Assembly: GCF_003012935.1 (NCBI RefSeq)
Contig: NZ_PUDR01000026.1
Span: forward strand, 1-35,648
Direction: 5' to 3'
Length of the DNA: 35,648 bases
Source: Pannonibacter carbonis
Lineage (GTDB): Bacteria; Pseudomonadota; Alphaproteobacteria; Rhizobiales; Stappiaceae
Each line of letters starts with the position of its first letter. The stretch's first letter is position 1. Positions 1 through 35,648 of this stretch are shown here, piece by piece. Made by a program: the position numbers and the translations under genes. The notes below the pieces were generated by a model. The model did no database searches and was not told the origin of the DNA. It was given only the letters and a program-made list of their open reading frames with translations.

Positions 1-177
1 TACATCCTGCTGCGCATCGTCCATGCCACCCAGCGCGCAATCCCTCAGCCCCGCGCCTTTGCCCGCCTCCTGCGCCTCAACATCATGCACAAACGGCCAA
101 TCGACCACCTCAGCAAAGCCCCGCCAACCCCGCCAAATGACACAAGGCAGATGCAACTCCCAGGCCTACAAACTTAA
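1..177 (+). CDS. IS4-family (DUF4372-type) transposase, C-terminal fragment
   Basis: The frame is open from the first base to a TAA at 175-177 and gives 58 residues. The run RLLRLNIMHKRPIDHL resembles, from memory, the C-terminal end of DUF4372-containing IS4-family transposases, where a leucine-rich helix is followed by an N-x-M-H-(K/R)-x-x-I-D-x-L tail. The stop lies just inside the terminal inverted repeat, as expected for the 3' end of an IS transposase. The catalytic DDE residues lie in the missing part. The start of a transposase of the same type (MRHENSVF) is at the other edge of the window in the same orientation. The family assignment rests on remembered similarity. Confidence 0.65.
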   Translation, partial: YILLRIVHATQRAIPQPRAFARLLRLNIMHKRPIDHLSKAPPTPPNDTRQMQLPGLQT

Positions 178-191
178 ACCGGACAGCCGTG
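1..191 (+). mobile_element. Right end of an IS4-like insertion sequence (truncated by window edge)
   Basis: This stretch holds the transposase C-terminus and the terminal inverted repeat of an insertion sequence whose body lies outside the window. The terminus read inward (reverse complement) is CACGGCTGTCCGGTTTAAG, which matches the element end near 35522 (CACTGCTGTCCGGTTTAAG) in all but one base, with TTT following in both. The 8 bases just outside, CCTTGTGC at 192-199, recur immediately outside the other end at 35514-35521, which fits an 8-bp target duplication. The element boundary is inferred from these two comparisons only. Confidence 0.8.
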
Positions 192-290
192 CCTTGTGCG
201 GGGATCCATGCGGGCTGGGGGGATGGTGCACACTTCTGGTCAGCCGGACCCTGGACGCTGGATCCCCGCACGAGGCGGGGATGACCGCGG
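192..290. repeat. Half palindrome at IS junction plus a complete REP-like hairpin
   Basis: Next to the IS end lies CCTTGTGC followed by GGGGATCC, the right half of a hairpin whose left half is found at the far end of the window. A complete hairpin of the same family follows, with arms ATCCCCGC (262-269) and GCGGGGAT (275-282) around the loop ACGAG. I see no gene between 178 and 374. Confidence 0.7.
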
Positions 291-374
291 AGGGTGGGCG
301 GAAGGTGGTGGCCATGGGCGGCACACTTCGGCAACCCGGGTCAGGCTGTCCGCCCGCTTTCCTGAATGCGCCCC

Positions 375-1787
375 TTACAGCACCCGTCCAGGGTTCAGCG
401 TGTTGTTGGGGTCGAAGGCGGATTTGATGCGTTGCATCAGGTCGAGTTCGAGCGGGCTCTTTACCTCGCGCAGGAGGTCGCGCTTCAGGCGGCCGATGCC
501 GTGTTCGGCGGAGATGGAGCCGTTGAACTCGTTCACGATGCCATGGACGAGGGCGTTCATCTCGTCCCAGCGGGCGATGTAGGCTTCCTTGTCGGCGCCG
601 ATCGGCTGGCTGACGTTGAAGTGGATGTTGCCATCGCCGAGATGGCCGAAGGGCACCGGGCGGCAGCCGGGGACCATGGCTTCGACGGCGGCAATCGCCT
701 TGGCGAGGAAGGCCGGGATCGAGGCGACGGGCACGGACACGTCGTGCTTGATCGAGCCGCCCTCGGCGCGCTGCACCTCCGACATGCCGTGGCGGATGTG
801 CCAGAAGTCCTGGGCCTGGGCCATGGATTCGGCAAAGGCCGCGTCCTCGACAAGACCCTTCTCGTAGGCTTCGCCCAGGATCGACTCCAGGAGGTCCCGC
901 ACCGGGAAGGCCTCGGTGCCCGAGGACAGTTCCATCAGCACATACCAGGGATGGGTGCCGGCGAGCGGATCGCGGGCGCCGGGCAGATGGCGGATGCAGA
1001 ACTCCAGCCCGACGCGCGGCATGATCTCGAAACCGGTGAGAATCGGTCCGGCCTGCGCCTTGGCGGTGGAGAACAGGTCCAGCGCCGCTTCCGGGCTCGA
1101 CAGGCCGATGAAGGCCACTTCCAGCTTCTTCGGCTTGGGGAAAAGCTTGAGCGTGGCGGCCGTGATCACCCCCAGAGTGCCCTCACCACCGATAAACATG
1201 TGTTTCAGATCGTAACCGGTATTGTCCTTGCGAAGGGCCCTGAGACCGTTCCAGACATCGCCATTGGCCATCACGACCTCGAGGCCAAGGACCAGATCGC
1301 GGCTGTTGCCATAGGCCAGAACAGCGGTGCCGCCGGCGTTGGTGGAGAGGTTGCCACCGATCTGGCAGGACCCTTGCGAGCCCAGCGCCAGCGGGAACAG
1401 CCGGTCGACGGCATCTGCCTCGCGCTGCAGCGTCTCCAGCACCACGCCAGCCTCGACGGTGATGGTGAAGCCTTGCGGATCAACGTTGCGCACGCGGTTC
1501 AGCCTTGCCAGCGAAAGGACGATTTCCTCCCCGGATTCCTTGGGGATCTGGCCGCCGACGAGGCCCGTGTTGCCACCCTGGGGTACGATCTTGAGGCCGT
1601 TTGCGTCGGCATATTTCAGCACCGCGCTGACCTCGTCCGTCGTGCCCGGACGCAGCACCATCGGCGTCACGCCCTGGTAGAGATCACGCCATTCGACGAG
1701 AAACGGCGCCTTGTCGGAGGCCGCGGTGAGCACATTCGCGGCACCGATCAGCTCGGCAAAACGGGCAGCGTGGTCGAGTTCAGCCAT
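375..1787 (-). CDS. FAD-binding oxidoreductase, D-2-hydroxyglutarate dehydrogenase / GlcD type
   Basis: The 470-residue product is a full-length member of the VAO/GlcD flavoprotein family, which oxidises 2-hydroxy acids such as D-2-hydroxyglutarate, D-lactate or glycolate. The N-terminal FAD_binding_4 domain shows the PQGGNTGLVGG pyrophosphate loop (about residues 69-79) and the IGGNLSTNAGG segment (about 144-154). The C-terminal FAD-oxidase domain has GHLGDGNIHFN, whose histidines bind metal and substrate in characterised relatives, and SAEHGIG near the end. The start ATG at 1787 has GAGGAG about 8 nt upstream. It is transcribed divergently from fabI across 188 bp. No glcE or glcF subunit genes are adjacent, so a stand-alone D-2-hydroxyglutarate or D-lactate dehydrogenase is more likely than the glycolate oxidase complex. 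The exact substrate is not decidable from sequence. Confidence 0.9.
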   Translation of the reverse strand: MAELDHAARFAELIGAANVLTAASDKAPFLVEWRDLYQGVTPMVLRPGTTDEVSAVLKYADANGLKIVPQGGNTGLVGGQIPKESGEEIVLSLARLNRVRNVDPQGFTITVEAGVVLETLQREADAVDRLFPLALGSQGSCQIGGNLSTNAGGTAVLAYGNSRDLVLGLEVVMANGDVWNGLRALRKDNTGYDLKHMFIGGEGTLGVITAATLKLFPKPKKLEVAFIGLSSPEAALDLFSTAKAQAGPILTGFEIMPRVGLEFCIRHLPGARDPLAGTHPWYVLMELSSGTEAFPVRDLLESILGEAYEKGLVEDAAFAESMAQAQDFWHIRHGMSEVQRAEGGSIKHDVSVPVASIPAFLAKAIAAVEAMVPGCRPVPFGHLGDGNIHFNVSQPIGADKEAYIARWDEMNALVHGIVNEFNGSISAEHGIGRLKRDLLREVKSPLELDLMQRIKSAFDPNNTLNPGRVL

Positions 1788-1975
1788 TCACGTCACTCCT
1801 CAAGCGGACGGCCCTCGGACAGGCCAGGCAGGTGTGGGGCCGCTACCATATCGCAAGCCGCCGGTCCAGACTTCGCAGAGCCGCAGGCCCACGGGGATGA
1901 CTTGAAGCAGCAAGGGGCCTGTGCCATAGGAGGCCAGCCCGCCGGGCAGACTAAAGGCATACGCATCTGGAGAGA

Positions 1976-2797
1976 ATGATGGCGGACACGCGCGGACTTA
2001 TGAACGGCAAACGCGGCCTGATCATGGGCGTTGCGAACAACCGGTCGATTGCCTGGGGCATCGCCAAGGCCCTTTCCGACGCCGGTGCCGAGCTTGCGCT
2101 GACCTATCAGGGCGAGGCGCTGAAGAAGCGCGTCGAACCGCTTGCCGAACAGCTGGGCGCCATCGTTGCCGGCCATTGCGACGTGACTGATGCAGCCAGC
2201 ATCGACGAGGTGTTTGCCCATCTGGAAAAGACCTGGGGCAAGATCGATTTCCTCGTGCACGCCATTGCCTTCTCCGACAAGGACGAACTGACCGGCCGCT
2301 ATGTCGACACCACGCCGGGCAACTTTGCCCGCACGATGGACATCTCCTGCTATTCGCTGACCGCTGTCACCCAGCGCGCGGAAAAGCTGATGACCGACGG
2401 CGGTTCGATCCTGACGCTGACCTATTACGGCGCCGAGAAGGTCATGCCGCATTACAACGTCATGGGCGTTGCCAAGGCGGCGCTGGAAGCGAGCGTGAAG
2501 TATCTCGCCGTTGACCTCGGCCCGAAGAACATCCGCGTCAACGCCATCTCGGCCGGCCCGATCAAGACACTCGCCGCCTCGGGCATTGGCGACTTCCGCT
2601 ATATCCTGAAGTGGAACGAGTACAACGCCCCGCTGCGCCGCACGGTCACCATCGAGGAAGTGGGCGATGCCGCCCTGTTCCTGTGCTCTGACCTTGGCCG
2701 TGGCGTGACCGGCGAGATCCAGCATGTGGACTGCGGTTACCATGTCGTCGGCATGAAGGCCGTCGACGCGCCGGACATTTCCGTCGTCAAGGACTGA
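1976..2797 (+). CDS. fabI: Enoyl-[acyl-carrier-protein] reductase (NADH), FabI
   Basis: FabI catalyses the last reductive step of each cycle of type II fatty acid synthesis, reducing trans-2-enoyl-ACP with NAD(P)H. The 273-residue protein has the short-chain dehydrogenase fold and the FabI-specific start GLIMGVANNRSIAWGIA (nucleotide binding, about residues 14-30). The catalytic residues are Tyr150, Tyr160 and Lys167, the last two forming the Y-x6-K spacing of FabI (HYNVMGVAK). SAGPIKTLAASGI is the substrate-loop region that also contacts triclosan in known structures. GGAGAG precedes ATG 1976, and a second ATG follows directly at 1979. fabI followed by a histidine phosphatase, aroC and ribB on the same strand is an arrangement I associate with Hyphomicrobiales. 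Confidence 0.96.
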   Translation: MMADTRGLMNGKRGLIMGVANNRSIAWGIAKALSDAGAELALTYQGEALKKRVEPLAEQLGAIVAGHCDVTDAASIDEVFAHLEKTWGKIDFLVHAIAFSDKDELTGRYVDTTPGNFARTMDISCYSLTAVTQRAEKLMTDGGSILTLTYYGAEKVMPHYNVMGVAKAALEASVKYLAVDLGPKNIRVNAISAGPIKTLAASGIGDFRYILKWNEYNAPLRRTVTIEEVGDAALFLCSDLGRGVTGEIQHVDCGYHVVGMKAVDAPDISVVKD

Positions 2798-2833
2798 TCC
2801 TGTCGGCTGCGGAGCAGGCTGGGACCTCACCGG

Positions 2834-2964
2834 CGTCATCCCGGACGAGCGCCAGCTCGAGCCGGGACCGGAGGGTCGATGTTTCCGTTGTTTCAATGAG
2901 AGAGTAGCCGACAGGCTCTGGCTCTCCGGTCCCGGATCTTCGCTTCGCTGCGTCCGGGATGACG
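2834..2964. repeat. Paired inverted REP-like element (family 1) in fabI downstream region
   Basis: Two related copies face each other. The left copy (2834-2873) starts CGTCATCCCGGACG and ends CCGGGACCGGAG. The right copy (2924-2964) is its inverted, imperfect equivalent, and also carries TCTTCGCTTCGCTGCG, which recurs in the element at 19239. Each copy folds on its own (CCCGG with CCGGG) and the two can pair with each other. The element fills most of the 325-bp gap between fabI and the next gene, where I see no convincing gene. Confidence 0.8.
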
Positions 2965-3122
2965 TGGCGAGCCTGAAAAATACACCCCCGGTCCATTCCC
3001 ATGGGCCGGGGTTTCGTATTTGTGAGGGCCGGTGTGCCAGGCTGGCATTGACAGGGCTGCGGGCGCTCGGGCACAGGAACGCTGCCCGCCCTTCCCGTTT
3101 CCTCCTCACGCTGGATTCGCCC

Positions 3123-3773
3123 ATGTCCACCGGCCTTCCCTCTACCGGCCTCCCCTCTACCGGCCTCCCCTCTACCGGCCTCCCTGATCGCCTCATCTTC
3201 ATCCGCCATGGCCAGACCGACTGGAATGCGGAAGGCCGCATGCAGGGGCAGAAGGACATTCCGCTGAATGATACGGGGCGCGGCCAGGCCCGACGCAACG
3301 GCCTGGCGCTGGCCAGCTTCCTGGCTTCAAAGGGCTGGCAGGCGGAGGCGTTCGATTTCGTGGCCTCGCCGCTGGGGCGCACGCGGGAGACGATGGAACT
3401 CATCCGCGGAGCCATGGGCCTTGATGCGGCGGCCTACGCGCTGGATGACCGGCTGAAGGAGATCACCTTCGGCACCTGGGAAGGCTTCACGGTCGAGGAA
3501 CTGGCGGTCAGTGATCCGGACCGTGTGGCGGCGCGGCGGGCGGACAAATGGGGCTTCACACCGCCGGGCGGGGAAAGCTACGCCATGCTGACCACCCGCA
3601 TCGGCGGCTGGCTCACCAGCGTGGACCGGCCGATGGTGGCGGTGATCCATGGCGGTGTCATCCGCGTGCTGCGCGGGCTGCTGGAGGGGCTGGAACCGGC
3701 TGCAGTTCCGCGCCTCGATGTGCCGCAGGACGTGGTCTATGTCTGGGACGACGGCCGCCTCACGCTGGTGTAG
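3123..3773 (+). CDS. Histidine phosphatase family protein (phosphoglycerate mutase-like)
   Basis: The product is 216 residues from ATG 3123. It has the family signature I-R-H-G-Q-T-D-W, with the phosphorylated His29 in RHG. Further on come SPLGRTRETME (second arginine), the acid KEITFGTWEG, and the second catalytic histidine in VIHGGVIRVL. These mark a cofactor-independent-type phosphatase of the GpmB/CobC/PhoE group. The physiological substrate cannot be told from sequence. The N-terminus is odd: residues 2-21 are four copies of S-T-G-L-P encoded by a 15-bp tandem repeat. The frame is open further upstream to 2964, but that part runs through a palindromic repeat, so I place the start at 3123. 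It converges with the DUF1344 gene, leaving 23 bp between stops. Confidence 0.85.
   Translation: MSTGLPSTGLPSTGLPSTGLPDRLIFIRHGQTDWNAEGRMQGQKDIPLNDTGRGQARRNGLALASFLASKGWQAEAFDFVASPLGRTRETMELIRGAMGLDAAAYALDDRLKEITFGTWEGFTVEELAVSDPDRVAARRADKWGFTPPGGESYAMLTTRIGGWLTSVDRPMVAVIHGGVIRVLRGLLEGLEPAAVPRLDVPQDVVYVWDDGRLTLV
3126..3185 (+). repeat. 15-bp tandem repeat, four copies, in frame
   Basis: Four successive 15-mers of the type TCTACCGGCCTCCCC encode S-T-G-L-P four times directly after the start codon. Copies 2 and 3 are identical. Copies 1 and 4 differ by two bases and one base respectively, consistent with recent slippage. Fifteen bases is a multiple of three, so gain or loss of a unit keeps the reading frame. 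Confidence 0.95.
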
Positions 3774-3796
3774 GGCGGCAGCCGGGCCGTGCCCGC

Positions 3797-4063
3797 CTAC
3801 TGGATCTGCAGGTCGTAGAGCATCTTCTTGGAGCCGTCGACGTCGTAGAAGACGCGCACGAGCTGGCCGGGCTTCAGGTCATCGACGTAGAAATCGACCG
3901 GGAAATGGTAGACCTGACCATCGGTCAGCGTGATCGTTGCGGTTTCCGGGTTGATCTCGGCAATCTTGCCTTCGGCTTCGTCTGCAACAGCTCCCGAGAT
4001 CTGCGCGCCGGCGAGAAAGATAGCAAGGCCAAGTGCGGCCAGCCCCTTGAAAATGGACTTCAT
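3797..4063 (-). CDS. DUF1344 family small periplasmic protein
   Basis: The product is 88 residues from ATG 4063 (MKSIFKGLAALGLAIFLAG...). A longer in-frame start exists at 4120, but the Lys-plus-hydrophobic signal peptide begins at 4063 and ends near AVA-DE, so cleavage after about residue 26 is likely. The mature part of roughly 60 residues has the DUF1344 pattern: E-G-K-I-A-E-I-N-P-E-T-A-T-I-T-L-T-D-G, then a Y-H-F-P stretch and V-R-V-F-Y-D. It should be a small all-beta (OB-like) exported protein. DUF1344 proteins are common in Rhizobiales and have no established function. It stands alone on the minus strand between two plus-strand genes. Confidence 0.75.
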   Translation of the reverse strand: MKSIFKGLAALGLAIFLAGAQISGAVADEAEGKIAEINPETATITLTDGQVYHFPVDFYVDDLKPGQLVRVFYDVDGSKKMLYDLQIQ

Positions 4064-4317
4064 GTTCAACTCCGACTGGGCACCGCAGCCTGCGGCAGCC
4101 AGGACTGATGCTTGCCTCAAACGATCATTCTCATGCCGCAGACGTGATCTGGAACACGGATCCGGCGACTTTATACGTGCCTATATCGGAACCAAAAGGC
4201 GTTTTCACGGCAGCGCCGGAATATCCCGTGCGAAGCTGTAGGCCGTTGGCGAGCAGCGTGCCAAAGTCGGCCCATGTATCGGCCCATGTATCGGCCAGTG
4301 GAAAGGGATCTGCGCGG

Positions 4318-5565
4318 ATGAGGGACGAGGACTTCTATCTGGATCTTCCCGCCTTTGCGGATTTTGGCGGGGTTGCGGATGGCGAGGCCTATCGGTCTGT
4401 TCCCGATGCGTGGCTGGTTGCGGCGGCCGACATTGTGCGCTCGACCGAAGCGATTGCGGCCGGGCGCTACAAGGACGTCAACATGATCGGCGTGGCGGTG
4501 ATTTCCGCCCTGCTCAACCGGCTCGGGCGCGACCGGCTGCCTTTCGTGTTTGGCGGGGACGGCGCGATGGTGTTGCTGCCGGCGTCCGGACAGGCCTCTG
4601 CCGCTGAAGCGCTTGCAGGCGTTGCGCGACTGGCCCGCGAGGCGGCCGGGCTGGAGTTGCGGGTGGCGTTGATCCCCGTCTCTGATCTCAGGGCGGCAGG
4701 GGCCGACATCCGCCTGCGCAAGTTCGAGCTGAGCCCGGGCAACTTCCTCGCCATGGTCAGCGGGGACGGACTGATGCTGGCCGAGCGCTGGCTGAAGGAT
4801 GAGTTGCAGGGCGCGGCCTATCGCATCACGGACCCGAACCCCGCAACACCCGACCTCACCGGCTTTTCCTGCAACTGGGAACCGCTGCGCGCCCGCAATG
4901 GCCGCATCGTGTCGCTCATGGTCCGGACCACCGAAGCTGCCGGACCGGAGGGCCTTGCAGGGTTGATGCGCGGCCTCAGCGACCATGCCGGCGTTGATGC
5001 GCGGGCCAGCGAGCCGCAGGAAGCGCCCGTCCAGGACGAAACACTGCGCATGCGGGCAGTGCCCGATAGGCTGGCGACGCAAGTCCGGCTGTTCACGGGC
5101 GGCAGCCTGTCGCCATTCCTGATCCTGAGGACACTGGTGCTGGTCGCGCTTGTCCGCTTCGCCCGCTGGAGCGGCTGGCGGCTCGGATCACTCGAGCCTG
5201 TCCGCTACATGCGCGAGATGCAGCTCAACACCGACTTCCGCAAGTTCGACGATACGCTGCGGCTGGTGATCGACGTGAGCGAGGCTCAGGCGGAGGCACT
5301 GAAGACGTATCTGGCGCAGGAATACGCGGCTGGCCGTCTCATCTACGGCCTGACCGAAGCCGATCAGGCCTTGATGACCTGCTATGTCTCCGACTTTTCT
5401 GCCAGCCAGCATGTGCATTTCGTCGATGGCGCCAATGGCGGTCTGGCGCTGGCCGCGCGTGACTTCAAGCAGAGGCAGAAGGAGCTGGAACAGGCCCTGC
5501 AACGGCCCTTGCCGGGCGGTCATGCCGGTGGCCAATCATTTGACGCTGCCGCCAAACCCGCCTAG
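4318..5565 (+). CDS. DUF3095 family protein, nucleotide-cyclase-like N-terminus
   Basis: The product is 415 residues from ATG 4318 (MRDEDFYLDLP), preceded by GAAAGGGA about 9 nt upstream. The frame is open 70 codons further upstream to 4108, but that segment includes a 12-bp tandem repeat (GCCCATGTATCG, from about 4271) and overlaps the opposing DUF1344 leader, so I exclude it. The family is DUF3095 (unknown function). The N-terminal half has AADIVRSTEAI-x7-KDVNMIG followed by FVFGGDGAMVLLP. This resembles the metal-binding aspartate and the second strand of class III nucleotide cyclases and GGDEF domains, so a cyclase-like fold is a reasonable inference, but activity is unproven. One hydrophobic stretch lies near residue 270 (LSPFLILRTLVLVALV) and may touch the membrane. 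It ends 39 bp before aroC. Confidence 0.72.
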   Translation: MRDEDFYLDLPAFADFGGVADGEAYRSVPDAWLVAAADIVRSTEAIAAGRYKDVNMIGVAVISALLNRLGRDRLPFVFGGDGAMVLLPASGQASAAEALAGVARLAREAAGLELRVALIPVSDLRAAGADIRLRKFELSPGNFLAMVSGDGLMLAERWLKDELQGAAYRITDPNPATPDLTGFSCNWEPLRARNGRIVSLMVRTTEAAGPEGLAGLMRGLSDHAGVDARASEPQEAPVQDETLRMRAVPDRLATQVRLFTGGSLSPFLILRTLVLVALVRFARWSGWRLGSLEPVRYMREMQLNTDFRKFDDTLRLVIDVSEAQAEALKTYLAQEYAAGRLIYGLTEADQALMTCYVSDFSASQHVHFVDGANGGLALAARDFKQRQKELEQALQRPLPGGHAGGQSFDAAAKPA

Positions 5566-5604
5566 AACCGGCCTGCCTTTCCTGTTGTTCCGTCCGGGCT
5601 GTCC

Positions 5605-6687
5605 ATGTCGCACAATTCTTTCGGCCATCTGTTCCGTTTCACCACCTGGGGCGAAAGCCACGGCCCGGCCATCGGCTGCGTGGTGGACGGCTGCCCGCCG
5701 CTGATCCCGCTGACGGAAGCCGACATCCAGGGCTTCATGGACAAGCGCAAGCCGGGGCAGAACCGCTTCACCACCCAGCGGCAGGAGCCGGACCAGGTGA
5801 AGATCCTCTCCGGCGTCATGATCGACGAGGACGGGGTGCAGAAGACCACCGGCACGCCGATCTCGCTCTTTGTCGAGAACACCGACCAGCGCTCCAAGGA
5901 CTATTCCGAGATCAAGGCGAGCTATCGCCCCGGTCACGCCGACTACACCTATGACGCCAAGTACGGCATCCGCGACTATCGCGGCGGCGGCCGCTCCTCC
6001 GCGCGCGAGACCGCGATGCGCGTGGCCGCTGGCGCTGTTGCCCGCAAGATCATTCCCGGCGTCACCATTCGCGGCGCGCTGGTGCAGATGGGCCCGCACA
6101 GGATCGACCGCGCCGCCTGGGACTGGGCGGAAGTCGACAACAACCCCTTCTTCTGCCCGGACGCGAAGATGGCGGCCTTCTACGCCGAGTATCTCGACGG
6201 CATCCGCAAGGCCGGTTCCTCCGTCGGCGCGGTCATCGAAGTCGTCGCCGAAGGCGTTCCGGCCGGTCTTGGTGCGCCGCTCTATGGCAAGCTCGACCAG
6301 GACATCGCCAGCGCGCTGATGTCGATCAATGCGGTCAAGGCCGTGGAGATCGGCAACGGCTTCGACGCGGCGAGCCTGACCGGTGAGGACAATGCGGACG
6401 AGATGCGCGCCGGTGACACCGCCCCGCGTTTCCTCTCCAACAATGCCGGCGGCATCCTGGGGGGCATTTCCTCCGGCCAGCCAATCGTTGCCCGCTTTGC
6501 CGTGAAGCCGACCTCGTCAATCCTTAACCTGCGCCAGTCCGTCACCCGGCAGGGGGAAGAGGTGGACGTGATGACGAAGGGCCGCCACGACCCTTGCGTC
6601 GGCATTCGCGCCGTGCCGGTGGGCGAGGCCATGCTGGCCTGCGTCCTGGCCGACCATTTCCTGCGCCATCGCGGTCAGGTGGGTTGA
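5605..6687 (+). CDS. aroC: Chorismate synthase, AroC
   Basis: AroC converts 5-enolpyruvylshikimate-3-phosphate to chorismate, using reduced FMN. It is the last step of the shikimate pathway. The 360-residue protein carries all three family signatures: [17 protein letters not shown] near residue 16, the [20 protein letters not shown] block near 123-142, and the C-terminal [13 protein letters not shown] segment. The length is typical of the bacterial enzyme. It lies downstream of the DUF3095 gene and 69 bp upstream of ribBX, all on the plus strand. A small inverted repeat (TTTCAG/CTGAAA, 6688-6704) follows its stop and may be a weak attenuator or nothing. Confidence 0.97.
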
Positions 6688-6756
6688 TTTCAGCGAGACT
6701 GAAAACTCCTCATCTATTTCCTTGCGACTGAATAGGTCCTGCGCTAGGCTCTGCGC

Positions 6757-8076
6757 ATGAGACTGGATCATTGGCTTGCACAGACCGGGGAAAGCCGCAG
6801 CGCCTTTGCGCGCCGCGCAGGGCTTTCGCCTGCCTCGGTCACCGCGCTCTGCAACGATCCCGGTGCCTGGGTGTCGCGGGACATGGCCCGCAAGATCGCC
6901 GAGGCCACGGGCGGTGCGGTAACGCCGAATGATTTTCTCGGCCTATCCACCACGAAGGAGCATCCCGTGTCCCAGGCCCGTGTAGCCGAAGCGATCCGCG
7001 CCTTTGAGCGCGGCGAGATTGTCGTCGTCACCGATGATGACGACCGCGAGAACGAGGGCGACCTGATCGTCGCCGCGACCAAGGTGACGCCGGAGCAGAT
7101 GGCCTTCATCGTGCGCCACACCTCCGGTATCGTCTGCGCGCCGATGACCGTCGAAGCGGCCAAGCGGCTGCGCCTTGATCCGATGGTGGCCAGCAATGAC
7201 GCGCCGCTTGCCACCGCTTTCACCATCTCCGTCGATTACCGGCACGGGCTCACCACCGGCATTTCCGCCGACGAGCGCTGCGCCACCGTGCGCGGTCTGG
7301 CCAATCCGAACGCAGGCCCCTCCGACTTCGTGCGCCCCGGCCACGTCTTCCCGCTGATTGCCAAGGAAGGCGGCGTGCTGATGCGCTCCGGCCACACCGA
7401 AGCTGCCGTCGACCTGTGCCGTCTGGCCGGCCTCGAGCCGGTCGGCGTCATCTGCGAGCTGGTCAATGACGATGGCAGCGTCAAGCGCGGCGCACAGGTG
7501 GCGGAATTCGCCGCCGAGCACGGGCTCAAGATGGTCTCCGTCTCCGACCTCATCGCCTGGCGCCAGCGCACCGAACGCCTGATCGAGCGTGTCAACGAGC
7601 AGCCCGTGCAGACCGTGGCAGGCCCTGCCTATGCCGTCACCTACGCCACGCCCTATGACCCGATGCACCACGTGGCCGTCATCTATGGCGACATTCTCGA
7701 TGGCCGCAACGTGCCGGTGCGCCTGCAGCTGGAATCGGTGCTGGACGATGTCTTCGGCGCTGCCCAGCCGCTCGACGCGGTGATGAAGAGCTTTGCCGAC
7801 CGGGGCCGCGGCGTGATCGTGTTCCTGCGCGAAGGCTCTGTAGGCGTTGCCCGCCAGTCCAAGCGCGCCCGCTCCGATCTGGAAGCGGCGGAAACCGAAG
7901 AGCATGGCTCGGCGCAGGTGCGCCAGGAGCAGTGGCGCGAAGTGGGCCTCGGCGCGCAGATCCTCAAGGATCTCGGCGTCACCTCGATCCGCCTCCTGTC
8001 CTCGCGCGAGCGGCACTACGTCGGCCTGGAAGGCTTCGACATCAAGATCGAGGCGACGGAGATCGCTGAAACCTGA
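6757..8076 (+). CDS. ribB: RibBX: 3,4-dihydroxy-2-butanone-4-phosphate synthase with degenerate GTP cyclohydrolase II domain and N-terminal HTH
   Basis: The long frame codes for 439 residues. Residues 1-60 resemble a Cro/XRE-type helix-turn-helix (SRSAFARRAGLSPASVTALCN). Residues about 71-275 are RibB, with the acidic loop DDDDRENEGDL, the RPGHVFPL block and RSGHTEAAVDL. RibB makes 3,4-dihydroxy-2-butanone 4-phosphate from ribulose 5-phosphate for riboflavin synthesis. Residues about 285-435 align with RibA, but the zinc-binding cysteines of true GTP cyclohydrolase II are absent (the strand reads RLQLESVLDDVFGA). This matches the RibBX class, whose X domain is not a cyclohydrolase. A GTG at 6967 lies 6 nt after a perfect AAGGAG and would start a 369-residue protein without the HTH, while ATG 6757 has no good ribosome site. 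Both forms may be made. No FMN riboswitch fits in the 69-bp gap upstream. Confidence 0.9.
   Translation: MRLDHWLAQTGESRSAFARRAGLSPASVTALCNDPGAWVSRDMARKIAEATGGAVTPNDFLGLSTTKEHPVSQARVAEAIRAFERGEIVVVTDDDDRENEGDLIVAATKVTPEQMAFIVRHTSGIVCAPMTVEAAKRLRLDPMVASNDAPLATAFTISVDYRHGLTTGISADERCATVRGLANPNAGPSDFVRPGHVFPLIAKEGGVLMRSGHTEAAVDLCRLAGLEPVGVICELVNDDGSVKRGAQVAEFAAEHGLKMVSVSDLIAWRQRTERLIERVNEQPVQTVAGPAYAVTYATPYDPMHHVAVIYGDILDGRNVPVRLQLESVLDDVFGAAQPLDAVMKSFADRGRGVIVFLREGSVGVARQSKRARSDLEAAETEEHGSAQVRQEQWREVGLGAQILKDLGVTSIRLLSSRERHYVGLEGFDIKIEATEIAET
6955..6969 (+). promoter_or_regulatory. Strong internal ribosome binding site and GTG start in ribBX
   Basis: AAGGAG (6955-6960), a 6-nt spacer and GTG (6967-6969) lie in frame exactly between the HTH segment and the RibB domain. 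The spacing and the match to the anti-Shine-Dalgarno are better than at the upstream ATG, so translation of the short RibBX form from here is likely. Confidence 0.65.
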
Positions 8077-8130
8077 GGTGCGACGGAAGGTGGCGGGTTG
8101 CAATTGCCCTGAGGGCCGTTGACTTGCTCT

Positions 8131-8305
8131 GTGTCACCCCGGCCGAGCAACGCGAGAGCCGGGGCCTACTCATGCCTTGAGCCTTGATTCTTGATCGGGG
8201 CGGCCCACCGACTTTCAGCACGTCGGCCAAGTCAACGCGGTAGCCCCACTCGTCGCTCTGCAAACGAGTGGTCCCCGGCTCGGCGCTGCGCTTGCCGGGG
8301 TGACA
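8131..8305. repeat. Paired inverted REP-like element (family 2), about 175 bp
   Basis: The outer arms are GTGTCACCCCGGCC at the left and GCCGGGGTGACA at the right. Each arm has its own inner hairpin (left CCCCGGCC...AGCCGGGGCC, right TCCCCGGCT...TTGCCGGGGT). The right half also carries CGCTCTGCAAACGAGT. A second copy with the same outer arms, the same inner motif and almost the same length lies at 19239-19414. No coding sequence is evident in the gap between ribBX and the next gene. Confidence 0.85.
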
Positions 8306-8327
8306 AAAACTGTCGCACAGCCAAGTA

Positions 8328-8359
8328 AGCCCCCCTGCCTGACAGCAGCGGGGCTTTTT
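8328..8359 (+). terminator. Rho-independent terminator downstream of ribBX
   Basis: AGCCCC pairs with GGGGCT around CCCTGCCTGACAGCAGC and is followed directly by TTTTTCGTT. It lies between two convergent genes, about 250 nt after the ribBX stop and just before the stop of the minus-strand hydrolase. Confidence 0.75.
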
Positions 8360-8361
8360 CG

Positions 8362-9267
8362 TTACTTGAGATGTTCCTGGAAGAAGGCGATGGTGCGCTC
8401 TTCGGCGAGTTTTGCGGCGGCCGCGTCGTAGCGCGGCGTGGTGTCGTTGTGGAAGCCGTGGTTGACGCCAGGATAGATATAGGCCGTATAGGTCTTGCCG
8501 GCCGCTTTCAGCGCTTCCTCATAGGCCGGCCAGCCAGCGTTGATGCGCTCGTCCAGTTCGGCATACTGGATCAGGAGCGGTGCCTTGATTGCAGCAACGT
8601 CTTCCGGCTTGGGCTGGCGACCATAGAAAGGCACGCCGGCGGCCAGTTCCGGATAGGCGACCGCGATGGCATTGACCACGCCGCCGCCATAGCAGAAGCC
8701 GACCGCACCGACCTTGCCCGTGCTGGCCTCATGCGCCAGCAGGAACTCAAAACCGGCGAAGAAATCGTTCATCAGCTTGGTGCCGTCGACAGTCTGCTGC
8801 AACTCGCGGCCCTTGTCGTCATTGCCGGGATAGCCACCGACCGAGGTCAGCCCGTCCGGCGCCAGCGCCAGGAAACCGGCCTTGGCAAGGCGGCGGGCGA
8901 CGTCCTCGATATAGGGATTGAGGCCACGGTTCTCGTGGATGACCAGTACGGCCGGGAGCTTGCCCGTGGCGGTGGCCGGGCGGACCAGATAGCCGTTCAC
9001 CTCGCCATGGCCATTGGGCGAGGGATAGGTGATGCGTTCGGCCGCGATGGCGGCGTCGTCGGGGGCGACCTGCTGGGCGAGGGCGTAGTTGGGGGCCAGC
9101 TGATCAAGCAGCATCGCGGCTGTCAGGCCCGCGACGGTGAACTTGGCCGCGCCCTCCAGAAACTCGCGCTTCGAGATCTTGCCATGGGCGTAGAAGTCAT
9201 AGAGGTCGAGGAGTTCCTGCGGAAAGTCCTTGGCCGTCTTGCGCGGCACGGGGGTCATGTCATTCAT
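8362..9267 (-). CDS. Dienelactone hydrolase family protein (exported)
   Basis: The product is a 301-residue alpha/beta hydrolase. The catalytic triad of the dienelactone hydrolase family is visible: Cys192 in GFCYGGG, Asp239 in YAELDERIN, and His270 in VNHGFHND, plus Glu112 in the HENRG motif that positions the cysteine. Residues 31-66 ([13 protein letters not shown]..., then a hydrophobic stretch ending YALAQQ) look like a signal of Tat type lacking a classic twin arginine, so export is probable but the route is unsure. Members hydrolyse lactones or esters, and the natural substrate here is unknown. GGGAG stands about 7 nt before the ATG. The gene overlaps the end of the upstream DUF1194 gene by 4 bp (ATGA), so the two are translationally coupled. 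Confidence 0.88.
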
Positions 9268-10067
9268 CGGATCGCTCCCTGTTGCTGGTTCTGGATGACA
9301 AGTCCGGCGGCCCGCGCGGGCCCGGTGACCCGCGCCAGACGCCCCGCCGGGACATCACCGGCGATCTCGAGGATCAGCTTGCGGCGCACGGCGGCAGCAA
9401 AGCTCTGGGCATTCTCGGCGCTGACGACGAAGGAACCCGGACCGCCGATGATCATCTCGCCAAAGGCAGCTTCGAGATCGTAGGACGAGGGACGGCCGGA
9501 GCAGAAGCGGCAGAGGACGGCGAGGCCATTGATGATGATGCCGGCCTTGACCACCTCGTCACGCGCCACGGTGATCGCCGGGCCGCCCCAGTTGCCGGCG
9601 CTGTCGGCCGACAAGTCGATGACGCGGCGCATGCCGGTGAAGGCGTTTGTCTCCAGCTGGGCCTTGCCGTAGAGCAGCGCCGAACCGATGGCGTTGCGGC
9701 CATAGGCCTTGCGCGGGCGGCCTTCGGTGAGGGCGGCGGCAAAAGCGGCGGCGCTTTCGGGACCGTCGATGATCATCCAGTCGACGACCATGTCCTGCGA
9801 CCCCGGCCCGGCCCATTCGGCATAGGCGACCGCGATGCGGCCGACCATGTTGCCCGTGATGGCGGAGAGAACGGCAGGGTCGACGATGGCCTCGGCATAG
9901 CCCAGGCGCTGGAAGCGGATCTCGTCGTCGTCGATCGAGCCGGTTGCATCGGCCAGCAAAATCAGCTCGAGATCGACCTCGGTCTGTGCGAGGGCCGGCT
10001 GGGGCAAGACCAGCCCCTGCCCCATCAGCGCGACCAGCATCAGTACCGCCGAAACCAATGACCGCAT
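9264..10067 (-). CDS. DUF1194 protein, secreted von Willebrand factor A-like domain
   Basis: The product is 267 residues from ATG 10067, chosen because GGAGGGG lies 6-7 nt upstream and a clear signal peptide begins there ([16 protein letters not shown]... cut near ALA-QT). Residues 33-250 form a VWA-like domain with the metal-site motif DATGS at 40-44, a variant of D-x-S-x-S, and [18 protein letters not shown] further on. The family is DUF1194, found in Alphaproteobacteria and without assigned function. A role in extracytoplasmic metal-dependent binding is only an inference. It is the promoter-proximal gene of a two-gene unit with the hydrolase. The upstream gap holds a 14-bp palindrome. Confidence 0.82.
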
Positions 10068-10138
10068 GCCCGCCCCTCCGGCTTCCACACGCTCACAAGC
10101 TACCGTGTTGACGCCACAAGGGGAGAGCAAGCTTTGGG

Positions 10139-10152
10139 CAATGACGTCATTG
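10139..10152. promoter_or_regulatory. Perfect 14-bp palindrome upstream of the DUF1194 gene (possible operator)
   Basis: CAATGACGTCATTG is a perfect palindrome about 72 bp upstream of the DUF1194 start, in a 274-bp gap with no gene. Its size suits a dimeric regulator. I recognise no specific factor for it, and chance is possible. Confidence 0.35.
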
Positions 10153-10341
10153 TGAAGAGGGAGAGACCGAACGTGGTATTCTGCCCAGGTCATCAACGTT
10201 GATGCTTGCAACCTTTCGAAAATTGCCTCTGGCAGTACAATCCGCAACTCATAACACCAGAGCAGATGGGACTTATCCCACCTGCTGGCTAACACTTATA
10301 CCGAGGCACCGAGATACTGACGCATCGCGCCTTGAAAATGC

Positions 10342-11172
10342 TCAACCGCCGCGGCGGGCGAGGATCAGGTGGCCGGGGACGGGCTCGCCGTCTTCGAGGC
10401 GGACGGTGATCGGGTCCATGGCCAGGATGGCAAAGCCATTGGCGGACAGAACCTCGCGGACATAGGTTTCCGCATGGGCGAAGCGGCGCTTCGGGCCAAC
10501 GATATAGGGCTGACCGGCCAGGGCGTCGTCCGGCAGGGTCTCGGTGGAGAAGCCGAAGACGCCGCCGGGGTTGAGGCGGACGGCAGCGGCGGCGATTGCC
10601 GGTTCGAGGCGGCCGAGGTAGGGCATTACATCCGTTGCAGCGATGAGGTCATAGGTCGGTCGGCCGCCGTCCTCGTCTTCGAATTCTTCGAGGAAGGCGA
10701 CGGCTTCGCCGACGTAAAGGTCTTCGTAGACCTCACGGTCGAAGGCGATCTCTATGATGCGTTCGGAGAGATCGACGCCGGTGATGGTGTCGCTGATATC
10801 GGCGAGCGCTTCGCCGGTCAGACCCGTGCCGCAGCCCAGATCCAGCACGGCGGGGTAAAGCCCCGGCGCATGGGTGCGCAGCTGCTCGCGCAGGAGCAGC
10901 GGCACGCAGTATTCGAGCTGGTCGACGAGGATGGCTTCGAAGACATCGGCGTGCTGGTCGAACAGCGTGGCGACATAAGCGTCCGGCATGCGTTCCGGCG
11001 TTGCCACGGCGCCCATGGCGGCGAGGCGAATGCTGGCACCGCAATGGTCTTCCGGATCCAGTTCGAGCGCCTGACAATAGGCCTCGGCGGCTGCCTTGAG
11101 ATCACCGGCCTTTTCCAGCTCCAGGCCACGGTTGTAGACCTCGGCCAGGGCCTCCTCATCAAATTCGCTCAT
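10342..11172 (-). CDS. TPR-containing class I SAM-dependent methyltransferase
   Basis: The product has 276 residues. The first 45 form one to two tetratricopeptide-like helices (YNRGLELEKAGDLKAAAEAYCQALELDP). The Rossmann methyltransferase domain follows, with the SAM-binding motif I VLDLGCGTGLTG near residues 109-120, GVDLSERII as motif II, and DLIAATDVMPYLG as motif IV. The arrangement matches the group often labelled predicted TPR-repeat methyltransferase. The substrate is unknown. The C-terminus (PVPGHLILARR) is typical of the family. It lies 70 bp downstream of the GNAT gene on the same strand. Confidence 0.85.
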   Translation of the reverse strand: MSEFDEEALAEVYNRGLELEKAGDLKAAAEAYCQALELDPEDHCGASIRLAAMGAVATPERMPDAYVATLFDQHADVFEAILVDQLEYCVPLLLREQLRTHAPGLYPAVLDLGCGTGLTGEALADISDTITGVDLSERIIEIAFDREVYEDLYVGEAVAFLEEFEDEDGGRPTYDLIAATDVMPYLGRLEPAIAAAAVRLNPGGVFGFSTETLPDDALAGQPYIVGPKRRFAHAETYVREVLSANGFAILAMDPITVRLEDGEPVPGHLILARRGG

Positions 11173-11242
11173 ATCCTGCCTCTCGTGTCAGTCGTGAGGC
11201 CGCCTCTTACCTGCTATGACGGCAAAAGGACAGTCCGGCGCG

Positions 11243-12358
11243 TCAGAAGTCGGCGTGCAGGCGGCTCCAGCTTTCAGAGGCAAGGCCGCCGACGTAGAAG
11301 CTGTCTTCCCGGATCGCCTGCATCGCCGTTTCGTGCCGGCTGGCGATGCAGCAGAAGCCGCGGTGCTTCAGCGTGAGCCAACGGTGGCGCTGCAGGGCAT
11401 TCATGAGGAATGGCTGTGCCATGCCTACAGCCATCGCATAGCCCTCGGCGTCGAGAGCGGCCAGCATTGCGGTGATCGTATCGTTCTCCGCGCCCGGATG
11501 ACAGAGGACGTTAAGAACTTCCGCCCGCCGGCCAGTTGCACCATAAAAGACAAAGCCTCCGACCGTCGCACCACCGGTATCGCGAATGAGACGAAACTGC
11601 AGACGGCCATGGCGCTCGTTCTCACTGGCGAGCCGGGCAAGCCAGCCGAATTCCAGCTCGGTCCAGCTCGGATGCAGCCGAAAGCGCGCCAGCATTGCCA
11701 TGGCAGGGGCGCGGAATGCATCTGCGCCCACGGAGGCGACCTCAAGCCCCAGCGCGGCCTCGACGGCAAGCGTTGGCCGGAGATGACGGAAGGGGCGGTC
11801 AGCCAGCGCCAGGGGAGCAAGGGCAACCATGCCGCCAAGTCGCGGCAAGCTGCGGCGCAATTGCAGGGCCGCGGCGCGGGCCGGGCGAAACACCCGTTGC
11901 CAGGCGAGGCTCTGCACGGAGAGAACCACACCGCCGCCGGTGACCCAATGATCAGCGCTGACGGCGGAAGCGCTGTCGGCAATCAGCAGATCGTGGTTGG
12001 CAGCACGGAAGTAACGCGAGAGACGAGCAGCCCCGACCTGTCCTTCGCGGCCATCGGCCATGAACGAGCACAGCAGACGGGCTGTGATCGTGTCGCCGTC
12101 CAGACAATACCGAAAGGGAATGCTGAGCAGCGCGGAGCGCAGGCCTGTGCAGGGGTGGTCATAAACCATGCTGCCGGTCTCGGCCGAGTAACCGGGTGCG
12201 GTGAAACAGAGACGGTCAAGATATGGCGCCAGATCCGGGTGTGGAGCCGGCGCACCGGGACGGAAGACACGCGTGAACAGCGTGGCTACAGCCTCGCTGT
12301 CATCCGGCCGCATTGGCCGGACCAGCCGACTGGCCGCCCCTGTTCCCGTCTTGCTCAT
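11243..12358 (-). CDS. GNAT family N-acetyltransferase-like protein
   Basis: The product has 371 residues. The N-terminus RLVRPMRPDDSEAVATLFTRVF is the usual first strand and helix of GNAT acyltransferases. The C-terminal half contains a second GNAT-like segment (FRLIRDTGGATVGGFVFYG, then AEVLNVLCHPGAENDTITAMLAALDAEG) corresponding to the acetyl-CoA-binding strand-helix region. At about twice the length of a single GNAT domain it may be a tandem or peptidoglycan-type FemX-like acyltransferase. Residues 130-230 are Ala/Leu/Arg-rich and poorly recognisable. The acceptor is unknown. It sits in a minus-strand run between yedK (58 bp upstream) and the TPR-methyltransferase. Confidence 0.65.
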   Translation of the reverse strand: MSKTGTGAASRLVRPMRPDDSEAVATLFTRVFRPGAPAPHPDLAPYLDRLCFTAPGYSAETGSMVYDHPCTGLRSALLSIPFRYCLDGDTITARLLCSFMADGREGQVGAARLSRYFRAANHDLLIADSASAVSADHWVTGGGVVLSVQSLAWQRVFRPARAAALQLRRSLPRLGGMVALAPLALADRPFRHLRPTLAVEAALGLEVASVGADAFRAPAMAMLARFRLHPSWTELEFGWLARLASENERHGRLQFRLIRDTGGATVGGFVFYGATGRRAEVLNVLCHPGAENDTITAMLAALDAEGYAMAVGMAQPFLMNALQRHRWLTLKHRGFCCIASRHETAMQAIREDSFYVGGLASESWSRLHADF

Positions 12359-12373
12359 CCCTGCCCTCGTCTC

Positions 12374-12401
12374 TTGTTGTAGTGGAAGAAACTACCAACA
12401 A
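12374..12401 (-). terminator. Hairpin between yedK and the GNAT gene
   Basis: TTGTTGTAGT pairs with ACTACCAACAA with a single-base bulge around a 7-nt loop. It occupies the 58-bp gap after the yedK stop. There is no U-tract, so it may be an RNA stability or attenuation element rather than a true terminator. Confidence 0.4.
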
Positions 12402-12416
12402 AGACTTGCCGTTTGG

Positions 12417-13196
12417 TTAGCTTCGATCCGCTTTTTGCGGTGCGAAGAGATCAAACTGGCTGGCAACTTCCGCTTGGCCTGCCTTGCGGGACTGGCGTTG
12501 GGGCCGGACAGACGGTGGGGAGTGCTCAGCATCTTCAACCGGCTGCTGCACAGCTGGATCATCATTGGCAAAGGTGTTGACGCGGGAGGAGACGGGAATG
12601 AGGTCCAGAAAATCCTCCGGAGCGGGCCGCAGCAGACGGGTCGCAGCGCGGCTGTCGATCGTCGCCGTATCGAGCCAGGCGTCGAAGTCCTCCGGCGGCA
12701 CGATGGCGGGCATGCGGTCATGCACAGCGGATACAGCCGCACTGGCTGGAACTGTCAGCACCAGGCCGGTGTCCATGTCGCCGCCGGCCGGATCGGACCA
12801 GGTGTCGAAGAGGCCGGCGAAGGCAACCAGGCCGCCGCCCTTCGGACGGATGAAGAAGGCCTGTCTGGACCCGTCCTGACGCCGCCACTCATAGAAGCCG
12901 CTGGCGGGAACGAGACAGCGGTGATGGCGCATGGGGCCCCGAAAGGACGGCTTTTCCGCCGCTGTTTCCGTGCGGGCGTTGACAAGAAGCGTGAAACTGG
13001 CCGGATCCTTGACCCAAGAGGGAACGAGGCCCCAACGAACCAGACCAAAGCGGCGACGACCATGGTCCTGCCTGACGATTGCAATGGGCTGGGTTGGCGC
13101 AATGTTGTAGCGGGGCGGGAAATTCGGCGTGTCCTCATAGGCGAACAGTGCCTTCACCTCTTCCGGTGTCGCCGTCAGTGTGTAGCGTCCGCACAT
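12417..13196 (-). CDS. yedK: SRAP-domain abasic-site processing protein YedK (HMCES family) with C-terminal clamp motif
   Basis: YedK/HMCES proteins form a covalent thiazolidine link between Cys2 and abasic sites in single-stranded DNA, shielding them at replication forks. The 259-residue protein starts MCGRYTL, so Cys2 is exposed after methionine removal. The other active-site residues are visible: Asn73 (VNARTE), Glu103 (GFYEW) and His159 (VHDRMP). The SRAP domain ends near residue 215. A polar tail follows, with Q-F-D-L-F at 247-251, which matches the bacterial sliding-clamp binding motif QL(S/D)LF. It is divergent from the unknown gene at 13330. I see no clear LexA box in the 133-bp gap. 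Confidence 0.92.
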   Translation of the reverse strand: MCGRYTLTATPEEVKALFAYEDTPNFPPRYNIAPTQPIAIVRQDHGRRRFGLVRWGLVPSWVKDPASFTLLVNARTETAAEKPSFRGPMRHHRCLVPASGFYEWRRQDGSRQAFFIRPKGGGLVAFAGLFDTWSDPAGGDMDTGLVLTVPASAAVSAVHDRMPAIVPPEDFDAWLDTATIDSRAATRLLRPAPEDFLDLIPVSSRVNTFANDDPAVQQPVEDAEHSPPSVRPQRQSRKAGQAEVASQFDLFAPQKADRS

Positions 13197-13329
13197 GGAT
13201 AACAGTATCCCGATCGAGATTGCCGGCTGCGGACATGCCTGCAGCAGTCGGGCGAACAGCCAGCGGAAGACCTTGGTATCGCTAAGTTAGTTGTTTGGCA
13301 ACGAAGGCGGCGTAGGGTGCAGGGATCGA

Positions 13330-13860
13330 ATGGAACGGGGGCAAGGCATGGCTGCGGAGGAACCAGTGCTGGGTGTTGGCGACCTTGCTGCTGATCGCCT
13401 GCAGCATGCCAACATCAATCCGGCCACGGGCCTTGCAACCGACTACCTCAACCACTTCAACGAAGTGGTGATGCTGCTCGAAATGCTGCCGGCAATGCCG
13501 GACTGCGCCGAGGACGTGCTGGCCTGGGAGCCGGCGGATTACGAAGCGCATTTCGAGAACTCCACATTTTCCGAACGACAGCTGGCGATCCTTGCCTATC
13601 ACGCCGCGCCCGTGCGCCTGCGCAGCCACCTCGACAATCTGACGGGGCAGATCAATGCCGCCGTCCTGGCCGCCCAGGCCGCATTGCGCAGCGCCGGCGA
13701 CCCGGCAACAGTGGCCAACATGTTGGCCGAGCAGGCAACGCACCAGATCAAACCGCTGATCGGCATGGCGAGCGGTGTCATCCACGGCCATATCAGCGGC
13801 CGCGACGCGCTGCTCGACGGCGAAGAGACCCAGGCGGAAATCGACGCTCTGTTCGCCTGA
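13330..13860 (+). CDS. Conserved alphaproteobacterial protein of unknown function
   Basis: The product is 176 residues from ATG 13330. A second ATG at 13348 has GGGGG at a better distance, and a TTG at 13291 is also in frame. The most conserved-looking part is [37 protein letters not shown], which I have seen in hypothetical proteins of Rhizobiales. The protein is acidic, largely helical, without signal peptide or membrane segment, so it should be cytoplasmic. Residues beyond about 105 ([16 protein letters not shown]...) look like extra helices. It is transcribed away from yedK and toward the NUDIX gene 83 bp downstream. No function can be given. Confidence 0.7.
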
Positions 13861-13943
13861 GCCGGCCAAAACTCAAGCCCCTATGGCCTGCCCCGCGACC
13901 GCATGCCCTTGCCCGAACCTGTCCGGCATGGCAGGACGAGCGC

Positions 13944-14405
13944 ATGAGCTCGAAACCATCCGCCGATGCAGCATCCCCCTCAAGTCTGGCAGCGACGCCT
14001 AGATCCAAGCCGGTGCCCGGCGTCAGCATCCTGCTTCATTGCGCCGGCAAGGTGCTGCTGGTGAAACGCGGCAAGGCTCCCTATGCCGGAGCCTGGAGCC
14101 TGCCCGGGGGACGGGTGGAGCCGGGCGAAAGCCTCGTAGAGGCCGCCTTGCGCGAATTGCGCGAGGAAACCGGTCTTGCGGCGCCGCTCACCGGCCCGGT
14201 GGAAACATTCGAAGCTGGCCGGTCCGCAGATCATCCCGGCTATCTCCTGTCGGTGTTCATTGGCGCATGCCCGCCGGACACGCTGCCCTTGGCGGGTGAT
14301 GATGCGGCCGCTGTTTCGGTCACAGCACTCGAGGACCTTGATCGGCTGGAGATGACCCCGGGAACGGCAGAACGGATCCGTCGCCTGCTGAAGTTCCCCG
14401 GATAG
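13944..14405 (+). CDS. NUDIX hydrolase (ADP-ribose pyrophosphatase-like)
   Basis: The 153-residue protein has a perfect Nudix box: G56-x5-E62-x7-R70-E-L-R-E-E-T-G-L, which binds the metal ions that cleave nucleoside diphosphate-X substrates. Flanking features are [20 protein letters not shown] before the box and an S-V-F-I-G strand after it. The pattern resembles ADP-ribose or related housecleaning pyrophosphatases, but substrate choice cannot be read from the box. The first 22 residues are low complexity, and translation could also start later. It lies upstream of the TIGR02301 gene, a pairing I associate with Rhizobiales. Confidence 0.88.
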
Positions 14406-14500
14406 TTCCTGGACACGGCTTGCCCCGCGCCACCGACACCGCCATGATCGCGGCGCAATCAGCTCCGGATGGGTCCGGACGGCAGGGACGCGCAGGATCG

Positions 14501-14935
14501 ATGCGGACAGCAGCGACGCAGACAGCACCAAGCAGGGCGCGCAGGCAGCGGGCAACCGTCGCAGCCGTTTTGGCTGCCGGATGCCTGTTGCTGCTGACAG
14601 CGCCTCAAGGCTGGGCCCAGGCGCCCGCTGACGAGCCGCCGTATGAACGCCAGTTGTTGCGACTGTCGGAAATCCTCGGTGCGCTGCATTTCCTCCGGCC
14701 GCTGTGCGCAAGGCCCGATGAGCCGGCATGGCGTGACCAGATGCAAGCGCTGCTGGACGCCGAAGCCGCAGACGAGGCGCGCAAGCGTCGGCTGGTCGAG
14801 CGCTTCAACCATGGCTACCGGGGCTTTGCCTCGGTCTATCATTCCTGTACACCGGCGGCCCGCGACGCGCTGACCAGTTATGTCAGCGAGGGCAGCGCCC
14901 TGGTGCGCGATGTGACCAGCCGCTACAGCCGCTGA
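14501..14935 (+). CDS. TIGR02301 / DUF2385 family exported protein
   Basis: The product is 144 residues from ATG 14501. In-frame starts at 14444 (ATG) and 14420 (TTG) would add an unlikely low-complexity leader. Residues 1-40 form a signal peptide (RRQRATVAAVLAAGCLLLLTAPQGWAQA), so the mature protein is periplasmic. The mature part has the family pattern PYERQLLRLSEILGALHFLRPLC, then WRDQMQALLDAEA and FNHGYRGFASVYHSCTPAA. Two cysteines (in RPLC and HSC) could form a disulfide. The family is conserved in Rhizobiales with no known function. Confidence 0.8.
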   Translation: MRTAATQTAPSRARRQRATVAAVLAAGCLLLLTAPQGWAQAPADEPPYERQLLRLSEILGALHFLRPLCARPDEPAWRDQMQALLDAEAADEARKRRLVERFNHGYRGFASVYHSCTPAARDALTSYVSEGSALVRDVTSRYSR

Positions 14936-14971
14936 GCCGGCTTTGGCCAAGGCCGCACAAGGCCTTGAAAG

Positions 14972-15001
14972 TTAACAAGCACTTAACCCTGATCGTATAA
15001 T
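14972..15001 (+). promoter_or_regulatory. CtrA-type promoter: perfect TTAA-N7-TTAAC box and TATAAT
   Basis: TTAA (14972-14975), seven bases and TTAAC (14983-14987) match the full CtrA recognition sequence without a mismatch. A consensus -10 hexamer TATAAT follows at 14996-15001. The box covers the place of a -35 element, which is how CtrA activates promoters in Caulobacter and relatives. Transcription would start near 15008 and leave a leader of about 128 nt before the gene at 15136. Confidence 0.7.
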
Positions 15002-15135
15002 TTGTGGGCTGATCTTAAGAATGCCTTCACACTCGCTTCCCGTGAAGAATGACCATGGTAAGGTCTTGTCGAGATTCGGGAGAGGGTAGCGCGCCGGTTC
15101 GGCACACCGGTGCAGCCAGAAGCCAAAGAGACAGC

Positions 15136-15408
15136 ATGACCAACGACGATTACACGGACATGGCGGCCGATACGCAGTACCAGGAAGACGACGACATCCG
15201 TCGTGCTGCACTTGGCTTCATCAGCGATGCCTGGGCAGAGGCAATTGCCTGCGGCGTGGACACCGATGCGGTGGCGCATGCGGCGATGTTTACCGCGCTT
15301 GCCGATCTCGTCACCACCTATGGCGAGGAAGCCGTTGCCAAGCTGGCAGAAGGCCTGCCGCAGCGCATCCTGCGCGGTGACTACTCGGTGAACCGGGTCC
15401 TGCAGTAA
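15136..15408 (+). CDS. Small conserved acidic protein, probable CtrA-regulated gene
   Basis: The product is 90 residues from ATG 15136 with AAGAG upstream. An in-frame ATG at 15049 would add 29 residues of unconvincing sequence. The N-terminus is strongly acidic (NDDYTDMAADTQYQEDDD). The rest is a compact helical unit, DIRRAALGFISDAWAEAIACGVDTDAVAHAAMFTALADLVTTYGEEAVAKLAEGLPQRI, which resembles hypothetical proteins in other Rhizobiales. There is no signal peptide or membrane segment. The function is unknown. The promoter suggests cell-cycle-dependent expression. It ends before a GC-rich hairpin shared with the convergent LysE gene. Confidence 0.75.
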   Translation: MTNDDYTDMAADTQYQEDDDIRRAALGFISDAWAEAIACGVDTDAVAHAAMFTALADLVTTYGEEAVAKLAEGLPQRILRGDYSVNRVLQ

Positions 15409-15437
15409 TCCGGATCGCGCCTGGAAACGCAAGGAAT

Positions 15438-15462
15438 GGCCCGCCTCGGCGGGCCAATTGAT
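15438..15462. terminator. Bidirectional hairpin terminator between convergent genes
   Basis: GGCCCGCC and GGCGGGCC form an 8-bp perfect stem (15438-15455) followed by AATTGATT. It lies between the 90-aa gene and the LysE gene, which converge. The U-tract is short, so efficiency is uncertain. Confidence 0.6.
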
Positions 15463-15484
15463 TCTGGATGCGAGTTCCGGGCTG

Positions 15485-16126
15485 TCACAGACACTCGTAG
15501 AGCGCATTCGCAGCGATGGCGGCGGCGAAGGCCAGCAGAAGCAATCCCGCGAGCCGGTTGACGCCGTCGAGCCAGCGATCGTTCAGCCTGTCCCGCAAGG
15601 CTGCCACGCCGCCCGCAACCAGGGCCCACCACAGGCTGGCACCGGCAACAACGCCGGCCAGCATGGCCCCTGCTCCGGCATAGTCCTCCGGGTCCGGCCC
15701 CCAATCGCCCAGCCCGCCGAAGATCGCCAGGAAGCCCAGCATGGCCCCAGGATTGGTGATCGCCATAGCAAAGGCGGCGGCCATATCACGCCACACGGTA
15801 TGGTCCAGCGGGGCCTGCGGCCCCTTGTCGATGTGCGGATGGCTGCGCATGATGACGAGGCCGAACACAGCCAGGACACCGGCGCCGACAATCTGGATCA
15901 GGCCGCGGTGGCCCTCCATGAACTCCGCGACCACGGAGACACCGAAAATGGCCGCTGTGGCAAAAATCGTGTCAGCAAGCGCCGCGCCGAGCCCGACAAG
16001 GAAGGCGGAAAAGAAGCCGCACCGAAAGGCGCGGCGCAACACCATGATGTTGACCGCACCGACAGGCGCGCTGGTCAGAAGTCCGATGAATAGACCGATC
16101 AGGGCATAGGCCAGATGGGAGGTCAT
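15485..16126 (-). CDS. LysE/RhtB family amino-acid exporter
   Basis: The product has 213 residues and about six hydrophobic segments. The first contains the family signature (YALIGLFIGLLTSAPVGAVNIMVLRRAF, with the conserved P-V-G), and later ones include MAITNPGAMLGFLAIFGGLG. LysE-type proteins are proton-driven exporters of amino acids and related metabolites across the inner membrane. The substrate cannot be inferred. A hydrophilic loop (MRSHPHIDKGPQAPLDHTVWRD) separates the halves. It converges with the 90-aa gene and is divergent from the exported protein at 16281 across 154 bp. Confidence 0.85.
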   Translation of the reverse strand: MTSHLAYALIGLFIGLLTSAPVGAVNIMVLRRAFRCGFFSAFLVGLGAALADTIFATAAIFGVSVVAEFMEGHRGLIQIVGAGVLAVFGLVIMRSHPHIDKGPQAPLDHTVWRDMAAAFAMAITNPGAMLGFLAIFGGLGDWGPDPEDYAGAGAMLAGVVAGASLWWALVAGGVAALRDRLNDRWLDGVNRLAGLLLLAFAAAIAANALYECL

Positions 16127-16280
16127 GGGCTCCTTAACAGCTTGAAGGCAACGGATAAGTGCCCTTTACCGGATTGATCGGCGGAAGGGAAGCGAAGCAT
16201 CGCAGCTTCTTAGCTGTGGCCGAAACGGGGGAGCAGCGTGTAATAAGAGATAACGAAACCCGGATTCGAGACCGCCGCAC

Positions 16281-17045
16281 ATGGTACGTGTCTGCCTTGC
16301 CTTGCTGCTTGCCAGCACTGCGCTCTGCGCAACCGCCGCAACTGGGACTGCCACTGCTGCCACCGTGCGGACGGAAACCATCCGGATCGATCCGCCGCAG
16401 CCGGTGACGCCACAAGGAACAAACCCTTCGGCAGAACCGAGTGTCACTCCGGGGGCCGGGCAACAGATCCCGGCAGGACAGGTTCCGTCCATACTGACGG
16501 ATCAGCCGGAGGACACAGCACCTTCAGTGGACGACGTGGATGCGCTGGACGAGCCCCCCTCGCAGCAGAACCAGTTGCCTGTGCCTGAGGTCAGGTATGG
16601 CGCCGACGGGCTGCCTACCCCTGTGGCCCGCATGCGCGAGCAACTGATGGAGGCTGCCCGCTCCGGCGACGTCGAAAAGATGCGCATGGTGCTGGAAGGC
16701 AATGAAATGATGCCGACCCTGTCGCTGACCGAGATCGGCGACCCGATCGCGTTTCTGAAGGACAGTTCCGGCGACGGTAACGGCATGGAAATCCTGGCCA
16801 TCCTGCTCGACGTTCTTGAGGCGGGCTGGGTGAAGGTCGATGCCGGCACGGCGCAGGAAATGTATGTCTGGCCGTATTTCGCCCGCTACCCGTTTGACAA
16901 GCTGACGCCACAGCAGAAAGTCGAGATGTACCGGATCGTGACGGCTGGCGACTTTGCCGAGATGGATGCCTATGGCGCCTGGCTGTTCTACCGCGTCGGC
17001 ATCGGCCCCGACGGCACGCTGCATTACTTCGTCGCCGGCGAGTAA
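16281..17045 (+). CDS. Exported protein of unknown function (conserved in Rhizobiales)
   Basis: The product has 254 residues. A signal peptide (MVRVCLALLLASTALCATAATG) is followed by a Pro/Gln/Asp-rich linker to about residue 100, then a folded domain: PTPVARMREQLMEAARSGDVEKMRMVLEGNEMMP. This resembles a single ankyrin-like helix pair, with YVWPYFARYPFDKLTPQQKVEMYRIVTAGDF further on. I have seen this C-terminal pattern in periplasmic hypothetical proteins of Rhizobiales. It ends before a hairpin shared with the convergent btaB gene. No enzymatic motif is visible. Confidence 0.72.
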   Translation: MVRVCLALLLASTALCATAATGTATAATVRTETIRIDPPQPVTPQGTNPSAEPSVTPGAGQQIPAGQVPSILTDQPEDTAPSVDDVDALDEPPSQQNQLPVPEVRYGADGLPTPVARMREQLMEAARSGDVEKMRMVLEGNEMMPTLSLTEIGDPIAFLKDSSGDGNGMEILAILLDVLEAGWVKVDAGTAQEMYVWPYFARYPFDKLTPQQKVEMYRIVTAGDFAEMDAYGAWLFYRVGIGPDGTLHYFVAGE

Positions 17046-17046
17046 G

Positions 17047-17071
17047 GCCGTGGCGGCAAGGCCACCACGGC
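17047..17071. terminator. GC hairpin between convergent genes
   Basis: GCCGTGGCGGC pairs with GCCACCACGGC with one mismatch around a 3-nt loop. It sits in the 41-bp gap between two convergent stops. No U-tract follows on either strand, so it may act as an mRNA 3' stabiliser. Confidence 0.45.
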
Positions 17072-17086
17072 GCAGGCGCGACTGAC

Positions 17087-17785
17087 TCAGTCCTTGCGGA
17101 TCTCCGCCCAAACGGAATAGCCACGGTAGAGCGTGCCCGTCGCGGCGGTTGCGCCATGGCTGGCGGCAAGGTTGTTCACCACCTCGGCGGTGTCAGCGCG
17201 GGGGGACACGTGGAACTTCGCCAGCCAGGCGAACAGCAGCGCCTTGAACCAGCGCGGCAGCTTGTCCTGCTGGCCGAAATCGACCAGGGACAGCGTGCCG
17301 CCGGGCGACAGGGCCTTCAGGCCTGCCGTCAGCGCCGCCTGCCAGGGCGGGATCATCGACAGGGCATAGGAGAAGAACACCCGGTCGAAGGTCGCCCGCC
17401 CGAACAGAGCTTCCGCGTCAAAGTCGGTCGCATCGGCGCAGGCGAGCCGGATCCGTGACGACAGACCGGCGCGGGCAATGTTCGCCCGCGCGGTCTCCAG
17501 CATCTCGGCCGAGATGTCGAGGCCAAAGAACTGCGCCTCCGGATGGCGGCGGGCAGCGGCAATCAGATTGCGTCCCGTGCCGCAGCCCAGTTCCAGCACG
17601 CTGCCACCGGCCGGCGGATCGAGCCGGTCGATCAGCCGGTCGCGGCCGAGGAGATAATACTTGCGCGTCAGGTCGTAGAAGTGGCGCTGGTGGCGGTAGA
17701 CCTGATCCATCAGCGCAGCCGCTTCACCGGTCTTGCCGGTCTGGCTGCTCTGGCTGGCGCCCGTCGGATTATCCATTGTAGACAT
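17087..17785 (-). CDS. btaB: BtaB: betaine-lipid N-methyltransferase
   Basis: BtaB trimethylates diacylglyceryl-homoserine to give the phosphorus-free betaine lipid DGTS. The product is 232 residues from ATG 17785. GGAGG lies 11 nt upstream, inside the end of btaA, and the genes overlap by 17 bp. Other in-frame ATGs exist at 17776 and further upstream. The SAM-binding motif is SVLELGCGTGRNLIAAAR (about residues 61-78), with FFGLDISAEMLETAR as motif II. YRHQRHFYDLTRKYYLLGRDRLID at the N-terminus is typical of BtaB. The identity rests on this pattern and on the overlap with btaA. Confidence 0.87.
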   Translation of the reverse strand: MSTMDNPTGASQSSQTGKTGEAAALMDQVYRHQRHFYDLTRKYYLLGRDRLIDRLDPPAGGSVLELGCGTGRNLIAAARRHPEAQFFGLDISAEMLETARANIARAGLSSRIRLACADATDFDAEALFGRATFDRVFFSYALSMIPPWQAALTAGLKALSPGGTLSLVDFGQQDKLPRWFKALLFAWLAKFHVSPRADTAEVVNNLAASHGATAATGTLYRGYSVWAEIRKD

Positions 17786-19055
17786 AGAGGTGGAAGCCTC
17801 CATAGATCGACGAGCGGTCCTGACGGCCGAGGTCAAGGCTGCGCGCCTCTTCATAGGTCCAGCGGCCCAGAATGTCGTCGGCCACGCGGCCCGGCAGCAG
17901 GGTCGGCTCGGCGGCGGTGCGGAAGATGACGCGCGCGCCCGGCCGGGCGGTGCGGGTGATTTCGGACCACAGGGCGTTAAGCTGGTCGTCGGTCATCCAG
18001 TCCTGCGCATCCAGCAGCACATAGGCGTCCAGGCTGTCCTCGTCCTGGCCTTCCAGGTGCTCGGTGAAGGAGCGGTTGATCACAGTGACCCGATCGGCAC
18101 GGTCACGGATCGTCTCGAAATGCTCGCGGCGCAGATAGGGCGGCAGCGGGCCGGCTTCGCCGGTTCCGGACGCAACTGGTGCGCTGGCCAGGCCACCGGC
18201 GTTCGGCGCATAGCCGCGGTTGAACGCCTGCCAGGCGAAGTAGTTGTCGGAGAGCTTGAAGTCGCAGGCGAGCTTCTGCAGCCGCTGCTTCAGCACGTCG
18301 GACATGCTGCCGGTCGGGCTGGCGGACACCAGCGCCTCATACTGGGCTGGCGGAATGCCGAGACCATAGAGCGACATCTTCTTCGACGTCGCCCAACGGA
18401 CCAGCCGCTTGTCGAACAGCGGCGCCAGGGCGGTGTCGAAATAGCTGCGCTGCTCATCCAGCGTCCGGGCGCGCACGAAATGCTTCGGATCGATACCATA
18501 GAGCTTGGCAATAAAGTGCCCGGCGCCGATGCAATAACCAAGCAGGCCGTGGTGATAGAGGTCGCGCGAGAACAGGGTGATGCGTTTGCGGCCCCAGCCG
18601 GTCAGGTCGCGGCCTTCCCAGTAGGCGCGGCTTTCCTCGTCCAGATTGCGCTTCAGGAAGCGCTCGTAGGCGGCGATGTTGCCCTTTTCGTCGGCTTCAC
18701 CGAAGAAGCGGTAGAAGCTGTCGTAGTTCGGCAGATGCTGCGCGGCGGCAAGCTTCAGGCGGCCGAGGGCAACATGGGCCCGGTTGAGATCGACAGCCGT
18801 GATCTCGGCCGGATCTGCGGTGAGGTAGGACATCACGTTGCAGCCACCCGACGAGATGGTGACCATGCGCGAATGCCGCTTCAGCTCCAGCGCCTGCATG
18901 TCGACATCCGGATCCTCCCAGATCTGCGGATAGACAAGCCCCTTGAAGGCGAAGGTGAACAGACGTTCCAGCAGCCCGTCCTTCGACGTGGCGCTAGACC
19001 GGTGCACGGCTTTCTTCAAACGGGCCTTGGAGGCCTCCAGAGTGCTGGCGGGCAT
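17769..19055 (-). CDS. btaA: BtaA: SAM:diacylglycerol 3-amino-3-carboxypropyltransferase (DUF3419)
   Basis: BtaA transfers the aminocarboxypropyl group of SAM to diacylglycerol, the first committed step of betaine-lipid synthesis. The 428-residue protein matches the DUF3419 family over its whole length. It has VYPQIWEDPDVDMQAL, the SAM-binding-like ISSGGCNVMSYL near residue 92, and AVDLNRAHVALGRLKLAA after it. The C-terminal Rossmann-like part contains AYVLLDAQDWMTDDQLNALWSEI. AGGAGGAG lies 4 nt before the ATG. btaAB in other bacteria is induced by phosphate starvation through PhoB. I looked for a Pho box in the upstream gap and saw none that convinces me. Confidence 0.9.
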   Translation of the reverse strand: MPASTLEASKARLKKAVHRSSATSKDGLLERLFTFAFKGLVYPQIWEDPDVDMQALELKRHSRMVTISSGGCNVMSYLTADPAEITAVDLNRAHVALGRLKLAAAQHLPNYDSFYRFFGEADEKGNIAAYERFLKRNLDEESRAYWEGRDLTGWGRKRITLFSRDLYHHGLLGYCIGAGHFIAKLYGIDPKHFVRARTLDEQRSYFDTALAPLFDKRLVRWATSKKMSLYGLGIPPAQYEALVSASPTGSMSDVLKQRLQKLACDFKLSDNYFAWQAFNRGYAPNAGGLASAPVASGTGEAGPLPPYLRREHFETIRDRADRVTVINRSFTEHLEGQDEDSLDAYVLLDAQDWMTDDQLNALWSEITRTARPGARVIFRTAAEPTLLPGRVADDILGRWTYEEARSLDLGRQDRSSIYGGFHLYVYNG

Positions 19056-19238
19056 GCGCTCCTCCTCATCTTCCGCATCAACTGGCGGATGAACGATCCT
19101 GTCCAGCGATTCCCTCGCCGGATAAGGACCTCACGTGGAGGCGAGCGATACTTGAGCTTGACGACAATTGGGTGACGCCGGGGGAACCTTAGGCTTTGGC
19201 ACGACGGCAAGGGTTACATGTTGCCCGGGCCCTACTCC

Positions 19239-19414
19239 GTGTCACCCCGGCCAAGCGCAGCGCGAGCCGGGGCCTACTCGCTTGCAGAGTCTCAATTTAT
19301 GCGTGATGCCGAAGACCGGGCGATAGGGACAGGCTGCGTCCATGGAGCAACAAGATCACCGCTCTGCGAACGAGTAGGCCCCGGGTCTTCGCTTCGCTGC
19401 GCCCGGGGTGACAC
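19239..19414. repeat. Second copy of the about 175-bp paired REP-like element (family 2)
   Basis: The outer arms are GTGTCACCCCGGCC and CGGGGTGACAC, the same as in the element at 8131. CGCTCTGCGAACGAGTAGGCC is shared with that copy apart from a few bases, and the right half also carries the CTTCGCTTCGCTGCG segment of the fabI-downstream element. It takes up nearly half of the 405-bp gap between btaA and the L,D-transpeptidase gene. The rest of the gap holds the btaA leader but no gene I can support. Confidence 0.85.
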
Positions 19415-19460
19415 CGAGGGTCTTTTTGATCCGCTCCGCCGGGAGCCCCCGGCGGCGGCG

Positions 19461-20813
19461 TCAGCGCGTGGTCACGACGAAGTCGGTGCCAAGGCCGGTG
19501 TTGCGGGCAAAGCTGCGGTCGGTGACGATCAGCGACGAGCCGGGCGTCAGCATCAGGCCGATGTCGCGGGCGACCGATTTCGGCAGGCTCACCCGGTCCA
19601 GCACCGCTTCCGGCGACAGGCCAGGACGCGCCTCGGCATTGACCGCGACCCAGGTCACATCGCTGTCGCCCTTCTCGAACCCTAGCGTGGTGAAGATCAC
19701 GGTGCCGAGCGGCAGATGCGGATCCTTCAGCGCCACCGGGGCTTCATAGATGTCCTTGAAGTCACGGCGGATGCGCAGGACGGCCGTCAGCGTTTCATCT
19801 TCACCGAGCTCACGATAGAGCGCCTTCAACAGGCTGGTGGTCATGTTGCCGGTCACCGGCAGGTTTGCACCCGCCTGAAACTGGCGGATGGCTTCGCGTG
19901 TCCGCTTGCCCATCACACCATCCTCAAAGCCGGCATCGAAGCCGAGCTTGTTGAGGAGCGTCTGGGCCCGGTGAACATCACTTCCCGCGGCCTTCGGCGT
20001 GATGATCATGCGCAGCGGCTTGTCGGACAGCGCCTGATTGGCGGGAACTTTCGCCGGCTCGATCGAGCCTGTGACGATCGACCCGCGCAGACCGGAATCC
20101 GAGGTGACAATCGGCAGGTCCAGGCTGGCAACAGCGGTGCCGGCCTCATAGGGCTGCGGCAGGGCGGTATGGCGCACCGAAACCGGTTCAACCGGCGCGT
20201 CGGTGATCACCACATGCGCGCCGCGCCCGGTCATGCCGAACAGCGACTGGGCAAACTCCATCGGCATGCGGACGCAGCCATGCGAGGCCGGATAGCCCGG
20301 CAGCTTGCCCTGGTGCAGGGCAATCCCCGACCAGGTCAGGCGCTGCATGTAGGGCATCGGCGCGTTGTCATAGATGTTGGAGAAGTGCTTGCGGCGCTTT
20401 TCCAGGATCGAATAGACGCCCGTCGGCGTGCTGTGGCCCGTCTTGCCGGACGAAATCGGCGACTGTCCCACGACCTCAAGGCCACGGTAGACTGTCATTG
20501 ACTGGGCCTGCAGCGAAATCACGATATGCAGCGGATCGTCAGGTCCAGCCTCCGTTGCAGCCGGTTGGGCCACTGCGCCGGCAACGGCCTGCAGCTTCTG
20601 CGTGGCTGGCCGGTTGCTCGCTGACTGGCCCTTGCCATCGCCCGGACGCTCCGTCGCGCCAGCCGTGGTGAGGGTCGCAAGCCCGATAAAAGCGGCAAGC
20701 GCCAGAGGCAGAGCCCCAGCGAGCGTTGTGTGCAACAGGCCGGAGACGTCCATAGCCTGTGCCTGGACGAGACCGAAGCGCTTCGCCGATGCTGAATTTC
20801 CGCTTTTGACCAT
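19461..20813 (-). CDS. L,D-transpeptidase (YkuD domain) with peptidoglycan-binding domain
   Basis: The product has 450 residues. A hydrophobic segment at 25-50 is a signal or membrane anchor. The YkuD domain spans about 92-210, with His167 and the catalytic motif S-H-G-C-V-R (Cys180). Such enzymes form 3-3 crosslinks in peptidoglycan or attach proteins to it, in the periplasm. Residues about 285-330 are a PG_binding_1 domain (AQTLLNKLGFDAGFEDGVMGKRTREAIRQFQ). The C-terminal 100 residues (LPLGTVIFTTLGFEKGDSDVTWVAVN) form an extra domain. The order YkuD then PG-binding is known in alphaproteobacterial enzymes. The ATG at 20813 has GAGG close upstream, and an alternative ATG at 20753 would shorten the cytoplasmic N-terminus. 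Confidence 0.9.
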   Translation of the reverse strand: MVKSGNSASAKRFGLVQAQAMDVSGLLHTTLAGALPLALAAFIGLATLTTAGATERPGDGKGQSASNRPATQKLQAVAGAVAQPAATEAGPDDPLHIVISLQAQSMTVYRGLEVVGQSPISSGKTGHSTPTGVYSILEKRRKHFSNIYDNAPMPYMQRLTWSGIALHQGKLPGYPASHGCVRMPMEFAQSLFGMTGRGAHVVITDAPVEPVSVRHTALPQPYEAGTAVASLDLPIVTSDSGLRGSIVTGSIEPAKVPANQALSDKPLRMIITPKAAGSDVHRAQTLLNKLGFDAGFEDGVMGKRTREAIRQFQAGANLPVTGNMTTSLLKALYRELGEDETLTAVLRIRRDFKDIYEAPVALKDPHLPLGTVIFTTLGFEKGDSDVTWVAVNAEARPGLSPEAVLDRVSLPKSVARDIGLMLTPGSSLIVTDRSFARNTGLGTDFVVTTR

Positions 20814-20931
20814 GACCTCGAGCCCCGCGTTACTATCGACTGGTGCAAGCCCGACCCGGACCCTAACGAAGTCCCGTGTAATTACCGTTAGGAAACTGGG
20901 TTACCGAAGTGTGTGAATTCGAACGGCTCTG

Positions 20932-20947
20932 TTCATAACCGCTTAAC
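20932..20947. promoter_or_regulatory. CtrA-like site, one mismatch, upstream of the L,D-transpeptidase gene
   Basis: TTCA, seven bases and TTAAC match the CtrA consensus in 8 of 9 positions, about 120 bp upstream of a cell-wall gene. I see no clear -10 element at the right distance, so this is a weak candidate. Confidence 0.25.
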
Positions 20948-20989
20948 TCCCGCCGCACTGTGGCATCTGTCACATCATGGTCAAAATCA

Positions 20990-21024
20990 CGATTGGCGGA
21001 GAGGAAAACTCCAACCGCCAATCG
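20990..21024 (-). terminator. Rho-independent terminator downstream of the dihydroorotase-like gene
   Basis: CGATTGGCGG and CCGCCAATCG form a perfect 10-bp stem, extended inside by GGAG/CTCC. Read on the minus strand it follows the dihydroorotase stop by about 50 nt and is followed by TGATTTTG, a modest U-rich stretch. Confidence 0.65.
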
Positions 21025-21075
21025 TCTGTCAGGATCGAGGTGCCGAAAACACCCTGGCGCGCCCCAAGCAGGGGA

Positions 21076-22425
21076 TCACCCCTGCGGCAGCGCGTCCTGG
21101 AAGGTGATGACCTCGCCGGTGGAGGGAGCCGTCAGCTCGCCCTGCCACATGACCTTGCGGCCACGCACGAAGGTGCCGACCGGCCAGCCGGTGACGGTGA
21201 CCCCGTCATAGGGCGTCCAGCCGGCGCGGGAGGCGATCCATTCATTGCGGATGGTCTCGCGGCGCTTCATGTCGACAATCGTGAAGTCGGCATCATAGCC
21301 GACCGCGATGCGGCCCTTGCGGGCGATGTTGAACAGCCGCGCCGGGCCGGCACTGGACATGTCGACGAAGCGCTCCAGCGTCAGACGGCCGGCGTTGACG
21401 TGGTCGAGCATGGTCGGGACGAGCGTCTGCACGCCGGTCATGCCGGAATGGGAACCGGGATACTCGTGATCCTTTTCCTCGCGCGTGTGCGGCGCGTGGT
21501 CAGAGCCGAGAATGTCGGCAATGCCCTGGTTGACGCCCCACCACAGCTTCTCCTGATGCGCCAGATCGCGCACCGGCGGGTTCATCTGGGCATAGGTGCC
21601 AAGGCGCTCGTAGCAGTCAGGCGCATGGAGCGTCAGGTGATGCGGCGTCACTTCCACGCTGGCAACATCCTTGTGCTCGGCGAGATACTCCATCTCCTCG
21701 CCGGTCGACAGGTGCAGCACATGCACGCGCTTGCCGAGGCGGCGGGCCAGCGTCACCAGACGCTGGGTCGCCAAAAGCGCGGCAGTCTCGTCGCGCCAGA
21801 CCGGATGCGAACGCGGATCGCCCGGCACGCGCTCGCCCATGCGGGCGCGCAGGCGCATCTCGTCCTCGCAGTGGAACGAGGCGCGGCGGGTGATCTGCTT
21901 CAGGATCTTGGCGAGGTTCTCGTCGTCCTCGACCAGCAGGTTGCCGGTGGACGAGCCGATGAACACCTTGATGCCCGCTGCCCCCGGCAGCTTTTCCAGC
22001 GCCGGGATCTCCTCGATGTTCTCCGCCGTGCCGCCGACAAAGAAGGCAAAGTCGCAGTGCATGCGGTGATGACCGGCGGCGACCTTGGCAGCCAGCGTTT
22101 CGGCAGAGGTGGTGTTCGGGTTGGTGTTCGGCATCTCGAACACGCCGGTGACGCCGCCCATCACGGCTCCGCGCGACCCGGTCTCCAGGTCTTCCTTGTG
22201 CGTCAGGCCCGGCTCGCGGAAATGCACCTGCGTGTCGATGACACCGGGAAGGATGGTGAGCCCGGCGCAGTCGATGCGCTCGGCAGCCACTTCCGAGCGC
22301 AGGTCCCCGATCAGCGATATACGGCCACCCCGGATGGCAACATCCCGGATCGCCGCCCCGTCCTGGTTGACCACGGTGCCCCCTGCCAGGATCAGGTCAT
22401 GCGGCTTTGCTGTCATTGTGGCCAT
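21076..22425 (-). CDS. pyrC: Dihydroorotase-like cyclic amidohydrolase
   Basis: The product is 449 residues from ATG 22425 with GGAG 8 nt upstream. An open extension to 22866 runs across the divergent ygfZ start and is rejected. It is a class I dihydroorotase by sequence: the N-terminal DTQVHFREPG, the bridging Lys153 (GIKVFIGSSTG), His185 (FHCEDE), His238 (LHLST) and Asp309 (LGSDHAPHT). Dihydroorotase closes carbamoyl-aspartate to dihydroorotate in pyrimidine synthesis. The first histidine of the usual H-x-H metal motif is Gln66. This substitution is, to my memory, shared by related Rhizobiales proteins, so it is probably not a sequencing error. No pyrB is near, so a role in another cyclic amide pathway is possible. 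It is divergent from ygfZ. Confidence 0.82.
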   Translation of the reverse strand: MATMTAKPHDLILAGGTVVNQDGAAIRDVAIRGGRISLIGDLRSEVAAERIDCAGLTILPGVIDTQVHFREPGLTHKEDLETGSRGAVMGGVTGVFEMPNTNPNTTSAETLAAKVAAGHHRMHCDFAFFVGGTAENIEEIPALEKLPGAAGIKVFIGSSTGNLLVEDDENLAKILKQITRRASFHCEDEMRLRARMGERVPGDPRSHPVWRDETAALLATQRLVTLARRLGKRVHVLHLSTGEEMEYLAEHKDVASVEVTPHHLTLHAPDCYERLGTYAQMNPPVRDLAHQEKLWWGVNQGIADILGSDHAPHTREEKDHEYPGSHSGMTGVQTLVPTMLDHVNAGRLTLERFVDMSSAGPARLFNIARKGRIAVGYDADFTIVDMKRRETIRNEWIASRAGWTPYDGVTVTGWPVGTFVRGRKVMWQGELTAPSTGEVITFQDALPQG

Positions 22426-22624
22426 CGTGAATTCTCCGCGTTCGGGTGGCAGGTCTGGCGCTGCGAATAGGACGGTTACATAAGATGCGCGCCGGAGCGG
22501 GTCCACTGGATTCAGGACAGGGCAGCTTGCCGGCAGTCTGCTGCCCGACCGGCCCTTGCCGGATGGACGCGGCAGGTCTATCTGCAAGGGACTGCATCCT
22601 TTACGTGTTTTTCCGGAGATCCCG

Positions 22625-23533
22625 ATGTCCGACATCCGCCATGCCTTGCTGCCAAGCCGGGGTGTTCTCTGCCTGACAGGTCCGGATGTGGTGCATTTCC
22701 TCAACAATCTCGTCACCAGCGACGTTGAACATCTGGAGCCGGGACAGGCCGGTTTTGCGGCGCTATTGAGCCCGCAAGGCAAGATCCTGTTCGATTTCCT
22801 TGCGCTGCGAACCGCAGACGGGTTCCTGATCGACGTCGCGCGGGCCGTCACGGCTGATCTTGCCAAGCGGCTGACCTTTTACCGGCTGCGGGCAAAGGTC
22901 GAGATTGCCGATCTCAGCGAGAGCCATGCGGTGGCCGTGTGCTGGGGCGGACCCGAGGCGGGTGGACCTGCGACATTCGCGCTGGACGGAGCGGTGACAG
23001 CCCGAGATCCGCGCCTTGACGCGCTCGGCCTGCGCATTGTCGCGCCGTCTGCCGGTTTGCTCGAAGCGCTTGCGGCCGGCGGTAGCACGCTGGCCAGCGA
23101 AGCGGACTGGACCGCCCATCGAATCGCGCTCGGGGTGCCACAGTCCGGCGAGGATTTCGCGCTTGGTGATGCCTTTCCCCATGACGTGGACATGGACCAG
23201 CTTGCCGGCGTGTCCTTCTCCAAGGGCTGCTATGTCGGCCAGGAAATCGTAGCGCGCATGGAGCACCGGGGAACCGCGCGCAAGCGGATGATCCAGGTGA
23301 CCGGCTCCGCGCCCCTCCCCGCAGCAGGAACGGCGGTGATCGCAGGCGAGCAACAATTGGGCACGCTCGGCTCCTCCACAGGCAATCAGGGGCTGGCCCT
23401 GCTGCGCCTTGACAAGGTGAAGGCCGCCCTCGACAACGGCGCCGACCTCAGCTGCGGCGACATCAGCCTGACGGCAACCCTGCCGGCCTTCGCCCGCTTC
23501 GGCTGGCCGCAGGGAGCGTCGTCGGAGGGCTGA
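22625..23533 (+). CDS. ygfZ: YgfZ/CAF17-type folate-binding protein for Fe-S cluster assembly
   Basis: YgfZ proteins are tetrahydrofolate-binding relatives of the glycine cleavage T protein that help build or repair 4Fe-4S clusters. The product is 302 residues from ATG 22625 with GGAG 6 nt upstream. The signature K-G-C-Y-V-G-Q-E with the invariant cysteine is at about residues 199-206, followed by IVARMEHRGTARKRM. The N-terminus LCLTGPDVVHFLNNLVTSDVEHL is also typical. It is the first gene of a probable operon with the HD hydrolase 27 bp downstream, and it is divergent from the dihydroorotase-like gene across 199 bp. Confidence 0.92.
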   Translation: MSDIRHALLPSRGVLCLTGPDVVHFLNNLVTSDVEHLEPGQAGFAALLSPQGKILFDFLALRTADGFLIDVARAVTADLAKRLTFYRLRAKVEIADLSESHAVAVCWGGPEAGGPATFALDGAVTARDPRLDALGLRIVAPSAGLLEALAAGGSTLASEADWTAHRIALGVPQSGEDFALGDAFPHDVDMDQLAGVSFSKGCYVGQEIVARMEHRGTARKRMIQVTGSAPLPAAGTAVIAGEQQLGTLGSSTGNQGLALLRLDKVKAALDNGADLSCGDISLTATLPAFARFGWPQGASSEG

Positions 23534-23560
23534 TCCCGGCCGACACAAAACAACGGACCC

Positions 23561-24229
23561 ATGTGCATGGCTGCCGACAGACCCGATCTTCCCAAGCGCG
23601 CCTGGCAGCGCATGTTGTCCGGCCGGCGGCTCGACCTGCTTGATCCCTCGCCACTGGATGTGGAACTCTCCGACATTGCGCATGGGCTTGCCCGCGTTGC
23701 CCGCTGGAACGGGCAGACCCGCGGCGACCATGCCTTCTCGGTCGCCCAGCATTCGCTGGTCGTCGAGGATATCGCGCTTGGCCTGAAGCCGGACCTGCCG
23801 CCGCACTGGCGGCTGGCGGTGCTGCTGCACGATGCCCCTGAGTATGTGATTGGGGACATGATCTCGCCGTTCAAGGCCGTCATGGGCGGTGACTACAAGC
23901 TGGTCGAGGGACGGCTGCAGGAGGCGATCCACCTGCGTTTCGGCCTGCCGGCGAAAGTTCCCGACGCGGTCAAGAAACTGGCAAAGAAGGCGGATATCGT
24001 CTGCGCCTATTTCGAGGCGGTGGAACTGGCCGGCTTTGACGACGAGGAAGCCGCGCGGATCTTCGGCCGGCCCAAAGGGTTTGGCACCGGACCTGCCGAT
24101 GCGCCGCGCCTCGGCCTCGACCCGCAACCGGCGTCGCAGGCACAAGCTGCCTTCATTGCCCGTTTCGAGTCCATTTCAGCCGACATGGCGGCGGAGACCG
24201 CCGCGAAAAAACGCAGCGGCGGGCGATGA
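23561..24229 (+). CDS. HD-domain hydrolase (YfbR-like)
   Basis: The product has 222 residues. The HD metal site is visible: DHAFSVAQHSL (first His), AVLLHDAPEYVIGD (His-Asp pair) and the later aspartate in AKKADIVCAYFEA. Length and pattern fit the YfbR group, which includes 5'-deoxynucleotidases. The substrate here is unproven. The start may be ATG 23561 or 23567, and neither has a strong ribosome site. The C-terminal 40 residues are low-complexity Ala/Lys-rich. It follows ygfZ by 27 bp and precedes the phosphatase by 54 bp. Confidence 0.83.
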   Translation: MCMAADRPDLPKRAWQRMLSGRRLDLLDPSPLDVELSDIAHGLARVARWNGQTRGDHAFSVAQHSLVVEDIALGLKPDLPPHWRLAVLLHDAPEYVIGDMISPFKAVMGGDYKLVEGRLQEAIHLRFGLPAKVPDAVKKLAKKADIVCAYFEAVELAGFDDEEAARIFGRPKGFGTGPADAPRLGLDPQPASQAQAAFIARFESISADMAAETAAKKRSGGR

Positions 24230-24283
24230 CCGCAGGCCGCGAAGCAGTTAGGGTCAAGACAAGCGGAACCGGATAGCCTGACG

Positions 24284-24790
24284 ATGTTGCATGTGTGTTC
24301 TCTCGCGCGCCTGAGTGAAACGGTCGACCGGACCGGGGCAACCCATCTGGTCAGCCTGATCAATGCCGACACCCATGTGCCACGGCCGGACAGGATTGCA
24401 GCGGAACGTCACCTGTTCCTGGGTTTCAATGACATCATCACGCCGGTGGATGGTCTGGTGCCGCCGGCAGAGGCCCATGTCGCCGAGTTCATCCGCTTCG
24501 TGCGAACCTGGGACCGGCAGGGCGCGATGGTCATCCATTGCTGGGCCGGCATCAGCCGGTCGACGGCTGGAGCCTACATCGCCGCCTGCACGTTAAACCC
24601 CGGCGCGGACGAGATCGGACTTGCCGAGGAACTGCGCCGGCGCGCGCCGTCCGCCACACCCAATGCCCGGCTGGTGGCCTTTGCCGACAAGATCCTCGGC
24701 CGCAACGGGCGCATGATCGACGGCGTGCGCGGCATCGGGCGCGGCGCCGATGCCTTTGAAGGAACCCCCTTCGAAATGCCGGTCGGCTGA
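24284..24790 (+). CDS. Cysteine-based tyrosine/dual-specificity phosphatase-like protein
   Basis: The product has 168 residues with the C-x5-R phosphatase loop I-H-C-W-A-G-I-S-R-S: Cys86 and Arg92 are the nucleophile and phosphate-binding arginine. A candidate general acid is Asp50 in FLGFNDII. The family hydrolyses phosphotyrosine or other phosphoesters, and related Rhizobiales proteins are annotated only as tyrosine phosphatase-like. There is no signal peptide, so it is cytoplasmic. It is the third gene of the ygfZ unit. The regulator gene starts within 20 bp of its stop. Confidence 0.82.
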   Translation: MLHVCSLARLSETVDRTGATHLVSLINADTHVPRPDRIAAERHLFLGFNDIITPVDGLVPPAEAHVAEFIRFVRTWDRQGAMVIHCWAGISRSTAGAYIAACTLNPGADEIGLAEELRRRAPSATPNARLVAFADKILGRNGRMIDGVRGIGRGADAFEGTPFEMPVG

Positions 24791-24809
24791 CATGGAGACG
24801 AGGCCCGAG

Positions 24810-25790
24810 ATGACCAGCGGCTCCGCCACCATCGAAATCGGCCTCAATGCTGTCATCGTTTCCGTCAACGGCACTGTGCCACAGGTGCTGGCCGTGGCGG
24901 GCCTTGCCGCAGGAGAGCCAGACGGCCTGCCCTTCGGTCCCTTCGATCCACTGCATCACCGCACCTTCGAGATCGGGCTCAGGTCCTGGGTCGAGGAACA
25001 GACGGCGCTCGGCATCGGCTATGTCGAGCAACTCTACACTTTCGGCGACCGGGGCCGGCACATGACGGTCGGCGACACCGGCCCGCATGTGGTCTCCGTC
25101 GGCTATCTCGCGCTGACCCGGCCAAGTGCCGACAACGAGGAGGTGCTGGCGCGGCATCACTCGTCCTGGCGGTCCTGGTATGACTTTTTCCCCTGGGAGG
25201 ACTGGCGCGACGGCCGTCCGGCGCTGCTTGACGGCGAGATCCTGCCGGCGCTTCAGGCGGCAGCCGAACGGACACCGGATCGTCAGCCGGTGGGCGGGCT
25301 GAAGCGCGAGGAGCGGATCCGGCTGGCCTTTGGCGAGGACGGCAGCGCCTGGGACGAGGAGCGGGCGCTGGATCGCTATGAACTGCTTTATTCTGCCGGG
25401 TTGCTGGAAGAGGCCTTGCGTGACCGGCGGCCGGAGGCGCTGGCCTGTCCGGACTTGCCCAAGTTCGGCCGCCCGATGCGCTTTGACCACCGGCGGGTGC
25501 TGGCCACCGCCCTGTCGCGCCTGCGCGGCAAGCTGAAGTACCGTCCCGTTGTGTTCGAACTGATGCCCGACACCTTCACGCTGACCGAATTGCAGCAGAC
25601 CGTCGAGGCGATCTTCGGGCGGCATCTGCACAAGCAGAATTTCCGCCGGCTGGTGGAAAATGCCGAGATGGTGGAGCCGACCGGAGCCACCTCGACGGCG
25701 ACCGGGGGACGCCCGGCGGCGCTGTTCCGCTTCCGCCGCGAGGTGCTGAAGGAGCGCCCTGCCCCGGGCCTGCGCGTCGGCGGGCGCTGA
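24810..25790 (+). CDS. nadQ: NadQ/NrtR-like regulator: degenerate NUDIX domain plus winged helix
   Basis: NrtR and NadQ proteins repress NAD-synthesis genes and sense NAD-related ligands through a NUDIX-like domain. The product is 326 residues from ATG 24810, chosen because GAGG precedes it by 6 nt. ATG 24792 would add six residues. Residues about 8-150 are NUDIX-like (EIGLNAVIVSV at the start), but the catalytic box is broken: only a remnant RSWVEEQTALGI is left and the glycine loop is missing, so hydrolysis is unlikely. The C-terminal part has FTLTELQQTVEAIFGRHLHKQNFRR followed by EPTGATSTATGGRPAALFRF, the winged-helix pattern of NrtR. It closes the ygfZ unit. No nad genes are in the window. 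Confidence 0.72.
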   Translation: MTSGSATIEIGLNAVIVSVNGTVPQVLAVAGLAAGEPDGLPFGPFDPLHHRTFEIGLRSWVEEQTALGIGYVEQLYTFGDRGRHMTVGDTGPHVVSVGYLALTRPSADNEEVLARHHSSWRSWYDFFPWEDWRDGRPALLDGEILPALQAAAERTPDRQPVGGLKREERIRLAFGEDGSAWDEERALDRYELLYSAGLLEEALRDRRPEALACPDLPKFGRPMRFDHRRVLATALSRLRGKLKYRPVVFELMPDTFTLTELQQTVEAIFGRHLHKQNFRRLVENAEMVEPTGATSTATGGRPAALFRFRREVLKERPAPGLRVGGR

Positions 25791-25987
25791 CGGCGCCTCC
25801 GTTCTTCCGCCAAGTTCTTAACCGTGTTTCTTGCATTTCAGCAAAACCGACGCAGCGGAACGCTGGGGTCGCGCGGCCATTAACGGAACCTCAAGGTTAA
25901 GCCGGCACAGTCAAATGCAGCTATTGGGGAAAGATCCCCTTCACAAGTGACCCCGGCGGGACCGGGCCTGTCGGAGTGGCGTTGCGT

Positions 25988-27208
25988 ATGTTTGGCCCCG
26001 TGTATCTTTGCGGAAAGCCGGTCCGGCCGCGCCGGCGCTACCGCCTGCGTCACGCCCTCGCGCTGACGCCCTTCGCGCTTCTGGCGCTTTCCCAACCCCT
26101 GGCCGTGCAGGACGTGTCGGATCTTGTGGCAACACAGGGCGGCAAGCGACCCGAATGGATGGCCTCGCTGGAATCCTCGGCCGCCCCGATGGTGATCGCG
26201 CCGACGCTGGTGCTGGCCGATGCCGGCGCCGGGCGAGGCACAGCACCCGATCCGTCCGTTGTCACCGCAGAGCAAGGCATCCAGTCCAGCGTCATCCGCG
26301 GCCTGGACGAGGTTGTCCGCGAGGCACTACCGACCGAAATCCCGGAAGAAATCCGCATCAACCGTGATCTCAAGGGCGACCGGCACATTTCCATGGCCCC
26401 CGACCGGGCGATGCTGGACCAGGCCTCAGGCTCGGTCTATGCGCTGGCCAGCCTGATCGGCACCGAGACGCAGAAAGAGCTGCCACGCGTGGCCTTCGTC
26501 AAGCCGGAGCCGATGAGCCAGGCAGAAACCAAACAGTTTGCCGCAGCCTCCAAATCCAGCCGGCGCGGCAAGCCGGGCGAGGCAGCGCCGATGGACCTGC
26601 AGCAGGTCATGATGGCGCGCAATGCCGCCGCCGCCAGTTTCTCGCTGGTTTCAGCCTATGCGCCGGAGACGGCGGTGGACACGCGCGACCCGTTCAATGC
26701 CCTGTTCGGGGCGCAGTATGAAGACGACCTGCCGCCGCCGGAGGATCCGAAGAACCCGCATTGGTGGGCGCAGCGGCCGTTGCCGCCGTCCGTCCATGAA
26801 GCCAAGGAATTGCGTTGCCTGGCGGAGGCGATCTATTTCGAAGCGCGGGGCGAGAGTGAGGAAGGCCAGGTGGCCGTTGGCCAGGTGGTGCTCAACCGGG
26901 TCAAGAACCCGGCCTATCCGGACACGGTCTGCGAGGTGGTCTACCAGAACCGGCACAAGCGCAACCGCTGCCAGTTTTCCTTTGCCTGCGACGACATTCC
27001 GGACCGTGTGAGTGAAGGTGCCCCTTGGGCGCGGGCGCAGCGGCTGGCCAAGGATCTCGTCGCCGGGACGCAGTATCTGCGCATGGTCGACGCCTCGACC
27101 CATTATCACGCCACCTATGTGCGCCCCCGCTGGGCCAGCCAGATGTCCAAGCGCGGCCAGGTCGGCCTGCACATCTTCTACAAGACCTATGCGGGCGCGT
27201 GGAACTGA
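25988..27208 (+). CDS. SleB-type cell-wall hydrolase
   Basis: The product is 406 residues from ATG 25988. A GTG at 25976 is an alternative. A basic N-terminus and hydrophobic stretch (RRRYRLRHALALTPFALLALSQPLAVQ) make a signal or anchor, and residues 40-260 are a low-complexity linker. The Hydrolase_2 (SleB) domain fills the last 130 residues: LAEAIYFEARGESEEGQVAVGQVVLNRV, with the catalytic glutamate in YFEARGE, then CQFSFACD and the ending STHYHATYVRPRWA. SleB-type enzymes are peptidoglycan lytic transglycosylases. In non-sporulating Alphaproteobacteria the role is cell-wall remodelling. The upstream 197 bp contains a 12-bp inverted repeat, AACCTCAAGGTT at 25887-25898, of unknown role. Confidence 0.88.
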   Translation: MFGPVYLCGKPVRPRRRYRLRHALALTPFALLALSQPLAVQDVSDLVATQGGKRPEWMASLESSAAPMVIAPTLVLADAGAGRGTAPDPSVVTAEQGIQSSVIRGLDEVVREALPTEIPEEIRINRDLKGDRHISMAPDRAMLDQASGSVYALASLIGTETQKELPRVAFVKPEPMSQAETKQFAAASKSSRRGKPGEAAPMDLQQVMMARNAAAASFSLVSAYAPETAVDTRDPFNALFGAQYEDDLPPPEDPKNPHWWAQRPLPPSVHEAKELRCLAEAIYFEARGESEEGQVAVGQVVLNRVKNPAYPDTVCEVVYQNRHKRNRCQFSFACDDIPDRVSEGAPWARAQRLAKDLVAGTQYLRMVDASTHYHATYVRPRWASQMSKRGQVGLHIFYKTYAGAWN

Positions 27209-27242
27209 GGGGGCTCAGGCTTGCACGAGGCTGAGCCTCTCC

Positions 27243-27397
27243 GCCCCTCTCCCCCCTTGAGGGGGAGATGTCTGCGTCAGCAGACAGAGGGGGGTCTGCA
27301 GCGCTCATGCACAATACACCGTCTAAGCCGACCGACAGGCCAACACCCCCCTCTGCCCCCTGACGGGGGCATCTCCCCCTCAAGGGGGGAGAGGGGC
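27243..27397. repeat. Large extragenic inverted repeat with 28-bp perfect arms
   Basis: GCCCCTCTCCCCCCTTGAGG and its continuation GGGAGATG (27243-27270) recur as a perfect reverse complement at 27370-27397. Inside, TCTGC-GTCA-GCAGA and the CAGAGGGGGGT/ACCCCCCTCTG pair add further stems, so the whole 155-bp unit can fold into one long structure. It fills most of the 269-bp gap between the cell-wall hydrolase and hisC genes. A relative with a shorter stem lies near 28640. Confidence 0.9.
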
Positions 27398-27417
27398 GCT
27401 GCGGCGAATTGGCTGCA

Positions 27418-27471
27418 TCAGCCCGCGACGCGCGAGAAGTCGGCGACGAGACCGGCAGTGTCGCGGATTTC
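27418..27471 (-). pseudogene. Detached copy of the glyS 3' end (17 codons plus stop)
   Basis: Read on the minus strand this segment encodes [17 protein letters not shown] and a TGA, identical in protein to the last 17 residues of GlyS. It matches 28690-28743 in 51 of 54 bases. The three differences (ACC/ACT, GGC/GGT, TCC/TCG) are all third-position synonymous changes. It lies 6 bp after the hisC stop and has no start of its own, so it is a remnant and not a gene. With the true glyS end it makes a 54-bp direct repeat around hisC. Confidence 0.92.
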
Positions 27472-27477
27472 CACCCG

Positions 27478-28533
27478 TCACAATATTTGGTCAATTGCCT
27501 TCAGAAACTGACGGCATTCCTCGGTTGCGCCAATGGTGATGCGGACGAAGTCGGCAATGCGAGTCTTGTTGAAGTGGCGCACCAGGACCGCTTTCTCGCG
27601 GAGACGCTTCGCCAGGTCAGCCCCCTGATGGGCCGGGTGGCGTGCGAATACAAAATTGGCCGAAGAGGACAAAACCTCGAACCCGCGCGAACGAAGCTCC
27701 GCTGTGATCATTTCCCGGTTAGCGATGACCTTGCCACATGTCTCCAGGAACCAGGCCTCATCCTCTATGGCGGCTTTGGCAGCTGCCTGGGCAAGCCGGT
27801 CCAAGGGATAGGAATTGAAGCTGTCCTTCACCCGCTCCAATGCCTCGATCAGCGGCCGCTGGCCAAGCGCGAAGCCAACCCGCAGGCCTGCGAGCGCCCG
27901 GGACTTGGAAAATGTCTGCACCACCAGCAGATTGTCATGGCGCGGAATAAGTGACGCAGCAGTCTCGGCCCCGAAATCCACATAGGCTTCGTCGATCAAC
28001 ACGACCTGATCGGGATGACCTCTGACAAGCTTTTCAATTTCGTCAAGCTGCAGGGCGGTTCCGGTTGGTGCATTGGGATTGGAGAGAACGATGGCACCGC
28101 AGGGGCGATTGTAGTCCGCTATACCGACACGAAATGTGGCATCAAGCGGGACTTCTTCGACTGTGATGCCGAACAGACGCGCATAGGTCTTGTAAAAGCT
28201 ATATGTGATGTCCGGCTGTAGGAGCGGCGCGTCGTGCTTGAGAAGGCCAGCAAAGGCGAAGGCCAGCACTTCGTCCGATCCGTTGCCAACGAAAACTTCT
28301 TCCGATGTCAGGCCAAAGCGGGCGGCAATTGCCTGACGAAGATCGGCAGACGCCGGATCAGGATAAAGCCGAAGGCTGCTGTCTGTCGTAGCAGCTATCG
28401 CATCAAGCACCCGCTGAGAGGGAGCGTACGGGCATTCATTGGTGTTCAGCTTCACCAAGTTTGGAACCTTTGGCTGTTCGCCAGCCACATAGGGTTCCAG
28501 TGTGTGCACTGCGGAGGACCAGAAGCGGCTCAT
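27478..28533 (-). CDS. hisC: Histidinol-phosphate aminotransferase, HisC
   Basis: HisC is a PLP enzyme that transaminates imidazole-acetol phosphate to histidinol phosphate in histidine synthesis, and some members also act on aromatic amino acids. The 351-residue protein has [16 protein letters not shown] (Asp181), the PLP lysine Lys210 in [15 protein letters not shown], and [14 protein letters not shown] at the N-terminus, where the usual family text is NENPYGPS. The sampled GC is about 47-58 percent against about 70 percent in glyS, and codons such as ATA and TTG appear near its end. No other his gene is near. It lies between two direct copies of the glyS 3' end. The ribosome site is weak (GAGA). 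Confidence 0.9.
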
Positions 28534-28614
28534 TCTCTACAGCTCCCTTTTGCTGACGAAACGGATAGCCGCCTGGACACCCAAGCACAATCCCCCAGGG
28601 ATGCGCGCTGCATT

Positions 28615-28656
28615 CCCCCCCCCCCACCCCTCACCCCTCCCCACGAGGGGGAGGGG
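28615..28656. repeat. C11 homopolymer and GC-rich hairpin between hisC and glyS
   Basis: Eleven consecutive C residues (28615-28625) are followed by CCCCTCCCC-ACGA-GGGGGAGGGG (from about 28634), a strong stem-loop. It lies between the glyS stop and the hisC start and could act as a glyS terminator-like structure. The run is also a likely place for sequencing error or slippage. Confidence 0.75.
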
Positions 28657-28689
28657 GGCGGAGAGGCCTCAGCCAGGTTCAGGTCGCGG

Positions 28690-30774
28690 TCAGCCCGCGA
28701 CGCGGGAGAAGTCGGCGACGAGGCCGGCGGTGTCGCGGATTTCGGCGAGCAGGCGCAGGCGGTTGAGGCGCAGGGCCGCGTCGTCGGCGTTGACGAGGAT
28801 GTCAGCGAAGAAGGCATCGACCGGACCGCGCAGGGCGGCAAGCGCCTCCATGGCAGCCTCGAAGTTTTCCCCCTTCAGCGCCTCGGCCACACCGGCCCGG
28901 GCCGTGTCGATGGCGCTGGCGAGTGCGATCTCGGCCGGTTCGCGGAAGTGATCCGCCTGCGGGCGGCCGGAGACGGCGGTGCCGTCCTTCTTCTCTTCCG
29001 CCTTCAGGATGTTCATCGCACGCTTGTAGCCGGCGAGTAGGTTGACCCCATCCTCGGTGGCGAGGAACCGGCCCAGCGCCTCGACGCGGCGCACGACCAT
29101 CAGCAGATCATCCTGGCCGCCAAGGCCGAAGACGGCGTCGATCAGGTCATGACGGGCGCCCTCTTCCTTCAGATGGACCTTGAGACGGTCTGCGAAGAAG
29201 GACAGGAGGTCGTCACGCAGGGCAGCAGCAGCGCCGGCACCGACGCGCGCGGCAATAATGCCCTCGATCAGCGCGCCGAGGTTCAGGCGCAGGCCGTTGT
29301 CGAGAATGATGCGGATCACGCCGAGGGCGGCGCGGCGCAGGGCGAAGGGGTCCTTGGAGCCGGTCGGCTTCTCGTCGATGGCCCAGAAGCCCGCGAGCAG
29401 GTCGAGCTTGTCGGCGAGCGCGACGGCAATGGCCACCGGATCGGACGGCACCCGGTCGGACGGGCCCTGCGGACGGTAGTGGTCCTCGATGGCGGTCGCG
29501 ACGGAGGCGTGTTCGCCCTGGTGCGTGGCGTAGTAGCGGCCCATCAGGCCCTGCAGCTCGGGGAACTCGCCGACCATGCCGGTGACGAGATCGGCCTTGG
29601 CCAGACGCGCGGCCCGGCGGGCAAGATCGGCATCGGCGCCAACGGCAGGCGCAAGCTCTGCGGCGAGGGCTTCAAGGCGCTTCACGCGCTCGCCCTGCGA
29701 GCCGAGCTTCTCGTGGAAGACGATGCCGTCGAGCTTGGCGAGGTTGTCCTCCAGCTTCGTCTTCAGGTCGGTCTCCCAGAAGAAGCGGGCGTCGGACAGG
29801 CGGGCGCGGATGACCTTCTCGTTGCCGGTGATGATGGTGGTGCCGCCATCGGCCGCGATCAGGTTGGAGGTCAGCACGAAACGGTTGGCAAGGCGGCCGG
29901 TGGCCGGATTGCGCAAGACGAAGCACTTCTGGTTGGCGCGGATGGTGAGGCGGATGCACTCGTCCGGGATGGTCAGGAACTCTTCCTCGAAGGTGCCGGT
30001 GAGCACGACCGGCCATTCGACGAGGCCGGCGACTTCTTCCAAGAGGCCCTCGTCCTCGACCAGCTCCAGCCCCAGCGCCATGGCCTGGTTGCGGGCGTCA
30101 TGCAGGATGACGTCCTTGCGGCGGTCGGCGTCGAGGATGACCTTGTGCTTTTCCAGCTTCGGCATGTAGTCGTCGAAGCGGCGGACGGTGAAGTCCTCGT
30201 TGCCGTGGAAGCGGTGGCCACGGGTGACGTTGCCGGCGCGAATGCCATCGACCTCGAAGTCGATGATGTCCGGCTCTTCCGTTTCCGGACCGAAGGTGGC
30301 GATGATCGACTTGAGCGGACGCACCCAGCGCAGCGAGCCCGAGCCCCAGCGCATGGACTTCGGCCAGGGGAAGGTGCGGATGATGCCCGGCATCACCTCG
30401 GCGATGATCTCCGCCGTCGGGCGGCCCGGCTTCTCGATGACGGCGATGTAGAAGTCGCCCTTCTTCGGATCGCTCTGGATGGTGGCCTCGTCCAGCGAGG
30501 CAAGGCCGGCGCCGCGCAGGAAGCCCTGGATCGCCTGGTCGGGCGAGCCGACGCGCGGGCCCTTTTTCTCTTCGCGGGTCGGGCTGGACGCCGCCGGCAG
30601 ACCGGCGATGTGCAACGCCAGACGGCGCGGCGTGGAGAAGGACTTGGCACCCTCGTAGGTCAGACCCGCTTCAACCAGCGCGTTGGTGAGCAGCGACTTG
30701 AGGTCCTCGCCTGCGCGCCGCTGCATGCGGGCGGGGATTTCCTCGCTGAACAGCTCAAGCAGGAGATCGGGCAT
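28690..30774 (-). CDS. glyS: Glycine--tRNA ligase beta subunit, GlyS
   Basis: GlyS is the beta subunit of the tetrameric bacterial glycyl-tRNA synthetase and binds tRNA-Gly. The 694-residue protein begins [18 protein letters not shown], the standard start of the family, followed by [15 protein letters not shown]. The central [12 protein letters not shown] and [22 protein letters not shown] (HD-like) regions and the C-terminal anticodon-binding-type region are present. The alpha subunit gene glyQ is not directly upstream. In related Rhizobiales glyQ, lemA, a DUF2207 gene and glyS often cluster, and lemA and DUF2207 are present here beyond an intervening GGDEF-EAL gene, so glyQ may lie past the right edge. 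The last 54 bp are duplicated beyond hisC. Confidence 0.96.
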
Positions 30775-31055
30775 CGTGGTGCAAAGCCTTCGCTAGAGGG
30801 GAGGTCCTGCCGCATCGGGACATGATGCGCGCAGCAACAACAGGCGTTGTCCGTTACCAACTCGCAGGCCGGTTGTCACCCCCCTGCAAAACAGACATGC
30901 CCCGGAATGGGACTGCAGCATGTCAAGTAATCCGCCACCTGCTGCAGTGCACAGTTAATATTGGGCAGGACCTGATTAATCTCCGCTCAGAATGAAAGAG
31001 ACCGCACTTCACTGTTTCGCAAGAAAAATGCCTTAAGTTGTCCGAAGGTTGTGAA

Positions 31056-32705
31056 ATGTGCGGTGTCATGAGCTTGAAGAATTTGTGGTGGTTTGTCGTC
31101 GTGAAGAACAGGTCGTTGGCGGGCGCAATTGCCTTGTCATTTCTACCTGTCGTTGCACTTGTCACGACAATCACATTCTTCTGGTTGCTGCCACGTCTGG
31201 GTGAACTCCGGCTCCGTTCCGGTCCCTCACTCTGGATCACAGACTCCTTTCTAGCCCTGGTCGCCGGCACCATTGCCGGAGGGCTGGCCCTGGCGCTCTG
31301 GCGTATGCGGCGGCTTCGGGCGGAGGCGGAACGGCAGGAAGCGGCGGCTGTCGACGCCATGGCGCTGGCCCAACATGATGCGCTGACCGGCCTGCCCAAC
31401 CGGCGGCGGCTGGAACAGGCCTTCCCCGGCATGGTCCATCTCCTGGATCCGGACGAATACCGGGCCGTGATGATGATGGACATGGACGGGTTCAAGCCCA
31501 TTAATGACGTCTATGGCCACAGTTTCGGCGACCAGATCCTGCGGGAGTTTGCCGACCGGCTTGTGGAAACCGTCGGGGATGACGGGCTGGTGGCTCGCCT
31601 CGGCGGCGATGAATTCGCGATCATCACTCCGGTGCTGGAGAACAAGGATGCAGCCACGGGCATTGCCCGGCGGCTGCTCAACCGCATTCAGGAGCCCTTT
31701 GTCGTTGGCGAGCGGCAGGTCAGCATTTCCAGCGGGATCGGCATCGCCGTGTTTCCCGACAATGGCTATTCCATCGTCGAATTGCTGCGCCGCGCCGATG
31801 TGGCGCTGTACCGGGCCAAGACCTCCGGCCGGGCAACGTTCCGCTTCTTTGAAGTCGAGATGGATGCGGCGATCCTGCACCGGACGCTGCTGGAACAACG
31901 GCTGCGGGTGGCGATCTCGTCACAGGCCATCCAACCGCATTTCCAGCCGATCCTCGACCTGAAAAGCCGCCGGATCGTCGGTTTCGAGGCACTGGCGCGC
32001 TGGACCGACCGGGATTTCGGCACGGTGCCGCCAGCCCAGTTCATTGCAATTGCGGAAGATTGCGGCCTGATGCCGGAACTGACGGAGCATCTGCTGCGCT
32101 GTGCCTGTGCCGCTGCCGTGAACTGGCCGAGCGATACGTATCTGTCGTTCAACATCTCGCCGGTTCAGTTGCAGGACCGGATGCTGCCGCTGAAAGTCAT
32201 TTCCATCCTTGGCCAGACAGGCCTTGCCCCGCGCCGGCTGGAGTTGGAAATCACCGAGAACTCGCTCGTCCGCGACCCGAAGACGGCGAAGGAGATCCTT
32301 GACCAGTTGTCGGCCGCTGGCATCAAGATCGCGCTAGACGATTTCGGCACCGGGCATTCGAGCCTCAGATACCTGCGTGAATTCCACATCGACACACTGA
32401 AGATCGACCAGTCATTCATCGCCCGCATGTCCATCGACGAGGAAAGCGCCGCCATCGTGCGTGCCATTCTCGGCCTGTCGCAGGGACTGGGCATCGAGAC
32501 GGTGGCGGAAGGCATCGAGGAGAAGGACCAGATCGATGCCCTGAATGTTCAGGGCTGCCGTTTCGGCCAGGGATTCCTGTTCTCGGCCGCTGTTCCGGGG
32601 GCCGACGTCGAGGCGCTATTCCAGGCGCTCAGTGCTACCGGCGAGAGACGTCAAGCGGGCGAAACTGGCATACCCCCGGCCAACGCGAAGCGCGCCCTGC
32701 CCTAA
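31056..32705 (+). CDS. Membrane-bound GGDEF-EAL protein (cyclic di-GMP metabolism)
   Basis: The product is 549 residues from ATG 31056, with GAAGG upstream. Two transmembrane segments (about 22-46 and 62-82) enclose a short periplasmic loop without a recognisable sensor. The GGDEF domain (about 105-265) has intact GGDEF at 183-187. The four residues where the inhibitory RxxD site should be read GDDG, so product feedback is probably absent. The EAL domain (about 285-530) has EAL at 311-313, ELEITENSL, DDFGTGHSSL and TLKIDQSFI, so the catalytic residues look complete. It could make or degrade c-di-GMP, and the direction cannot be read from sequence. It is transcribed divergently from glyS across 281 bp and converges with the DUF2207 gene. 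Confidence 0.92.
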   Translation: MCGVMSLKNLWWFVVVKNRSLAGAIALSFLPVVALVTTITFFWLLPRLGELRLRSGPSLWITDSFLALVAGTIAGGLALALWRMRRLRAEAERQEAAAVDAMALAQHDALTGLPNRRRLEQAFPGMVHLLDPDEYRAVMMMDMDGFKPINDVYGHSFGDQILREFADRLVETVGDDGLVARLGGDEFAIITPVLENKDAATGIARRLLNRIQEPFVVGERQVSISSGIGIAVFPDNGYSIVELLRRADVALYRAKTSGRATFRFFEVEMDAAILHRTLLEQRLRVAISSQAIQPHFQPILDLKSRRIVGFEALARWTDRDFGTVPPAQFIAIAEDCGLMPELTEHLLRCACAAAVNWPSDTYLSFNISPVQLQDRMLPLKVISILGQTGLAPRRLELEITENSLVRDPKTAKEILDQLSAAGIKIALDDFGTGHSSLRYLREFHIDTLKIDQSFIARMSIDEESAAIVRAILGLSQGLGIETVAEGIEEKDQIDALNVQGCRFGQGFLFSAAVPGADVEALFQALSATGERRQAGETGIPPANAKRALP

Positions 32706-32739
32706 GGGCCCTGATGCCAGGTTACGGCTGAGCCAGGCC

Positions 32740-34698
<1,959 letters not shown>

Positions 34699-34709
34699 GG
34701 CGGGACCTG

Positions 34710-35267
34710 TCAGAACGAGACCTTGGGCAACGCGCGGTCGGCCGGATCCTCGATCTCGAAATACTCGGCCTTGGCAAAACCGAACTTGCCGGCGACCAGA
34801 TTGGACGGGAAGCTCTCCACCATGACGTTGAGACCGCGCACGGCGCCATTGTAGTAGCGCCGCGCCATCTGCAACGCATCTTCGACCTTGTCGAGGCCTG
34901 CCTGCAACTCGCGGAAATTGTCGCTGGCCTTCAGGTCCGGATAGGCCTCGGCCACCGCGAACAGCCGCCCCAGCGCCTGGGAAATCTGGCTTTCCACCGC
35001 AGCGCGTCCCGCAACGTCGCCGGCCGGCACACGGGAGGCGGCACCGCGCAGGTCCGTGACGGCCTCAAGCGTCGCCTTCTCGTGGCTGGCATAGCCCTTG
35101 ACCGTCTCGACAAGGTTCGGGATCAGGTCAGAGCGGCGCTTGAGCTGCACGTCGATGCCGCTCCAGCCTTCTTCAACCATCTGCCGCTTCTTCACGAGGC
35201 CATTGTAGAGCGCGATGAGATAAAGCGCGGCCGCAACCAGCGCCGCAATGACAATCCAGAACCCCAT
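34710..35267 (-). CDS. lemA: LemA family protein
   Basis: The product is 185 residues from ATG 35267 with GGAGAA upstream. A TTG 24 bp earlier is also in frame but lacks support. One N-terminal membrane segment (FWIVIAALVAAALYLIALYNGLV) is followed by the LemA signature RQMVEEGWSGIDVQLKRRSDLIPNLVETVKGYASHEKATLE, then a helical bundle ending YNGAVRGLNVMVESFPSNLVAG. LemA proteins form helical, membrane-anchored structures of unclear role. It is the first gene of a two-gene unit with the DUF2207 gene. Confidence 0.92.
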   Translation of the reverse strand: MGFWIVIAALVAAALYLIALYNGLVKKRQMVEEGWSGIDVQLKRRSDLIPNLVETVKGYASHEKATLEAVTDLRGAASRVPAGDVAGRAAVESQISQALGRLFAVAEAYPDLKASDNFRELQAGLDKVEDALQMARRYYNGAVRGLNVMVESFPSNLVAGKFGFAKAEYFEIEDPADRALPKVSF

Positions 35268-35370
35268 GACGGCTTCTCCAGGCGAGAGCAATTCCCGGCG
35301 TGACGCTATCGCCTGACGCTGCAGATGTCATCCGTGGTGATGCTGGTGTGTGCCCGGCAATGCCCCTCTG

Positions 35371-35488
35371 CTCGTTGCTCCTGCATAGGCAGGAGTCCAG
35401 TAGACGGCGCAGAACTGGTGACGCAAAGACATCAAAACACAATCAGCTCGACAGGTTACTGGGCTCCTGCCTGCGCAGGAGCGACGAG
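35371..35488. repeat. Paired inverted REP-like element (family 3)
   Basis: A 33-bp hairpin unit (35371-35403, core GCTCCTGC-ATAG-GCAGGAG) is repeated in inverted orientation at 35456-35488 (core CTCCTGC-CTGC-GCAGGAG), so each unit folds alone and the two can pair. The core resembles the TCCTGC/GCAGGA extragenic palindromes common in Proteobacteria. It sits between lemA and the IS, in a gap with no gene I can support. Confidence 0.85.
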
Positions 35489-35497
35489 ACTCGATGT

Positions 35498-35521
35498 GCC
35501 GGCAGGATCCCCGCCTTGTGC
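35498..35521. repeat. Left half of the IS target palindrome with 8-bp target repeat
   Basis: GGATCCCCG followed by CCTTGTGC ends directly at the IS left end. CCTTGTGC (35514-35521) is the same octamer found just outside the other IS end (192-199). Joining the two flanks with one octamer gives perfect 10-bp arms GGATCCCCGC/GCGGGGATCC around the loop CTTGT. Confidence 0.8.
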
Positions 35522-35554
35522 CACTGCTGTCCGGTTTAAGTTTCTGGACAAGGT

Positions 35555-35627
35555 GCATGACATTGATTCTACTCGTGTTCAGGCGTTTAGCGACGGTCTG
35601 GACACGGGCAGGAGGTCAATGTCATGC
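35555..35627 (+). promoter_or_regulatory. 12-bp inverted repeat covering the transposase start codon
   Basis: GCATGACATTGA (35555-35566) and TCAATGTCATGC (35616-35627) are perfect reverse complements, 49 nt apart. The right arm includes the transposase ATG (35624-35626) and begins next to the ribosome site GGAGG (35611-35615). An RNA that enters from outside the IS would contain both arms and hide the start. An RNA starting from a promoter inside the loop would lack the left arm. Confidence 0.7.
35563..35591 (+). promoter_or_regulatory. Candidate transposase promoter
   Basis: TTGATT (35563-35568), a 17-bp spacer and TTTAGC (35586-35591) form a weak sigma-70-like promoter. Its start point, near 35598, would lie after the left arm of the inverted repeat, giving an mRNA that cannot form the sequestering stem. 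Confidence 0.35.
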
Positions 35628-35648
35628 GTCATGAGAATAGCGTGTTTC
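35624..35648 (+). CDS. IS4-family (DUF4372-type) transposase, N-terminal fragment
   Basis: ATG 35624 with GGAGG 8 nt upstream opens M-R-H-E-N-S-V-F and then runs off the window. That octapeptide is, from memory, the usual beginning of DUF4372-containing IS4-family transposases. Only 8 residues are visible, so the assignment depends on this match and on the terminal repeat. Confidence 0.65.

Follow-up and report, generated by a model that had tools for sequence, protein, structure and literature searches.

The window analysed here, a 35,648-nucleotide stretch of Pannonibacter carbonis DNA that makes up one complete contig, contains a hisC gene lying between two copies of the 3' end of glyS. 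On the minus strand, intact glyS is followed by a spacer that carries a C-rich palindromic repeat, then by hisC and, 6 bp further on, by the displaced glyS end; beyond this come a short flank, another palindromic repeat and the convergent gene for a cell-wall hydrolase. The individual features are as follows, with hisC designated hisC2.

28690 to 30774, minus strand: intact glyS, glycyl-tRNA synthetase beta subunit, 694 aa (ORF; 87% to Pannonibacter phragmitetus DSM 14782 GlyS)
28690 to 28743, minus strand: intact repeat copy, the last 17 glyS codons and stop (repeat search; tail comparison)
28619 to 28689, no strand: left spacer, native-like glyS downstream sequence plus a dispersed C-rich palindromic repeat (resembles the glyS downstream of congener G001; the repeat has genome-wide matches at query positions 1315-1378)
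27478 to 28533, minus strand: hisC2, an acquired histidinol-phosphate aminotransferase paralogue, 351 aa (TIGR01141; tree; GC 57.3%)
27472 to 27477, no strand: 6-bp spacer from the hisC2 stop to the displaced tail (identical in congener G003)
27418 to 27471, minus strand: displaced glyS 3' end, matching the intact tail at 51/54 bases (same place in G003)
27393 to 27417, no strand: right flank (CCAATTCGC...) directly beyond the displaced tail (exact pattern found, among five congeneric genomes, only here in the own genome, G000, and in G003)
27235 to 27405, no strand: right palindromic repeat with 61-nt arms, 85% complementary, a member of the dispersed family (repeat search)
25976 to 27208, plus strand: convergent neighbour, cell-wall hydrolase (Hydrolase_2; PF07486, 89 bits), also found after glyS in G001 and G003, marking the other side of the insertion

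The existence of the glyS tail repeat is confirmed. A repeat search of the window recovered a direct repeat of 54 nt (27418-27471 versus 28690-28743) with 94% identity and a start-to-start distance of 1272, which is far above chance: 100 windows simulated from a dinucleotide-Markov model gave no ungapped match to the glyS tail better than 37/54, and the best elsewhere in the real window was 31/54. The sequence-only reading had described this repeat as beginning 6 bp past the hisC stop, with 51 of 54 bases matching and all three differences at synonymous third positions, and the search bears out the former while the latter (3/3) holds in P. carbonis itself. Its observation that hisC is lower in GC is likewise upheld (57.3% against 64.7% for the window), and GC3 is 63.9% for hisC2 and 88.6% for glyS. 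It had also reported no integrase in the hisC unit; consistent with this, profile searches detected none in the ORFs that make up the 1.2-kb unit or in the adjoining window genes scanned, and hisC is the sole recognised gene of the unit. No Rfam family was found in the window.

The product of hisC2 passes the HisC model (292.9 bits against TIGR01141, curated cut-off 276.55) and is only 33% identical to the genome's other HisC, encoded on contig C32. Genes of the HisC2 type are present in 12 of 61 relatives and, at E <= 1e-100, in 9 of 385 genomes of the class, with the own genome counted both times. In a tree of 28 HisC proteins, the copies of P. carbonis and G003 form a fully supported pair (100/100) whose placement with Sinorhizobium and Shinella is moderately supported (83/71), whereas copies from other genera of the same family form a separate clade (96/99). 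Because of this tree, the low GC, the rarity in the class and the absence of the gene from three of the four congeners compared (G001, G002 and G004 of G001-G004), hisC2 is regarded as a horizontally acquired second copy that is nearest to Rhizobiaceae homologues. An ordinary local duplication followed by vertical inheritance, with no transfer, would account for the presence of the structure in two species, but it is very improbable in the face of the missing congeneric copies and the foreign tree and composition. The sequence-only reading had named universal carriage among close relatives and a HisC tree matching the species tree as the signs of an old duplication; hisC is not carried by all relatives and its tree is foreign, and the proposed transfer thus survives this comparison.

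The source of hisC2 was sought in several collections. The homologous gene of Sinorhizobium and Rhizobium adjoins a polyprenyl synthetase gene rather than glyS, and ten loci with HisC2 homologues exhibit varied neighbourhoods with a displaced gene end in none (0/10). The junction between hisC2 and the tail has no exact match in IMG/VR, and phage records yielded only distant HisC and GlyS proteins (both under 60%). Plasmid records similar to the hisC2 unit number 18, none of which covers 80% of it; two Pannonibacter plasmids match only 53 bases, which derive from the dispersed repeat. No donor genome turned up in which hisC2 comes after glyS with no second tail.

Among the congeners, G003 carries glyS, hisC (94%), the identical six-base spacer and the displaced tail at the same place, and since both structure and junction recur there, the arrangement is no assembly artefact. 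Synonymous divergence at rpoB (0.205, 0.355 and 0.303) groups P. carbonis with G003 and then with G001. The latter encodes a GlyS that is 99% identical and is followed by one tail only, with the hydrolase gene next and without hisC2, while G002 and G004 have a different gene behind glyS and no hisC2-type gene. The flanks complicate the comparison. Behind intact glyS, P. carbonis, G003 and G001 have in common CCTGAACC, GCTNAGG and the palindrome start. Behind the displaced tail there is no likeness to G001, except that the first seven bases of G003 equal those of G001. In a textbook integration, the right flank and not the left is expected to match the empty site. The glyS downstream of G001 is mostly like the left flank, and G001 is not clearly an empty site. 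Consequently, the comparison of glyS downstream regions that the sequence-only reading had proposed came out divided: hisC is absent from three of four congeners and the tail of G001 is single, but G001 offers no clean empty site.

At glyS, dS between P. carbonis and G001 is 0.109, compared to 0.356 at rpoB and 0.49-0.87 at most neighbours, and glyS has probably been exchanged between the species represented by P. carbonis, G001 and G003. G001 may itself be derived, and because of this probable exchange it is not a clean reference. The glyS gene (28690-30774) is unusually similar among these three genomes, with dS of 0.109-0.146 versus 0.205-0.356 at rpoB. Constraint on codon use may be an alternative cause of the low dS of glyS. 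An alignment had hinted that the glyS tract stops abruptly, on its upstream side, at the start codon, but this was weakened by the finding that the more distant G006 has part of the leader. Over 25976-30774, glyS abuts the hydrolase gene in P. carbonis, G001 and G003; in G002 and G004 the hydrolase is located at the opposite side of glyS. The interval behind glyS has been rearranged in Pannonibacter, since in three genomes of other genera (G005, G006 and G011) glyS and the hydrolase are 5.5-6.6 kb apart, separated by other genes.

A comparison of P. carbonis with G003 suggests that glyS and hisC2 share a recent history. Their dS values are 0.109 and 0.177, respectively, compared to 0.435 for the flanking hydrolase and 0.527 for the next gene, and to 0.991 (EAL gene) and 0.679 on the other side. 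This pattern fits, without proving, a transfer of glyS and hisC2 as one tract by homologous recombination. Low dS also occurs elsewhere in the window (0.036-0.16 at 1976-8076, bar one or two genes). Overall, the synonymous divergence of the window from G003 is highly variable, with values from 0.036 to more than 1, and such a mosaic suggests interspecies recombination.

The tails themselves are informative regarding the origin of the repeat. The intact tails of P. carbonis and G003 are identical and that of G001 is one base apart from the P. carbonis tail, whereas the displaced tails of P. carbonis and G003 are identical at only 47/54 sites (7/54 differ). The displaced tail of G003 has four differences, including Asp-to-Gly and Phe-to-Val, and the differences of the displaced copies are all private, with none common to both genomes. 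The simplest reading of these private differences and amino acid changes is that there was one displaced copy, at first equal to the intact tail, which would have been altered later in both lineages, even though the exclusively synonymous differences (3/3) of the P. carbonis copy are somewhat unexpected under free decay. Two claims of the sequence-only reading are therefore not supported. It had held that coding constraint shaped both copies, which fails in view of the G003 replacements and the private nature of the differences, and that one tail probably came from the glyS of another strain, which is not demonstrable at glyS when the intact tail equals that of G003 and nearly that of G001. 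The same tails are compatible with a local templated insertion, whereby hisC2 would have arrived by some other route and the 54-bp tail would later have been copied past it by template switching during repair; displaced copies whose common ancestor matched the intact tail in full, together with the native look of the left flank, are as one would expect from such an event. We nevertheless regard it as improbable, on grounds that come from a second locus.

A scan of 1,786,648 bases, about 37% of the P. carbonis genome, looked for nearby direct repeats of which one copy coincides with the end of a gene. At relaxed settings, the scan returned 68 local repeats, 6 of which have one copy at an ORF end, glyS among them. 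Apart from glyS, it yielded one clear tail-displacing case, the first of the two entries below; the second is a further flagged repeat.

C29:198540-200127, own genome: second tail-displacing insert, consisting of a pirin gene, an insert and a displaced gene end
C29:99799: flagged repeat at an ORF end, 22 bp

Three more flagged repeats were rejected: C33:117408 lies within a cluster of the dispersed C-rich repeat, while C29:266429, a dispersed repeat, and C1:72464, a repeat of 268 bp, both overlie ORFs that are doubtful. In 60 kb scanned of G003, one further flagged repeat proved to be a dispersed palindrome. As a control, 106 loci of relatives (1,424,317 bases) gave no accepted tail-displacing case; this is a non-random sample, as 80 of the 106 are glyS loci, and both of the flagged repeats among its 20 local repeats turned out on inspection to be repetitive sequence.

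The pirin gene, identified by PF02678 and PF05726, is followed by a 600-bp insert of 49.2% GC with one small ORF, beyond which lies a displaced copy of the last 72 bases of the gene (67/72). Here, the empty site is preserved in both G003 and G001, where the native downstream sequence is that which follows the displaced tail of P. carbonis. The intact P. carbonis pirin gene differs from that of G003 at 23/906 sites, the last three of which are synonymous and fall within the final 20 bases (chance of three or more there 0.012, calculated post hoc). At these three sites, G003 equals G001 and the displaced tail of P. carbonis keeps their bases. Since the displaced tail is native precisely where the intact end is new, the native pirin end was displaced while a new end arrived with the cargo. 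No Pfam or PADLOC match and no integrase was found for the insert ORF. Counting the own genome, 2 of 397 genomes of the order encode its protein; a relative with 55% identity is encoded by a Komagataeibacter plasmid beside an Imm45 immunity gene, and the cargo may be an orphan immunity protein. The pirin locus is an integration-type footprint, and given this insertion with its empty sites, the integration footprint proposed by the sequence-only reading for glyS is reasonable, although an attL/attR layout at glyS is not clean. A templated insertion, in turn, leaves pirin unexplained, as there the gene end is new and the displaced copy native, and it provides no reason for the copied piece to end with the stop codon at both genes.

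Dispersed C-rich palindromic repeats lie on both sides of the hisC2 unit (27235-27405 and about 28619-28673). The family has 97 further matches in the genome to a 1.5-kb query and is also present on Pannonibacter plasmids. The palindromes were considered as the mover by way of a RAYT transposase and rejected, as Y1_Tnp (PF01797) had no matches in the own genome (positive control, 5/14 genomes). Recombination between such REP elements may account for a loss in G001.

The reading we favour, with a probability of roughly 45%, is that hisC2 became lodged behind glyS by one recombination event with a join inside the glyS 3' end. Donor DNA would bring a glyS end with hisC2 behind it, and the donor glyS end would pair by homology with resident glyS. 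The far end of the donor would then be joined, without long homology, into resident glyS 17 codons before its stop, either by homology-facilitated illegitimate recombination or by a single crossover of a circle. In this way glyS would be kept whole, with its end supplied by the incoming DNA, and the resident end would remain behind hisC2 as a non-coding scrap. The underlying base is observed, namely the repeat, the foreign hisC2, its presence and absence in congeners, the common junction and the order of events at pirin; from it we infer a mechanism of homology plus an illegitimate join, with glyS having followed the course of pirin. We count in support the lack of an integrase and of a larger relative, the two unrelated targets and the common glyS-hisC2 tract, and against it that nothing marks the intact glyS tail as foreign. 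Homology-facilitated illegitimate recombination is reported to take place in competent bacteria and, less often, in E. coli, where its rate is low (PMC3240628), and it has been proposed for Vibrio cholerae immunity-gene arrays (PMC5361080). The parallels consist of one homologous anchor, one non-homologous join, an added foreign gene, old material pushed downstream and no integrase; unlike in that process, the displaced piece at glyS is a short housekeeping-gene tail.

The recombination reading has a serious competitor, though one we judge somewhat less likely, in a CIME-like remnant. An element targeting the glyS 3' end would have inserted there site-specifically, re-supplied the gene end from its attP and later been reduced to hisC2 and two att repeats, or it would have been non-autonomous from the start with an integrase acting in trans. 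The arrangement of intact gene, cargo and displaced end at two genes is what such an element leaves, and at pirin the end was re-supplied with synonymous differences only, the ORF was restored and the empty sites are clean. Both inserts are flanked by att-like direct repeats from the target 3' end (54 bp at glyS, 72 bp at pirin), short and ending at the gene end, and neither contains integrase or conjugation genes. That both repeats sit at gene 3' ends is explained more naturally by an integrase than by a random join. Yet no integrase accompanies either unit, and a larger form is absent from the G003 copy and from all sampled genomes. The end sequences of the two targets are also unrelated, which would require two specificities, and the glyS flanks do not act as a new attL and a native attR. 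Furthermore, a degenerate glyS-tail pattern matched 173 of 397 genomes of the order, with a double match in the own genome only; this draw left out G001 and G003, and the displaced copy of G003 would not match the pattern. The corresponding pirin-tail pattern is too narrow to inform, with 4/397 genomes matched and the own genome matched twice. The suggestion of the sequence-only reading that a larger element shrank to its cargo is not supported: neither a larger element nor an integrase came to light, nor did a second glyS tail in the other 396 genomes sampled.

CIMEs of 1.2-13 kb are described for Streptococcus salivarius, seated at the 3' end of rpmG, rpsI or fda (PMC7563491). The two settings have in common a cargo from ~1.2 kb upward, no recombination genes, flanking repeats of a gene 3' end and an intact gene, whereas P. 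carbonis differs in its single-gene cargo, its two unrelated targets and the lack of a related ICE/IME with the same repeats known here. A second point of reference is provided by tRNA genes. Genomic islands at their 3' ends are integrated by tyrosine integrases, and as in those islands, a displaced gene end lies at the far side of the insert and the target gene is kept whole; the glyS case is distinct in its protein-coding target, its 1.2 kb and its lack of an integrase. A literature search returned no report of integration targeted at glyS. While CIMEs and insertions that displace a gene tail are familiar events, what appears to be new is the use of glyS and pirin as targets together with the minimal cargo.

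Tail-displacing insertions are usually credited to tRNA-targeting integrases on large islands. In P. carbonis, by contrast, two inserts, 1.2 and 0.6 kb long and each with a single gene, are found at two unrelated protein-gene ends in one genome; it appears that foreign genes were added one at a time behind the 3' ends of ordinary genes without an adjacent integrase. It is conceivable, albeit unlikely on present evidence, that the lineage has a general integrase-less route for single foreign genes into the 3' ends of unrelated protein genes. The cargo would bring a synonymous replacement end, the native end would be left as a displaced repeat, and the gene and its displaced tail would then serve as two homology arms with which the cargo could pass to any relative possessing the gene; such passage between relatives is suggested by the low-divergence glyS-hisC2 tract in two species. 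The pirin locus renders the mechanism directly testable, and should the footprint prove recurrent, a hidden class of single-gene acquisitions would come to light in simple scans for displaced gene ends.
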